From contig OY755240.1 in NCBI GenBank assembly GCA_963576725.1, positions 32,244,620-32,308,619 of the forward strand: a DNA stretch of 64,000 bases, written 5' to 3'. The translations under genes and the position numbers were made by a program. The notes under the pieces were generated by a model. That model did no database searches. It worked only from the letters and a program-made list of their open reading frames with translations, and was not told the origin of the DNA. The first letter of the stretch is position 1, and each line of letters starts with the position of its first letter. The DNA is from Azorinus chamasolen (Eukaryota; Mollusca; Bivalvia; Cardiida; Solecurtidae). This document shows positions 1 through 64,000 of the stretch, in pieces.

Positions 1-192
1 CTCAAGAATAATAATTGGATTAAATGTTACACAGGTATTTTAGCCATGACAGAAACTGTAGGATCATACCTACACTATTTCATAAGCAAACACAGCAGAC
101 CCTTATTATATGGCTCCTACAGGAGCCGTCTGATGTGGGTCTACTCTGTTTGCTACTGCACAGAAAGGCATATTTATGGAGTAAAGGGTTAA
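1..192 (-). mobile_element. Family B MITE, cut by window start
   Basis: The inner arm (GCAAACACAGCAGACCC), core hairpin GGCTCC...GGAGCC and right end GGAGTAAAGGGTTAA are visible. The left end is degraded or lies outside. Confidence 0.75.
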
Positions 193-349
193 TTCTGCAA
201 CAAGCCTTGTTTTCTCTGGAAATGTCCTTAAAGGTCATTTCTTACTCCCCTGTATCAAGCTTTAAGATGCAGATCACTTAATTTATGTTGTGAACTGCAA
301 TTTCAGTGCAAACATTTCAGTCAACGAATTTTACAATGGTTTTTTTTTT

Positions 350-558
350 TTAACCCTTTACTTGATATAAAGTAGACCAAGATCAGACGGCTCCTATAGG
401 ATCAGGGTCTGCTCTGTTTGCTTATGGAATTATATAATTGCCATACTACAGTCTCTGCCGAGGTAACCAGACCCTGTGTTCATGTACCGTTATAACAAAT
501 TCATAAATATTTATGATGTCATTAACTTTCACATGAATATTCAACATGTAATGGGTTA
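350..558 (+). mobile_element. Family B MITE, left arm shortened
   Basis: TTAACCCTTTAC to GGGTTAA. The left hairpin arm is partly lost (the text jumps from ACTTGATATA to AAGTAGACC). A T(11) run abuts the left end. Confidence 0.8.
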
Positions 559-647
559 AAGCCATTTAGGTTCCAACCCCTGATCTCACCAGGTTACAAA
601 CTGTTTTACATTCTCGTTAACATGCCTTGGAAACGAAATGAAAGAAA

Positions 648-765
648 TACAGTAAAAACTCGATAATTCGAAATTTAAATAATGAAGAATTGATGCCTTT
701 ATAGGCAAGTGGCTGCTTAATTGCAGGCTGACTTTAACCTTGCATTAAGCTGCCACCTGTCTTAA
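648..765 (+). mobile_element. Family K (TA) MITE, left half
   Basis: Starts TACAGTAAAAACTCGAT and holds the paired strings GGCTGCTTAA and TTAAGCTGCC. Broken at its right by the B copy at 762-1015. Confidence 0.6.
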
Positions 766-1015
766 CCCTTTACTCCATATAAACGACTTTCTACGCCTTT
801 GCAAACAGAAACGACCCAGATCAGATGGCTCCTACAGGAGCCATCTGATCAGGGTCTGCACTGTTTGTTTACTGAATTATACAAATCTGATTCTACAGTT
901 TCTGCTATGGCTAGAAAATTCCTGTGTCCATAAGCTAGTATAACAAATTAATCTAATCAATACTCATGACATCATTATTTCTTGCATGAATATTCATGGT
1001 GGAAAGACCCGTTAA
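762..1015 (+). mobile_element. Family B MITE, full length
   Basis: TTAACCCTTTACTCCAT to CCCGTTAA, with complete hairpin GATGGCTCC/GGAGCCATC and the tail ATTATTTCTTGCATG. Confidence 0.85.
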
Positions 1016-1105
1016 AGATCAATAATGATATGTATTGGAGTGTTCCAATCATAGATTTTTAACTGTATATGGGAATTACGGTATGCAGCTGCTTCTAAAA
1101 GTAAG

Positions 1106-1358
1106 TTAACCCTTTCCTTCATATAAACCCCTTGTCATGCATTTGCAAACAGGGAAGACCCAGATCAGACGGCTCCTATAGGAGCCATGTGATCAGGGTC
1201 TGCCCTGTTTGCTAATAGAATTTGATAGATGATGGCTATTTCTTTACTTTTTAATCACTACAATGTTCCATCTTCCATATTTCATTGTAACTATTTTGTC
1301 CATGAATATTCAGTAGGTGTTAAAATTTAGAATAAACCGAGAACAGGACAAGGGTTAA
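1106..1358 (+). mobile_element. Family B2 MITE, full length
   Basis: TTAACCCTTTCC to AAGGGTTAA. The right half carries the B2 signature ACAATGTTCCATCTTCC. Confidence 0.85.
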
Positions 1359-1477
1359 GAAATTAGAGTAGTTCTGCATCAAGCCCTAGAGCAGCTGCCT
1401 ATAATACTTGAGTCAAACCACTTGCAAGGTTGTGTAACAAAATCTGCAATAAACGTTAGTAGAACGCATCTATGCTA

Positions 1478-1936
1478 CTAACCCTTTCCCTCATACAAAT
1501 GCTTTTTCATGCCTTTGCAAGCAGAGCAGACCCAGATCGGATGGCTCCTACAAGAGCCATCTAATTAGGCTCTGCTCTGCTTGGTTACGAAATTATCCCT
1601 TTCCTCTATAAATACGCCTTTCTACGCCTCTGTAATAACCACTTCTTGAAACCATTGTGATAAATAGAGCATTTTGCTCCTATAGGAGCAAATGATCTAT
1701 TTATCACAATGGTTTCAAACTACAAAATTCTAAAATTTTACTTTTCAATAGTAAATGCTCCTTTTGAGTAGATTCATTCAAAGAGGTTGGGTCTAAAAAT
1801 AGCCTATGGAGGAAAGGATTAAAATAGATCTGATCCTACAGTTTGCAGATGGTGAATACCAAAAATGCCTACGTACATAAAATTTTGCCACTATAAAAAT
1901 TGTTTCTTACATGAATATTAAACAGAGAAAAGGTAA
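1478..1936 (+). mobile_element. Family B MITE split by a family A MITE
   Basis: B runs from CTAACCCTTTCC to GAAATTA, then resumes as TTAAAATAGATCTGATCC after the A copy at 1593-1822. The empty site is readable in other B copies, which supports TTAA target duplication. Confidence 0.85.
1593..1822 (-). mobile_element. Family A MITE nested in B
   Basis: TTATCCCTTTCC to GGAAAGGATTAA, with the 50-bp class palindrome around GCTCCTATAGGAGC. Confidence 0.88.
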
Positions 1937-1965
1937 AGAATTGTAGTCTGTATATTTACAAATAA

Positions 1966-2202
1966 AGCAATAAAAATGATATCATTAATATTTAATAGAT
2001 TATTTTTTAAAATGACATAATTATGAACACAGGGTATTTCGACTCAGGCAGAAACCCTAGAATCAAATCTATGTTATGCCATAAGCAAACAGACCAGGCC
2101 CTGATCAGACAGCTTCTATAGGAGCTATCTGATCTTGGTATACTCCACTCTGGGTATACTTGCAAAAGCCTGAAAAAGCATTTATAGTAGATGAAGGGTT
2201 AA
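1966..2202 (-). mobile_element. Family B MITE, degraded left end
   Basis: AGACAGCTTCTATAGGAGCTATCT core and right end GAAGGGTTAA. The left terminal bases are not recognisable. A K fragment follows at 2203-2285. Confidence 0.65.
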
Positions 2203-2285
2203 GTGACCACTTAAAAACCTTATGGTTGCTTATTGCAAGGCTAAATCTATTATCCTGCGTTAAGCTTCCCCCAGCCTTAACCACT
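2203..2285. repeat. Family K fragment
   Basis: Holds GTGACCACTTAA, GGTTGCTTATTGCA and GCGTTAAGCTTCC, the K arms with the ends missing. Confidence 0.45.
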
Positions 2286-2495
2286 CATAATTATTTTTTT
2301 ATGGTTGTTAGAGATATATTGTTACATCTTACAGTATAGACTGGCAAACAGGGCAAAACAAGATCAGAACTAAACTCCATTATTGGCTGGTCACATAGTG
2401 TCTCAAAGGATCCAAACAGTTTGTACAGCATATTAAGTGGCAGCTAGCTATATCTAACTGACTGCCTGATGAATATTCATGTAAGAAACCAGAAC

Positions 2496-2990
2496 TATCA
2501 CTAAAGGTGATGAATATCCCCGTATGGCAGCCTTGATCGCAAATCCAAGTTCAAAGGGAGATAATTCTGCAATGCCTGGCGCTAACATGAAAATTGTGTC
2601 TTGCACATCTACTATTCGTGGTTATTATGTATGGCAAGTATCAATTCAATATCTTTCACAATAAAGGAGGAGTTCATATCTAAGTACCCACGCTTCATGC
2701 CAAATTGAAATAAAAATTACTCCAAGTTCAAGGGAAGAAAATTTGCAATGCCTGGTTCTAAACACATGAAAATTGTGTCTTGCACATCTACTTATCATGG
2801 CTATTAATAATTATGTATGCAAAATATAAATCAAATAACTTTCAAACTGAAAGAGGAGTTTGCAATACAAACTACCCATGTTTATGCGGATGGACTGACG
2901 GACCACCCGACCGTATACCCCCTAAAAAACCCTAAAAATTTGTGGGCAAAAAGGGGGGCGGGGGGGGGGGGGGGGGGGGGGGGGTTATAA
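2496..2990 (+). mobile_element. HP element ending in a long G tract
   Basis: Opens ACTAAAGGTGATGAATA and contains two near-copies of an AAATTGTGTCTTGCACATCT block. It closes with GACGGACC, TATACCCCC, a G run (2948-2983) and TTATAATAA. The C/G pair forms the 3' hairpin seen in other HP families. Confidence 0.65.
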
Positions 2991-2995
2991 TAAAG

Positions 2996-3347
2996 ATAAA
3001 ATTAATGTTAATTTTCAAGATGCCATTATGAACATATGTACGACATTTTGGCCATATCCGAAATAGTAGAATTTCATAAGGAAACAGAACAGGCCCTGAT
3101 TAGATGGCTCCTATAAAGAGTAGACCCAGATCAGATGACTCCTGTAAGAGCTGTCTGATCAGGGTCTGCTTTATTTCCTGATGAAATTTGAATACCGTAG
3201 ATCTGACTCTACAGTTTCTACCAATACCAAAATATCATGTGCACATACTAATATACCAATACCAAAATATAATGTGTACATATGCCACTAATTCAGCTTA
3301 TAAATATGCATTACTTCTTTCCACGAATATTCAACAAGTTACAGGTT
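2996..3347. mobile_element. Two family B half-elements head to head
   Basis: A minus-oriented half (2996-3118, ending GGCTCCTATA) joins a plus-oriented half (3117-3347, AGTAGACCC...CAACAAGTTACAGG). Each keeps its ATAGATCTGA-side tail and lacks the other end. Confidence 0.6.
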
Positions 3348-3409
3348 AGCACATACTTTACAAATTGTCTGAATACACAACTTATCACTATCATTTACCT
3401 TAGATACCT

Positions 3410-3590
3410 GGGCCCATGCTTATAAAGCTTTTTAGTTGAGTCTGAGTTCCTTCTCAAGCTTTTGATTGGTCAGATTTGAGTTCTCAAGCTTTGATTGGTC
3501 AGATTTGAGCCAAATCTGACCAATCAAAACCTTGAGAACGAGTTCAGACTCAACTAAAAGTTTTATAAGGGCTATGCAAAGCATATCTAC
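3410..3590. mobile_element. Family F palindrome
   Basis: Outer pair CCATGCTTATAAAGC / TTTTATAAGGGC with AGTTGAGTCTGAG / CTCAGACTCAACT-like arms. TTGATTGGTCAGATTTGAG is duplicated on the left arm. A close relative is at 55925. Confidence 0.75.
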
Positions 3591-3916
3591 TGCTATTTTG
3601 TGACCGAAATATTTTCACATCAGTGTTAACAGCTGATAAGCCCATTACCTAGCTCATAAAGAGTTGCTTCCCTTTATACAAACCTACAACAAACATTCTT
3701 GATACATACATCCTTTCTAAAACGGTGAATGCCTGAGCAATAAATTCATATAGACTGAAAAATAGCTACATACATTTTTTGTGATGTATCTACATTGTAA
3801 TTCTCTAAAGGTTTGTATGCAGATCTGATGTTGTTTTACCAAGAACTTGATCAAGACCCAGAGAGCTTACACTATCTGACACTTTCATTCTAAGTTGGGC
3901 AATGTGTATCACACCA
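3591..3916. other. No recognisable feature
   Basis: Intron or downstream gene sequence with no repeat arm, splice-bounded frame or RNA fold that I could recognise. Confidence 0.5.
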
Positions 3917-4086
3917 TTAACCCTTCGCATGCTGGAAACAAGTGCACTGGCATCCTCAAACAGTGTAGAATCAGATCAAAGGGTTCTTAGAGGAGCTCTC
4001 TAATCAGGGTCTTCACGGTTTGTCATTCAAAATCCTCCAGCAAATCTAGATCGTTCATACTGTAAAACTATGGACTGAACAGTTAA
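3917..4086 (+). mobile_element. Family N (TTAA) MITE
   Basis: TTAACCCTTCGCATGCTGG to GAACAGTTAA. Hairpin CAAACAGTGTAG...CACGGTTTG with GAGGAGCTCTC. It shares its right TTAA with the next B copy. Confidence 0.7.
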
Positions 4087-4330
4087 CCCTTTCCCTCATG
4101 AATATTCAAACGAGAAATAACGAATGTAAGAACACTAATTAGCTTAATTTTATAATGGCTTCATGAACAAGAGAATATGTTACCATGGCAGAAACAGTAA
4201 AATCATGTATATGTATATATCATTCCATAAGCAAACAGAGCAGACCCTGATCAGACGGCTCCTATAGGAGCCGTCTGATCTGGGTCTACTCTGTTTGCAA
4301 AGGTGTGAAAAGGCATTTCTAATAGGTTAG
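4083..4330 (-). mobile_element. Family B MITE
   Basis: TTAACCCTTTCCCTCATGAAT to the decayed end AATAGGTTAG. Perfect core CAGACGGCTCC/GGAGCCGTCTG. Confidence 0.85.
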
Positions 4331-4512
4331 CACTGATGAGTATTTCCAACTTCAATATTGAGCATTTAAAGGGTTAAGCAGCTACCAGGTAAACATGCTG
4401 TACACCTGTGTTACATCTTAACAAAGTGTCGAGTGCTTGTTCTGCCAGAAAGTGGTAGTTTGTATGGTACAAAAAAAAAGTACTACCAATTCAGTCCTGC
4501 TGATCACTTTGT

Positions 4513-4600
4513 GAATACATCTGCAAACAGGTTGGATTCAAATGCAACGCTGAGTAACACGGCGTACCATCAGGATCCAAACTGTTTGACACTCTGATAT
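4513..4600. mobile_element. Family G palindrome
   Basis: GCAAACAGGTTGGATTC opposes GGATCCAAACTGTTTG around a diverged centre. Confidence 0.6.
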
Positions 4601-4679
4601 CTGAAGAAATTATGCCTTTTGTATAAAAAATAGGCAATATTTCTACATGAGTGCTGAAAGGGTATTAAAGATTTATCCT

Positions 4680-4922
4680 GGTAATACCTCATATAAATGT
4701 CTTTTGACACCTTTGCGAACAGAGTACACTCAGATCAGATACCTCCTATAGCCTTATGAGGGTCTACTCAGTTAGCTGATGAAATAATGTAGATCTGATT
4801 TACAGTTTTTATGGTATAGTATTCTTTTATTCATGATGCCATAATCAAAAGTCACTTAATAAATATTCAAAAAAGTTGTTATTTCTTACTAAATATTGAG
4901 GGAAAGGGTTAATGCAGACCCA
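4680..4922 (+). mobile_element. Family B MITE
   Basis: Decayed left end TAATACCTCATATAAA. Arms GCGAACAGAGTACACTC and GTCTACTCAGTTAGC, right end GGGAAAGGGTTAA. Confidence 0.75.
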
Positions 4923-5124
4923 TACTCTTTGAATAACTCTACTGAAAAGGAGTCTCAGTATTTACTAGCAAAAAGGTAAATTTTAGAATTATGTAAATTT
5001 TTAAACTACTGTGATAAATACGGCATTTGCTCCTATGGGAACAAATGCTTTATTGATCACAATGGTTTGAAAAGGTGACTTTCACAGAGGTGTTAAATGG
5101 GGATAATATGACGGAATGTGTTAA
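4919..5124 (+). mobile_element. Family A MITE, left end deleted
   Basis: CTTTGAATAACTCTACTGAAA through a diverged core to GGAATGTGTTAA. It shares TTAA junctions with B copies on both sides, giving a three-element chain. Confidence 0.7.
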
Positions 5125-5248
5125 AACCCTTTCCCTCATTATAAACGTGTTTTCATGCATTTGCAAACAGAGTAGACCCAGATCAGACGGCTCCTAGAGG
5201 AGCCATCTGATCAGGGTCTGCTCTGTTTGCTAGTAGAATTTGATATAT
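5121..5248 (+). mobile_element. Family B2 MITE, left part only
   Basis: TTAAAACCCTTTCCCTCATTA, the complete hairpin and GCTAGTAGAATTTGATA, then abrupt loss of homology. Confidence 0.7.
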
Positions 5249-5249
5249 G

Positions 5250-5504
5250 TGTTAAAGGAGTTTGACTCACAAGATTGTAGGAACATACATACAAACTAAT
5301 GTAACGCCATATGCATTTGTACCTCCCATCGTGTAAGGCGCATACAATTCTATGGATTCCTCTTTTGATGATATCATCACTTTCAAACACAGAAGACCAT
5401 GAAAAAAACACCTATGAAGTTCAACTCAAAAGATTTTTGTATATGTATGATAATGAACAAATAAATGCACCACTATATGCCTCCCACCATGTGGGGGCAT
5501 AAAA
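5250..5504 (+). mobile_element. Possible HP-type element with two core repeats
   Basis: Two roughly 125-bp blocks share GACTCACAAGATT / AACTCAAAAGATT and end in CCTCCCA. The second ends in hairpin TGCCTCCC/GGGGGCA then TAAAA, as in the element at 16153. Confidence 0.5.
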
Positions 5505-5689
5505 TTCTTACCGAAGTACTGTGGATGCACATTCATCTTTCGAAAACTTTTATCACATCAATCACAGAAGACCTAGATAAAAGAGCACCTTTCAAGGATC
5601 TTTTTTTATTGAGGAATTTGAAGGATCTGTTTTATTGAGGCATGAATTCTTGCTATAGAAGTAAGCCTCACACGACATATCAATCCTCT

Positions 5690-6070
5690 GAATGCAGAAA
5701 CTAATGCAATGGATTTGCAAGCAGTGTAGATCCAAATCAGAGGACTTATAGAAGAGTAATCTGATCTGGATCTACACTGTTTGTCATTCAAAATCCTCCA
5801 GCAGATTTAACCCATTCCCGCATATTGACGCCTTTTGATGCTTCTGTAAAAGTCACTTTGTGAAACCATTGTGATAAATAGAGCATTTGCTCCTGTGGAG
5901 CAAATGCTCTATTTATCACAATGGTTTAAAAACTGCACAATTCTGAAAATTTCCTTTTCTCTAGTTAATGCTCCTTTTTGGTAGATTTAATCAAAGAGGT
6001 TGGATCTAAAAATAGCTTATGCGGGAATGGTTTAAACCTGTCATACTGAATGGACTGTTAGTGAAACACC
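5690..6070 (+). mobile_element. Family N MITE split by a family A MITE
   Basis: GCAAGCAGTGTAGATCC / GGATCTACACTGTTTG hairpin, tail CAAAATCCTCCAGCAGATTTAA, then after the A copy ACCTGTCATACTGAATGGAC. Confidence 0.65.
5807..6035 (-). mobile_element. Family A MITE nested in N
   Basis: TTAACCCATTCCCGCAT to GGAATGGTTTAA. The core palindrome has centre CTCCTGTGGAG. Confidence 0.88.
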
Positions 6071-6134
6071 GATGGGTCATTCCATTTTAAATATTTTAGC
6101 ATTCAAAGCATAATCTTTGATTTAATAAACTCAT

Positions 6135-6308
6135 TTTAACACTTTTGCAAATGGAGTTGACTCATGCCACGAGCCGGCTGATCAAACACAGCTCTGTTTG
6201 CTCATGGAATTCTATAGATCTGATTCTGCAGTTTCTGCTATGACCGAATAGTCCTGTATTCCTGATGTCATTAACTCTTACATAAATATTCATGAGGTAA
6301 AGGGTTAA
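6135..6308 (+). mobile_element. Family B MITE, short left arm
   Basis: TTAACACTTTTGCAAATGG to GGTAAAGGGTTAA. The core is diverged (GAGCCGGCTGATC). Confidence 0.7.
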
Positions 6309-6357
6309 TCTTTTTGATAATTATGGACTGTTTGATACCTAATTAGACACCGAGTCA

Positions 6358-6690
6358 CTTAACAATTTCCCTGTTGAATATTCATGTAAGAAATAATGAC
6401 ATCATGAATATTTATTAGATGAAGTTTTAAAACTTTTGGCATATTTACACAATCATGAAACACACTTTTTCATGCCATTGCAAACAGAGTTGCCCAGATC
6501 AGTCAGCTCCTGTAGGAGCCATCTGATCCGGGTCTGCTCTGTTTGCTTATAAAATTATAATAAATCTGATTCTACATTTGCTACCAATACCATACATTCA
6601 TGAGTATTTTATGCCAATATAAAAATTCAGTTAATAAATATTCATGATTTCATTATTTCTTACATGAATATTCAACAAGTAAAGGTTTAT
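6358..6690 (+). mobile_element. Chimeric family B copy
   Basis: Begins as a minus-type B end (TTGAATATTCATGTAAG) and switches at about 6480 to a plus-type B hairpin and tail ending AGTAAAGGTTTAT. Confidence 0.65.
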
Positions 6691-6727
6691 TCTCAGCATT
6701 CCAAAATTAAAACTTTACCTCTTTGAA

Positions 6728-7150
6728 TACAGTAAAAACCTTCTGGGCCGGACATTAAATTTAGCATAAATATTAGTCTTGGATAGAGGTGGCAGCTTCG
6801 CTCATTACCTCATTGGCTATTGTTAGACCCAACCTCTTTCCAATAATGATACCCAAAAGGAGCATTTACTAGAGAAAAGGAAAATTTTAGAATTGTATAG
6901 TTTTGAAACCATTGTGATGAAGAGAGCATTTGCTCCATAGGAGCAAATGCTCTATTTATCACAATGGTTTCAAGTAGTGACTTTTACAGAGGAATCAAAA
7001 GGCATCAATATGAGGGAACGGGTTATTATGCTGGGTAAACTTTAGTCATGCAGAAAGCTCCTCTAAGAGCATTAAGCAGCAATCTGCATCTGCCTAGGAG
7101 TATCTAAATTCTTCTCAACCAGAATTCTGGTTTAGAGGGGTTTTACTGTA
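6728..7150 (+). mobile_element. Family K/D (TA) element split by a family A MITE
   Basis: TACAGTAAAAACC at left and GGGGTTTTACTGTA at right are inverted ends on TA. The interior holds GCAGAAAGCTCC. An A copy interrupts it. Confidence 0.65.
6799..7027 (+). mobile_element. Family A MITE nested in K/D element
   Basis: CTCATTACCTCATTGGCTAT to GGAACGGGTTATTA, with a long palindrome at GCTCCATAGGAGC. Terminal TTAA bases are decayed. Confidence 0.78.
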
Positions 7151-7167
7151 CTGAAATTTCATAGTGG

Positions 7168-7340
7168 GATGACCCATCATCACCAAAATAGCAGAGCAGA
7201 TTCAGTATATAAGGGAATCAGCATTTGCTAGAGGATTTTGAATGACAAATAGTGTAAACTCTGATCAGTGGGCCCTCTCATCTGGGTCTACATAGTTTGC
7301 AAATGCTAATTCTACACTGTTTGCAAATGCCAGTAATCCC
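7168..7340 (-). mobile_element. Family N MITE, decayed
   Basis: GCTAGAGGATTTTGAATGAC, then a CAAATAGTGTAAACTC / GGTCTACATAGTTTG hairpin, with the GTTTGCAAATGC tail duplicated. Confidence 0.55.
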
Positions 7341-7497
7341 ATTGCCTCATAGGCTACTTTTAGACCCAACCTTTTTTAATAAATCTACCGAAAAGGAGCA
7401 TTTACTAGCAAAAAGGATTTTTTAAAATGATTTCAAAAAAGTGAATATTACAGGGGCATCAAAGGCGTCAATATGAGGGAATGTTAACCCATATTCA
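7334..7497 (+). mobile_element. Family A MITE lacking its hairpin
   Basis: CCCATTGCCTCATAGGCTA to GAGGGAATGTTAA. The central palindrome is deleted (AAAAGGATTTTTTAAAATG joins GATTTCAAAAAAGTG). Confidence 0.75.
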
Positions 7498-7552
7498 AAG
7501 AGCTAATAAACATATAAAACTGTTACAAATATAACTAAAAGAATTAACTTAC

Positions 7553-7604
7553 CTGAATATTTAATTCTAAGTTTTTCCATTGACAAAATCTTGTGTATTT
7601 GTCA
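7553..7604 (-). CDS. GRK2: GRK2 exon: end of RGS helix bundle before kinase domain
   Basis: The 52-nt exon completes the split Ser codon and then reads DKYTRFCQWKNLELNIQ, nearly identical to vertebrate GRK2 DKFTRFCQWKNVELNIH. The acceptor is CTATTTTCAG and the donor is GTAAGTT after CAG, phase 0. The next expected segment ([20 protein letters not shown]-like, start of the kinase domain) is not visible in 1-7552 and should lie to the left of the window. A deleted family A MITE (7334-7497) ends 55 bp past the donor. Confidence 0.93.
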
Positions 7605-7640
7605 CTGAAAATAGAAAGACAAATATATTAATGTAAATAA

Positions 7641-7870
7641 CAAGAGGGCCATGATGGCCGTGTATCCCTCACCTAGTTAATAGGGCGAAGTGATCTATTA
7701 TATACATCTACCAAAATTGTTAAGGCTGCTGTATTTCTTTTTGATATCAAAATCATTTATATATCTTTGATAGAGGACCATCGAATCATCATTTAACTAT
7801 GAAGTTTGGTCAAATCCCATTCAGTGGTTTAGGAGAAGATATTACAGTGGGGGAAAGGAGTCACTAATGT
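7641..7870 (+). mobile_element. HP element, 5' part
   Basis: AACAAGAGGGCCATGATGGCC, CTCACCTAG, then TTTGATAGAGGACCATCGA, one unit of HP core. The 3' hairpin is missing. Confidence 0.65.
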
Positions 7871-7924
7871 GACAGGTCAGGCTTATGATGAATATTTTAG
7901 GGATTCTAAGAAAAGTGTAACATG

Positions 7925-8085
7925 ACAAATAACGCATAATGCGGCGTCTGATCAGATTCTACAGTTTGCTGATAGGAAATTCAATATAAAACAAAAATGA
8001 AAATTTTAGACCAGACATCCCTTAGATAAAAGATAGACTAATCCTTTATAAAAGCATGGAAGAATCCACTGGGAGCAAATAGGTT
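7925..8085 (+). mobile_element. Family J (TTAA) MITE, right part
   Basis: GCGGCGTCTGATCAG, GCTGATAGGAAATTCAATA and GGGAGCAAATAGGTTAAG match the complete J copy at 59390. Confidence 0.7.
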
Positions 8086-8088
8086 AAG

Positions 8089-8225
8089 ATATAATATAGA
8101 TTTGATTCTACTGTTTCTGCCATGGCCAACAATTTCCGTGTCCATGTACTGTTATAACAATTAATGTAATTATTGTTCATGCTATCATTCTTGATTACAT
8201 AAATATTCATGGAGTAAAGGGTTAA
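8089..8225 (+). mobile_element. Family B MITE, right half
   Basis: ATAGATTTGATTCTACTG through TGGAGTAAAGGGTTAA. It shares TTAA with the next copy. Confidence 0.75.
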
Positions 8226-8471
8226 CCCTTTCCCTGTTCTATGTTTATTTCAAATTTCAATACCTACTGAATATTCATGTACAAATCTGTTATAATGAAA
8301 CATGGAGGGTGGAACATTGTAGACATTTTAGCAAGTATAGAAACAGATCTATCAAATTCCTTAAGCAAACAGAGCAGACACTGATCAGACGGCTCCTCTA
8401 GGAGCCGTCTGATCTGGGTCTACTCTGTTTGCAAATGCGTGAAAACACGTTTATATGAGGGAAAGGGTTAA
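8222..8471 (-). mobile_element. Family B2 MITE, full length
   Basis: TTAACCCTTTCCCTGTTCTA to GAGGGAAAGGGTTAA. Perfect core CAGACGGCTCC/GGAGCCGTCTG and signature GGAGGGTGGAACATTG. Confidence 0.9.
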
Positions 8472-8642
8472 AGTGGTAAATGAATATAGGATTTTTTCTA
8501 CCATGTCAGAAACTATAGAATCAGATCTATATAGATCCACAAGCAAACAGAGCAGACCCGGATCAGACAGCTTCATCTGATCTGGGTCTGCTCTGTTTGC
8601 AAAGGTGTTAAAAGGCGTATAATCTATGGAGTAAAGGGTTAA
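8472..8642 (-). mobile_element. Family B MITE, left end lost
   Basis: CAGAAACTATAGAATCAGATC, hairpin with shortened loop (CAGCTTCATCTG), right end GGAGTAAAGGGTTAA. Confidence 0.75.
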
Positions 8643-8733
8643 ATTCTCAAAGAAACTTTGTATCCATTTAAGTTCAAAACATTGACGAGAACTACACTCG
8701 TATCAGACTGTTGGAACCTGATGTGAGGCTGAT

Positions 8734-8964
8734 TTAACCCATTACCTCATAGGTTATTTTTAGACCCAACCTCTTTGAATAAATCTACCGAAAAGGAGCA
8801 TATTAACTAGAGAAAAGGAAAAGTTTAGAATTTTGTAGTTTGAAACCATTGTGATAAATAGAGCATTTGCTCCTATAGGAGCAAATGCTCTATTTATCAC
8901 AATGGTTTCAAGAAGTGACTATTACAGACACATAGAAAGGCATATTTATGGAGGAAAGGGTTAA
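8734..8964 (+). mobile_element. Family A MITE, full length
   Basis: TTAACCCATTACC to GGAGGAAAGGGTTAA. Perfect palindrome from GAAACCATTGTG to CACAATGGTTTC. Confidence 0.92.
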
Positions 8965-9019
8965 TCTGCAACTCATTGCATCCAAACTATGATTACTACA
9001 AACTCATTTATCACTCGCC

Positions 9020-9250
9020 TTAATTCTACATCTTTGCAAACACAGTAGGCCCAGATCAGATGGCTCCTGTAGAAGCCGTATGATCAGGGTCTGCTCTGTT
9101 TGCTTTAGAAATAATAAAGATATGATTCTACAGGTTCATTTGCCATGATCAAAAGTCTAAATGTGTTCATGGGCCATTTTGAAAAAAAATCTAATTAATA
9201 ATCATGATATATTTATTTCATACATGAATTTTCATGGAGTAAAGGGTTAT
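9020..9250 (+). mobile_element. Family B MITE
   Basis: Left end TTAATTCTACATCTTTGC (shortened), right end GTAAAGGGTTAT. Confidence 0.75.
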
Positions 9251-9515
9251 AGTATGCTAAGAGACTATAACAAACTGTAAACTAATTCCACATCACTCGA
9301 TTACAAGCTTCACAATGTGCAAATACCCCAAGACAAATTGTACCAGTAATCCGCTCTGTCATCAGACGCGACTTCCTTACTCAATCATATTTGAAAACTG
9401 ATCCGACTGTATTCTCACTAACCTTTTGCATGCTCAATCTTCAACATCTAATCATTGCAATGTTACATCATTGTTCAGTGGACAGTTTAGCAGGGACCCA
9501 GATAAGATACTTAAG

Positions 9516-9744
9516 TTAACACATTCCCTCATAGGCCATTTTTAGATCCAACCTCTTTGAATAAATCTACTGAAAAGGAGCATTTACTAGAGAAAAGGAA
9601 AATGTTTGGAACTGTGTAGTTTTGAAACCATTTGATAAATAGAGCATTTGCTCCATAGGAGCAAATGCTCTATTTATCACAATGGTTTCACAAAGTGACT
9701 TTTACAGAGGCATCAAAAGGTGTCAATATGCGGGAATGGGTTAA
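9516..9744 (+). mobile_element. Family A MITE, full length
   Basis: TTAACACATTCCCTCATAGG to GCGGGAATGGGTTAA. Palindrome centre GCTCCATAGGAGC. Confidence 0.9.
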
Positions 9745-9789
9745 AGCATTTTCATGAATAAGCTCCATTCTTCTTTTCGAGAGGATTCT

Positions 9790-9880
9790 AAAGAGTAAGT
9801 CACAACATAATGTTTGGTGAAAAAATTACGATTTTAGTATTTAGATACGCACATTTATCTATAGCTCTGAATTTAATTAG
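9790..9880. repeat. Family C right-arm fragment
   Basis: ATGTTTGGTGAAAAAATTACG, TTTTAGTATTTAGATACGC and TTTATCTATAGCTCTGA match the C right flank. Confidence 0.55.
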
Positions 9881-10009
9881 AATGAAACAGAAAAGTATGC
9901 TAATAGATGTTGGAATGGCAAACAGTATAGACTCTAATAAATCAGAATCCACTTACTTGTCTACTCCTTCATTCCGAGAACAAATATCTAGCATAACTGC
10001 ATATCATTA

Positions 10010-10465
10010 TCTAGTATAACATATAATATCTAGGATAACATATAATATCTAGGATAACTGTATATATATCTAAGATAGCATATAATATCTAGAATAAAGG
10101 CATATAATATCTACAATAACTAACTGCAATATAATGTCTTAGTTAACATAATATCTACAATAACATAATTATGTCTAGGATAACATACAAATATCTGGGA
10201 TAAATTCATATAATATCTAGGATAACATTATAATACACAGACTAAAAATAAAATATCTAGGATAACATATAATATCTAAGATAACTTCATATATATATCT
10301 AGGATAACATATGTAGATTAACATATAATATCTAGGATAACATATCGAGGGCTTGGTGCAAAACTATTCTAACTCCTTCACAAAGTGAAGGAGTTAGAAT
10401 AGTTTTGCACCAAGCCCTCGATATACTATCTAGGATAACTTCATATAATATCTAGGATAACTGCA
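10010..10465. repeat. Minisatellite, about 20-bp unit
   Basis: Irregular tandem copies of CTAGGATAACATATAATAT. It is interrupted by the palindrome E copy at 10346-10420. Confidence 0.88.
10346..10420. mobile_element. Family E perfect palindrome
   Basis: 36-nt arms (CGAGGGCTTGGTGCAAAACT...) around loop AAA. Flanked on both sides by ATAT (10342-10345 and 10421-10424), a probable 4-bp target duplication. No mismatch in the arms, so young. Confidence 0.88.
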
Positions 10466-10523
10466 AATATATGAATATGAAATCCAGAGATCTAGTTCAT
10501 GCATTGAATAATTTACTTCTGGA

Positions 10524-10980
10524 TTAACCCTTTCAGTGCAGGAAATGAGAAACTAATGTCCTTAGAAAACAGTGTAGACCAAGATGAGAAGACTCAAAGA
10601 GGAGCCCTCTTATCAGGGTCTGTACTGTTTGTCTTGTTACACCTTTCTTTAACCCTTTCCCTCATATAAACGTGTTTTCATGCATTTGCAAACTGAGTAG
10701 ACCCAGATCAGACGGCTCCTAGAGGAGCCGTCTGATCAGGGTCTGCTCTGTTTGCTAATAGAATTTGATAGTTTTGCTTCTTTTCTCTCTAAAATGGCTA
10801 CAATGTTCCACCTTCTCTATTTGATTTAAAACTGTTTAGACCATGAATAGTAAGTAGGTATGGAAATTTGAAATAAATAGAACAGGGAAAGGGTTAAAAC
10901 CCAAATCCCTGAATATTCACCATTAGCTCAACCCGTTTGCACTTTGGAAGAGTCTATTTGAAAATATAGTATCCAACAGG
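10524..10980 (+). mobile_element. Family I (TTAA) MITE split by a B2 MITE
   Basis: TTAACCCTTTCAGTGCAGG, hairpin ACAGTGTAGACC / GGTCTGTACTGT, then TTTCTTTAA, the B2 copy, and resumption AACCCAAATCCCTGAATATTC. The right terminus is eroded. Confidence 0.8.
10649..10897 (+). mobile_element. Family B2 MITE nested in I
   Basis: TTAACCCTTTCCCTCATATA to GGGAAAGGGTTAA. Perfect GACGGCTCC/GGAGCCGTC core, so probably recent. Confidence 0.9.
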
Positions 10981-11027
10981 TGAACTCTTTGGACACTAGT
11001 GGAGATACCAATGTAATTAATTACATA

Positions 11028-11100
11028 TGCAAACAATTTGGATCCAGATGAGATACCGCATGATGTCGTGTCTCATCAGGATCCAAACTGTTTGACAATT
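11028..11100. mobile_element. Family G palindrome
   Basis: GCAAACAATTTGGATCCAGAT opposes ATCAGGATCCAAACTGTTTG. Confidence 0.75.
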
Positions 11101-11530
11101 TGACCATATTTTTTGCAAAGTACAATTAATGACAGATATTTTATTTTAGGAATTGAGGCAGCCGACAACACTGTTGCAGACGAAAACTTACTTAGCGTAC
11201 AAAGAGTTAAACAGATGGAGTGTTGACCATTATCCTGCCAAATGCAACATGGTCTACATTACACACAGCTTGGATCCAGATGAGACACCGACTAACTTCA
11301 TGTTTGTCACTTAGACAATAACGTCCTAAATACATTAAATCAGAGGTCAAGTGAAAAATACAGTATATTGGAATTTTGGCTGACAATTTTCTTTCGGCAG
11401 AATACGGAGCTAAATAACAGCAGTTTATACCCAAATTACCCTGAGTATTCAGACACACAGCCTCCCACTCAACCAGTTCGTTCAGCACAATATATCAGTT
11501 TCGAACCATTTTAGCATCTTTAAATCGGAT
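11101..11530. other. Mostly unassigned intron; G fragment near 11265-11300
   Basis: Only GCTTGGATCCAGATGAGACAC (part of a G arm) is recognisable. Rest shows no coding or repeat signal I could read. Confidence 0.5.
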
Positions 11531-11640
11531 TGACTATTATTACCAGTAGTAGCAAATAGTGAAGACCCTGATCAAATGGCTCCTAAAAATAGGAGCCGTT
11601 TGTTCAGGGTCTTTGCTATTCAACTAAGTCTGTCTGTCCG
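11530..11640. mobile_element. Family L palindrome
   Basis: AGACCCTGATCAAATGGCTCC pairs with GGAGCCGTTTGTTCAGGGTCT, followed by GTCTGTCTGTCCGAGTATTA. Related to copies at 24885 and 54600. Confidence 0.65.
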
Positions 11641-11853
11641 AGTATTAAGGATAATTAGACATTACCTAGGTATAAAAGTAAAAAATTCTAGAACGACTTA
11701 AAGGTATTAGTCTAGGCATCCTAAGGGGTGAGATATCTGCCGGTGGCCAAGCTGTTTCAGATGATTGATTAAACTAAGAATATCTCCCTGTAAACCTAAG
11801 ATTTTTGTCAGAATCTGTTATTTTAGATCATTACTTTCTCCCAATAAGCATAT

Positions 11854-12043
11854 CTAACCCTTTACTCTGTATCTACCCCTCTATTTAACCCTTTACTCTG
11901 TATCTACCCCTCTATTTAACCCTTTACTCTGTATCTACGCCTCTATTTAACCCTTTACTCTGTATCTACCCCTCTATTTAACCCTTTACTCTGTATCTAC
12001 CCCTCTATTTAACCCTTTACTCTGTATCTACGCCTCTATTTAA
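11854..12043 (+). repeat. 31-bp tandem array made of family B termini
   Basis: TTAACCCTTTACTCTGTATC plus 11 bases, starting at 11854, 11885, 11916, 11947, 11978, 12009 and 12040. The seventh start is the true end of the B copy that follows. Confidence 0.95.
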
Positions 12044-12263
12044 CCCTTTACTCTGTATCTACGCCTCTGCAAACAGCAGACCCAGATCAGACGGCTCCTA
12101 TAGGAGCCGTCTGATCAGGGTCTACTCTGTTTGCTTATAATGATATAATATAGATCTGATTCAACAGTTTCTGCCAAAATTTCTTGTGAATATTTGCTAT
12201 TACAACAATTAATCTAATTAATATCCAAGATGTGATTATGTCTTACATGAATATTAATGGAGT
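12040..12263 (+). mobile_element. Family B MITE, full length
   Basis: TTAACCCTTTACTCTGTATC to GGAGTAAAGGGTTAA. Perfect CAGACGGCTCC/GGAGCCGTCTG core. Confidence 0.92.
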
Positions 12264-12345
12264 AAAGGGTTAAAGGCCACCATGCTTTTTAGTCTTTAAC
12301 CCTAAAATTACCTCAAGAATATTCATGTAAGAAATACGGGCATGA

Positions 12346-12545
12346 CAGAGCACCAGATAAATGTGCATACTCAAGTACTAAATTCGTCATTACTCCGCCA
12401 TTTTAACCCTATGTTGTGACCACTCTTTAGAACTGTCTAGAAGACACAATTCTAAAGAGTGGTCACAAGATAGGGTTTGCTGGTGAAATAAAGAAGATAA
12501 TCTTGAAACTATTTTAATTTACACATCTTTATAATCTGGACCTCT
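12346..12545. mobile_element. Family C palindrome
   Basis: AACCCTATGTTGTGACCACTC opposes GAGTGGTCACAAGATAGGGTT, with arm flanks ACAGAGCACCAGATAAATGTG and ATTTACACATCTTTATAATC. Confidence 0.8.
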
Positions 12546-12579
12546 GGATATTAAAGAACTGAATTTCTATTGCAATATA

Positions 12580-12758
12580 ATTATGAATAAATAACTTTTT
12601 GGCCTTGGCAGAAAGCATAGAATCCGATCTAAATAATTCCACATAATAAACAGAGTTAGACCCTGATCAGACAGGAGTCCTACAGGAGATGTCTGATTTG
12701 GGTTTAATCCATTTTCAAAAGGCGTTGCAAAAGGTGTATCTATGAGGTAAAGGTTTAA
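12580..12758 (-). mobile_element. Family B MITE, left end short
   Basis: TTGGCCTTGGCAGAAAGC, diverged core CAGGAGTCCTACAGGAGATG, end GAGGTAAAGGTTTAA shared with the A copy. Confidence 0.72.
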
Positions 12759-12988
12759 CCCTTTCCTCCATAGGCTATTTTTAGACCTAACTTCTTTGAA
12801 TGAATCTACCGAAAAGGAGCATTTACTAAAGAAGAGTAAAATTTTAGAATTTTGTAGTTGGAAACCAATGTGATAAATAGAGCATTTGCTCCTATAGGAG
12901 CAAAATTAATGCTCTATATATCACAATGGTTTCAAGAAGTGGTTATTACCGAGGCGTAGAAAGGCGTATTTATGGAGGAAAGGGTTAA
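12755..12988 (+). mobile_element. Family A MITE, full length
   Basis: TTAACCCTTTCCTCCATAGG to GGAAAGGGTTAA. Four extra bases (AATT) lie within the right arm. Confidence 0.9.
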
Positions 12989-13253
12989 GAAATGGTATCT
13001 ACTTCAAAAAATCTCAATTCAAAGGATCAAATACTGACAATTAGTCTATCCTCTGGTCATCCCCGAGAGATTTTACTATTTATAAATGACATTTGATGCC
13101 TTTCCGTGTTACAAAAATCTTAAAAATAGCTTTTACTGCAGAAACAGACTCCTCCATTAATGTTGAATCATGACCTCAACCACATGTAAAACATGCAGAA
13201 AGCCAAATTTAATTCCTGACCTTTGCTTTGTGAAAAAATATTTGGGGGTCTGC

Positions 13254-13457
13254 TTAACCCCTAACCTGTTGAATAATTACAACTGGCCCCTCCATTTCTG
13301 AATATTAAATAAACAAAAAATTGTATCAATATATTTCACTGAAGAAAATGATTTGTATGGTACACAGTGCAGACCCTGATCCCACAGGAGACCTTTGATC
13401 AGGGTCTGCACTGTTTGCAAATGTTTTGTATATTCAGTTCCTGCACTTTAAGTGTTA
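13254..13457 (+). mobile_element. Family M (TTAA) MITE
   Basis: TTAACCCCTAACCTGTTGAA to CTTTAAGTGTTAA, with hairpin AGTGCAGACCCTGATC / GATCAGGGTCTGCACT. Second copy at 43575. Confidence 0.72.
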
Positions 13458-13625
13458 AAATACATTCCCTTCAATACCTGTAAGAGTTTTTCTTACACTT
13501 CTGATTTCTTTTTTGTTTGTTTTTTTCTTAACCATATCGACGTCTGTTTTGATATAAAGGCAATTATGCATTCTACATTAGACATCAAAGATTGCAAACA
13601 ATTCACACTCAGATTGGTCTCAAGT

Positions 13626-13854
13626 TTAACCCTTTCCTCCATAAATACACCTTTTTACGCCTCTGTAAAAGTCACTTTATGAAACCATTTTAATAAATAG
13701 AGCATTTGCTCCTATAGGAGCAAACGCTCTATTTATCACAATCATTTAAAACTACAAAATTCTAAAAATCTCCATTTCTCTAGTTAATGCACCTTTTTGG
13801 TAGATTTATTCAAAGTGGTTGGATCTAAAGATAGCCTATGAGGGAATGGGTTAA
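13626..13854 (-). mobile_element. Family A MITE, full length
   Basis: TTAACCCTTTCCTCCATAAA to GAGGGAATGGGTTAA. Confidence 0.9.
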
Positions 13855-13908
13855 AGTATCCCTCTGATCATGATCTGCATTGTTTGCCATTCAGAATCCT
13901 ACCATAAA

Positions 13909-14051
13909 TTCAGCCCTTTATTCCATCAAATACACCTTTCTATGCCTTTGCAAACAGAGTAGACCCAGATCAGACAGCTCCCGATATGATTCGAATTAAT
14001 ATTCATGATGTCATTATTTGTTACATGAATATTCACTGTGTAAAGGGTTAA
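13909..14051 (+). mobile_element. Family B MITE, internally deleted
   Basis: TTCAGCCCTTTATTCCATC and GTGTAAAGGGTTAA ends. The deletion runs from the left hairpin arm (CAGACAGCTCCC) to the TAATATTCATGATG tail. Confidence 0.78.
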
Positions 14052-14318
14052 TCCTTTTCATACTGAACTTTACCATAATCAATGACTGCTCATTCCACTC
14101 TGAATGGATTAACCCATGGAAAGATGAATATTCAAAATGGTATGGCCCATCCGTATTTATCTATAGAGTCTATTCATTATGAAAGCTTCAATTTACAAGA
14201 GAATTTTGAATCACAGTGCAGACCCTGAGGTGCGCTCTGATCTTGATCTGCACTGTTTACAAATGCCAGTACACTTATTTTCTATATACAGTCCACTCAT
14301 TTACCACATTCAAAAGGT
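14052..14318. repeat. Family N remnants
   Basis: CCTTTTCATACTGAACTTTAC and a small hairpin ACAGTGCAGACCC / GATCTGCACTGTTTAC. Boundaries unclear. Confidence 0.5.
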
Positions 14319-14573
14319 TTAACCATTTCCTTCATACAAACGCCTTTTCACATGTTTGCAAACAGAGTAGACCTAGATCAGACGGCTCCTATATGAGCTG
14401 TCTGATCAATGTCTGCTCTGTTTGCTTATGACATGATATAGATGAGATTCTACAATTTTTGTTAGAGCAAAAACTTTCCTTGGCAATCTTATACAGGTAT
14501 CATGAAAATTCAGCTAGTAAATATTCATGATATCATTATTTCTTACAATAACACTGAACAGAGAAATAGTTAA
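14319..14573 (+). mobile_element. Family B MITE
   Basis: TTAACCATTTCCTTCATAC to GAGAAATAGTTAA. Hairpin CAGACGGCTCC / GAGCTGTCTG. Confidence 0.82.
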
Positions 14574-15187
14574 AGCATTTCATGACAACAATTGACCTTT
14601 TATCGCGTTTATATGATTCAACAGCATATTCTTTGAGAACTACTTTGAGAGCTACTTGACATTTAAATGTTTATTTCTGTAAATATTTAACTTTTACACT
14701 GCATCTCAGAAGTACCATATTTTATCACATTTTCTGTGGGTTGTTGGTGCTAGTTACTAGCAGGAACATATCACACTTATTGTTGTCCAAGGCATTTGTA
14801 CAATCTTTATTTCAATTCTAGGACGTTTGTCCCTCGGACATATTGCCCATGTCATGACAGAATTTGACCCATGCAATTTTGCCAATTTCCCCCTTCATCT
14901 AGGACATTAGAATTCAGCTTAACAATATTCATGATGTCATTATTTCTTGCATGAATGTTCAGCAGAGAAGGTAAACGAGGTTTTTACTTATGTCATTGCA
15001 AATATCTTACGGCAAGATGGTTTGTCCTACTTATTAACTCTTGGCCCAGTAATTAATTATTTTCCAAGAAAACTTCCCAACAAGACTATTTCATTCTTTG
15101 CATGCTAATCACTTTTTTATCTGCATTATCTGTCATCTGTTGCAATTCTGATTATCTTTATTTTTCCCTCATTGTTCCTTTATATGC
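14574..15187. other. Largely unassigned intron; short B tail at 14911-14973
   Basis: Apart from AATATTCATGATGTCATTAT and its flank (a B tail), nothing repeat-like or exon-like is recognised. Confidence 0.5.
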
Positions 15188-15412
15188 TTAACCCTTTACT
15201 CCATGAATATTCATGCAAGGAATAGTGACACCATGCATATTTAATGAGTTGAATTCTTATGACACTAGCAGTGTTAGTCACTGCAGGGACTAATGAATCA
15301 GATCTATATCATATCATAAGCAAACAGAGCAGACCTGGATCAGACTGCTCCTACAGGAGCAGTCTGATCTGGGTCTACTCTGTCTGCAAAGGCATATGGA
15401 GTAAAGGGTTAA
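15188..15412 (-). mobile_element. Family B MITE, full length
   Basis: TTAACCCTTTACTCCATGAA to GGAGTAAAGGGTTAA. Perfect core CAGACTGCTCC/GGAGCAGTCTG. A second copy of the right-end segment (AGAAAGGCATATTTATGG) follows to 15450. Confidence 0.88.
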
Positions 15413-15598
15413 AGTGAATAGAAAGGCATATTTATGGAGTAAAGTGACAAGAAATGCAGTTTGATTGTCAACAGTTTGTACCTAGATGAGATAACTCACA
15501 AAACTGCCACTAACGAGTAGTTAATTTTTTCATATTCCATCAACAGTTTCAAAACTCTTGATTAGTATATGAGCTAGTAGGTGTTATACTCTACTCAC

Positions 15599-15660
15599 CT
15601 TTGTAGACTTTTTTCGAATATTCTGCCTCGCAATGAATTTCGTATTTCTTCTAAATATGG
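15599..15660 (-). CDS. GRK2: GRK2 exon: RGS-homology domain, PYLEEI segment
   Basis: The 62-nt exon starts in phase 0 after acceptor TTTTTCAG and ends with two bases of a split codon before donor GTGAG. It reads PYLEEIRNSLRGRIFEKSLQ, equivalent to vertebrate GRK2 [20 protein letters not shown]. The split codon AG|T gives Ser, as in GRK2 (ESDKF). A family A MITE starts 175 bp upstream of the acceptor. The exon is too short for ORF finders and was found by reading the minus strand for splice sites. Confidence 0.92.
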
Positions 15661-15834
15661 CTGAAAAATAGAAAACAAAATATTTAGATCACTAAACAGT
15701 GAAGAGGTCTACAGTTGTTTTTGCACAGCTTTCGTTAACGTATACAATACAGTTGACCTGTTCTAAACAATTTACAGAATCTCTGGACTTACATCATGGC
15801 ATATAAACACAGGAGTGTTTGTATTTAACCCTTT

Positions 15835-16053
15835 CCTCCATACGCTATTTTTAGACCCAACCTCTTTGAATGAATCTACCCAAAAGGAGCATTTACTAGA
15901 GAAAAGGAAACTTTTAGAATTTTGTAGTTTGAAACCATTGTGATAAATAGAGCATTTGCTCCTATTGGAGCAAATGCTCTATTTATCACAATGGTTTCAA
16001 GAAGTGATCATTACAGAGGCATAGAAAGGCGTATTTATGGAGGAAAGGATTAA
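15835..16053 (+). mobile_element. Family A MITE, full length
   Basis: TTAACCCTTTCCTCCATACG to GGAGGAAAGGATTAA. Near-perfect palindrome. Lies 174 bp upstream of a GRK2 acceptor. A B fragment (GCAGAAACTGCAGAATCAGA) follows. Confidence 0.9.
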
Positions 16054-16087
16054 CCTTGGCAGAAACTGCAGAATCAGATCTATATAA

Positions 16088-17836
16088 TTAACCCATTTCC
16101 TCATAGGTTATTTTTAGACCCAACCTCTTTGAATTATGGGAGCATTTACTAGAACAAGAGCTGTCACAATCACGTAACAAATACCCCCAAAGGATATCAC
16201 TGACACTAAAGCCTGGGTCATGTATATATGCCTGGACCATATCGTATTTTGAAGAAGCCTATTTGTGCTAAGCTATTTCAATAATGTTTTATGTAAAACA
16301 ATACTTAAGGAAACAGAAACATATATAGAAATAGACTCATTCTTTTTAACTTTGACCCCCGATTGTGACCATGACCTTTGAGAAGGAACCTGGTTATTTT
16401 CGCGACACGCATCATCTCAAGGTGGTGAACATTAAATTCGTGTATATAGGAGTTACAGAGCAGACACCATAAAATGTTCCTGAATTTTTAACTTTGACCA
16501 GACTGTGACCTTGATCTTTGAGACAGGAACCTGGTTCTTTTTTTAAACACATCGTATCAAGGTGGTGAATATTTGTACCAAGTTACTGTGAAATCCACTC
16601 ATGTATGTAGGAGTTACAGAGCAGACACAACAAAATTGCCCCCTTTTTTAACGTTGACCCCAGATTGTGACCTTGACCTTTGAGATAGAAACCTGGTTCT
16701 TTTTCGAGACAAATTGTCTCAAGGTGGTGAACATTTGTACCAAGTTATTTTATATCCAGTCATGTATGTAGGAGTTACGGAGTGGGCACGGTAAAATTTC
16801 TCCCATTTTTTAACTTTGACCCGATTGTGACCTTGACCTTTTAGATAGGAACCTGATTCTTTTTTTTGCAACACATTGTCTCAAGGTGGTGAACATTTGT
16901 ACCAGGTTACTGTGAAATCCACTCATGTATGTTGGAGTTACAGAGTGGACACAACAAAATTTCCCCATTTTTAAATTTTGACCCGATAGTAACCTTGACC
17001 TTTGAGACAGGAACCTGGTTATTTATCGCGACACATTGTCTCAAGGTGGTGAACAGTTGTACCAGCTTACTTTGAAATCCACTGAAGTATGTAAGAGTTG
17101 CAGAGCGAACATGACAAAATGGTCCCATTTTTTAACTTTGACCACAGATTGTGACCTTGACCTTTGAGACAGAAACCTGGTTCTATTTTGCGACACATGG
17201 TCTCAAGATGGTGAACCTTAATACCAAGTTACTTTGAAATCCATCCATGTATGTAGGAGTTACAGGACGGACACGACAAAATTTCCCCCTTTTTTACCTT
17301 TGACCCTGGATTGTGACCTTGACCTTTTAGATAGGAACCTGGTTGTTTTTCGCGACACATCATCTTAAGCTGATGAACATTAATTTTGTACCAAGTTATT
17401 TTAAAATCCACCCATGTATGTAGGAGTTACAGAGCGGAAACGAAGTGGGACTAACAGACACGACAGTGCGATTACTATATATATATATGCCTCCCTTTGG
17501 AGGCATAAAAAAGAAAAAATTAATAAGTGTAGTAGTTTTGAAACATTGTAATAAAAAGATCATTTGCTCCTATAGAGCAAATGCTCCCATAGCTGAAGCT
17601 GAGGCTCTCCAATAAGGAAAAGTTTTTTGGAAATGAAGGAGATGCGTTGTCCTGATTTTATATCTGCTTATATCTTCGTTCTATTAAAACTTCTACCTCA
17701 AAACAGGGAGAAGTCAGTAAGGTTAGGGAGATTTTTTCTTCAAAACTGCCCTCTTGCTTTAAGCACTGGCTCTATTTACCAAAATGGTTTAAAAAAGTGA
17801 CATTTACAATGACATCAGTATAAGGGAATGGGTTAA
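16088..17836 (+). mobile_element. Family A MITE opened by two insertions
   Basis: TTAACCCATTTCCTCATAGG ... ACTAGA (to 16152), resumes GAAAAAATTAATAAGTG at 17513. It is interrupted again inside the hairpin (17589-17770, unidentified 180 bp), and closes AAGGGAATGGGTTAA. Confidence 0.82.
16153..17512 (+). mobile_element. HP element with about 8 core repeats
   Basis: AACAAGAGCTGTCACAATC start. The core unit of about 130 bp holds CTTGACCTTTGAGA, AGGAACCTGGTT, CTCAAGGTGGTGAACATT and TGTATGTAGGAGTTACAGA. It ends GACACGACAG, hairpin GCCTCCCTTTGGAGGC and ATAAAAAA. Small reading frames in it are repeat artefacts. Confidence 0.85.
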
Positions 17837-17939
17837 ATAAGCATTACAAGCAGACCCTGATCAGACAGCAAAATAAATCTACTGGAGTTATCTGATCTAG
17901 CTGGGTCAGTGCCATTTGCAAAGCCATACAAAGTGTTAA
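17836..17939 (-). repeat. Family B hairpin fragment
   Basis: ACAAGCAGACCCTGATCAGAC and GTTATCTGATCTAGCTGGGT arms only. Confidence 0.55.
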
Positions 17940-18115
17940 CCCATTACCTCATAGGCTATTTTTCAATCCAACCTCTTTGAATAAATCTACCAAAAAGGAG
18001 CATTTACTAGAGAAAAGGAAAAGTTTAGAATTGTGTAGTTTTAAAACCAATGTGATAAATAGAGCAAATGCTCTATTTATCACAATGGTTTCAAACAGGG
18101 ACTTAAGGCTTAATT
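17936..18115 (+). mobile_element. Family A MITE, right end lost, short loop
   Basis: TTAACCCATTACCTCATAGG to TGGTTTCAAACAGGGACTTAA. The hairpin lacks the GCATTT...GGAG segment. Confidence 0.8.
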
Positions 18116-18212
18116 ATTAGCATATTTAATCCCAGCTTCAAATGACTGGTAACTGTGACATCAGCAATTAACTCTTTGACTGACGTTGTGCTGATTTAAA
18201 GCTTTCTGTTTT

Positions 18213-18392
18213 GAATCTCTATAACAGCCACTAAATTGAGTTAATTAGTTGGTATTTTGGGCAGGTGGCTGTTTAAAGCAATGTGAAAGTAACAGAATGC
18301 TTCTATACTTTCACCTTGCTTTAAGCAGCCACCTGCCTTTAACACAAAATACTTGATGCAATATAGTGGCCATTATAGAGATTTTACTGTAC
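18213..18392. mobile_element. Family D (TA) palindrome
   Basis: CTCTATAACAGCCACTAAATT against GGCCATTATAGAG, with GGCAGGTGGCTG / CAGCCACCTGCC and GAAAGTAACAGAATGC. Confidence 0.82.
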
Positions 18393-18440
18393 CTCTTGAA
18401 CTGATGAATATTCATGTAAGAAATAATATCTGTATGAATA

Positions 18441-18689
18441 TCAACCATTTACGCCATAAATACACTTTTCCATGCCTTTGCAAACAGAGAAGACTGATCA
18501 GATGGCTCCTATAGGAGCCATCTGATCAGGGTCTACTCTGTTTGCTTATGAAATAAAATAGATATAATGCTACAGTTTCTACTATGGCAAAAACGCCTGT
18601 GGCCATGAGCCATTTTAAAACTTGATCTCATTAATATCCAAGGCATTATTATAATTTCTCTAAGGAATATCCATGGAGTAAAGGTTTAA
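18441..18689 (+). mobile_element. Family B MITE
   Basis: TCAACCATTTACGCCATAAA to GGAGTAAAGGTTTAA. Perfect GATGGCTCC/GGAGCCATC core. A B left-end scrap precedes it (18400-18440). Confidence 0.85.
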
Positions 18690-18760
18690 TAAAGAACATG
18701 TTCTGCTCAGAAATACTGAGATCTTGATAGATAAATCGTAACAGCTGTGAGCATACACTT

Positions 18761-19004
18761 TTACACCTTTCCCTGTTCATTATTTATGTAAGAAGTAATG
18801 ATACCATGACTATTTATAAGCTGACTTTTCATAATGTAAAATTTAAGGGGATTTTTTCGACAGAAGCTGTAGAATCAGACCTACATAATGTCATATGCAA
18901 ACAGAGCAGACCAAAATCAGACGGCTCCTATAGGAACCATCTGATCAGGGTCTACGCTGTTTGCAAATGCATGAAAAGGCCATTTATATGAAGTAAAGAG
19001 TTTA
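18761..19004 (-). mobile_element. Family B MITE
   Basis: TTACACCTTTCCCTGTTC to AAGTAAAGAGTTTAC. Hairpin CAGACGGCTCC / GGAACCATCTG. Confidence 0.8.
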
Positions 19005-19087
19005 CTATTCTAGCAGCTGCTAGTCCTGATCTACACAGTTCTCTAAAACTCAACTGACACAATATCTCGCAGAAAATATATGTCTTC

Positions 19088-19348
19088 TTAACCCTTTACC
19101 TGTGTTCACTTATAATTTATGGAAGAAATCAATGACTCCATTAATATAAATTAAGATTATTTTTTATAATGACGTGACTTTTACGCAGAAACTGCACAAT
19201 CAGATCAATATTATACCATAAGCAAACACTAAGCAGACCCAGATCAGAGGGCTCCTATAGGAGCTGTCGAGTTGGGTCTACTCAATTCTACTCATTTGAT
19301 TTGGGTTTGCAAATGCATCAAAAAGCGTTTATATGAGGGAAAGGGTTA
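19088..19348 (-). mobile_element. Family B MITE with duplicated right arm
   Basis: TTAACCCTTTACCTGTGTTC to GAGGGAAAGGGTTAA. GTTGGGTCTACTCAATTC is followed by a second arm-like TTTGATTTGGGTTTGC. Confidence 0.78.
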
Positions 19349-19400
19349 AACTTTACTTACTTGCGATTCAGCCCAGTTTTGGGGGAACTACAGACCAAAT

Positions 19401-19475
19401 GCCAATCAGCTTGAATCCTGATCAGGTGCTGAGTTACTCCGCGTCTCATCTGGATCCAAGCTGTTTGCAAATGAC
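19401..19475. mobile_element. Family G palindrome
   Basis: AGCTTGAATCCTGATCAGGTG opposes CATCTGGATCCAAGCTGTTTG. Confidence 0.65.
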
Positions 19476-19515
19476 AACTTGGTCGCTATTGACAGGATAA
19501 GTCTTAATACAGTCC

Positions 19516-19694
19516 CTCTAATATGGAGAGTGGAACATAGTAGCCACTTTAGAAAGTAAAGAAACAGAACTATCAAATTCCATTAGCAAACAGAGCAAAC
19601 CCTGATCAGACGGCTCCTATAGGAGTCATCTGATCTGGGTCTTCTGTGTTTGCAAATGTGTGAAAATGCATTTATATATGAAGGAAAGGGTTAA
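19516..19694 (-). mobile_element. Family B2 MITE, left end lost
   Basis: ATGGAGAGTGGAACATAGTAG through CAGACGGCTCC hairpin to GGAAAGGGTTAA. A (GA)8-type run lies at 19741-19757. Confidence 0.78.
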
Positions 19695-20179
19695 TAATAG
19701 TCTAAGTGCATGTTTGCAGTGCTGACAAGACAGACAGATAAGAGAGAGAGAGAGAGAAATACTGATAAACAAATACAAAACACATACTAGGCATACAGCA
19801 GATACACAACATAGCTCTGAATGCAAATTTTGCAGTTGCCATGACAACCTATCCTAATATATTGACATTTTCTAGCACATCAATTTTTCAATCATATGAC
19901 GGGCAAAATATTATTCATTTCATGTGTCAATTAACACTAATGTAGCTAATGAAAAACACTACTATTACTAGTCCTTTCCACACTAGCAGCAAATTCATGC
20001 TGACCTTCAAGTCCATACAAGTTGTCCTGGCTAAATTGATGTCTCGTCAGTATACACACAATTTGACACCCCGTTTCTGATTTTTTTTTGCAGAGAAGTG
20101 GATACATCAGTAATGAATAAATGAAGCAGACTACATTTTTGGTATTTAGATTGCTTGGCATGATGACAGCAAAGCAATA
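19695..20179. other. Unassigned intron with short GA microsatellite
   Basis: AGAGAGAGAGAGAG at 19742. Otherwise no recognised repeat or exon. Confidence 0.5.
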
Positions 20180-20265
20180 GATAAAGGTGCGAATCAGCAT
20201 TTTTCAACCAAACCTTATGTTGCCTCGAAGAGACGATCACAGCATAAGGTTTAATGGTTTAATTG
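20180..20265. repeat. Family C remnant
   Basis: AAACCTTATGTTGCCTCGAAG / CACAGCATAAGGTTTAATGG, a shortened C hairpin with GATAAAGGTGCG flank. Confidence 0.55.
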
Positions 20266-20298
20266 AGAAAAAGATGTTATTCTTGAACATGTTTTTAT

Positions 20299-20376
20299 TT
20301 AACCCTTTCCCCCATAAATACGCCTTTCTATCCTTCTGTAAAAATCACCTGTTGAAACCTATGAGGGAATGGGTTA
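20299..20376 (-). mobile_element. Family A solo-ends derivative (78 bp)
   Basis: TTAACCCTTTCCCCCATAAA ... CACCTGTTGAAACC joins directly to TATGAGGGAATGGGTTAA. The whole core is deleted while both ends remain. Confidence 0.85.
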
Positions 20377-20409
20377 AGCATTTGATCTGGCCTCTGTGAT
20401 AGTTTATTG

Positions 20410-20666
20410 TTAACCCTTTACTCCATGAATATTTATGCAAAAAATTATGATGTCATGAATATTAATTAACTGAATTTTTATAATGGCACTCTGAACAAGG
20501 CAATTTATATCCTGAGAAATGGTAGAATTATATCTATTTTATCTCATAAGCAAACAGAGCAGACCCTGATCAGACTGCTCCTACAGCCGATAATAGGAGC
20601 CGTCTGATCTGGGTCTACTCTATTTGCAAAGGAGTAGAAAGGCGTATTTATGGAGTGAATGGTTAA
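20410..20666 (-). mobile_element. Family B MITE, full length
   Basis: TTAACCCTTTACTCCATGAA to TGGAGTGAATGGTTAA. The loop has a short insertion (AGCCGATAAT). Confidence 0.87.
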
Positions 20667-20685
20667 GCATGCTATTATACTCATT

Positions 20686-20778
20686 ACAGTAGAATTTGTC
20701 TTAAGTGGCCATCAAAAGGTCTAATTACGGATCTGAAAGGCAGGTGGTAGCTTAATGCATGACTTTTGCCCTGTATTA
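20686..20778. mobile_element. Family K (TA) MITE, one arm
   Basis: ACAGTAGAATTTGTCTTAAG, GATCTGAAAGGCAGGTGGTAG and GCATGACTTTTGCCCTG. The other arm is missing. Confidence 0.6.
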
Positions 20779-21222
20779 ACCCTTTCCCTGTTAAGTATTC
20801 ATGTAAAAATAAATATTTATCAGTTTTTAACCCTTTCCCTGTTCTATGTTTGTTACAAATTTCAATACCTACTGAATATTAATGGACACAATAGTTATAA
20901 TGAAATATGGAAGGTGGAACATTGTTGCCATTTAAGAAACTAAAAAAATCTAATTCTATTAGCAAACAGAGCAGACCCTGATCAGACGGCTCCTCTAGGA
21001 GCCGTCTGATCTGGGTCTACTCTGTTTGCAAATGCGTGAAAACACGTTTATATGAGGGAAAGGGTTAAGTGAATGTTTGCTTCGACAAAAACTGTAGAAA
21101 AAGATCTATATCATGTCAAAAGAAGCAGACCCTGATCAGATGGCTTCCATAGGAGTCGTCTGATCAGGGTCTACTCTGTTTACGAATGTGTGAAAAGGCA
21201 TTTATATGAAAGAAAGGGTTAA
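20776..21222 (-). mobile_element. Family B MITE split by a B2 MITE
   Basis: TTAACCCTTTCCCTGTTAAG ... TATCAGTTTTTAA, then after the B2 copy GTGAATGTTTGCTTCGAC and a full hairpin to AAGAAAGGGTTAA. Confidence 0.85.
20827..21068 (-). mobile_element. Family B2 MITE nested in B
   Basis: TTAACCCTTTCCCTGTTCTA to GAGGGAAAGGGTTAA. Perfect CAGACGGCTCC / GGAGCCGTCTG core. Confidence 0.9.
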
Positions 21223-21230
21223 ACAACCAC

Positions 21231-21479
21231 CTGCTTTTTAACCCCTTCCTCCACCTGCTTTTTAACCCTTTCCTCCACCTGCTTTTTAACCCTTTCCTCC
21301 ACCTGCTTTTTAACCCTTTCCTCCACCTGCTTTTTAAGCCTTTCCTCCACCTGCTTTTTAACCCTTTCCTCCACCTACTTTTAACCCTTTCCTCCACCTA
21401 CTTTTAACCCTTTCCTCCACCTGCTTTTTAACCCTTTCCTCCACCTGCTTTTTAACCCTTTCCTCCACCTGCTTTTTAA
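21231..21479 (+). repeat. 24-bp tandem array made of family A termini
   Basis: About ten copies of CTGCTTTTTAACCCTTTCC plus TCCAC, two with a shorter CTACTTTTAA variant. The last TTAA is the left end of the A copy at 21476. A reading frame across it is an artefact. Confidence 0.93.
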
Positions 21480-21700
21480 CCATTTCCTCCATAACACCTG
21501 TCTATGCCTCTGTTAAGGTTAATTTATGAAACCATCGTGATAAATAGAGCATTTGTTCCATAGCAGCAAATGCTCTATTTATCACAATGGTTTCAAATCT
21601 ACACATTTTTAAATTTTCCTTTTCACTAGTAAATGCTCCTTTTTGGTAGATTTATTCAAAGAGGTAGAATCTAAAAATAGCCTATGAGGTAATGGGTTAC
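21476..21700 (-). mobile_element. Family A MITE, full length
   Basis: TTAACCATTTCCTCCATAAC to GAGGTAATGGGTTAC. Palindrome has one base change (GTTCCATAGCAGC). Confidence 0.88.
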
Positions 21701-21961
21701 TGAACTATCATATTTACTATAACTATTCAGACAGACTGACCTTGGCATATAGTCACAGAGCTGTAGATCAGACACATTTTACTGATCTATCAAAATCTAT
21801 TATTTCTCAGCCAAACCCAATCTTGCTACAATTCATTAGAATCACCCCGAAGGGTTTAACGAAAAAATATAGAAAATATTTGAATTAGAATGATGTCTGA
21901 TCTACAGTCCTGAAGAGCATTTTGATCAGGGTCTACGCTATTTGCATAGAATAATTAACAT

Positions 21962-22053
21962 TTTAACTCATATAGACACCTTTCATCGCCTCTGTAAACA
22001 AAGTAGACCCAGTCATTATTTCTTTCATGAATATTCAACTGGGAAAGGGTTAA
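21962..22053 (+). mobile_element. Family B MITE, core deleted
   Basis: TTAACTCATATAGACACC ... AAGTAGACCCAG joins CATTATTTCTTTCATG ... GGGAAAGGGTTAA. Both ends kept. Confidence 0.78.
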
Positions 22054-22061
22054 AAAAAAAA

Positions 22062-22262
22062 AAGAGATGTTTGTGAAACACTATGCCCCCGATATGACCT
22101 TTGACCTTGATGTATGACCTTCACCATAATAAGTCACCCCTAAAAATGTTCTCCGCCATAAGTTACACATGCATGCCAAGTTTGAAGTATATATTATGTG
22201 CATTATGGCGACAAAATATTGCCAATGTTAAAGTTGGGGTTAAACAGACAACCCCACCCCGG
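22062..22262 (+). mobile_element. HP element fragment
   Basis: GAGATGTTTGTGAAACACTAT, CCCCCGATATGACCTTTGACC, TGCATGCCAAGTTTGAAG. Related to 38606; ends at AACAGACAACCCCACCCC without hairpin. Confidence 0.65.
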
Positions 22263-22265
22263 AGA

Positions 22266-22365
22266 TCGTCAGGGTTTCTGCTTTGGCCAAAAAATTCATG
22301 TGTTCATATGCCATTTTAAAATTAATCCAATTTCTAAAATGAATATTCATGCAGTAAATGGTTAA
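22266..22365 (+). mobile_element. Family B MITE, right half
   Basis: GTTTCTGCTTTGGCCAAAAA to TGCAGTAAATGGTTAA. The HP fragment probably replaced or interrupted the left half. Confidence 0.7.
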
Positions 22366-22445
22366 GCCTTTCATATTAACTGGACTGTGTCATTAAACAC
22401 TGATGGGACCGTTCAACTTTGAACATTCGGCATTCAATGGTTTAA
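22362..22445. repeat. Family N tail
   Basis: CCTTTCATATTAACTGGACTG, GATGGGACCGTTCAACTTTG, CATTCAATGGTTTAA. Confidence 0.55.
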
Positions 22446-22658
22446 CACTTTCCCTCATAGGCTTTTTTAGACCCAACCTCTTTGAATAAATCTACCGAAA
22501 AGGAGCATTTACATGAGAAAAGGAACATCTTAGAATTGTGTGGTAATGAAACCATTGTGATAAATAGAGCATTTATTCCATAGGAGCAAATGCTCTATTT
22601 ATCAACATAATTTCAAAAAGTGTTTCTATAGAGGCGTCAATATGAGGGAATGGGCTAA
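22442..22658 (+). mobile_element. Family A MITE, full length
   Basis: TTAACACTTTCCCTCATAGG to GAGGGAATGGGCTAA. Confidence 0.88.
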
Positions 22659-22918
22659 CACTTTACTTTATGTATGTAGGTACACCATTTAATGCCTTTG
22701 CAAACAGATTTGACCCAAATTAGATGGCTCCTGCAGGAACTGCCTTACCAGGGTCTCCTCCATTAGTTTATGAACTAGATCTGATTATATCATTTCTGCC
22801 ATGTATCATTTCTGCCGTGACCAAAACATTTCGTGTTCATCTGCCATGTACAGATACAACTAATTAATAGTCAACATTCATTATTTCTTATAGGAATATT
22901 TATGAAGATAACCTTCTG
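22655..22918 (+). mobile_element. Family B MITE, diverged
   Basis: CTAACACTTTACTTTATG start, hairpin GATGGCTCCTGCAGGAACTG, tail with a duplicated TATCATTTCTGCC. Confidence 0.7.
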
Positions 22919-22969
22919 CAATCTCACTTATACTCTTCTGTAAGATTATTCTCTACAGTAGAACCTCTC

Positions 22970-24090
22970 ATAACCCTTTCCCTGTTCTGTATTCATGTAA
23001 GAAATAATGACAACATTAATATTTATTAGTTGATTATTTATTAGCTCAACTTTTATAATATAAACTTTTCAAGTGAATATTTAACTGTAGAGTCAGACCT
23101 ATATCATGTCAAAAGCAAACAGAGACTAATGCTTTGGTCACAACCCCTTCCGATTAGGCTTAGGATGTACTCCCGGCATGATTTTTAGCCATTTTGGCCC
23201 GGTCCCCGGCCGGACACCAGACATGGCCGGCCGGTGGCCGGAGCTCTCAGGCAGCATCGGGGAGGTGCCCGAAGAGTTTAACTCGAAGTTAAAATTTCTC
23301 CGATGTCCCGTACATTTTCATAATCGGTCACATATCCTTCACACATCGTTTAAGTATCGTCCGATATCCGGCCGGGAATCGAGCGGTAATCGGCCGGTGT
23401 ATGTAGCTTCAGAGGAGAAATTTTTGGGACCGGACATGGGTCGATATCCGGCCGATGTCTGTTTACACATTGGAAAGTAACCCACCTATGTCCGATCGGC
23501 TTGAACCGGTGTGGACCAGATATGTTACAGACATCGGCCGGCTAGAACCGGACATCGGCCGGACTATATAAACCCACGTCAGTCGCCTTGTATAACATTA
23601 TAGCGCGTTTCTACACAAGAGACCGGGCCTGGTACAATCATTGTTCGTTGTCCGTAGGATACTCGGGCGATATTCGTACGATGTCCGGTGAATAGGCCGG
23701 TTATCGCCCGGACATCATAGGATAATCGGCCGATTAGTATTAGATGTTCGGTCTGTATTCACTGCCTCGCCGGCTCCCAAAAAAATTATCTTTGGAACAG
23801 ACGCCATACGATTACCAGACGGTCTTCGGACGGCCTCTGCACGGCCTCCGGACTGTGCCATTTATGTAAATGATGTGTGACAAATTTTTTGACCGGTGTT
23901 GTCCGATGTCGGAAAAATGGCCAAAACCAGCGGTGTACTCCCGATTACCCCCTATCCCCGGATACCGGCCGATCTTTGTGACCATAGCATTAGACCCTGA
24001 TCAGACAGCTCCTTAATTAGGAGCCATCTGATCTGGGTCTAGTCTGTTTGCAAAGGCATAAAAAGGCGTTTATACGAAGGAAAGGGTTAA
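22970..24090 (-). mobile_element. Family B MITE split by CpG-rich element
   Basis: ATAACCCTTTCCCTGTTCTG ... GCAAACAGAGA, then after the insert ACCCTGATCAGACAGCTCC ... GGAAAGGGTTAA. Confidence 0.88.
23126..23993. mobile_element. CpG-rich transposon-like element with 18-bp inverted ends
   Basis: Ends CTAATGCTTTGGTCACAA and TTGTGACCATAGCATTAG are inverted repeats with one mismatch. The interior is rich in GGCCGG, CCGATGTCC and GGACATCGGCC motifs on both strands, unlike the AT-rich surroundings. No transposase is visible. A 100-codon open frame (23178-23480) is likely an effect of GC content. Exact target duplication is unclear, since the flanking B sequence has lost a few bases. Superfamily not assigned. 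Confidence 0.8.
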
Positions 24091-24165
24091 TGCCCCTCAA
24101 AACTTGTCTTGCTTCATATCTGAAATGAGTATTCTACCGACTATTTTTATTCAAAGTATAAATAG

Positions 24166-24228
24166 TGTCAAACAGTATGGATCCCGATATGACACGGAGT
24201 TACACAGCATCTCTAAAATTCTCCTGTA
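24166..24228. repeat. Family G arm
   Basis: GTCAAACAGTATGGATCCCG with ACACGGAGTTACACAGCATC. The second arm is lost where the minisatellite begins. Confidence 0.6.
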
Positions 24229-24234
24229 TGTAAA

Positions 24235-24870
24235 GTTGACTATTGCAATTATCGTAAGTATTCAGACACCCAATCTCCCCTCCCCTCCTGTTGTAAGTTG
24301 ACTATTGTAATTATCCTATGTATTAAGACATCCAATCCCCCCTCCCCTCCTGTTGTAAGTTGACTATTGTAATTATCCTATGTATTAAGACACCCAATCT
24401 CCCCTCCCCTCCTGTTGTAAAGCTGACTATTGTAATTATCCTATGTATTAAGACATCCAATCCCCCCCCCCCCCCCCCGCCCCTCCTGTTGTAAAGCTGA
24501 CTATTGTAATTATCGTAAGTATTCAGACACCCAATCTCCCCTCCCCTCCTGTTGTAAGTTGACTATTGTAATTATCCTATGTATTAAGACATCCAATCCC
24601 CCCTCCCCTCCTGTTGTAAGTTGACTATTGTAATTATCCTATGTATTAAGACACCCAATCTCCCCTCCCCTCCTGTTGTAAAGCTGACTATTGTAATTAT
24701 CCTATGTATTAAGACATCCAATCCCCCCCCCCGCCCCTCCTGTTGTAAAGCTGACTATTGTAATTATCCTATGTATTAAGACACCCAATCTCCCCTCCCC
24801 TCCTGTTGTAAAGCTGACTATTGTAATTATTGCAAGTATTCAGACACCCAGTCTCAACTCTTCACCTGCT
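24235..24870. repeat. 62-bp minisatellite, about 10 copies
   Basis: Unit contains GTTGACTATTGTAATTATCC, TATTAAGACA, CCCAATC and CTCCCCTCCTGTTGTAA. Alternating variants (ACACCC...TCTCCCC / ACATCC...CCCCCCT) and a larger internal duplication are visible. A C-run expansion lies at 24465-24478. Confidence 0.92.
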
Positions 24871-24884
24871 TGTAATGCTGAATA

Positions 24885-25030
24885 ACTTAAATAGAGCACA
24901 TCAGACTGACATAGTAGCAAATAGTTAAGACCCTGATCAAACTGCTCGATGAGGATCTGAGTTTGCTTAGTGTGTCTGTCTGAATACTCAGAGTAATTAG
25001 GGTATCAAGGTGATATGCCAAGTCACCAGG
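24885..25030. repeat. Family L palindrome, shortened
   Basis: AGCAAATAGTTAAGACCCTG, GATCAAACTGCTCGATGAGG and GTGTCTGTCTGAATACTCAG. Confidence 0.6.
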
Positions 25031-25133
25031 CCTCACATCTATATCCAAATTATTCGACAATCTAATCATGTTTTTGAAAGGAAAGAAAAACATGCCTTTT
25101 CAGAATTGAAATAGAGGGAACCATTTATTATCT

Positions 25134-25468
25134 TCAACCCATTCCCTCATATATTGGACGCCTTCTGATGCCTCTGTAAAAGTCACTTTTTGAAACAATT
25201 GTGATTAACCCATTCCCCTTATAGGCTATTTTTAGACCCAACCTCTTTGAATGAATCTACCGAAAAGGAGCATTTACTAGAGAAAAGGAAAAGTTAAGAA
25301 TTGTGTAATATTGAAACCATTGTGGTAAATAGGGCATTTGCTCCTATGGAGCAAATGCTCTATTTATCACAATGGTTTCAAAAAGTGATTATTACAGAGG
25401 CGTAAAAAGGCGTCAATATGGAGGAAAGGATAATATAGTATTTGCTCCAATATGAGGGAATGGGTTAA
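25134..25468 (-). mobile_element. Family A MITE split by another A MITE
   Basis: TCAACCCATTCCCTCATATA ... TTGAAACAATTGTGA, interrupted, then TATAGTATTTGCTCCAATAT ... GGGTTAA. The inner copy sits in the hairpin arm of the outer one. Confidence 0.85.
25205..25433 (+). mobile_element. Family A MITE nested in A
   Basis: TTAACCCATTCCCCTTATAG to GGAGGAAAGGATAA. Complete palindrome with centre CTCCTATGGAG. Confidence 0.88.
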
Positions 25469-25720
25469 CCTAAATGCCAGTATGTTCGTCTCCAGCATTC
25501 AAGGGGGTGATGGCTCAGACCATTTTCAGATGGTTGTCACAAACTCTGCAGTTAAACCGTTGCCTGATGAATCGTCATGGAAGAATAATGACATAACATC
25601 ATTTCCAAGGTTTCAAACTACACAATTCTAAAATTTTCCTTGGTACCAAAATATGTCAATCTGTATTGTCGTTTGCTTGGCCTTTCCTTCGATTTCTTCT
25701 CTTTAACATAAATGGTATGT

Positions 25721-25783
25721 CAAACAGTTTGGATCCTGATGAGACACCGAGTTACACAGCATCTCATCTGGATCCAAACTGTT
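25721..25783. mobile_element. Family G palindrome
   Basis: CAAACAGTTTGGATCCTGATG opposes CATCTGGATCCAAACTGTTT. Near-perfect arms. Confidence 0.8.
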
Positions 25784-25974
25784 TTGAAAGGTAATCACAT
25801 ATTAACTCACTGCAGCAAACCCAGTGATTTAATTTCTGGCAACTTCCTGATGAAATAGATAATAACCCTTTGGATACTAGAACAAGCAAAAAATGCGGAA
25901 ACCTATTTACCTAATGACTTTTATTGAAATAGGTTTTTACATCCCTTCAACACAATTTCAGTTAATTCACCATG

Positions 25975-26905
25975 CCAAACTATTTACAGGTGGAGGAAGC
26001 TATCTGCATACCAAAAATAAATTGTCTAGCATAATTATGTAGTTCAGAAGTTATAAAAAAGTTGTCAATGACAGCCAAGTTTTCAAAATAGTGACCGTGA
26101 CCTGATTTCAGGTATCTTTATGTCATCTGTAAGGTCCTTACCAAAGCTATCTGAATACCAAAGACGAATTGCCTAGCATTCATGGATCAGAAGTTATAGC
26201 AAAATGTTAAAGTTTGTTAAAAATGTCAAAGTTTTCAAAATAGTGACCTTGACCATGACCAATTTCATGTATCAAGTGAAAGGCCTTCACTCAAGCTATC
26301 TGCATACCACATATGAATTGTCTAGCATAATTATGTAGTTCAGAAGTTAAAACAAAATTTTAATGACAGCCAAGATTTTACAATAGTGACCTTGATCTTG
26401 ACCCGATTTCAGGTATCTTTATGTCTTTTATGTAAGATTCTTACCGAAGCTATCTGAATACCAAAGGTGAATTGCCTAGCAATCGTGGATCAGAAGTTAT
26501 AGCAAAATGTTAAAGTTTGTTAAAAACAGTCAAGTTTTCAAAATAGTGACCTTGACCCAATTTCATGTATCCTTTATCAAGTGAAAGGCCTTCACAAAAG
26601 CTATCTGCATACCAAATATTAATTGTCTAGCATATGTAGTTAAAAAGTTATAACAAAATTTTAATGACAGCAAAGTTTTCAAAATAGCGACATTGACCTT
26701 TACCTGATTTCATGTATCTTTATATCATCTATAAGGTCCTTACCAAAGCTATCTGAATAACAAAGGTGAATTGCCAAACATTTGTCAATCAAGTGAAAGG
26801 CCTTTACCCAAGCTATCTGCATACCAAATATGAATTGTCTAGCCTAAGTAATTCAGAAGTTATAAACAATGTTAAAGTTTTGTTAACGACAGCCCGCCAC
26901 CCGCC
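25975..26905 (+). mobile_element. HP-type tandem core, truncated
   Basis: About four blocks of roughly 210 bp alternate AAGCTATCTGCATACCAAA / AAGCTATCTGAATACCAAA, GTGACCTTGACC and TTCAGAAGTTATA. It ends GACAGCCCGCCACCCGCCC with no hairpin. Confidence 0.78.
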
Positions 26906-26907
26906 CG

Positions 26908-27131
26908 CTACTCCATGAATACTCTTTTTAACACCTTTGTAAACAGTAGACCAAGATCAGACAGCTCCTGGTCTGATTTGGGTTATAAACTCTGTTTGAT
27001 TATTAATCGAATTCTACTGGTATCACCAGTGAAAAGGCTTTTCTTGTTCATGTCATTATATATAGCAAACAAATCAGCATATATACCGATACCTTACTTC
27101 TTACATGAATATTCATGGAGTAAAGGTTTAA
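26908..27131 (+). mobile_element. Family B MITE, extreme left end lost
   Basis: TACTCCATGAATACTCTTTT, hairpin reduced (CAGACAGCTCCTGGTCTG), end GGAGTAAAGGTTTAA. Confidence 0.78.
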
Positions 27132-27381
27132 CCCTTTCCTTCATATAAACATGTTTTCACGCATCTGCAAACAGAGTAGACCCAGATCAGATGGCTCCTA
27201 TAGGAGCCATCTGTTCAGGGTCTGCTCTGTTTGCTTATGGAATTTGATAGATCTGTTTCTTTTGTTTTTAAAATGGCTACAATGTTCCACCTTTCAAATT
27301 TCAATATACAAAAGTAACTATTTTGTCCATGAATGTTCAGTAGGTATCGACATTTAGAATAAACATAGAACTGAAGGTTAA
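27128..27381 (+). mobile_element. Family B2 MITE, full length
   Basis: TTAACCCTTTCCTTCATATA to GAACTGAAGGTTAA. Core GATGGCTCC/GGAGCCATC, ACAATGTTCCACCTTTC. Confidence 0.88.
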
Positions 27382-27484
27382 GAACAGTTTGTCTGATCAA
27401 ATATCTACAGTAATTATGGTAAACAAGCCAAATATGATTTATACTTTATAGTTGGTATACTATATACACATGAAGTTAAATCAG

Positions 27485-27676
27485 TACAGTAAAACCTCTC
27501 TATAACGACCACTAAATTACACCAAGTATTTTGTGTTAAAGGCAGGTGGCTGCTTAAAGCAAAGTGAAAGTAAAACAGAACGCTCCTTTACTTTCACCTT
27601 GCTTTAAGCAGCCACCTGCACTAAATACCAACTAATTTACACTATTTAGTGGTCATTATAGAGAGGTTTTACTGTA
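27485..27676. mobile_element. Family D (TA) palindrome, full length
   Basis: TACAGTAAAACCTCTCTATA against TATAGAGAGGTTTTACTGTA, TA on both sides. Arms GGCAGGTGGCTGCTTAAAGC / GCTTTAAGCAGCCACCTGC. Tc1/mariner-type by TA ends. Confidence 0.92.
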
Positions 27677-27703
27677 TTTCTAATAATCATAAGTTTTTGC
27701 TGA

Positions 27704-27910
27704 TTAACCATTTACTCCAGAGACATCCTTCACCATCTTTGCAAACAAGTAGACCCAGATCAGATGATTCCTGTAGGAGCTTTCAGATCAGAGTCTGCTA
27801 GATATTTGTACAGTTTTTGCCAGAACACCATCGTTCATGATGCAAAAATACCAATTTATCTAATCAATATTCATAGTCTGACATGAATATTCATGGCAAA
27901 AGGCATTTAA
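27704..27910 (+). mobile_element. Family B MITE
   Basis: TTAACCATTTACTCCAGAGA to AAAAGGCATTTAA. Diverged hairpin GATGATTCCTGTAGGAGC. Confidence 0.72.
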
Positions 27911-28059
27911 ATTTTATTGCATAAAAGGAAATTATTACATGTACATCAAATTCTATATACTACAAAAGTAAAAACCAGCGAAGATAACCAAGAAAATGTA
28001 TAGAAGAAAAGAATGCATGCAGATAAATAAAGATAGTGTGTTATACATATAAGCCAATG

Positions 28060-28500
28060 CATGGTTATTCAGAGACCAAGATAAGATGCGTAAATTAAAA
28101 TATTTTCAAGAATAAGACTCTTTATTTCTCCACTAAACCCTATCTTGTGACCACTCTTTAGAATCATCTCTTTGAGACGATTCTAAAGAGTGGTCACAAC
28201 TTAGGGTTTGGTTGAGAAATAATGATTTAACCCTTTCCTCCATAAATACGCCTTTCTTAGTAACGCCTCTGTAATAGTCACTTCTTGAAACCATTGTGAT
28301 AAATAGAGCATTTGCTCCATAGGAGCAAATGCTCTATTTATCACAATGGTTTCAATACTACACCATTCTAACATTTTCCATTTCTCAAGTTAATGCTCCT
28401 TTTTGGTAGATTTATTCAAAAAGGTTGGGTCTAAAAATAGCATGAGGGAATGGGTTAATTATTTGAATTATGCATCTTTATCTATTGCTCTGGTTATTAG
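28060..28500. mobile_element. Family C palindrome split by a family A MITE
   Basis: AAACCCTATCTTGTGACC / GGTCACAACTTAGGGTTT hairpin. The right arm breaks at ATGATTTAA and resumes TTATTTGAATTATGCATCTT, as in intact C copies. Confidence 0.83.
28227..28458 (-). mobile_element. Family A MITE nested in C, near GRK2 exon pair
   Basis: TTAACCCTTTCCTCCATAAA to GAGGGAATGGGTTAA. Lies 147 bp past the donor of alternative exon 2. Confidence 0.9.
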
Positions 28501-28605
28501 TCTTGTGTATTACAAGCAAATAACACCCTGACTACAGAGTACTCTACCCTGAGTTAGCTCCCTTTGATATATGTGAGTTAAAAAAAAAAAAAACTCCAAC
28601 TTTAC

Positions 28606-28692
28606 CTGGAATAAATTAGAACTTAACTTTTTCGTCCGCTGAGCAGTCGTGAGAGCATCTCGTACGTGCTCTAGTGCCGACTTAGAATAGTT
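28606..28692 (-). CDS. GRK2: GRK2 alternative exon, copy 2 (3' in transcript)
   Basis: A second 87-nt exon (29 codons, phase 0 both sides) with acceptor TCTTTTCAG and donor GTAAAG. It reads NYSKSALEHVRDALTTAQRT then KKLSSNLFQ. Its end LFQ matches vertebrate GRK2 DLFQ exactly and its start SKSA-EHV is the closer of the two copies to vertebrate sequence, so this may be the ancestral version. It differs from copy 1 mainly in charge near the C-terminal end (KKLSSN against KTLDKD). A 12-base or longer A run lies just downstream in the plus strand at 28579-28593, a T-rich tract in the intron after the donor. Confidence 0.9.
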
Positions 28693-28767
28693 CTGAAAAG
28701 ACAAGCACAGTCATTGACATTCCGTTGACAACAAAAATGATGGAAGACACACAATAGCGACTGTTAC

Positions 28768-28854
28768 CTCAAAAATATCCTTATCAAGAGTTTTAGTTCG
28801 CTGTGCCATTGTAAGGGCTTCTTGTACATGCTCCACAGCCTCTTTGGAATATGT
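28768..28854 (-). CDS. GRK2: GRK2 alternative exon, copy 1 (5' in transcript)
   Basis: The 87-nt exon (29 codons, phase 0 both sides) has acceptor TTGTTTCAG and donor GTAACAG. It reads TYSKEAVEHVQEALTMAQRT then KTLDKDIFE. It aligns to vertebrate GRK2 PFSKSATEHVQGHL...PPDLFQ, with about four extra residues in the loop. It joins in frame to the QAH end of the upstream exon and to PYLEEI of the downstream exon. It shares the YSK-A-EHV--ALT-AQRTK pattern with the exon 75 bp downstream. It is probably mutually exclusive with that exon, an inference from length, phase, similarity and the very short separating intron. Inclusion of both would also keep frame. Confidence 0.88.
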
Positions 28855-29084
28855 CTGAAACAAGGTAATGGCAGAATTCTTTGAGTAACAACACAGCAAA
28901 ATTAAACAGTTGTTCAAGAGCATTTGAATTTGTTTGCAAGAATTCTGCCATATATTAATTGCAGTATTCTAGCCATACTGATCCACTAAAAGTTATAAAA
29001 TATTTCTGCACTGTCAACTCTATAAGTTGGCTGCTATTGTTGTCCTGTAAAGAAATTGCAGAGAAATGTAATGGCCATCTACAA

Positions 29085-29250
29085 GAACCACAGCAAAAGA
29101 CCAAAGGTGCATATTCAAATATTAACATTGTCATTATTTTCTCAACCAAACCCTATGTTGTGACCACTCTAATTGATATGATTCTAAAGAGTGGTTACAA
29201 TATAGAGTTTGGTGGAGAAATAAAGGAGCTACATCTGGGCCTCTGGCAAG
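29085..29250. mobile_element. Family C palindrome, shortened centre
   Basis: CAAACCCTATGTTGTGACCAC / GTGGTTACAATATAGAGTTTG, with flanks CCAAAGGTGCATATTCAAAT and ACATCTGGGCCTCTGGCA. Confidence 0.8.
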
Positions 29251-29273
29251 AACTGTCATTTCTTCCATTTCTC

Positions 29274-29523
29274 TTAACCCTTTTCCCTGTTCCATATTAA
29301 AGTAAGAAATAATATGACATCATGAACAATTGTATTAGCTGATTTTTTCATGTTTTCAAGGAAATGTTTTGATTTGACAAAAACTGTAGAATCATATCTA
29401 CCCGGTATATCAAGTCAAGCAAACTGAGCAGATCCTGATCAGACTATCCCTATAGGAGCCATCTGATCTGGGTCTACTTTTTGCAAATGCATGAAAAGAT
29501 ATTTATATGAGGGAAATGGTTAA
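29274..29523 (-). mobile_element. Family B MITE, full length
   Basis: TTAACCCTTTTCCCTGTTCC to GAGGGAAATGGTTAA. Confidence 0.83.
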
Positions 29524-29535
29524 TAAATCAAATAT

Positions 29536-29602
29536 CAAACAGTTTGGATCCTGATGAGATGCCGAGTTACTCAGCATCTCATCCAGATGTAAACTGCTTG
29601 CA
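29536..29602. mobile_element. Family G palindrome
   Basis: CAAACAGTTTGGATCCTGATG opposes CATCCAGATGTAAACTGCTTG. Confidence 0.75.
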
Positions 29603-29637
29603 CAGATGATCACAGACTTGTTCTTAGCATGCAAAGA

Positions 29638-29735
29638 GCTACTCTTTAGAATCGACTCAAAGAGATGATTCTAAAGAGTGGTTACAACATAGGGTTTGGC
29701 AGAGAAATGACAATTTTAGAGTTTTGCTCTGGAGC
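29638..29735. mobile_element. Family C palindrome, left arm cut
   Basis: CTACTCTTTAGAATCGACTC / GATTCTAAAGAGTGG, then ACATAGGGTTTGGCAGAG. Confidence 0.7.
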
Positions 29736-29937
29736 TAAATGCATTCTCTCTTCCAACATGTTACCTGCAACAAATAACTTATTAGTGAACAACAAGCACC
29801 ATCATTACTTCTGATATGGACAACCAGAAAAAGAACTAATCTAATTGGTCATAATAACATGAAAAGAATTAACCCTTTCAATGCTAGTCTTTTCAAATGT
29901 ATTATTCCTAAATTCAAGAAAGGCAAGTTTACCATGA

Positions 29938-30135
29938 ATAATAGCTACAGATAAGTGTGTGTACCAAAATACTAATATCATCATTTCTTCACCAAACCCT
30001 ATACTGTGACCACTCTTTAGAATTGTCTCTTCGAGACGATTTTAAAGAGAACAGAATTTAGGGTTTGGTAGAGAAATAAAGGAGATTGATAATTCTTGAA
30101 AATGTTGAAATTTACACATCTTATCTGGAGGTCTG
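29938..30135. mobile_element. Family C palindrome
   Basis: CCAAACCCTATACTGTGACC / AGAATTTAGGGTTTGGTAGAG, AATTGTCTCTTCGAGACGATT at centre. Confidence 0.78.
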
Positions 30136-30150
30136 CATCAATATACAGAA

Positions 30151-30270
30151 AAAGTGTAACATAGCAAACAGTGTAGGCGCTGATGAAAGGGCTCCTCTAG
30201 GTAGCCCTCTCAGGGTTGAGATCCACTAATTTGCCTTCTCATCTGGGTCTATACTGTTTGCAAAAGATGT
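30151..30270. repeat. Family I hairpin fragment
   Basis: GCAAACAGTGTAGGCGCTGAT, GGGCTCCTCTAGGTAGCCCTC and GGGTCTATACTGTTTGC. Confidence 0.6.
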
Positions 30271-30428
30271 TCAAAAGTGATTTGCATCCCTGAGTTCATC
30301 TAATTGAAAGTTTAATCAAATTATGTCAGAAAAGCTAAGAGGCTAGTCAAACAGGAACATTGGCAAGGAGCCAGTCAATACTCTCATTCTAGTTGTTACT
30401 TTTTGCAACAAATATCCATTTTAAGGCA

Positions 30429-30570
30429 GTTTAACCATTTACCTCATGAATATTCATGTAAGAATTTACAGTAGTGTATATCCCAATCAGCCTTTGGCTC
30501 AAATCTGACCAATCAAAAGCTTGAGAACAAACCCAGACTCAACTAAAAAGGTTTATAAGCATGGAGCCAG
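30429..30570. repeat. B end fragment followed by family F half
   Basis: TTTAACCATTTACCTCATG (B end, to 30466), then GGCTCAAATCTGACCAATC and CCCAGACTCAACTAAAAAGG, the right arm of F. Confidence 0.6.
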
Positions 30571-30639
30571 GTTTATCATGAGGTCAGTACACTCTTTATG
30601 AACACTGAACATGTAGGATTTTGTCTGCAATATTAGCAT

Positions 30640-30840
30640 AAACATTCTACTAATTGCTACTAACAGGAGACAGCTCCAATAGGATTCTGCTCCGTTTGCT
30701 GTTGACATGATACAGATCTGATTCTACAGCTTTTATCTAAGCAAAACATTTCATTGAAAAGTTTAGACTATAAAAGTTCAGCTAAAAAACCCTATACTCC
30801 ATTTCTACGTCTTTGCAAACAGAGTAGACCAAAATCAAGT
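30640..30840. repeat. Two family B fragments
   Basis: ATACAGATCTGATTCTACAG tail (30660-30785) then CCCTATACTCCATTTCTACG left end with GCAAACAGAGTAGACC. Confidence 0.55.
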
Positions 30841-30938
30841 TGCAGATTGCAGGAAAAGAGATAATACAATTCATTGCATTGCCAATCTACACTGCCAATC
30901 TTGCCAGGAAGAAAATAAGCACTTTAACATTTGCAAAG

Positions 30939-31140
30939 TAAATTCTCTCTGCAACGACCACTAAATTACATCAAGTATTTTGTGTTAAAGGCAGGTGGCT
31001 TCTTAAAGCAAGGTGAAAGTAAAACAAAACGCTCCTATAGGAGCGTTCTGTTTTACCTTCACCTTGCTTTAAGCAGCCACCTGCCCTAAATACCAATAAA
31101 CAACACAATTTAGTGTCCATTATAGAGAGGTTTTACAGTA
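30939..31140. mobile_element. Family D (TA) palindrome, full length
   Basis: TAAATTCTCTCTGCAACGACC to AGAGAGGTTTTACAGTA. Centre CGCTCCTATAGGAGCG. Confidence 0.88.
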
Positions 31141-31167
31141 GTGTATATCCCAATCAGCAACCCATTT

Positions 31168-31238
31168 CGAGGGCTTGGTGCAAAACTATTCCAAAACTAT
31201 TCACAAAGGAGTTAGAATAGTTTTGCACCAAGCCCTCC
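31168..31238. mobile_element. Family E palindrome, rearranged centre
   Basis: CGAGGGCTTGGTGCAAAACT / AGTTTTGCACCAAGCCCTCC. ATTT on both sides (31164-31167, 31239-31242). Confidence 0.83.
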
Positions 31239-31239
31239 A

Positions 31240-31736
31240 TTTTGGGTCTTCACTGTTTACATATGTCAGTTACATTCTTCACCTAAATGTCGGCCATTGT
31301 TATATTCCACAGACCAGAAAGACTCATCATACACAACATGACAACTACATTAAGATCTATCAAACACAATTAGGAAAACATTAAATAAATTCTGCTGATC
31401 CCTTTATGCAGTGATCTATTTGAAATATGACCATAATTTCAAACAATTTGAATCCATAGGAGATGCCCATCACATCTAGATCTAAATTACTGCAAAATGT
31501 CATCATGGATTCAGCCAAAGCAATACCAAGAAATAATGACATGTTTAGTCCATTGAGGACAAACATCAGAATCCCTTTACCTGATCAAGTCACTTTTCAC
31601 ACCTTTGCAAACAGACCTATTATTATATGTAACCCAGTTCAGAGGGCTCCTGCAGGACACAAACACATGATCTGTGGCCTAGACAGAAACTGTAGAATCA
31701 GATCTATGTTACTCCAATAAGCAAACATAACAGACC
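31240..31736. other. Intron with scattered family B scraps
   Basis: CACACCTTTGCAAACAGACC (about 31600) and ACAGAAACTGTAGAATCAGA (31682) are B-like. The remainder is unassigned. Confidence 0.5.
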
Positions 31737-31957
31737 TTAACCCTTTCCTCCATAGGCTATTTTTAGACCCAACATCTTTGAATAAATCTACCGAAAAAGA
31801 GCATTAACTAGAGAAAAGGAATTTTTGAGAATTTTGTAATTTGAAACCATTGTGATAAATAGAGCATTTGCTCCTATAGGCTCTATTTATTACAATGGTT
31901 TCAACAGGTGACTTTTACAGAGGCGTAGAAAGGCGTATTTATGGAGGAAAGGGTTAA
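31737..31957 (+). mobile_element. Family A MITE, full length
   Basis: TTAACCCTTTCCTCCATAGG to GGAGGAAAGGGTTAA. The right hairpin arm is shortened. Sits inside B-like sequence (GCAAACATAACAGACC before, ACTGTTCCTATAGGAAC after). Confidence 0.86.
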
Positions 31958-32112
31958 ACATACTGTTCCTATAGGAACTTTTGAATCTGTTTGCAAACAT
32001 TTGATCTGGATATGTTATGTTTGCAAAAACGTCAAGAATTGACTCTATCCGGTAATGGGTTCACTGTTACAATGCTGGACCCAGATAAAACTCATCCCTG
32101 TCTCTACATATA

Positions 32113-33467
32113 TAGACAAGAGGGCCAAGATGGCCCTTAATCGCTCACCTGATTACCATAGATTTAAGATTTTTGCAGGGTAGCCCATGGGTAGGGTCAA
32201 TATTGAACTTAGGGACAATATATGAACAATGTTGATAGTGGATCATGAGCAGTGGTTCTGCAGAACAAGATTTTCAAAGATTTAGTATATTGATTTTATC
32301 AAGACAATGATTCTGACCAATGAAGATTGGGCTAAAAATGTGCTCTCTAAAGTATTTTTTCTAAGATTTGACCTAGTGACCTACTTTCTATTCCAACCCA
32401 ACCCATGATCACACTCAACCTTGATATCACCAAGACAAACTCTCTGAGCAAGTTTGAGGAAGACTGGGCTAAAAATGTGGCCACTGGAGTGTAAACTAGA
32501 TTTCTCTAAGATATGACCCAGTGACCTACTTTTTGACCTCACATAACCCACTTTCAAACTTGTCCAAGATTTTATTAGGACAATCATTCAGACCAATTTT
32601 CATGAAGATTTGGCTATAAATGTGACCTCTAGGGTGTTCACAAGGTTTTCGTACTATTTGACCTAGTGATCTAGTTTTTAACCCCACATAACCCAATTTC
32701 AAACTCGTTTGAGATTTTATCAAGACAATCATTATGACTAAGTTTCATGAAGATTGGACTAAAATTGTGACCACTCGAGTGTTCACAAGGTTTTTCTACT
32801 GTTTGACCTAGTGACCTAGTTTTTACCCCACTTGACCCACTTTTGATCTAGTCCGAGATTTTATCAAGATATTCGTTCTGACCAAGTTTCATGAAAATTG
32901 GACTAAATTTGTGACCAATAGAGTGTTCACAAGGTTTTTCTACTGTTTGACCTAGTGACCTAGTTTTTAACTCCACTTGACCCATTTTCGAAGTCGTCCG
33001 AGATTTTATCAAGACATTCATTCTGACCAAGTTTCATGAAGATTGGACTAAAATTGTGACTACTAGAGTGTTCACAAGGTTTTTCTACTGTTTGACCTAG
33101 TGACCTAGTTTTTTACCCCACATAACCCATTTTTCAAATTCCTCCGAGATTTTATCAAGACAATCATTCTGACCAAGTTTCATGAAAATTGGGCTAAAAA
33201 TGTGACCTGTTGAGGGTTCACAAGGTTTTCCTACTATTTGACCTAGTGACCTAGTTTTTAACCCAACTAGACCCACTTTCGAACTCGTCCGAGATTTTAT
33301 CAAGACATTCATTCTGACCAAGTTTCATGAAGATTAGACTACAATTGTGACCACTAGAGTGTTCACAAGCAAATTGTTGACGACACACGACGCACGACGG
33401 ACGACGGACGACGGACATTCAAGTCTCCCAAAAGCTCACCCTGAGCTTTGCTCAGGTGAGCTAAAAA
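32113..33467 (+). mobile_element. HP element, seven or so core repeats
   Basis: ACAAGAGGGCCAAGATGGCCC start, GCTCACCTGATTACC. The unit of about 145 bp holds TGACCTAGTGACCTAGTTTT, CCGAGATTTTATCAAGAC and AGTTTCATGAAGATTGG. It ends GACGACGGACATTCAAG, hairpin CTCACCCTGAGC/GCTCAGGTGAG and CTAAAAA. Overlapping short frames on both strands are repeat artefacts. Confidence 0.88.
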
Positions 33468-34065
33468 GTAAACACTGGGGCTATACATATATAGATCAAA
33501 GCATTGCAGATGCTGCAGTATTATTTGCATGGGATTAATGTAAGAAAATCAAATTTCTGATATCAACTTAGTGCGCTTTGGCATGAAATTGCGTATCTAT
33601 AAGGTGAAGAATTAACTCTCTTTCCAGTGAGTAGACACTTCAGCTGTTTCCAGCTATGCTTATTATCAAACTGACCACTCACAGTTTATGGGCATGAATA
33701 CCTAAACACTTGCATACGGTCATCAGACGCACACTTCTTTATTCATTGAGTAACTGCCTCTGGGAGAATACTTTCATTCAAATTATATTGTCGCGTGATT
33801 TCGTCATGTGACTGATATTTGTATGTTTGTGAATCTTCTTACACATTGCTATATTTTGTTGCACATAGTAAACCGAAGCCAATGTTACAAAGCATTTTCA
33901 TGTCAGAAATAGTATACCATGATTGTTTCCGGATGCCATGTTATTAAACGCCTTTTGTATCCAATAAATTGCACTAGACTGCTATGCGAAATGACAGTTG
34001 TCAGGTATGTCAGTTAGGCATGGGATCGATGGTGAGATACCAACTATGTATTCATTGCTTATGCA
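33468..34065. other. About 0.6 kb free of recognised repeats
   Basis: Between two HP elements. Includes GAGTAACTGCCTCTGGGAG and AGCTGTTTCCAGC, but no open frame with splice sites on either strand that I can defend. Confidence 0.5.
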
Positions 34066-36510
34066 AACAAGAGCTGTCCGCAGACAGCACGCTCCACTTT
34101 CTTTAGTGCTGGATAGTGTAGTGGAAGTCTAAGTCAGAAAGGGGAGATAACAATGGCAAAATTAATTTTAGGGTTACCTGCCCTTGTGAAATGGGTCCAC
34201 CTTGTAATAGTTAATATGTATACCAAAGATGAACCAAATATCTTGGACAGTTTCTGAGACATGGACCTGAACATAAAACTTAACCAACAATGAAAATTCT
34301 AAGTCGAAAAAGGGGCATAACTATAGCAAAATTAATTTTAGGGTTACCTGCCCTTGTGAAATGGGTTCCCCTTGTGATACTAAACATACATACCAAATAT
34401 GAACCAAATATTTTTGATGGTTTCTGAGAAAAGGACCTTAACAAAAAGGTGCTGGATAGTGTAGTTGAAGACTAAGTCAGAAAGGGGAGATAACAACAGC
34501 AAAATTAATTTTAGGGTTACCTGCCCTTGTGAAATGGGTCCCCCTTGTAATAGTTAATATGTATACCAAAGATGAACCAAATATACTAACAAGAGGGCCA
34601 TGAGGCCCTGAAGCGCTCACCTGAGATAACTATGAGGGTCTATGCCTTATGGTTTCAGAGAAAAATAATATTTCATATTTTTCCAATAAAAAACTGATAA
34701 GCCCTGAGGCAGGGCAAGTTTTGCCCAGTGGTCAGGGTCGTATGTTAAACATTCTTGGCAGAGGACCACAAGTCACAGCTACTTATTTATAGAGGACCAT
34801 TAGATCATGTTAGTCATACCAAATATCAATGGTCTAGGCCTTACCGTTTCAGTAGATTTTTAAAGATTTTCCAATGAAAAATTGATAAGCCCTTGGGCGG
34901 GGCATTTTTGGCCCGGGGGTCATAATTTGAACAATACTTGTAGAGGACCATAAGATCATGCTACATATACCAAATATCAAAGGTCTAGGCCTTACAGTTT
35001 CAGAAGATTTTTAAAGATTTTCCTATAGAAAACTGATAAGCCTTTGGGCGGGCCATTTTTGGCCCGGGGGTCATAATTTGAAAAACAATTGTAGAGGACC
35101 ATAAGATCAAAGGTCTAGGCCTTACAGCTTCAGAGAAGAAGATTTTTAAAGATTTTCCTATGAAAAACTGATAAGCCCTTGGGCGGGGCCATTTTTGGCC
35201 CTGGGGTTATAATTTGAACAATATTTATAGAGGATCATAAGATCATGCTACATGCCAAATATCAGAGGTCTAGGCTTTACAGTTTGAGAACAGAAGATTT
35301 TTAAAGATTTTCCTATGAAAAACTGATAAGCACTTGGGCGGGGCCATTTGAGGCCCGGGGGTCATAATTTGAACCACTTTTGTTGAGGACTATAAGATCA
35401 TGCTACATACCAAATAACAAAGGTGTAGGCCTTACAGTTTGAGAACAGAAGGTTTTTAAAGATTTTCCTATGAAAAACTGATTAGCCCTTGGGCGGGGCC
35501 ATTTTTGGCCCGGGGGTCATAATTTGAACAATATTTGTAGAGGACCATAAGATCATGCTACATACCAAATATCAAAGGTCTAGGCCTTACAGTTTCAGAG
35601 AAGAAGATTTTTAAAGATTTTCCTATGAAAAACTGACAAGCCCTTGGGCGGGGCCATTTTTGGCCCGGGGGTCATAATTTGAACAATATTTGTAGAGGAC
35701 CATAAGATCATGCTACATACCAAATATCAAAGGTCTAGGCCTTACAGTTTCAGAGAAGAAGATTTTTAAAGATTTTCCTATGAAAAACTGATAAGCCCTT
35801 GGGCGGGGCCATTTTTGGCCCGGGGGTCATAATTTGAACAATCTTTGTAGAGGACCATAAGATCATGCAACATACCAAATATCAAAGGTCTAGGCTTTAT
35901 AGTTTCAGAGAAGAAGATTTTTAAAGATTTTCCTATGAAAATTCCATATTACCATATACGGAAAATATGACCACGCCCTCTGGCGGCCATGTTTTTTGCC
36001 AGATCAAAATTCTTTTAACAACTTTTGAAGTCTATCAACTGAGAAACATTTTGGTGAAAACTATATTCAAATCGGACAAGTCACTCTGGAGAAGAAGATT
36101 TTTCTAGATATTGTGTACGGTTGCCATGGCAACAAGACCGATGGCCCCACCCACTATCTTTTAACAACTTTTGAAGCACCCACCAACAGTATGTATCTGA
36201 CCAAGTTTGGTTACAATTGGGCAGTCGGTTTCAAAGAAGAAGTCGTTTGAAATTGTTGACGGACAGACAGACGGACAGACGGACAGACGGACAGACGGAC
36301 AGACGGACGACGGACGCCGGACACAGGGGTATCACAAAAGCTCACCTTGAGCACTTTGTGCTCTGGTGAGCTAAAAATACATACCAAATATGAACCAAAT
36401 ATTTTTGATGGTTTCTGAGAAAAGGACCTTAACAAAAAGGTTAACCAACGCCGACGCCGACGAGAGGGTCATGACAATTGCTCCACTTTTTGAAAAAGTA
36501 GAGCTAAAAA
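34066..36510 (+). mobile_element. HP element (outer) split by another HP element
   Basis: AACAAGAGCTGTCCGCAGAC start, repeated AGAAAGGGGAGATAACAA / GGGTTACCTGCCCTTGTG blocks to 34587, resumes ATACATACCAAATATGAACC at 36376. It ends GCCGACGCCGACGAGAGGG, hairpin CTCCACTTTTTGAAAAAGTAGAG and CTAAAAA. Confidence 0.85.
34588..36377 (+). mobile_element. HP element (inner), about seven 170-bp core repeats
   Basis: AACAAGAGGGCCATGAGGCCC, AGCGCTCACCTGAG. Unit holds GGGCGGGGCCATTTTTGGCC, CATAATTTGAACAATA, AGAGGACCATAAGATCATGC and AGGTCTAGGCCTTACAG. A tail of GACGGACAGACGGACAGACG repeats, then CTCACCTTGAGCACTTTGTG and CTGGTGAGCTAAAAA. Confidence 0.9.
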
Positions 36511-36512
36511 GC

Positions 36513-36740
36513 TGCTTAACTCATTAATGCAGACAGCCAGGGTTACAAACACTTGCACCCAGTATAGACCCAGATTTGAGGGCTCATAGGGGTGGGTGTC
36601 TCCTTATCACAATCTGCACAGTATACCAAAAATTCCCTCACAAAGTATTTCCTGTCAAAATGAATGGACTCCACTGTTAAAACAATGATGGACCAAATAT
36701 TCCACTTTGAAAATTCCACATTCACAAGGATTTGCCTTTT
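36513..36740 (-). mobile_element. Family N MITE, diverged
   Basis: TTAACTCATTAATGCAGACA, CAGTATAGACCCAGATTTGAG, CAAAATGAATGGACTCCAC, AAAATTCCACATTCACAAGG. Confidence 0.55.
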
Positions 36741-36756
36741 CCCTTATGAACATTTC

Positions 36757-36985
36757 TTAACCCTTTCCTCCATAAATATGCCTTTCTAAGCCTCTGTAAT
36801 AGTCACTTCTTGAAACCAATGTGATAAATAGAGCATTTGCTCCTATAGGAGCAAATGTTCTATTTATCACAATGGTTTCAAACTACAAAATTCTAAAATT
36901 TTCATTTTCTTTAGTTAATTCTCCTTTTCGGTAGATTTATTCAAAGAGGTTGGATCTAAAAATAGCCTATGAGGTAACGGGTTAA
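36757..36985 (-). mobile_element. Family A MITE, full length
   Basis: TTAACCCTTTCCTCCATAAA to GAGGTAACGGGTTAA. Confidence 0.9.
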
Positions 36986-36999
36986 TGAAACGATCACTT

Positions 37000-37170
37000 T
37001 GTGAATACTCATTAACTTAATTTTATACGAGAATTTATGGCTCAGATAAAAAACTGTAGGTTTAGATCTATGTAATTTCATAAGCAAACACAGCAGACCC
37101 TGATCAGACTGTTGCTGTAGGAGCCATTCTGATCTGGGTCTACTCTGATTGTAAATGCCTGAAGGAAGGG
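37000..37170 (-). mobile_element. Family B MITE, both ends decayed
   Basis: ACTGTAGGTTTAGATCTATG, GCAAACACAGCAGACCCTG, GATCTGGGTCTACTCTGATTG. Confidence 0.65.
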
Positions 37171-37495
37171 ACTAAAGGGAGATGATGTAGACTCTCAGAC
37201 AGTACTATTACTATACCTGAGTCTAAATACTAGCAGTCCAGAGCACATATTCATCATGACTGGAGCCAGACAATTTGATTATCCAACATTACTAATATAA
37301 CCATGCTATAATCACCATCTTTACAATATGATACATTTACTGTCAATTCCATCAAGAATGTCATTTACAACTACAGACAGCTACCGCTCCCTTTTGATTT
37401 TCATTTTAGATATACCACGTTTCTCATGCACCAGACTTCTTCAAAAATCATAACCTTGTCTTATTCCTTACCCCAATGTAAAAATAAATACCAGC
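37171..37495. other. No recognisable feature
   Basis: Intron sequence without repeat or exon signal that I can identify. Confidence 0.5.
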
Positions 37496-37631
37496 TTAAC
37501 CTTTCCCTTCATATAAATGCCTTTTCACGCATCTGTATTCCACCTTCTATAAATTCATTATAACTATTTTGTCAATGTATATTCAGTATGTATTGAAATT
37601 TGGAATAAACATTGAACTGGGGAAGGGTTAA
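37496..37631 (+). mobile_element. Family B2 MITE, hairpin deleted
   Basis: TTAACCTTTCCCTTCATATA ... CACGCATCTG joins TATTCCACCTTCTATAAATT ... GGGGAAGGGTTAA. Confidence 0.8.
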
Positions 37632-37848
37632 CTCTGTACTCCATGACAATTCTTGAAAGAAATAACGACGTCATGAATATTAATAAGATTAATTTTCATA
37701 ATGGAATATAAACACTGGCAATTAAATCTGGCCATAGCAGAAACTCACAGTAGTCATATCTGTACTATATCATACGTGAAAAGAGCAGACCCTGGGTCTA
37801 CTCTGTTTGCAACTGTATAGAAAGGCATATTTATAGAGTAAATGGTTA
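37628..37848 (-). mobile_element. Family B MITE, hairpin centre deleted
   Basis: TTAACTCTGTACTCCATGAC to GAGTAAATGGTTAA. GCAGACCCTGGGTCTACTC shows arms fused without loop. Confidence 0.82.
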
Positions 37849-37915
37849 AATTTGGATCTGATGCAATTTCGATTATTTCCAATTTGAACAAGCTTTTGAG
37901 AAACTTCTGACCAAG

Positions 37916-37985
37916 TGTCAAACAGCTTCGATCCTGATGAGATGCCATCTGATCTTGATCTATGCTGTTTGTAAATGCAACTCAG
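37916..37985. mobile_element. Family G palindrome, diverged
   Basis: GTCAAACAGCTTCGATCCTG / GATCTATGCTGTTTGTAAAT. Confidence 0.6.
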
Positions 37986-38007
37986 GTCAGTGAGAGAAGG
38001 ATTATGC

Positions 38008-38196
38008 CTTTACCTCAGGGATGACTTTTGACACACTTGCAAACAGAGTAGATCCAGATCAGACAGCTCTTGTGTGGATCAGTAATAGAGATGCAATTCT
38101 AGTTTCTGACATGAAAATGTTTTTTCTATCTTCAAATTCATCTTATTAATATTTATGACATCATGATTTCTCACACGAATATTCATGAAGTAATTT
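38008..38196 (+). mobile_element. Family B MITE, decayed
   Basis: CCTTTACCTCAGGGATGAC, GCAAACAGAGTAGATCCAG, GAATATTCATGAAGTAA. Confidence 0.65.
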
Positions 38197-38504
38197 TGAA
38201 CTCTACAGGACTCAACACTAAATTTCTTGAACAAATGTTTTCTACCAAAAACGAAAAGGTTCACAGATTGTTTTAAATTTGCATGTTCTTTTTGTCTGTG
38301 GAGAATTTAAATTGATGAGAATTTATTTCAAGTCCTCCCTTAAATATTTAATTAGGTCAATTTCTTTCATTAACTCTCTGCACGCAGAGAGCGAAGTTTC
38401 AATAACAATACAGAAGGAAGACACAGTGTCTCATTCTGATCCTCTAAAAATGGTTTCTGAATGGAAATTGAAAGAAAATCATTAAACTGGAATGTGTAGC
38501 AGAA
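38197..38504. other. No recognisable feature
   Basis: Two open frames of about 68-101 codons cross this stretch, but neither has splice or family support. Confidence 0.45.
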
Positions 38505-38990
38505 AATAACTAAAGGTGATGAATACCTCCGCTCGGCAGCTTTGATTGCAAATCCAAGTTTGTGACACTTTCTATGTAACAGGACCAAAACATAATGAAC
38601 AAGATGTGTTTGTGAAACACTATAATGCCCCTGATATGACCTTTTGACCCTGAAGGATGACCTTGACCTTGACACCCCTCAAACTGTGCAGCTTCATGAT
38701 CGAGATACACAGGAATGCCAAATATCAAGTCCCTATAATCTCTACTGGTTCTGGCCAATGTTAATGTCAGTTTGACCTATATATTTGACCTCTGGCCCTG
38801 AAGGATGACCTTGACATGTCACCCCTCAAAATGTGCCGCTTAATGAGATACATATGCATGCCAAATATCAAGTCTCTATCTGTACTGGCTTAAAAGTTAT
38901 GACCTGTGTTAAAGTTGTCCTCAAACAGATAAACGGACAAACAGACAGACAGGGTAAAAACAATATGCTCCCCAGATCATGCACATTCAC
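38505..38990 (+). mobile_element. HP element, with 5' end of a second kind
   Basis: ACTAAAGGTGATGAATACC (as at 2496) runs to 38604, then AACAAGATGTGTTTGTGAAAC with two TGACCTTGACCTTGACACCC core copies, ACGGACAAACAGACAGACAG and TATGCTCCCC. Confidence 0.68.
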
Positions 38991-39600
38991 GCTTCATTAT
39001 TGATGCATAATACAACATGTTATCTCAGTTGGTACAGAAATGTAGAAACAGTTCAAGTCACAAGATTTTTAAGTCAATTCAGGGGCCATCACTCTGTAAT
39101 TCTTCGGAGGTTGTGAAGGAAAATTGTATCATAAACATCTACACTTCATACTTAATGCATATGCAAAGTTTGATGTAAATCGGTGAAGAAATGTAGAAGT
39201 AGTTTGCGTCACAAGATTTGTGCCAGGTTGTTCCATAGACAGACAGACAGACCAATCGGCCAACCGACCGACTGACCAACACATTGATTCAAACTGATTG
39301 AAATGCAATCAATGATTCATCTATAGGAAAACAATGCTTAAACATTTCAGTGCAATACACCAGTGACTAATGTCCTTTTGAGGAAATAGGTTCCTAGGGT
39401 CAAGTCACAAGATTTTTAACTCAAATCAGGGGCCATGAAGGAAAATTGTGTCATGTACATCTACACGTCATAATTAATGCATATGCAAAGTTTGATATAA
39501 ATCGGTAAAGAAATGTGGAAGAAGTTTGCATCACAAGGTTGTGCCACTGACTCCTATATACTCCCTCTTACATTTTGTTTGCGGGGTATAATTATGGCTG
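38991..39600 (+). mobile_element. HP-related core repeats leading into the 59-bp array
   Basis: Two blocks share GTCACAAGATTTTTAA, CAGGGGCCATCA, GTGAAGGAAAATTGT and TTAATGCATATGCAAAGTTT. The second runs straight into the 59-bp array. Confidence 0.65.
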
Positions 39601-40131
39601 TGCCACTGACTCGTATATACCCCCTCTTACATTTTGTTTGCGGGGTATAATTATGGCTGTGCCACTGACTCGTATATACCCCCTCTTACATTTTGTTTGC
39701 GGGGTATAATTATGGCTGTGCCACTGACTCCTATATACCCCCTCTTACATTTTGTTTGCGGGGTATAATTATGGCTGTGCCACTGACTCCTATATACCCC
39801 CTCTTACATTTTGTTTGCGGGGTATAATTATGGCTGTGCCACTGACTCGTATATACCCCCTCTTACATTTTGTTTGCGGGGTATAATTATGGCTGTGCCA
39901 CTGACTCCTATATACCCCCTCTTACATTTTGTTTGCGGGGTATAATTATGGCTGTGCCACTGACTCCTATATACCCCCTCTTACATTTTGTTTGCGGGGT
40001 ATAATTATGGCTGTGCCACTGACTCGTATATACCCCCTCTTACATTTTGTTTGCGGGGTATAATTATGGCTGTGCCACTGACTCGTATATACCCCCTCTG
40101 ACACTTTGTTTGCGGGGTATAATTATGGCTA
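39541..40131 (+). repeat. 59-bp minisatellite, 10 copies
   Basis: GTGCCACTGACTCGTATATA, CCCCCTCTTACATTTTG, TTTGCGGGGTATAATTATGG repeat at exact 59-bp spacing with almost no divergence. TATACCCCC and GGGGTATA inside each unit are the complementary arms of an HP 3' hairpin. Confidence 0.95.
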
Positions 40132-40209
40132 AAGTAAAGTAACCCTTTACTCCATAAAAGAGAAAACATTCAGAATTGCAAGTCGAGATAACAATTTTGA
40201 AAATAATGC

Positions 40210-40466
40210 TTAACCATTTTACTGCTGAATATTCATGAAAGAAATGACACCATGAATATTTATAAGCTAGATTTTTATTAATGACATAATGTCAACAGAA
40301 TGTTTTGGTATCCAGGTAGACATTGTAGTCATAGTTTTTATAATTTCATAAGCAAACAGAGCAGACACCTGATCAGACGTCTCCTACAGTATAGCCATCT
40401 GATCTGGATCTACTCTGATTGCAAAGGTGTAAAAGGCGCTTATACTCGTATGAAAGAAATAGTTAC
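40210..40466 (-). mobile_element. Family B MITE
   Basis: TTAACCATTTTACTGCTG to GAAAGAAATAGTTAC. A lone B left end (TAACCCTTTACTCCATAAA) lies at 40139. Confidence 0.8.
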
Positions 40467-40540
40467 GGCACCCTGAGCTTATCTTTTCAAATTTTCAGAA
40501 AGATACACTGTGAAATTTAACAAGCAATACCACTTTCAAA

Positions 40541-40776
40541 TTAACCCTTAAAATGCGGGACACGAGTCCCTAGTGTTATTTGCAAGCAGTGTATACCCAG
40601 ATGAGAGGACTCCTAGAGGAGAGGTGTATGGTGATGGCTCCTAGAGGAACCCTCTCATCAGGGTATACACTGTTTGTCATGTTACACTTAAGAAAAATCC
40701 CTAAATATTCATCATAAGCTTGACCTGTTTGAATTTTAGAATAGTCCATTTGAAAATTCAGCGTACTAAGGGTTAA
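40541..40776 (+). mobile_element. Family I (TTAA) MITE, full length
   Basis: TTAACCCTTAAAATGCGGG to GCGTACTAAGGGTTAA. Arms GCAAGCAGTGTATACCC / GGGTATACACTGTTTG; part of the centre is duplicated (GGCTCCTAGAGG twice). Confidence 0.88.
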
Positions 40777-40844
40777 AGAATTTGATCAGCAAGAATGGCT
40801 AAAAAAAATTACACACTGAAAAACATAGAAGAGCAGTCAACCTT

Positions 40845-41077
40845 TCAACCCTTTCCTTCATATAAACCCTATTTTCACACATTTCCAAAAAGAGTAGACC
40901 CAGATCAGATCACAGTCTGCTCTGTGTTTCCTTATGAATCATATAGATCTGACTCTACATGTTTTACCAATACCAAAAATTCATGCATACATATATATGC
41001 CAATATACGAATTCAGCTAATACATATTCACGATGTCATTATTTTCTTTACGGAATACTAAACAGGGAAAGGGTTAA
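40845..41077 (+). mobile_element. Family B MITE, hairpin centre lost
   Basis: TCAACCCTTTCCTTCATATA to CAGGGAAAGGGTTAA. AGACCCAGATCAGATCACAG shows the shortened core. Confidence 0.82.
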
Positions 41078-41183
41078 GTTAACTTTATCCTATAACTGCT
41101 AATAAAAGTCTCATAAAGTAATTGTAGGCGACTTCAAACTAAATAAAGAGCTTCTAGAACAACCAACCTACGTCATTGAACCC

Positions 41184-41432
41184 TTAACCTGATGGAGGCA
41201 CATTCTAAAAGCATTTGCAAACAGAGTACACCCAAATCAGACAGCTCCCACAGAAGTGGTCTAATTCTGCTGTTTCTTTTTCATATACATGTAATAAAGA
41301 TCTGATTCCAAACCTTCTGCCATGGTAAACAATTCTCTTGTTCAATACAATGGCATTATAAATATTCACATCAATAATACTCACAATCACAGTCTTTATT
41401 TTGTACATGAATATTCATAAAGTAATGGGCTA
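41184..41432 (+). mobile_element. Family B MITE
   Basis: TTAACCTGATGGAGGCAC to AAAGTAATGGGCTAG. Confidence 0.75.
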
Positions 41433-41472
41433 GATAAAGAGATTCTTGTAACAACCAATCTATGTCACTTGT

Positions 41473-41624
41473 CCGTTTACTCTATAAATACTCCTTTCTA
41501 TGCCTTTGCAAACAGACTAGACCCAGATCAGAAGACTCCTGTAGGAGCAGTCTGATCACCTGGGTCTGCTCTGTTTGCTTATGGAATGATACAGACCTCA
41601 CTCTACAGTTTCTGCTTTCATGTA
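41473..41624 (+). mobile_element. Family B MITE, right half lost
   Basis: CCGTTTACTCTATAAATACTC, arms GCAAACAGACTAGACCC / GGGTCTGCTCTGTTTGC, stops at CAGTTTCTGC. Confidence 0.75.
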
Positions 41625-41733
41625 ACAACCCATCTACGTCATTTATATCCGGCTAACCGACATTGCCAGTTCTATAAGCAGACCATACCAGTAATTTATG
41701 GCCTTTGTCTCATTGCATGTTCTTGACAAATTC

Positions 41734-41976
41734 TTAACCCTTTCCCTGTTCCATATTTATTCCAAATTTCAATACCTACTGAATATTCATGGATAAAATA
41801 GTTTTAATGAAATATGGAAGGTAGAACATTGTAGCCATTTTAGAAACTAAAGAAACAGATCTTTCAAATTCCATTAGCAAACAGAGCAGATCCTGATCAG
41901 ATGGCTCCTATTATAAATAATAAACTTTGGTTGCAAATGCGTGAAAACACATTTCTATAACGAGAGGAAGGGTTAA
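41734..41976 (-). mobile_element. Family B2 MITE, right arm lost
   Basis: TTAACCCTTTCCCTGTTCC to GAGGAAGGGTTAA. Core ATGGCTCCTATTATAAATAAT no longer folds. Confidence 0.82.
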
Positions 41977-42000
41977 TGAACTTTCATTCATACTAGATTC

Positions 42001-42292
42001 AACAAGAGCACCGCAAGCAGGTCCCAACACTCGTCTGTCGTCATTGTCAAGATGAACAAGCATACCAAAAATGAAGGTTGTAAATGAGAAATTAAAGCAG
42101 TTATGGTCAATGTTAAGATTTCGAACAACGACAACGAGGATGACACCGACAACCTAGACGCCGGAGTTACGACAATAGCTCGTGATTTCTTCAAAACAGA
42201 CGAGCTAAAAATTGAAGAAGTTATGGTCAATGTTAAGATTTCGGACGACGACAACGAAGACAACGACGACGCGGACAAGCTAGAAATAGCTC
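42001..42292 (+). mobile_element. HP element with duplicated 3' region
   Basis: ACAAGAGCACCGCAAGCAGG start. GTTATGGTCAATGTTAAGAT occurs twice, GACGACGACAACGA runs, end CAGACGAGCTAAAAATTG. The acidic open frame 42103-42378 comes from the GAC-rich tail. Confidence 0.72.
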
Positions 42293-42435
42293 CCAAGTCT
42301 TATCAGGATCCAAGCAGTATGACACTCTGGTCGTTATTTGTACTGAGGATGTACAGAATAATTTCAGTTTACAGATGAACAAGAATGAGATTTAGTGTGG
42401 AAGAATGTTCGCTAAGTTTACTAAGATTTAATCCT

Positions 42436-42571
42436 TTAACCCTTTACCTCATTGGCTATTTTTATAAACAACCTCTTTGAATAAATCTACCGAAAAGGAG
42501 CATTATCACAATCGTTTCGCAAAGTGACTTACAGAGGTGTCAAACGTCGTCAATATAATGGAATGTGTTAA
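42436..42571 (+). mobile_element. Family A MITE, left hairpin arm deleted
   Basis: TTAACCCTTTACCTCATTGG ... AGGAGCATTATCACAATCG ... GGAATGTGTTAA. Confidence 0.8.
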
Positions 42572-42583
42572 CCTGCTGTATAA

Positions 42584-43578
42584 TTAACCCTTAACACAAT
42601 GCTGAATTTCCAAATGGACTATACCAAAATTCAAACAGGTCAAGCCCATGGTGAATATTTAGGGATTTTTCTAAAGAAAAGTGTAACATGACAAACAGTG
42701 CAGATCCAGATGAGAGGGCTCCTCTAGGAGCCATCTCATCTTGGTCTAACTGTTTCCAAAGGATATTAGTGACTGGTGTCCTGCACTGTTAGGGTGATTG
42801 GTGTCCCGCTCTGTTAGAGTGACTGGTGTCCAGCTCTGATAGGGTGACTGGTGTCCAGCACTGTTAGGGTGACTGGTGTCCAGCCAGCACTGTTAGGGTG
42901 ACTGGTGTCCCACACTGTTAGGGTGTCACTGGTGTCCAGCAATGATAGGGTGTCTGGTGTCCAGCTCAGGGTGACTGGTGTCCAGCTCTGTTAGGGTGAC
43001 TGGTGTCCTGCACTGTTAGGGTGACTGATGTCCTGCACTGTTAGGGTGACTGGTGTCCTGCACTGTTAGGGTGACTGGTGTCCAGCACTGTTAAGAGTGA
43101 CTGTTGTCCAGCTCTGTTAGAGTGACTGGTGTCCTGCACTGTTAGGGTGACTGGTGTCCAGCACTGTTAGAGTGACTGGTGTCCAGCTCTGTTAGGGTGA
43201 CTGGTGTCCTGCACTGTTAGGGTGACTGGTGTCCTGCACTGTAAGTGTGACTGGTGTCCAGCACTGTTAGTGTGACTGGTGTCCAGCTCTGTTAGGGTGA
43301 CTGGTGTCCTGCACTGTAAGGGTGACTGGTGTCCTGCACTGTTAGGGTGACTGGTGTCCAGCACTGTTAAGGGTGACTGGTGTCCAGCTCTGTTAGAGTG
43401 ACTGGTGTCCTGCACTGTTAGGGTGACTGGTGTCCAGCACTGTTAAGAGTGACTGGTGTCCAGCTCTGTTAGGGTGACTGGTGTCCTGCACTGTTAGGGT
43501 GACTGGTGTCCTGCACTGTTAGGGTGACTGGTGTCCAGCACTGTTAGTGTGACTGGTGTCCAGCTCTGTTAGGGTTAA
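42584..43578 (-). mobile_element. Family I MITE whose right end became a minisatellite
   Basis: TTAACCCTTAACACAATGCTG, hairpin AACAGTGCAGATCCAGATGAG / CATCTTGGTCTAACTGTTT, then GATATTAGTGACTGGTGTCC and the 25-bp array, closing TTAGGGTTAA. Confidence 0.87.
42766..43574. repeat. 25-bp minisatellite, about 32 copies
   Basis: Unit GTTAGGGTGACTGGTGTCC plus TGCACT or AGCTCT. Variants alternate in blocks, suggesting repeated local duplication. TTAGGG here belongs to the MITE end and is not telomeric. Confidence 0.95.
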
Positions 43579-43805
43579 ACTGATGAATAATCAAAACTGG
43601 CTCCTCCTTTTCTGAATATTACTTAAACAAAAAGTTGTATCAAGAATTTGATTTGATTTATCAATGATTTGTATGATAAAAAGAAAAAGTGCAGACCCAG
43701 ACCAAACCCCCCCTCCTCCTCCTTCAAGAGCCCTTTAATCTGAATCTACACTGTTTGCCAAGGTCTTAAATATATACTCCATTCCTGCACTTTAAGGATT
43801 TAATG
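43575..43805 (+). mobile_element. Family M (TTAA) MITE
   Basis: TTAAACTGATGAATAATC, TTAAACAAAAAGTTGTATC, AAAGTGCAGACCCAGACC, then CTGAATCTACACTGTTTGCC and TTTAAGGATTTAA. Confidence 0.68.
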
Positions 43806-44057
43806 TGCTCAGCTTCCATATAACTGAGGCAGGCAATAAAGACATAATTTTCTATGTCACAGTCACCTTTCATGTTCCAATTAGTCCATACTTGGACATG
43901 CAACGGACAAGCTGTATCGCTTATTACATCACATCATTGGAAAACTACCCTAATTAACCTAAGAATCGGGGAACTTCCCTTGCTACCCTAAGAATAGGGA
44001 AAGACAAACTTTGGTAAACAGTGCAGACCCAGATCAAACGGCTCCTGTCAGTCTAAT

Positions 44058-44260
44058 CTAACCCTTGCCCAGACGTCTCTTCACAATTATTTGCAAACAG
44101 ACCCAGACCTGATTACTCCTGAAGGAATCACCAGATCAGGGTCTGCTATATTTTGCTTATGAAACTAAACCTGATTCAACAATTTCCGCCATGGCTTAAA
44201 TGTTCTATGTTCATATACCATTACAATAATAATAGAGCTTATAATATTTAATTTATAAAA
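44058..44260 (+). mobile_element. Family B MITE, right end decayed
   Basis: CTAACCCTTGCCCAGACG, GCAAACAGACCCAGACCTG, GATCAGGGTCTGCTATATTTTGC. Confidence 0.7.
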
Positions 44261-44288
44261 GGCATTTTCATCCATTCCTTTTTTTTAA

Positions 44289-44473
44289 ACAGAGCTCCAA
44301 ATAAGATGCGTAAATTAAAAAAAAATCATGAAATCAGAATAACTCCTTTATTTCTCCACCAAACCCAATACTGCGACTCTTTGAGACGATTCTAAAGAGT
44401 GTGGTCACAGTACCTGGGTTTGGTGGAGAATGACGATGTTAGTATTTGGGTACGCATCCTTATCTATAGCTCC
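44289..44473. mobile_element. Family C palindrome, left stem shortened
   Basis: CCACCAAACCCAATACTGCG / CACAGTACCTGGGTTTGGTGG. Confidence 0.75.
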
Positions 44474-44572
44474 ATTTTAAAACTATAAAATGTCATATAA
44501 TTCGTTGTTACTTAATGTCTAACCTGTGCCAAAAATGCCACCAAAGTTTATCACAAATACACTGATCATACT

Positions 44573-44758
44573 TGACCAGATAAAATGCGTAAATTTAAAC
44601 ATTTTCAAGTATAACTTCATTTCTCCACCAAACCCTATGTTGTGACCACCCTTAAGACAAGCCTCGAAGGGACAATTCTAAAGAGTGGTCACAACATAGG
44701 GTTTGGTGGAAAATTACCATTTTAGTATTAGAGTATTCTCCACTATCTCTTGCTCTGA
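44573..44758. mobile_element. Family C palindrome
   Basis: CCACCAAACCCTATGTTGTG / CACAACATAGGGTTTGGTGG perfect outer arms; AGACAAGCCTCGAAGGGACA centre. Confidence 0.85.
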
Positions 44759-44892
44759 TCATACCATAGAAAATGAAACTTATGAAATCAATTTGCCGCA
44801 GGTATGCTGTTAAATAACAATTTGGCACCAAGTAAACTGCATGCACCTTTAAAAATCTTCCTGCGCAGCTTGCTTTTAATTCACAATAACTT

Positions 44893-45176
44893 TTAACCTT
44901 TTCCTTCATATAAATGCTTTTCCACGCATTTGCAAACAGAGTAGATCCATATCGGACAGCTACTATAGGAGCCGTCTGATCAGTCTGCTGTTTGCTTTTG
45001 ACATGGTATAGATCTGATTCTACAGTTTCTGCGTTGACTAAAGTTTCTATGTTATGAAATATAACATAGATATGAATCTACAGGTTCTGCCATGACCAAA
45101 ACATAACAATTAATTTTTGATTAATATTCATGATGTCATTTTTTTTCTTACGTGAATACTGATGCAGAAGTGTTAA
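44893..45176 (+). mobile_element. Family B MITE with internal tail duplication
   Basis: TTAACCTTTTCCTTCATATA to AGAAGTGTTAA. ATAGATCTGATTCTACAG and ATAGATATGAATCTACAG are tandem copies. Confidence 0.8.
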
Positions 45177-45414
45177 CCCTTTCCTCCATAAATACGCCCT
45201 CCTACACCTCTGTAAAAACCACCAGTTGAAACCATTGTGATAAATAGAGCATTTGCTCCTATGAAACTCCTATAGGAGCAAATGCTCTATTTATCACAAT
45301 GGTTTCAAACTACAAAATTCTAAAAAAAATCCTTTTCTCTAGTTAATGCTCCTTTTCGGCAGATTCATTCAAAGAGGTTGGATCTAAAAAATAGCCTATG
45401 AGGGAATGGGTTAA
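45173..45414 (-). mobile_element. Family A MITE, enlarged loop
   Basis: TTAACCCTTTCCTCCATAAA to GAGGGAATGGGTTAA. Loop CTCCTATGAAACTCCTATAG. Confidence 0.9.
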
Positions 45415-45545
45415 AATGATAGTCTGTACTTGCAATGCATTTTAAAATCCTTAAAAATAACATAAATAAATTGTTTATAATTATGCTGAAAAAAAGTATA
45501 TTACAAGTAAACCAATAGAATAAACGCTGAAAACGACAAAAACCT

Positions 45546-45746
45546 TTAATCCTTACAGTACGAGACACGAGTCACTAATATCCTTTGCAAACCATGAAGA
45601 CCCAAAATAGAGGGCTCCATAGGAGCACAATCATTCGGGTTTACATTGTTTGTCATGGTACACTTTTCTTTATAAAAATCACCATAAGATTCTCCTGTTT
45701 GAATTTTGGAATAGTCCATTTGAAAATACAGCGTTGTAAGAGTCAA
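45546..45746 (+). mobile_element. Family I MITE
   Basis: TTAATCCTTACAGTACGAG to GTTGTAAGAGTCAA. Weak hairpin, GAGGGCTCCATAGGAGC. Confidence 0.75.
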
Positions 45747-46097
45747 CAATAACTATGTACCCCATTAACTTAAATTAGGCCTATGTTAGCAATAATTAGT
45801 GGCTTGTTTTATTGGTTTTTCCTATTTATAAAATACTACATCCTACTCAGTTTCAAATAACACATTAAAATTAGACTATATACAATACAAACCATATGGG
45901 GTGTAACTGCAGAAACCAAAATCAATATTCTGCAGCTGCAAGCTATGACATACTTTCAAAACATCCGTTATATTACTTAGCTGCATATGTATGTATAGTG
46001 TATAACAATACTCAGGTAGCTTTAGAAAGATGTGTAGAACAAAATTTAATGTCATCATAAATTTGCAAAACTTATTCTCACAGACCACAAACTATAA
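45747..46097. other. No recognisable feature
   Basis: AT-rich intron. An open frame on the minus strand lacks any family signal. Confidence 0.5.
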
Positions 46098-46342
46098 CAA
46101 GAGCCGCATGCGAAGCCAACGCTCATCTAATTTGGTGTTTGTCCGCTGCATTATGGCACTTCTCCTCAAAGGGATCTACCAACCTATGAATTTCAATTTT
46201 CATGGCGATACCTCTTATACTCCTTTATTAATCAGCTACATTAAAAATTTTGCACAACAATGCCTACAACTATGAAAACGCCTACGACCCAATAATCACA
46301 ATAGCTCGACATTTCTTCGAAACAGACTGACGAGCTAAAAAT
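46098..46342 (+). mobile_element. Short HP element
   Basis: AACAAGAGCCGCATGCGAAG start with its own 5' hairpin (GCCGCATGCGAAGC). CAATAGCTCGACATTTCTTC and ACGAGCTAAAAATC end. No tandem core. Shares its end with 42001. Confidence 0.7.
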
Positions 46343-46475
46343 CAATATGTATAAAACCAGCCAATCCTGCGAACCATCTAGAACCATGCCAAGTCACTTT
46401 AAGTGTACATCTTATCAGTATCCAAACCAATTGACATTCTTGTATACTTATTTTTCAAAAGAAATGGAACAAACA

Positions 46476-46683
46476 TACAGTAAATTCTCTCTATAACGGC
46501 CACTAAAATACATCAAGTATTTTGTGTTAAAGGCAGGTGGCTGCTTTAAGCAAGGTGAAAATAAAACAGAACGCTCGTATAGGAGCATTCTGTTTTATTT
46601 TCACCTTGCTTTAAGCAGCCACCTGCCCTAAATACCAACTAATTAACACAATTTAGTGGCCGTTATAGACAGGTTGTCCTGTA
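46476..46683. mobile_element. Family D (TA) palindrome, full length
   Basis: TACAGTAAATTCTCTCTATA to GACAGGTTGTCCTGTA. Centre GCTCGTATAGGAGC. Confidence 0.9.
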
Positions 46684-46722
46684 TACTTTTACAAGCAGAT
46701 GACAAATTTTGCATCCAAAAGA

Positions 46723-46941
46723 TTAACATTTATCTTCGTACAGACACCTTTATGACACCTTTGTAAACAGAGTAGACCTAGATCAGATGGTTTCCGTCTG
46801 TGGGCAATCTGATCAGAGTCAGCTCTGTTGTTTAAGAAATTACATAGATCTTATTCAACAGTTTCTGCCATGGTAGAAAATTCCTTTGTTCATTATGCCA
46901 TTATAAATTGTTTGCCTATTATTATTCATGAGTAAGGATAA
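46723..46941 (+). mobile_element. Family B MITE
   Basis: TTAACATTTATCTTCGTAC to GAGTAAGGATAA. Core GATGGTTTCCGTCTGTGGGC diverged. Confidence 0.72.
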
Positions 46942-47168
46942 TCCTTTCCTCCATAGGCTATTTTTAGATCCAACCTCTTTGAATAAATCTACCCAAAAGG
47001 AGCATTAACTAGAGAAAAGGATTTTTTTTTAGAATTTTGTAGTTTGAAACCATTGTGATAAATAGAGCATTTGCTCCTATAGGAGCAAATGCTCTATTTA
47101 TCACTATGGTTTCATAAAGTGACCTTTACTGAGGTGTAGAAAGGCGTATTCATGGAAGAAAGGATTAA
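46938..47168 (+). mobile_element. Family A MITE, full length
   Basis: ATAATCCTTTCCTCCATAGG to GGAAGAAAGGATTAA. It is joined to B copies at both ends by shared TTAA-derived junctions. Confidence 0.88.
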
Positions 47169-47274
47169 TGACGTCATGCATGTAATTATAACACATGGAC
47201 ATGGGAATTTTTGGCCATGGAAGAACTGTAGAATCATATCTATATTATATCATAAGCAAACAGAGCAGACCCTG
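47165..47274 (-). mobile_element. Family B MITE, left half
   Basis: TTAATGACGTCATGCATG through ATAAGCAAACAGAGCAGACC, then stops. Confidence 0.7.
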
Positions 47275-47571
47275 AAGTTTCTGTTATGCCCAAACTTTTA
47301 TGATACTGTGTATATATCCCGCCTACATTAAAGTTTTAATAGCATTTGCAAACAGTGTAGACCGTTTTTCTTTTATGTACAAATGCAATAGCTCTTTCAA
47401 CAGACTCAAGCCAAGTGATACATCATTTGATTATTTATAATTGTGGGTTGATATTCTGAATATAATATAACATACATGCTACGCCATAAGATGAAACTAT
47501 CCTCCAAGGGCTTTTCAATACACTGTAGGCCCAGACTAGCCGCCCCACATCCAATGAGGGTCTGCACTGAT
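47275..47571. other. Unassigned with small TTAA-MITE scraps
   Basis: GCATTTGCAAACAGTGTAGAC (47344) resembles an I/N hairpin arm. Rest unidentified. Confidence 0.45.
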
Positions 47572-47765
47572 CAGTAGATGATAAAGGCACATATTCAAAT
47601 ATTAAAATCATCATTTTTTCACTAAACTGTATGTTGTGACCTCTATCCAAAACTGTCTCGCAGGGACGATTCTAAAGAACCATCACAACATAGGGTTTGG
47701 TGGAGAAACAAACATGCTATTCTTGAAAATATTTTACTTTATGCATTTTATCTGGGCCTGTGAGT
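47572..47765. mobile_element. Family C palindrome, diverged
   Basis: CACTAAACTGTATGTTGTGAC / CACAACATAGGGTTTGGTGG. Confidence 0.7.
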
Positions 47766-47900
47766 CACTGATTGTTGCATACAATGATTAAATGCTAAAA
47801 CAAAATAATAAACCGTTGTATTTACCCTAAATATACCCAAACTCTCCTTTCCATCAGATCAATTTGGCAGTATGTTTGTTACTTAGTGACAGTAATCAGA

Positions 47901-48098
47901 TCCAGAGCTACAGATAACAGTGCATACTAAAATATTAAAATCTTCATTTCTCTGCCAAACCCCATGTTGTGACCACTCTTTAGAATCGTCTCTTCGAGAC
48001 AATTCTAAAGAGTGGTCACAACATAATTATGGTTTGGTGGAGAAATAAAGAAGTTATATCTAAAAATATTGTAATTTACACATCTTATCTGGAACTCT
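47901..48098. mobile_element. Family C palindrome
   Basis: TGCCAAACCCCATGTTGTGAC / GTCACAACATAATTATGG, centre GAATCGTCTCTTCGAGAC. Confidence 0.83.
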
Positions 48099-48228
48099 AA
48101 GATCTATATAACTGCCATAAGCAATCAGAGCAGACCCTACAGGAGCTGTCTGATCTAGGTGACCTGAGGGTCTACTCTGTTTGCAATGGCATTAAAATGC
48201 ATATGGTGTACAGGGTTATGTAAGAGAA
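48099..48228 (-). mobile_element. Family B MITE, left half lost
   Basis: ATAAGCAATCAGAGCAGACCC, GGGTCTACTCTGTTTGC, GTACAGGGTTA. Confidence 0.65.
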
Positions 48229-48281
48229 AATCAGTTTGAACGCTAATGAGAATCCAATAAACCATGTGTCTCAGCTGCATC

Positions 48282-48496
48282 TCAACCCATTACCTCATAG
48301 GCTATTTTTAGATCCAACCTCTTTGAATAAATCTACCGAAAAGGAGCATTAACTAGAGAAAAGGAAAATTTTAGAATTTTGTAGTTTGAAACCATTGTGA
48401 TAAATATAGGAGCAAATGCTTTCAATTTATCACAATGGTTTCACAAAGTGACTTTTACAGAGTCGTCAAAAGTGGTCAATATGAGGGAATGGGTTA
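48282..48496 (+). mobile_element. Family A MITE, left hairpin arm shortened
   Basis: TCAACCCATTACCTCATAGG to GAGGGAATGGGTTAA. GTGATAAATATAGGAGC shows a loss at the palindrome centre. Confidence 0.86.
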
Positions 48497-49633
48497 ATTG
48501 TTATCTGTCAAGCTTATATGTATACAACGTATGCAACATATTTATGGAAGGGGATATCCGCCATTTCATTCATTATGCTTATTGTTCATTCATTATGCTT
48601 ATTGATATTTCAGTAGGCTATGATTGATATTTCAACATAGTTATTCCATTTGATTATTTCATTCCTTGTGTTTGTTGTTAATTAAACATGCACATTCTAA
48701 TTGCATTTTCGTTTTTACATTTACGTTTATGTAATAAAGAGTTAATTGGCACACTTTTGTTGTAATGTTGTTTACATCGTTTTAATATTAAATGATATTT
48801 AAGAATTTGTCTTTTATCGTGAGATCTAATATTTTTCATTCAAATATTTATATAACGGTTCTAATATCCTATCCTCAATTTGCAATTTTTATTCCTAATT
48901 CTGTCTGTAAATTTGATTAATTTATTTCAATCTTACGTTCATAATTCAATTTTAGTAATTAAAAAAGTCAAATTACAATTTACTAATTGCACTGAGAATG
49001 TGAATGTCATTGTCTGCGCTCAAATTCTTGCGCAGCAATGGGCCCTTTTAACATAGGGGACGCAACTCCTACAATTTAGAAAATGATGGACTGCTCCCTT
49101 ATAAACGGCGTGCGGCTTAAACAGTTACTCCGCGCGTTTGATTGGAACAACTGCAACAGCTCCCAAAATGGACAGCCGCCCATTAGAAAAATATGGCTCA
49201 GTATATATACATATAGAAATTTTACTGTAGATAGACCTATTAATTTGCCAGTTCTGAGACATTTCGGACCAAGGACTCTTCGGACTATGTTACGGACCTT
49301 TGAATAACTATCAGATCGTCAACTTAATTTATGTATTTAATGAAATCTTGACGTTTCGTCTAAAAGACATTTATATTGGAGGAAAGCGTTTTCACACTTG
49401 TAAATGGAAGTGGTGGTGAACGCCGGCCCGGTTGGAGTTGTGGGGTGTTGGTGGTTTCGTCAAAGTACTATTTGTTTTTAACATCATGAATTGTTGATTA
49501 CCATGATAGCCATTTAAATTTTCTTCAATGGACATAGGCCTAACACGCAATATTGAATTTAAGGTAATCCGACAGGGACTATCAACACGCGTGTCACGTC
49601 TGATCATGATCCAAACCGTTTGCCAAATTGCCT
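48497..49633. other. About 1.1 kb low-repeat block, unassigned
   Basis: AT-rich from 48500 to 48960, then more GC-rich (GCGTGCGGC, CCGCGCG, CGCCGGCCCGG). The only repeat relation seen is GGAAGGGGATATCCGCC near 48547, present inverted at about 52977. A G-arm scrap lies near 49600. Could be an unrecognised transposon or solo LTR; no coding domain recognised. Confidence 0.4.
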
Positions 49634-49883
49634 TTAACCCGTTCCTTTGAATACGCCTTTCTATGCCTTTGCAAACAGAGTAGACCCAGATTCAGACCAC
49701 TCCTATAGGCACCATCAGATTATTGTCCGTTTTGTTTGCTTGTGGAATAATATAGATTTGATTCTGTAATTTCTACTTTGGCTGTAATTTTAATTGCTCT
49801 AATTGGGCCATTTTTAAAATTGATTTTTTAATATTCATGATGCCATCTTTTTTGACATGAATACTCATGGAGTAAAGGGTTAA
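49634..49883 (+). mobile_element. Family B MITE, full length
   Basis: TTAACCCGTTCCTTTGAATA to GGAGTAAAGGGTTAA. Confidence 0.83.
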
Positions 49884-50007
49884 GCGATGTTGAATGTAAT
49901 ATTGAATTTAAGGTTCTCCGACTATGGCTATCAATTTGTGTGTAAATTAAATGCCTCATTATGCAACATCCAAACTGTTTGAGAAATTGCCTTTAATCTC
50001 CTTTTAA

Positions 50008-50320
50008 ATAACCCTTTTCTTCCGCAAATACTCGTTTCTATGACTTTGTAAACAGAGTAGACCCAGATCAGACTGCTCATATAGGAACAATCTAATCGGG
50101 GTTTGACCTGTTGTATTTGCTTGTGGAATAATATAGATCTGATGATCACAGGGGGAAATTTCGTGTGTCTACATGGTCTAAAAAGTCGAAAAAAATTGAT
50201 TGGGTCTAGTAGTGTTATATTATATAACACTAAATCGACCCAATCATTTTTTTTTACTTTTTAGACCATGTAGACCCACGAAATGGCCCCCTGTGGATCT
50301 GATTCTGGCTAAAATTTTGT
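50008..50320 (+). mobile_element. Family B MITE split by palindrome O
   Basis: ATAACCCTTTTCTTCCGC ... AATATAGATCTGATGAT, interrupted, then GATCTGATTCTGGC. The right end is replaced by the tRNA-bearing segment. Confidence 0.8.
50147..50295. mobile_element. Palindrome O inserted in family B
   Basis: CACAGGGGG / CCCCCTGTG ends; arms TACATGGTCTAAAAAGT / ACTTTTTAGACCATGTA; centre GTGTTATATTATATAACAC. GATCTGAT occurs on both sides, once in uninterrupted B copies, so an 8-bp duplication. This is hAT-like by duplication length and CAGGGG start. Confidence 0.75.
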
Positions 50321-50338
50321 AACATGGTGAAAAAGTTG

Positions 50339-50411
50339 TGACTCGACTGGGACTCGAACCCAGGGCCTCTGGCTTACCATGCCAATACTCTACCGACTGA
50401 GCTACCAAGCC
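50339..50411 (-). tRNA. tRNA-Thr(GGT)-like sequence, probably repeat-borne
   Basis: The minus strand folds as a full cloverleaf: 7-bp acceptor stem (three wobble pairs), TA at positions 8-9, GCTC/GAGT D stem, TTGGC/GCCAG anticodon stem, loop ATGGTAA with anticodon GGT, and CTGGG/CCCAG T stem with TTCGAGT loop. The A box (TAGCTCAGTCGG) and B box (GGTTCGAGTCC) are intact. It has no intron and no encoded CCA. Anticodon GGT is unusual for a eukaryotic nuclear tRNA-Thr, which normally uses AGT, and position 32 is A. Short inverted repeats flank it (see findings), so a SINE/MITE-carried tRNA relic is as likely as a working gene. Confidence 0.7.
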
Positions 50412-50967
50412 ACACAGTAAAGCCTATCAACTTATTTCACCATAATCTCTACCAGGCTACACACATCCCCTCTACACAAGAATTCGTCCCGAATTCTTAC
50501 TCAAAGAACACTCCACGAGTGTCTTATTATTACACATTATCTTCATATATAATCTTCATATAAATCACCTTATTGAGCATTCGGAACACTTCAGCTATTC
50601 CCGGGTCCTGGATGCAAAGGGAGCGGTTATTGTTTTCGCTTCTTGTAGTAGCGCCGTCTGTCGTCATAATTTAATCTGGTTCCCCGCTTCACATTATGAC
50701 AACTTGTAAATTACTATTGGGACGATGGCATTTTAATGCCATAATTGCAATGAGAATGCTAGTGGATTACTTTGACTTTTCATCGACATTTTGGTTTCTA
50801 ATTGATTTTCTTTTATTCGATTTAGTATTGTTGATGTCAAATTAACTAATAAACAGTACACCCAAATCAGTCGTTGCTTGTTTAGCCAACGTTAGATTAT
50901 TTCCAAATGAGAAGACAAAATTAGAACGCCGAACAAGATAATATTTTATGACATCAATTCTTAAAAT
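50412..50967. other. Unassigned block
   Basis: Contains CGGGTCCTGGATGCAAAGGG and GTAGTAGCGCCGTCTGTCG. No frame or fold recognised. A palindrome AAGAATTCGTCCCGAATTCTT is at 50479-50499. Confidence 0.45.
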
Positions 50968-52799
50968 AACAAGAGGGCCAGAATGGCCCTGAAGCGCTCA
51001 CCAGACAATCAGAGGAGTAGATTTTCAAAGTTTTCACTATATGTTTCTATAGAAAACTAGCCTGCCCAGAGGCGGGGCTAATTTTGACCGAAGAGGCACA
51101 ATTTATATAACTTTTATAGAGGACCTGAACATGATCTTATGTGCCAAATATGAAAGTTGAGAACCTTCCAGTTTCAGGGAAGAAGATTTTCAAAGTTTTC
51201 ACTATGTTTCTATTGAAAACTGGCTACCCCTGGGGCGGGCCAATTTTGACCCCTGGGGCATAATTTATATAACTTTTGTAGAGGACCTGAACATGATGCT
51301 ATGTGCCAAATATGAAAGCTGAGAGCCTTCCAGTTTCAGAGAATAAGATTGTCAAAGATTTCACTATTTGTTTCTATTGAAAACTGCCCACCCCTGGGGC
51401 AGGGCCAATTTTGACCCAAGGGCCCTAATTTACATAACTTTTGTAGACCACCTGAACATGATGCTCTGTGCCAAATATAAAAGTTGAGAGCCTACCAGTT
51501 TCAGAGAAGAAGTTTTTCAAATATTTCACTATTTGTTTCTATTGAAAACTGCCCACCCCTGGGGTGGGACAAATTTTGACCCCGGGGCCATAATTTATAT
51601 AACTTTTGTAGAGGACCTGAACATGATGCTATGTGCCAAATATGAAAGCCGAGAGCCTTCCAGTTTCAGAGAATAAGATTGTCAAAGATTTCACTATTTG
51701 TTTCTATTGAAAACTGCCCACCCCTGGGGCAGGGCCAATTTTGACCCAAGGGCCCTAATTTACATAACTTTTGTAGACCACCTGAACATGATGCTCTGTG
51801 CCAAATATAAAAGTTGAGAGCCTACCAGTTTCAGAGAAGAAGTTTTTCAAATATTTCACTATTTGTTTCTATTGAAAACTGCCCACCCCTGGGGTGGGAC
51901 AAATTTTGACCCCGGGGCCATAATTTATATAACTTTTGTAGAGGACCTGAACATGATGCTATGTGCCAAATATGATAGTTGAGAACCTTCCAGTTTCAGA
52001 GAAGAAGATTTTCAAATATTTCACTGTATGTTTCTATTGAAAACTGGCTACCCCTGGGGCGGGGCCAATTTTGACCCTAGGTGCATAATTTATACAACTT
52101 TTGTAGAGGACCTGAACATGATGCTATGTGCCAAATATGAAAGCTGAGAGCCTTCCAGTTTCAGAGAAGAAGATTTTCAAAGATTTCACTATTTGTTTCT
52201 ATTGAAAACTGCCCACCCCTAGGGCGGGGCCAATTTTGACCCTGGGGCCATAATTTATATAACTTTTGTAAAGGACCTGAACATGATGCTATGTGCCAAA
52301 TATGAAAGCTGAGAGCCTTCAAGTTTCAGAGAAGAAGATTTTCAAAGATTTCACTATTTGTTTCTATTGAAAACTGCCCACCCCTGGGGCGGGGCCAATT
52401 TTGACCCCAGGGCCATAATTTATATAACTTTTGTAGAGGACCTGAACATGATGCTATGTGCCAAATATGAAAGTTGAGAACCTTCTGGTTTCAGAGGATA
52501 AGATTTTCAAAGTTTTACTATATGTTTCTATTGAAAACAAGGCACCCCTGGGGCGGGGCCAATTTTGACCCCAGGGCCATAATTTATATAACTTTTGTAG
52601 AGGACCTAAAGATGATACTATGTGCCAAAGATGAAAGCTGAGAACCCTGTAGATTCAGAGGAGAAGATTTTTTAAAGGTTCAAATTGTTGACGACTGACG
52701 ACGCACGACGGACGACTGACGACGGACGACGCACGCCGACGGACATCAGGCAATCACAAAAGCTCACCCTGAGCACTTTGTGCTCTGGTGAGCTAAAAA
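50968..52799 (+). mobile_element. HP element with about ten 160-bp core repeats
   Basis: AACAAGAGGGCCAGAATGGCC, AGCGCTCACCAG. Unit holds CTGGGGCGGGGCCAATTTTG, CATAATTTATATAACTTTTG, AGAGGACCTGAACATGATGC and TGTGCCAAATATGAAAG. A 320-bp double unit is duplicated near 51300-51960. Tail GACGACGCACGACGGACGAC, then CTCACCCTGAGCACTTTGTG and GGTGAGCTAAAAA. Confidence 0.9.
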
Positions 52800-53140
52800 C
52801 ACAACATCCGAACAAAAAAATGAATAACAAACAACAATTTATAAAATGAAAACACAGAATACGAACAAAAATTGAATAACAAACATGTAACAAAAAGTTA
52901 AAATTTGCAATAATAATACAAATGATGACATACAAAAGAGCATAATGGCATAAACATAGCATAATGAATGAACTGGCGGATATCCCCTTCCATACATATT
53001 GTGATATATCAGAGATAAAATCTTGGCCGCCTGTGTGGCTGCATGTGCATAAGCAATCATCAATAATTTATACTCTACAATGTTTGTACTTATCTGTCCT
53101 GTCATGCATATAGCTATAATATATAGCATCCTAGTAACAA
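52800..53140. other. AT-rich flank with inverted GGATATCC motif
   Basis: GGCGGATATCCCCTTCC at 52976 is the inverse of the motif at 48547. A hydrophobic open frame on the minus strand (52839-53147) has no family I recognise. Confidence 0.4.
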
Positions 53141-53430
53141 AATTCACTCCATAATAAATACGCCTTTTAACCCTTTTGCTTTTCTATGTTTATTCCAAAT
53201 TTCAATACCTACTGAATATTCATTAGAAAGTAAAGAAACAGAATCATCAAATTCCACTAGCAAACAAAGCAGACACTGGTCAGACGTCTGATCTGGGTCT
53301 ACTTTGTTTGCAAGGAAATTAAGAGTTAAAACCTTTACAAACAGGGTAGACTCATATCAGTCGGCTCCAGCAGGACACATCTGATCAGGGTCTGCTCTGT
53401 TTGCTGATGAAATCATACAAATGATTATAC
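53141..53430 (+). mobile_element. Family B MITE split by a B2 MITE
   Basis: AATTCACTCCATAATAAATAC ... CCTTTTAA, then after the insert TTAAAACCTTTACAAACAGGG and a full hairpin to GCTGATGAAATCATAC. Confidence 0.8.
53167..53329 (-). mobile_element. Family B2 MITE nested in B, shortened
   Basis: TTAACCCTTTTGCTTTTC to GAAATTAAGAGTTAA. The GTTCCACC section is deleted and the hairpin reduced to CAGACGTCTG. Confidence 0.8.
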
Positions 53431-53615
53431 AGTTGAACTACGTTAACTCGAACTTCATGGGACCATACAAATTAGTTAGAGATAACAGAAGTTTGAGTTA
53501 TCTGATTTCTAATCTGAACAATTTCTCGAGTTCGCAGCTTAATACAGGTCTAAAGTAATGCTCAAAGCTCCTGTAGGAGCTTTGAGCATTACTTTAGACC
53601 TGTATTAAGCATCAA
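53428..53615. mobile_element. K-like (TA) element with 78-bp palindrome
   Basis: ACAGTTGAACTACGTTAACTC start; GCTTAATACAGGTCTAAAGT / ACTTTAGACCTGTATTAAGC arms meet at GAGCTCCTGTAGGAGCTT. The far TA end is missing. Confidence 0.75.
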
Positions 53616-53667
53616 CAATTGTGTTTCTAGATATCTGTAGCAATACAGTTTAGAGCAATTCTGTATT

Positions 53668-53915
53668 TTAACCCTTCGCTTGCTATTCTCATCAATATAC
53701 CTACCTGTAAATAGTGAAGACCAAGATGAGACAGCTCCTGCAGGAGCTGTCTCATCAGGGTCTGCACTATTTACAAGTTGATTGTGCAACCAGTGCACTC
53801 CACAGCATGATTCACCGCGAAATACTTGTACACAGTGAAGATATATGTAATTATACAACAGGGCATGGGTAAAGAAGGAGATATGTATTTTAAAATTCAG
53901 CAAGCGAAGGGTTAA
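53668..53915 (+). mobile_element. Family Q (TTAA) MITE, full length
   Basis: TTAACCCTTCGCTTGCT to AGCAAGCGAAGGGTTAA, 17-bp perfect inverted ends. Core GAGACAGCTCCTGCAGGAGCTGTCTC. The open frame over it (53589-53903) is not a gene. Confidence 0.92.
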
Positions 53916-54178
53916 GTGTTGGAAGGCCTAAAGTGTTTGTTCGAGTTGTACATATACAGATTTTGCCACTCATCAAAATGGTACTCAGGATGTAGATCAT
54001 GCATATTCATGGGGTAATTATGAATCCATCATACAGGAAGTGAGGTCATCAAATAATACCAGTGTGAATATGCTGAGATACTCTTATAAATAAACACTAT
54101 CGGATTCCTCTAAGTATTCGGACACCCAGTCTCCCTTCTCCATAGATTAACTTTAAATTAGACTGACAAAGCAGCCAG
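53916..54178. other. No clear feature
   Basis: A B-like scrap (GCATATTCATGGGGTAA) and TAAGTATTCGGACACCCAGTC, the latter related to the 62-bp minisatellite unit at 24235. Confidence 0.5.
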
Positions 54179-54600
54179 AATGACAGATAAAGGTGCGTTC
54201 TCAGATACTAAAATCGTCATTTCTCCACCAAACCCTATGTTGTGACCACCTTTAAAATCGCCTCGAAGAGACAATTCTTAATTAAGAGTCACCAGGTCAC
54301 AACATAGGGTTTGGCGAAGAAATAAAGGAGTTATTCATGAAAACCTTTTAACCCTTTCCTCCATAAATACGCCTTTCTACGCCTCTGTAAAAGTCACTTT
54401 TTGAAACCATTGTGATAAATAGAACATTTGCTCCTAAGGAGCAAATGCTCTATTTATCACAATGGTTTCAGAACCACAAAATTCTAAAAAAAAATCCTTT
54501 TCTCTAGTTAATGCTCCTTTTTGGTAGATTCATTCAAAGAGGTTGGATCTAAAAATAGCCTATGAGGTAATGGGTTAATTTACACATCTGGACCTCTGGC
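54179..54600. mobile_element. Family C palindrome split by a family A MITE
   Basis: CCACCAAACCCTATGTTGTG / CACAACATAGGGTTTGGCG. The right arm breaks at AAAACCTTTTAA and resumes TTTACACATCTGGACCTCTG. Confidence 0.88.
54348..54578 (-). mobile_element. Family A MITE nested in C
   Basis: TTAACCCTTTCCTCCATAAA to GAGGTAATGGGTTAA. Only one base differs in the hairpin (AGAACATTTG). Confidence 0.92.
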
Positions 54601-54700
54601 AGCATATAATGTAGACCCTGATCAAAATGCTCCTTTAGGAGCAGAAAGATCTGGGTCTGCACAATCTGCTTTAGTTTGTCTGTTCGAAGACTTAGGGTAA
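54600..54700. repeat. Family L palindrome
   Basis: TGTAGACCCTGATCAAAATGC / AAGATCTGGGTCTGCAC, CTCCTTTAGGAG centre. Confidence 0.65.
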
Positions 54701-54707
54701 ATAGTGT

Positions 54708-54817
54708 ACAATATATACCACAGAGTCGCCATAGTAAGACCTCCATACAACAGTCACTCAAAACAATATATACCAGAGTCATCACAGTAAGACCTCCGTA
54801 CAACAGTCACTCAAAAC
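54708..54817. repeat. Tandem duplication, about 57-bp unit
   Basis: AATATATACCACAGAGTCGCC ... CAACAGTCACTCAAAAC is repeated once with small differences. Confidence 0.8.
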
Positions 54818-54828
54818 ATGTCTACTTT

Positions 54829-54988
54829 AAGACGTGTAAATTAAAACATTTTCAAGAATAACTCCTTTATTTCCCCACTAAACCCTATACTGTGACCACT
54901 CTTTAGAATCGTCTCAAAGAGACGATTCTAAAGAGTGGTCACAGTATAGGGTTTGGTGGAGAAATATGCACCCTTATCTGTAGCTCAG
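54829..54988. mobile_element. Family C palindrome, near-perfect
   Basis: AAACCCTATACTGTGACCAC / GTGGTCACAGTATAGGGTTT with GAATCGTCTCAAAGAGACG centre. Confidence 0.9.
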
Positions 54989-55342
54989 CATGACTTTCAT
55001 CCTAAATATAGCAACATCTGTTTAGAAAACACAGAAATAAACTTGTTTTCAGTGGTGGTTGTAGAGGTATTTTACTGTATTTATTTGCAGACCCTCGTCT
55101 GAGTCTTTTGTTTGAAAATCACTAAAATCATCACAGACACCAATTCTCTTTGTGCAGCTCAGGTCTGAGATAATTTGTCAAAGCTTAATCAACTGAAGCA
55201 TTTTACCGGCTCCTGAAACTGTTAGCAAAAGGATTAAGAGAGAAAACACAGAGTTTAAACAAACCACATAAAATACAGTAATTAAACCGGAGGGCTGAAT
55301 CTGTAACAATACAATCAAAATTACAAGTCAACACACTATACA
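54989..55342. other. No recognisable feature
   Basis: Intron sequence. TTGTAGAGGTATTTTACTGTA near 55060 is a lone D-type end. Confidence 0.5.
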
Positions 55343-55586
55343 ACAACCCCTTCCCTTATATAAAGCTTTTTACACCTCAGTTGCAAACAGAGTAGACCCT
55401 GATAAGATAGCTCCTGTAGGGGCTGTCTGATCAGGGTCAGCTCGGTCTGCTTATGGAATTATATAGATCTGAGCCTACAGTTTTTATCTCAGCCAAAAAT
55501 TCCTTTGAAAATGTTACATTGTAAATATTAAGTTAATGAATATTCAGAAAGTAATCAATATTCATGTATAAATATTCATAAGGGAA
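55343..55586 (+). mobile_element. Family B MITE
   Basis: CAACCCCTTCCCTTATATAA, arms GCAAACAGAGTAGACCC / GGGTCAGCTCGGTCTGC, tail with duplicated TATTCA motifs. Confidence 0.78.
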
Positions 55587-55741
55587 AGAGCTGTAAGGGA
55601 TAACACTGAGCTGTAAATAAGAGGCCTATGAATTAGCAAATCTACTAACAATATTTTTTATATTTCTCTGCCAAAGCTTTGTTTGTTTTTCCTCATTAAA
55701 AACACCTCTCTAAGGCAAGCATAATGAGTATGCACCTTACA

Positions 55742-55915
55742 GAGCAACAGATAAACAGTATTAAAATCATCATTTCTCCATCAAACCCTATGTTGTGACC
55801 ACTCTGTAGAATCGTCTCGAAGAGACCATTCTAAAGAGTGAAACCTAGGGATTGGTGGAGAAATAAAGAAGTTAGTCTTGAAAATGTTTTAATTTATGCA
55901 TTTTATCTGAACCTC
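55742..55915. mobile_element. Family C palindrome, right arm short
   Basis: CATCAAACCCTATGTTGTGAC / GAAACCTAGGGATTGGTGG. Confidence 0.78.
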
Positions 55916-55924
55916 TGATCTGAT

Positions 55925-56108
55925 CTGGGTCCATGCTTATAAAGCTTTTAGTTGAGTCTGAGTTTCGTTCTCAAGCTTTTGATTGGTCAGATTTGAGTTC
56001 TCAAGCTTTTGATTGGTCAGATTTGAGCCAAAGGCTCAAATCTGACCAATCAAATGCTTGAGAACGTTCTCAGACTCAACTAAAAGTTTTATAAGCATGG
56101 ACCCAGAT
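55925..56108. mobile_element. Family F palindrome, full length
   Basis: GGTCCATGCTTATAAAGC / TTTATAAGCATGGACC ends; AGCTTTTGATTGGTCAGAT twice on the left arm; GAGCCAAAGGCTC centre. Confidence 0.85.
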
Positions 56109-56206
56109 CTTATCTAAATAGCTAAAATGAAGTCCATCCAATCAAGAGGAAAGGTGCATTACGGCTTCCCAAACAGTAAACTCAATACCAACTATACATC
56201 ATACAT

Positions 56207-56455
56207 TCACCATTTACCTAAAAGAAAAGCCTTTTCATGCCTTTGCAAACAGACTCAGATCAGACAGCCCCTGTAGGAGTCTTCTGATCAGGGTCTGCTC
56301 TGTAATATGCATAAACAGAATAATAGAGATCAGATTCTTGTTTCTGCCATGGCTTAATGTTTTTCTGTTCATATGATATCATAATTTATGCCATTATAAA
56401 AATATCCAATAATTAATATTCATGATGTTATGCCTACTCTTGAAGTAAATGGTAA
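56207..56455 (+). mobile_element. Family B MITE, ends decayed
   Basis: CACCATTTACCTAAAAG, GCAAACAGACTCAGATCAG, GGTCTGCTCTGTAATATGC, AATTAATATTCATGATG. Confidence 0.7.
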
Positions 56456-56535
56456 ACCTTTAGCTTGCTGAACAAAACTTCATTTATAGAAGCCATCTTC
56501 AATTCAGATTTGGAAACATACTCTTTTTTTAAAAG

Positions 56536-56603
56536 TCAAACAGTTTGGATCTTGATGACTCAATCATTTACTTTGTTTCTCATCTAGATCCAAACTATTT
56601 ACA
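56536..56603. mobile_element. Family G palindrome
   Basis: CAAACAGTTTGGATCTTGATG / CATCTAGATCCAAACTATTT. Confidence 0.75.
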
Positions 56604-56678
56604 ATCATGGATTCAACTATCATGCTAAAGGTTAGCAGTCTACCAGTCTACAACCTTTCAATTGAGACCTTTAAGATA

Positions 56679-58536
56679 ACAAGAGATGTTTGTAAAACAT
56701 GTATACCCCCCCCCCCCCCCAAGACCCCCTGACCTTTGATCTAGTGACCTCAACTATAGAGGTCATCTAGCGGTCATGACTAATCACCACAGCAACTTTG
56801 AATATCCTAAGCCAAACCACTGATCATTTATTGATCTGAAAACATTTCACATATTAAGGTCATGGTGACCTTGACCTTTGACCTAGTGACCTCAACAACT
56901 TTAGGGGTCATCAAGTGGTCACAACCAACTACCACAGCAAGTTTGAAGATCCCGAACCAAACCATTGAGCAGTTATTAATTGGAAACCATTTCATCAGTT
57001 AAGGTCATGATGACCTTGATCTTTAACCTAGTGACCTCAAAATCAATAGGGGTCATCTAGTTGTCATGACCAACCACCACAGCAAGTTTGAAGATCCTAA
57101 GACAAACCCTTGAGCAGTTATTAATCGCAAACCATTTCACCAGTTAAGGTCATGGTGACCTTGACCTTTGACCTAGTGACCTCAAAAATAATAGGGGTTA
57201 TCTAATGGTCATGACCAACCACCACAGCAAGTTTGAAGATCCTAAGCCAAACCCTTGAGCAGTTATTGATCGCAAACCATTTCACCAGTTAAGGTCATGG
57301 TGACCTTGACCTTTGACCTATTGACCTAAAAAACATTAGGGCTCATCTAGTTGTCATGACCAACCACCTAAGCAAATTTGAAGATTCTAAGCCAAACAAT
57401 TGAGCAGTTATTGATCAGAAACCATTTTACAAGTTAAGGTCATGGTGACCTTGACCTTTGACCTAATGACCTCAAATACAATAGGGGCCATCCAGTTGTC
57501 ATGACCAACTACCGCAGCAAGTTTGAAGATTCTAAGCCAAACAATTGAGCAGTTATTGATCAGAAACCATTTTACAAGTTAAGGTCATGGTGACCTTGAC
57601 CTTTGACCTAATGACCTCAAATACAATAGGGGCCATCCAGTTGTCATGACCAACTACCGCAGCAAGTTTGAAGATTCTAAGCCAAACCCTTGAGCAGTTA
57701 GTGATCGGAAACCATTTGACCAGTTAAGAGCATGGTGACCTTGACCTTTGACCTAGTGACCTAAAAAGCAAAGGGGTCATCTAGTGGTCATTACCAACCA
57801 CCACAGCAAATTTGAAGATCCTAGGCCAAACCCTTGAGCAGTTATCGATCGCAAACCATTTCACCCTTTAAGGTCATGGTGACCTTGACCTTTGACCTAT
57901 TGACCTAAAAAACAATAGGACTCATCTAGTTGTCATGACTAACCACCTAAGCAAATTTGAAGATCCTAAGCCAAACCCTTGAGCAGTTATTGATCAGAAA
58001 CCATTTTACCAGTTAAGGTCATGGTGACCTTGACCTTTGACCTAGTGACCTCAAAATCAATAGGGGTCATCCAGTGGTCATGACCAACTACCACAGCAAG
58101 TTTGAAGATTCTAAGCTAAACCCTTAAGCAGTTATTGATCGGAAACCATTTAACCATTTAAGGTCATGGTGACCTTGACCTTTGACCTAGTGACCTCAAA
58201 ATCAATAGGGGTCATCTAGTGGTCATGACCAACCACCACAGCAAGTTTGAAGATCCCAAGCCAAACCCTTGAGCAGTTATTGATCGGAAACTATTTCACC
58301 ATTTTAGGTCATGGTGACCTTGACCTTTGACCTAGTGACCTCAAAAACAATAGGGGTCATCTACTTGTCATGACCAACCACCACAGCAAGTTTGAAGATT
58401 CTAGGCCAAGTCGTTTATTAGTTATCGTTCGGAAACCATCGATCTACCGACCGACAGACCGACCGACCGACCGACCTACCGACCGACATGTGCAAAGCAA
58501 TATACCCCCATTTTTTCAAAAGGGGGGTATAAAAAT
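56679..58536 (+). mobile_element. HP element with about eleven 143-bp core repeats
   Basis: AACAAGAGATGTTTGTAAAAC, TATA plus a 15-base C run. Unit holds GGTCATGGTGACCTTGACC, TTTGACCTAGTGACCTCAA, AGGGGTCATCTAGTGGTCAT and CCACAGCAAGTTTGAAGAT. Tail of (GACC)n-type CCGACCGACCGACC, then hairpin TATACCCCC ... GGGGGGTATA and AAAAAT. A short plus-strand frame (58370-58603) derives from the tail. Confidence 0.92.
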
Positions 58537-58691
58537 ACTGCTATTACTGGTCAGACCTGATTTCAATATCACACCCTGGTCCACTGGTCTATACTGTTCA
58601 TGAAGTCACAGGGCATCTTTCCTCATGATAAGACTCCAGTAACTAATTACAACAATCTCAATCTTTATCAAATTCCTGGCATTCACTTCGT

Positions 58692-58857
58692 TTAGCCTTT
58701 ATCTAATAGAAACACCTTTTCATGGCTTCAGAAACAGTAGACCCAGATCAGATGGCTCCTGTAGGAGTCATCTGTTCAAGGTCTGCTCTGTTTGTAATGA
58801 CATAATATAGATCTGATATAGAATTCTTGCATAAATATTCATGAAATAAAGAGTTAA
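58692..58857 (+). mobile_element. Family B MITE, tail shortened
   Basis: TTAGCCTTTATCTAATAG, GATGGCTCCTGTAGGAGTCATC core, AATAAAGAGTTAA. Confidence 0.8.
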
Positions 58858-59019
58858 GCATACTTCAAAGTGTACTGGCCTGAAATTGATTTTGAAAACC
58901 ATTGATAAATAACTGTATTCTCCCTAATAACCTCCCCAATCTAATGATAACCCCTACTTCTGAGGACAAACTGAGGAATAACTAAAAACTTACTTAAACT
59001 CTAATTAAAGAACTTTAGT

Positions 59020-59255
59020 GAGCAAGCTCACATACCCCACACCGCCACATTGTCAGAAAAAACAAGAGATTCCCCATGACAGATTCCTCTGAAAATCAAA
59101 CTCATCTAAGCTTTTATTCATGACAATTCTTAAAGCAAATTTGAAATAAATTGGTCAAAAAATCAAAGTGCTAGATGAGCAACAATGTATTATGATACAC
59201 GGACAGACGGGAAAAAACTACAAACCCTGAGCAACTTCGTTGTGTGGGGTATAAA
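59020..59255 (+). mobile_element. Short HP element
   Basis: GCAAGCTCACATACCCCACAC, AACAAGAGATTCCCCATGAC, ACACGGACAGACGG, GAGCAACTTCGTTGTGTGG and GGTATAAATA. 5' ATACCCCACAC and 3' GTGTGGGGTAT are inverted repeats. Confidence 0.7.
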
Positions 59256-59271
59256 TATAAGATTTTCAAAA

Positions 59272-59375
59272 TACAGGTGGTAGCTTAATGCAGACTAAAG
59301 GCAATACAGAAAGCTCCCCTAGGAACTTTCTACATTGTTTTCATTCTGCATTAAGCAGCCACTTGTGTACAAAAT
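59272..59375. mobile_element. Family K hairpin
   Basis: AGGTGGTAGCTTAATGCAG / CTGCATTAAGCAGCCACTTG, AAAGCTCCCCTAGGAACTTT centre. TA ends lost. Confidence 0.65.
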
Positions 59376-59389
59376 GCAAGTAGCTCCTT

Positions 59390-59616
59390 TTAACCCATTT
59401 GCTCCCACGATCCCATGTATGGGACGAAGGCAAACAGTGTAGACTCTGATCAGACGCCGCATAATGTGGCGTCTGATCAGTCTTCACTGTTTGCTGATAG
59501 GAAATTCAATATAAAACAAAACAAAAATGAAAATTTAGACCAGACATCCCTTAGATAAAAGATAGACCAATCCAATATATATGCATGGAAGAATCCACTG
59601 GGAGCAAATGGGTTAA
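59390..59616 (+). mobile_element. Family J (TTAA) MITE, full length
   Basis: TTAACCCATTTGCTCCCA to GGGAGCAAATGGGTTAA. Core CAGACGCCGCATAATGTGGCG. Confidence 0.9.
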
Positions 59617-59682
59617 AAAATGTTATATCCCAGTGGGCATTTATTAGAGATGATACAGTATGTAAATTCTGCATCAAAATGT

Positions 59683-59741
59683 TGAACAGCCACAGTCCTG
59701 ATGAGACAATCAACTGGGCCTCTCATCAGGATCAAAACTGC
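59683..59741. repeat. Family G-like hairpin
   Basis: ACAGTCCTGATGAGAC / CTCTCATCAGGATC. Confidence 0.55.
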
Positions 59742-59795
59742 AAATGTATTTCAAAAGTAAACACATAAACAGAAATTGATTGGATTCAAATTACC

Positions 59796-60008
59796 GTAAC
59801 CCTTTACTCCATGTATATTTGATTAATTAGATGACTATTTAAATGGCATACTAACACACGAAACTTCGGACTTAACAGAAACTTCAGAATCAATTCCATA
59901 TGCAAACAGAGCAGACCCTGATCAGACGGCTCCTACAGGAGCTGTCCAATCTAGGTCTACTATGTTTGCAAAGGCGTTAAAAGGTGAATATATGGAGAAA
60001 AGGGTTAA
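59796..60008 (-). mobile_element. Family B MITE
   Basis: GTAACCCTTTACTCCATG to GGAGAAAAGGGTTAA. CAGACGGCTCC / GGAGCTGTC core. Confidence 0.82.
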
Positions 60009-60029
60009 TAATCCAAAGTATTCTGACAA

Positions 60030-60115
60030 ACTTCGACAAATAGTGCTGACCAAGACCTGAAGGAGCCATTTGACCAGAGTCCACAACATTTCTTACTATG
60101 TCAGTCCAATCTAAT
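60030..60115. repeat. Family L-like remnant
   Basis: GACAAATAGTGCTGACCAAG and CCAGAGTCCACAACATTTC. Confidence 0.45.
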
Positions 60116-60123
60116 TTACATTT

Positions 60124-60188
60124 CGAGGGCTTGGTGCAAAACTATTCTAACTCCTTCACAAAGTGAATAGTTTTGCACCAAGCCCTCG
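60124..60188. mobile_element. Family E palindrome, one arm shortened
   Basis: CGAGGGCTTGGTGCAAAACT / AGTTTTGCACCAAGCCCTCG; ATTT on both sides (60120-60123, 60189-60192). Confidence 0.87.
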
Positions 60189-60216
60189 ATTTGCTTAAAT
60201 TAACTTTGCCAAGGGA

Positions 60217-60305
60217 ATATGAATGACAAACAGGGCAGATCCTGATCAAGGGGGCTCCACCAGGAACCCTCTGGTCTGGGTCTACACTGTTTGCAAAGGT
60301 TAGTA
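60217..60305. repeat. Family N/I hairpin fragment
   Basis: AATGACAAACAGGGCAGATCC / GGGTCTACACTGTTTGC, GGGGCTCCACCAGGAACCC. Confidence 0.6.
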
Positions 60306-60834
60306 CACGCATTTCCCCTTAGTAGGTCAAAAAGACCCAGTAGCCCTTCTCCACCACTTTGTGACACTAAACAAACCAATTTGGCACCATTTTATAACTT
60401 TATCTGAGCAAACCTGAGTCACAAATGGAGAAGACCCTGGTCAAACTGCTCCCTAAAACCCAAGTTGTATGGCAGCCGTAAGATCCCTTAAATCAAAAGA
60501 TTTCTGCAGCAGCCATAGAAATCTGCATTGCCCGCACGGCTGCAGTACCCTGATGTGGAATTTTAAAATAAGCTGTCTACACAAATTCAAAATACACCGT
60601 ACGTCAGGAATTCTAACGACAGTCATGTAAATACTATTGGCCATACAAATGTTAGACCATACGGCCGATGTGTCAAATGTGACATTAGGACCAGTTTGAT
60701 CTGTATGTTCACTATTTCCAAAAGTTTGTCTGAATATTTTGAATAACATGGATATATCTAACAGTGAGCTGGTACTTAAGACCATCGATGTAGTGACCAC
60801 TATAGCCATGGGACAGCCTTGTCAGCATACTTAC
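60306..60834. other. Intron directly 3' of a GRK2 exon, unassigned
   Basis: Contains an L-like arm (AGAAGACCCTGGTCAAACTG) near 60430 and otherwise unique sequence. The minus-strand open frames here are read-through of the exon and intron. Confidence 0.5.
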
Positions 60835-60936
60835 GTGTGCCTGTGACAGTAGCTCCTTCATAATGTACTGGTCATAGATCTCCTTTCCCATAGCTATCCG
60901 TTCCTCGTCCGTTTCTAATTTCTCAAATTTTCTAAT
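60835..60936 (-). CDS. GRK2: GRK2 exon: RGS-homology domain, helix leading to MKELL
   Basis: The 102-nt exon (34 codons, phase 0 at both ends) is preceded by acceptor TTTTACAG and followed by donor GTAAGT. It reads IRKFEKLETDEERIA, then IYDQYIMKELLSQAH, closely matching vertebrate GRK2 around residues 89-122 (KKYEKLETEEERVA ... IFDSYIMKELL). In GRK2 this helix supplies G-alpha-q contacts (R106, F109, D110, M114, L118). Here the equivalents are K, Y, D, M and L, so the surface looks conserved. A family A MITE lies 47 bp upstream of the acceptor. An apparent longer reading frame over this exon runs into intron and is not the gene product. Confidence 0.93.
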
Positions 60937-60983
60937 CTGTAAAATACAACAAAACAAATGCAGGCCTATGTAAGTTTTATCAT

Positions 60984-61212
60984 TCAACCTTTTCCTCCAT
61001 AAATACGCCTTTCTACGCCTCTGTAATAGTCACTTTTTGAAACCATTGTGATAAATAGAGCATTTGCCCCTAAGGAGCAAATGCTCAATTTATCACAATG
61101 GTTTCAGAACTACAAAATTCTAAAAATTTCCTTTTCTCTAATTAATGCTCCTTTTTGGTAGATTCATTCAAAGAGCTTGGATCTAAAAATAGCCTTTGAG
61201 AGAATGGGTTAA
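60984..61212 (-). mobile_element. Family A MITE next to GRK2 exon
   Basis: TCAACCTTTTCCTCCATAAA to GAGAGAATGGGTTAA. It ends 47 bp from the acceptor of the 60835-60936 exon, close enough to overlap the branch-point region. Confidence 0.9.
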
Positions 61213-61303
61213 GCCTCTACTTCATGAATATTATTGTAAGAAATATTTACATCATGAATCTCAATTACATGTTTTGGCCATGGCAGAGACTGTAGAATCA
61301 GAT
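61209..61303 (-). mobile_element. Family B MITE, left half
   Basis: TTAAGCCTCTACTTCATG to CAGAGACTGTAGAATCAGA, then stops. Confidence 0.7.
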
Positions 61304-61428
61304 GTGTATGCTTTGTAAATATGTCGTCTGCAAAATTTGTCTGCTACAATACTGCAAGATATTTTTTTCCAGTTCTCCTAAAAAAACAGTATCTAAGAGT
61401 TTAATACTGATGTTTGACACACACCATT

Positions 61429-61645
61429 TACAGTAGGACCTGCCCTAGGCAGCCATTCATTTAATGAACAATTAGCAGTGTTAAAAACAGGTGGTTGCTT
61501 AATGCAGGGCAAAAGTAATGAAAAAAGCTGCTATATATAGGAGCTTTCCGCATAAGTTTTAACCTGCATTAAGCTGCGTACCATCTACCTTACAGACCCA
61601 TAATTAGACCTCTTTATGAAGGCTGCTTAAGACAGTTCTACTGTA
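61429..61645. mobile_element. Family K (TA) MITE, full length
   Basis: TACAGTAGGACCTGCC to GACAGTTCTACTGTA. Arms GGTTGCTTAATGCAGGG / CCTGCATTAAGCTGCG, AAGCTGCTATATATAGGAGCTT. Confidence 0.85.
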
Positions 61646-61826
61646 TGGTCTTTGAAAATAGACGTTCACTGCCATCATGCAAAGATTAAATTGGAGGGAA
61701 ATTTTCAATATCAGTTCGAACTGGCAATCTTCATTAGAATAATAAATAATTGAACATACACAAGTAAACCAACATCATGTTTTATGCTTTTATTGAACAT
61801 ATGCTTTTATTGTAGAGACTATCATC

Positions 61827-62230
61827 TTAACCCTTACAGTGCCGGAAATAAGCCACTGATGTCCTCTGCAAGCAGTGTAGACCCAGATGAGAGGTCTCCT
61901 AGAGGAGCTCTCTAGTCAGGGTCTGAACTATTTGTCACGTTACACTTTTCTTTAGCAAAATCCCTAAATATTCACCATAAGGCTTGCCCTGATTGAATTT
62001 TGGAATACAGTAAAACCTCTCTATAACAGCCACTAAATTAAGTATTTTTTGTTTAAGGCAGGTGGCTGCTTAAAGCAAGGTGAAAGTAAAACAGAACGCT
62101 CCTATACATTCACCTTGCTTTAAGCAGCCACCTGCCCTAAATACCAACTAATTAACACAATTTAGCGGCCGTTATAGAGAGGTTTTACTGTATAATAGTC
62201 CTTGTGAAAATTCAGTGTTGCAAGGGCTAA
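61827..62230 (+). mobile_element. Family I MITE split by a family D MITE
   Basis: TTAACCCTTACAGTGCCGG, GCAAGCAGTGTAGACCC hairpin, AATTTTGGAA, the D copy, then ATAGTCCTTGTGAAAATTC to GCAAGGGCTAA. Confidence 0.88.
62006..62192. mobile_element. Family D (TA) MITE nested in I
   Basis: TACAGTAAAACCTCTCTATA to TAGAGAGGTTTTACTGTA. The right stem lacks the AGTAAAACAGAACG section. Confidence 0.9.
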
Positions 62231-62308
62231 TCACAGCTGTTGTTTTATCAACTGAAAGAATAAACATCAATTGGATAGTACAGTACTGCTTGTATAACAT
62301 AGTTACAG

Positions 62309-62541
62309 TTTAACCCTTTCCTCCATAGGCTATTTTTAGACCCAACCTCTTTTAATGAATCTACCCAAAAGGAGCATTTACTAGAGAAAAGTTAATAATT
62401 TTAGAATTATGTAGTTTGAAACCATTGTGATAAATAGAGCATTTGCTCCTATAGGAGCAAATGCTCTATTTATCACAATGGTTTAAAGAAGTGACTTTTA
62501 CAGAGGCGTAGAAAGGCATAATATATGGAGGAAAGGGTTAA
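62309..62541 (+). mobile_element. Family A MITE, full length
   Basis: TTAACCCTTTCCTCCATAGG to GGAGGAAAGGGTTAA. Confidence 0.92.
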
Positions 62542-62800
62542 AGTTTTAACCTTCTGAATGCTGAATTTTCAAAGTAGAATAATCCATCATTGCTTAATGG
62601 TTACTAAGAGTCCAATCAGTATGAATTGACATATTTTGCAAAAAAAAACATTGCAGACACTGATCTGAGTCTACACCGTTTACAAATGCCAATACAATTA
62701 ATTCCTGCATAATAAAACAGATAAACCTGAAATTATATATTTTTTTCCAAAAATCTCTGGAACATCTCTGTAAACAGTGTAAACCTGTGCTGGAATGCAT
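62538..62800. repeat. Family N remnants
   Basis: CCTTCTGAATGCTGAATTTTC, CATTGCAGACACTGATCTGAG, GTCTACACCGTTTACAAATGC. Confidence 0.55.
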
Positions 62801-62829
62801 TGGTTAACCCTTCACCGGATTGAAAACCT

Positions 62830-63065
62830 TTTACACCATGAATATTCATGTAAGAAATAATGACATCATAATAAATCATTCATTCATTTTTTATAACAGC
62901 ATAATGAACATTTTAGCTCAGGCAGAAACTGTAGACTCATATCTATATTATTTCATCAGCAAACAGAGCAGACCCAGATCAGACGGCTCCTACAGGAGCT
63001 GTCTGATCTGGGTCTACTCTGTTTGCAAAGGCATAGAAAGGCATATTTATGGAGGAACGGGTTAA
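62830..63065 (-). mobile_element. Family B MITE, full length
   Basis: TTACACCATGAATATTCATG to GGAGGAACGGGTTAA. CAGACGGCTCC / GGAGCTGTCTG core. A short TTAACCCTTCACCGG end precedes it at 62803. Confidence 0.86.
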
Positions 63066-63134
63066 ATTGCATTTGCAGAGTAGATCCAGACCTGACAGCT
63101 CCTGTAGGAGTCAATTCTTAGTCTGCTCTTGTTG

Positions 63135-63337
63135 CTAACCTTTTATTACATGAATATTCATGTATGAGATAATGACATCATGAATAGTAACTAGAATAAC
63201 TATTATAATAGCATAGGCTCTGGCCATTGCAGAAACTGTAGAATCAGATCTATATTATATCAGAAGCAAACAGAGCAGACCATGCTCAGGCAACTCCTAT
63301 ATGCATAGAAAGGCGTATTTATGGAGTAAAGTGTTAA
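63135..63337 (-). mobile_element. Family B MITE, right hairpin arm lost
   Basis: CTAACCTTTTATTACATGAA to GGAGTAAAGTGTTAA. A separate B hairpin scrap (GCAGAGTAGATCCAG) lies at 63075-63135. Confidence 0.78.
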
Positions 63338-63399
63338 TGGAACTACATAGATCTGATTCACAGTTAAACTACTTGCATATTCATCAGACAAAGGGTTAA
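63334..63399 (+). repeat. Family B tail fragment
   Basis: TTAATGGAACTACATAGATC to GACAAAGGGTTAA. Confidence 0.6.
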
Positions 63400-63458
63400 T
63401 CAGGAACAGTACATTACAATAAAACCTGTCTTTGGCGACTTTAATGAAGACAGTCATT

Positions 63459-63684
63459 TTAACCCTTTCCCTCATTATAACAAACGCTTTTTCATGCATT
63501 TGCATACAAAGTAATGTATGTATAGGAGAAGTCTGATCGCAGTCAACTCTGTTTGCTATTGAAATTATAACAGATCGGACAATTCAGTTTCAATCAATAC
63601 CAAAACATCCTGTGCACATTATAAGAATTTAGGTCTTAACATGTCATTATTTCTTACATGAATGGTCAACAGGGAAAAGGTTGA
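63459..63684 (+). mobile_element. Family B MITE
   Basis: TTAACCCTTTCCCTCATTAT to GGGAAAAGGTTGA. Left hairpin arm mostly lost. Confidence 0.78.
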
Positions 63685-63697
63685 TGCAAGTAGTAGC

Positions 63698-63894
63698 TTA
63701 ACCCTTTCCTCCATAGGCTATTTCTAGATCCAACCTCTTTGAATAAATCTACCGAAAAGGAGCATTAACTAGAGAAAAGGAAATTTCTAGAATTTTGTAG
63801 TTTTGTAGGAGCAAATGCTCTATTTATCACAATGGTTTCAAAAAGTGACTTTTACAGAGGCGTAGAAAGGCGTATTTATGGAGGAAAGGGTTAA
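63698..63894 (+). mobile_element. Family A MITE, left hairpin arm deleted
   Basis: TTAACCCTTTCCTCCATAGG ... TTTTGTAGGAGCAAATGCTC ... GGAGGAAAGGGTTAA. A K fragment (ATAATGCAGAAAGCTAC) follows. Confidence 0.88.
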
Positions 63895-64000
63895 TGCAGG
63901 ACGAAAATAATGCAGAAAGCTACATTGGTTGCTTAATTTGTTTTTTCTGTGTTCCTAGAAAAAGTGTATTTTGTCCATGCTTGTGGTTTAATATTGTCCC

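Follow-up and report, generated by a model that had tools for sequence, protein, structure and literature searches.

The GRK2/3 gene of the clam-group, probably neoheterodont bivalve Azorinus chamasolen contains two adjacent 87-nt exons, A and B, which are probably tandem-duplicated substitution exons, mostly used singly and supplying two versions of helix alpha-6. GRK2 plays a central role in restraining G-protein-coupled receptors, and the gene models of related clams, which hold A or B, look like a splicing switch in the G-protein-gripping part of the enzyme. In the proposed mechanism, the upstream exon (ending at 60835) would mostly be spliced to A or B, and the chosen copy would then be joined to 15660. 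The two resulting proteins would have the same length, and the differences between them would be confined to alpha-6 of the RGS-homology domain and the loops on either side of it; A would be the conserved, ancestral-like version, and B a faster-changing, fold-constrained duplicate older than the split between Venerida and Myida. Both versions are presumably expressed in A. chamasolen, the choice between them may be regulated, and the swap could alter G-alpha-q capture or the packing of the RGS domain. As a tentative wider reading, neoheterodont clams might possess an ancient alpha-6 splice switch, with one conserved and one fast-evolving G-alpha-q-binding version, through which cells could adjust phosphorylation-independent damping of Gq signalling independently of the kinase activity encoded by this gene. 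An alpha-6 swap kept since before the Venerida–Myida split would, if true, be a natural experiment separating what GRK2 does through its RGS domain from what it does as a kinase.

Substitution exons are a known kind, and GRK2 is without a published example in the literature searched. No published description of the clam GRK2 A/B isoforms was found by title or abstract start, with most subscription journals outside the scope of the search, and the available text of PMC12084633 contains no GRK exon case. The isoforms themselves are already present in public annotation.

Structure and identity of the locus

The window, that is, the whole analyzed stretch of 64,000 nt, is part of a single GRK2/3 gene on the minus strand, in which five exons including A and B were mapped (Table 1). 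Reading a further 50 kb on each side added an RGS exon on the upstream side and two kinase exons on the downstream side, with the protein order kept. Both A and B are bounded by AG before and GT after, and their donors are GAG/GTAACA and CAG/GTAAAG, respectively. The preliminary description of this DNA had reported tandem 87-nt minus-strand exons of phase 0/0 with complete splice sites and similar peptides, and this was borne out, the two peptides sharing 17 of 29 residues. The junction coordinates given there were also right, since 60936-60835 ends with LLSQAH before GTAAGT and 15660-15599 starts with PYLEEI.

Table 1. Features of the GRK2/3 gene mapped in the window (a slash marks the exon end)
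Feature	Position	Strand	Size and phase	Sequence	Remarks
Exon A	28768..28854	minus	87 nt, phase 0/0	TYSKEAVEHVQEALTMAQRTKTLDKDIFE	conserved version of the alpha-6 segment
Exon B	28606..28692	minus	87 nt, phase 0/0	NYSKSALEHVRDALTTAQRTKKLSSNLFQ	diverged version of the alpha-6 segment
A–B intron	28693..28767	minus	75 nt		branch-point candidates by motif at +30 and +57
Constitutive GRK2 exon upstream of the pair	60835..60936	minus	34 residues		ends with LLSQAH; donor CAC/GTAAGT
Constitutive exon downstream of the pair	15599..15660	minus		PYLEEIRNSLRGRIFEKSLQ	starts with PYLEEI
Next GRK2 exon after 15599..15660	7553..7604	minus		DKYTRFCQWKNLELNIQ	
Perfect hairpin, candidate control element	28868..28951	minus	14 bp		arms 28951-28938 and 28881-28868

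According to the exon coordinates, the introns flanking the pair are 31,980 and 12,945 nt long and the following one is 7,994 nt; three further introns measure about 25, 38 and 11 kb. The 75 nt of the A–B intron thus stand against ~8–38 kb for the six other mapped introns. A whole-genome search (1.72 Gb, 137 contigs), which scores the best candidates only, located the A–B block at one genomic place. A third copy or paralogue of the exon was not found by tblastn in the 164 kb around the gene, and on these two results such a reading was rejected.

Chance similarity was evaluated using 195 open AG-87 nt-GT stretches collected from both strands of the same 164 kb. The best of the 193 candidates other than A and B shared 5/29 residues against 17/29 for the pair, and chance similarity was therefore rejected.

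The assignment of the gene to GRK2, made in the preliminary description, was confirmed by several lines of evidence. The joined peptide matched Pfam RGS at 33.7 bits with A and at 36.0 bits with B (cut-off 23.9), and with neither copy it gave no Pfam RGS match. With A and B together the score was 31.8 bits, a shorter part of the profile being covered, and the Pfam match by itself is compatible with joint inclusion. The segment matched 14 PDB sequences, every one of them GRK2 or GRK3, as in an RGS-homology domain of the GRK2 type, and human GRK2 chains matched it with either copy. The first exons of a GRK2-type kinase domain lie downstream in the correct order, one 33-residue stretch being 100% identical to Mercenaria. 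The closest protein records were those of clams, in keeping with the bivalve origin assumed in the preliminary description.

The alpha-6 segment and its coding constraint

The G-alpha-q-binding region of GRK2 consists of alpha-5 and alpha-6, as stated in the accessible part of PMC6499889. In an AlphaFold model built for the B isoform of Mercenaria, residues 123-151 correspond to the exon, which holds the whole helix 126-142. This helix occupies the position of alpha-6, with helices 98-119 and 151-161 on either side, and the exon would therefore swap alpha-6 together with two flanking loops. The AlphaFold models were poor overall (mean pLDDT of 57.4 for Mercenaria B and 54.6 for Mya A+B) and were used for the RGS region only, where the pLDDT of the Mercenaria B model was ~72-85. 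Foldseek ranked GRK2 structures first, with TM-scores of ~0.4.

Two points of the preliminary description had to be changed here. The segment had been placed merely after the helix contacting G-alpha-q; the exon itself contains alpha-6 and lies within the G-alpha-q-binding region. The equivalent of V137 had been proposed as a tuned residue; exon position 15, with which GRK2 residue 137 aligns, is Thr in A and B alike. A V137 swap as the tuning residue was thus rejected for A. chamasolen. The two copies differ at exon positions 1, 5, 7, 11, 12, 16, 22, 24-27 and 29.

The nucleotide identity between A and B was 53/87, and at codon positions 1, 2 and 3 it was 21/29, 22/29 and 10/29. The Nei-Gojobori method gave pS of 0.79 and pN of 0.27. 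When an equal number of changes was placed at random in 5000 replicates, a pN/pS ratio as low was obtained in two and 17 shared residues in none. Synonymous sites are saturated and replacement sites are not, which indicates that the copies are old and that both have long been kept as protein.

A and B in the records of other animals

Three protein searches returned 51 of 93, 27 of 111 and 764 of 2074 candidates; for the last, the best 120 of the 764 were listed. In total, 124 distinct proteins were inspected by script, and the anchor motif was not found in one (P0055). The records of named relatives are mostly gene predictions. Among the 124 proteins, Ruditapes X2 and X3 and Mercenaria X2 were A-type clam records, and the B-type named records were Ruditapes X1, Mercenaria X3, Mya X3, Dreissena X2 and that of Mactra. 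The B-type exon without A was also present in the unnamed P0008, P0014 and P0015 (705-710 residues), whose flanks are clam-like; as they derive from contigs of at most 3.2 kb, these represent cDNA-like sequence. In 2 of the 124 proteins A and B were joined in frame, both from Mya, namely X2 (733 aa) and a partial sequence (records P0003 and P0004, respectively), and both look like gene models. None of the 124 was a joint A+B record of Ruditapes or Mercenaria. An A-only record of Mya, Dreissena or Mactra was likewise not seen among the 124; the searches list cluster representatives, so that isoforms of nearly the same sequence may be masked by their cluster and the absence of one counts for little.

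The idea of mutually exclusive use, put forward in the preliminary description, therefore stands in one part: the Ruditapes and Mercenaria records carry one copy at a time. Its strict form is weakened by the two Mya records that join A and B, and exclusivity is probably not absolute.

In the GRK2 genes of other lophotrochozoans, for which the preliminary description had proposed a search for both versions, A and B were found in Ruditapes, Mercenaria and Mya, and a single A-like exon in other lineages. The latter was present in the inspected records of the unionid Potamilus (Palaeoheterodonta), scallop, Saccostrea and Solemya as well as in those of gastropods, chitons, annelids, brachiopods and nemerteans, in both sets with adjoining inserts in some. 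Among the 124 proteins, those from outside the clam group showed no second copy of the alpha-6 exon. In contrast to the clam pair, the GRK2/3 of these other animals has a single version of the alpha-6 exon, in the same RGS-homology domain and at the same position; in the vertebrate and most arthropod GRK2/3 records among the 124 proteins, the segment is four residues shorter.

The junction of the alpha-6 exon (after QSH) carries inserts in other molluscs, of ~58 residues in Biomphalaria X2 and ~49 residues in the unnamed P0043, and a TFLQ insert occurs at this junction in Crassostrea virginica and two unnamed records (the records with junction inserts are P0065, P0043, P0037, P0039 and P0041). 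The junction before the alpha-6 exon seems prone to splicing change in molluscs. A GRK record of Ascaris lumbricoides (P0055) contains a tandem repeat of the segment starting with DKFTRFCQWKN, perhaps as an artefact of the gene model. It scored alike and was rejected as a tandem A/B case, a different segment being repeated.

For the comparison of segments, four segments of type A, eight of type B and 20 single-copy ones (15 named and 5 unnamed) were used, which came from 30 of the 124 proteins and the two window copies; near-duplicates, insert-bearing oyster records, flatworms, rotifers, arthropods, deuterostomes and several further lophotrochozoans were left out. The exon length was 29 codons in 12/12 A and B segments. 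Pairs of A segments were identical at 27-29 of 29 residues and pairs of B segments at 11-20, except for 25/29 in a pair of unnamed contigs; between Mya and Mercenaria, the identity was 28/29 for A and 15/29 for B. Exon position 7 is V in 4/4 A and 19/20 single-copy segments and L or F in 8/8 B segments, and position 1 is T in the same 4/4 and 19/20 and never T in the 8 B segments. In a FastTree phylogeny of the 32 segments, the B segments grouped together with a support of 0.872, and so did the A segments (0.969), a result that is suggestive, as the alignment has 29 columns. Two unnamed B-type contigs had plain identity equal to A and B and were put with B by the diagnostic sites and the tree.

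All 20 single-copy lophotrochozoan segments compared resemble A, which indicates that B is the duplicate and predates the split between Venerida (Mercenaria and Mactra) and Myida (Mya and Dreissena), two orders of Neoheterodontei. Judging from these segments, the simplest history would be one duplication before this split, after which A remained close to the original form; A has hardly changed, and B changes rapidly under the constraint of the fold.

The far faster change of B would also be expected if one copy were a non-functional, unused relic. This is highly improbable, however, since both copies have open frames, splice sites and constraint at the protein level, and B has records of its own in several species and is also carried by cDNA-like contigs. 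It is possible, though somewhat doubtful, that both versions do the same work and that the duplication is neutral or a backup, with B under relaxed constraint, which would be compatible with A and B as substitution exons. The rate of B and the Thr shared by both window copies at the position aligned to residue 137 agree with equal function, but B has features of its own across species (positions 1 and 7 in 8/8 B segments) and has persisted in two orders.

Splicing of the pair and comparison with known systems

In the preliminary description, the 75-nt intron was proposed as a possible hindrance to splicing of A to B. The accessible part of PMC7969005 gives a steric limit of ~50 nt between donor and branch point. 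The best acceptor-near candidate in the A–B intron, predicted by motif only, is at +57 (18 nt from the intron end) and thus above this limit, and only the other candidate, at +30, is below it, which weakens the case for such a block. The difference between 75 nt and introns of 8-38 kb is compatible with a donor–branch point constraint and is no proof of it.

Joint inclusion of A and B keeps the frame, both copies being open, in phase 0 and 87 nt long; nonsense-mediated decay would therefore not enforce exclusivity, and this explanation was rejected. The four donors are GTAAGT (upstream exon), GTAACA (A), GTAAAG (B) and GTGAGT (downstream exon), and none agrees with the U12 donor consensus. With no U12-type donor at either copy, U2/U12 incompatibility was rejected as well. 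Since neither the frame nor the splice-site class enforces exclusivity, the locus is a test case for exon choice with a very short intron in a very large gene. Matches to the donor consensus were 6/9 for A, 7/9 for B, 8/9 for the upstream exon and 7/9 for the downstream exon.

Competing RNA structures were not supported at the source locus: folding around the pair gave z of +0.73, with 79/100 shuffles folding as well, and for pairing of intron elements around the copies 419/500, 130/200 and 168/200 shuffles paired as well. The 14-bp hairpin ends 13 nt before exon A and folds better than 197/200 shuffles; its core is rare by copy number, its own two arms being the sole matches at up to two mismatches. 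It could control the acceptor of exon A and is regarded as a candidate element. The short intron, the weak donors and this hairpin are candidate causes of exclusivity. An AG-free stretch in the 75-nt intron was discarded as a sign of a distant branch point, because 72 of 3998 minus-strand AG gaps are equally long.

A and B could also be optional cassette-like tandem exons, with A alone, B alone and A+B as regular products and a functional, longer RGS domain in A+B. We consider this unlikely. The preserved frame, the Pfam RGS match of A+B (31.8 bits), the two Mya records with both copies and the space that the +57 candidate leaves for A-to-B splicing agree with it, whereas the Ruditapes and Mercenaria records are separately A or B and never joint. 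The AlphaFold model of Mya A+B, which is of low quality, gives pLDDT <50 for residues 126-156, covering most of copy A, and shows the second copy as a helix. This model would fit an RGS domain with room for one copy, and it is weak evidence, because a single alignment row holds both copies.

As substitution exons, A and B resemble exons 4a/4b of vertebrate OGDH, for which the available part of PMC7969005 describes tandem duplicate internal exons, a short intron and the tuning of one protein segment. The shortness of the OGDH intron is due to branch points close to its donor, at a distance of 25-41 nt (46 nt in a fish), whereas the acceptor-near clam candidate is at +57. Joint inclusion breaks the frame in OGDH and keeps it in clam GRK2. 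Moreover, OGDH splicing was demonstrated by experiment, and the clam pair is known here from sequence and records. Exons 10A/10B of oyster alternative oxidase (accessible part of PMC5589949) are also similar to the GRK2 pair in being a tandem exon duplication of a bivalve with alternative use and with a conserved and a faster copy. They differ in that they are terminal exons with alternative 3' splicing, belong to another gene and another bivalve lineage, and had their expression measured. The clam pair agrees with the features used to predict human mutually exclusive exons (similar sequence, same frame and same length), as far as these are given in the available part of PMC5740500; the human set was validated by RNA reads, unlike the clam pair. 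According to the same source, exclusive splicing is lacking in many cases of neighbouring exons with similar sequence.

The window contains 61 inverted repeats, most of them in repeated elements; eight are low-copy, including the hairpin before exon A. A palindromic element beginning with TTGAAACCATTGTGATAAATAGAGCATTTGCTCC (28285-28355 and, e.g., 8840-8911 and 45226-45308) has many recurrences in the GRK2 introns, as a short non-autonomous transposon would. A tRNA-Thr (GGT) gene or tRNA-derived repeat is located inside a GRK2 intron at 50338-50411 on the minus strand. Large tandem-repeat arrays were found in the introns at 24221-24881, 42769-43575, 51009-52671 and 56730-58439, with periods of ~62, 25, 165 and 145 nt, respectively.
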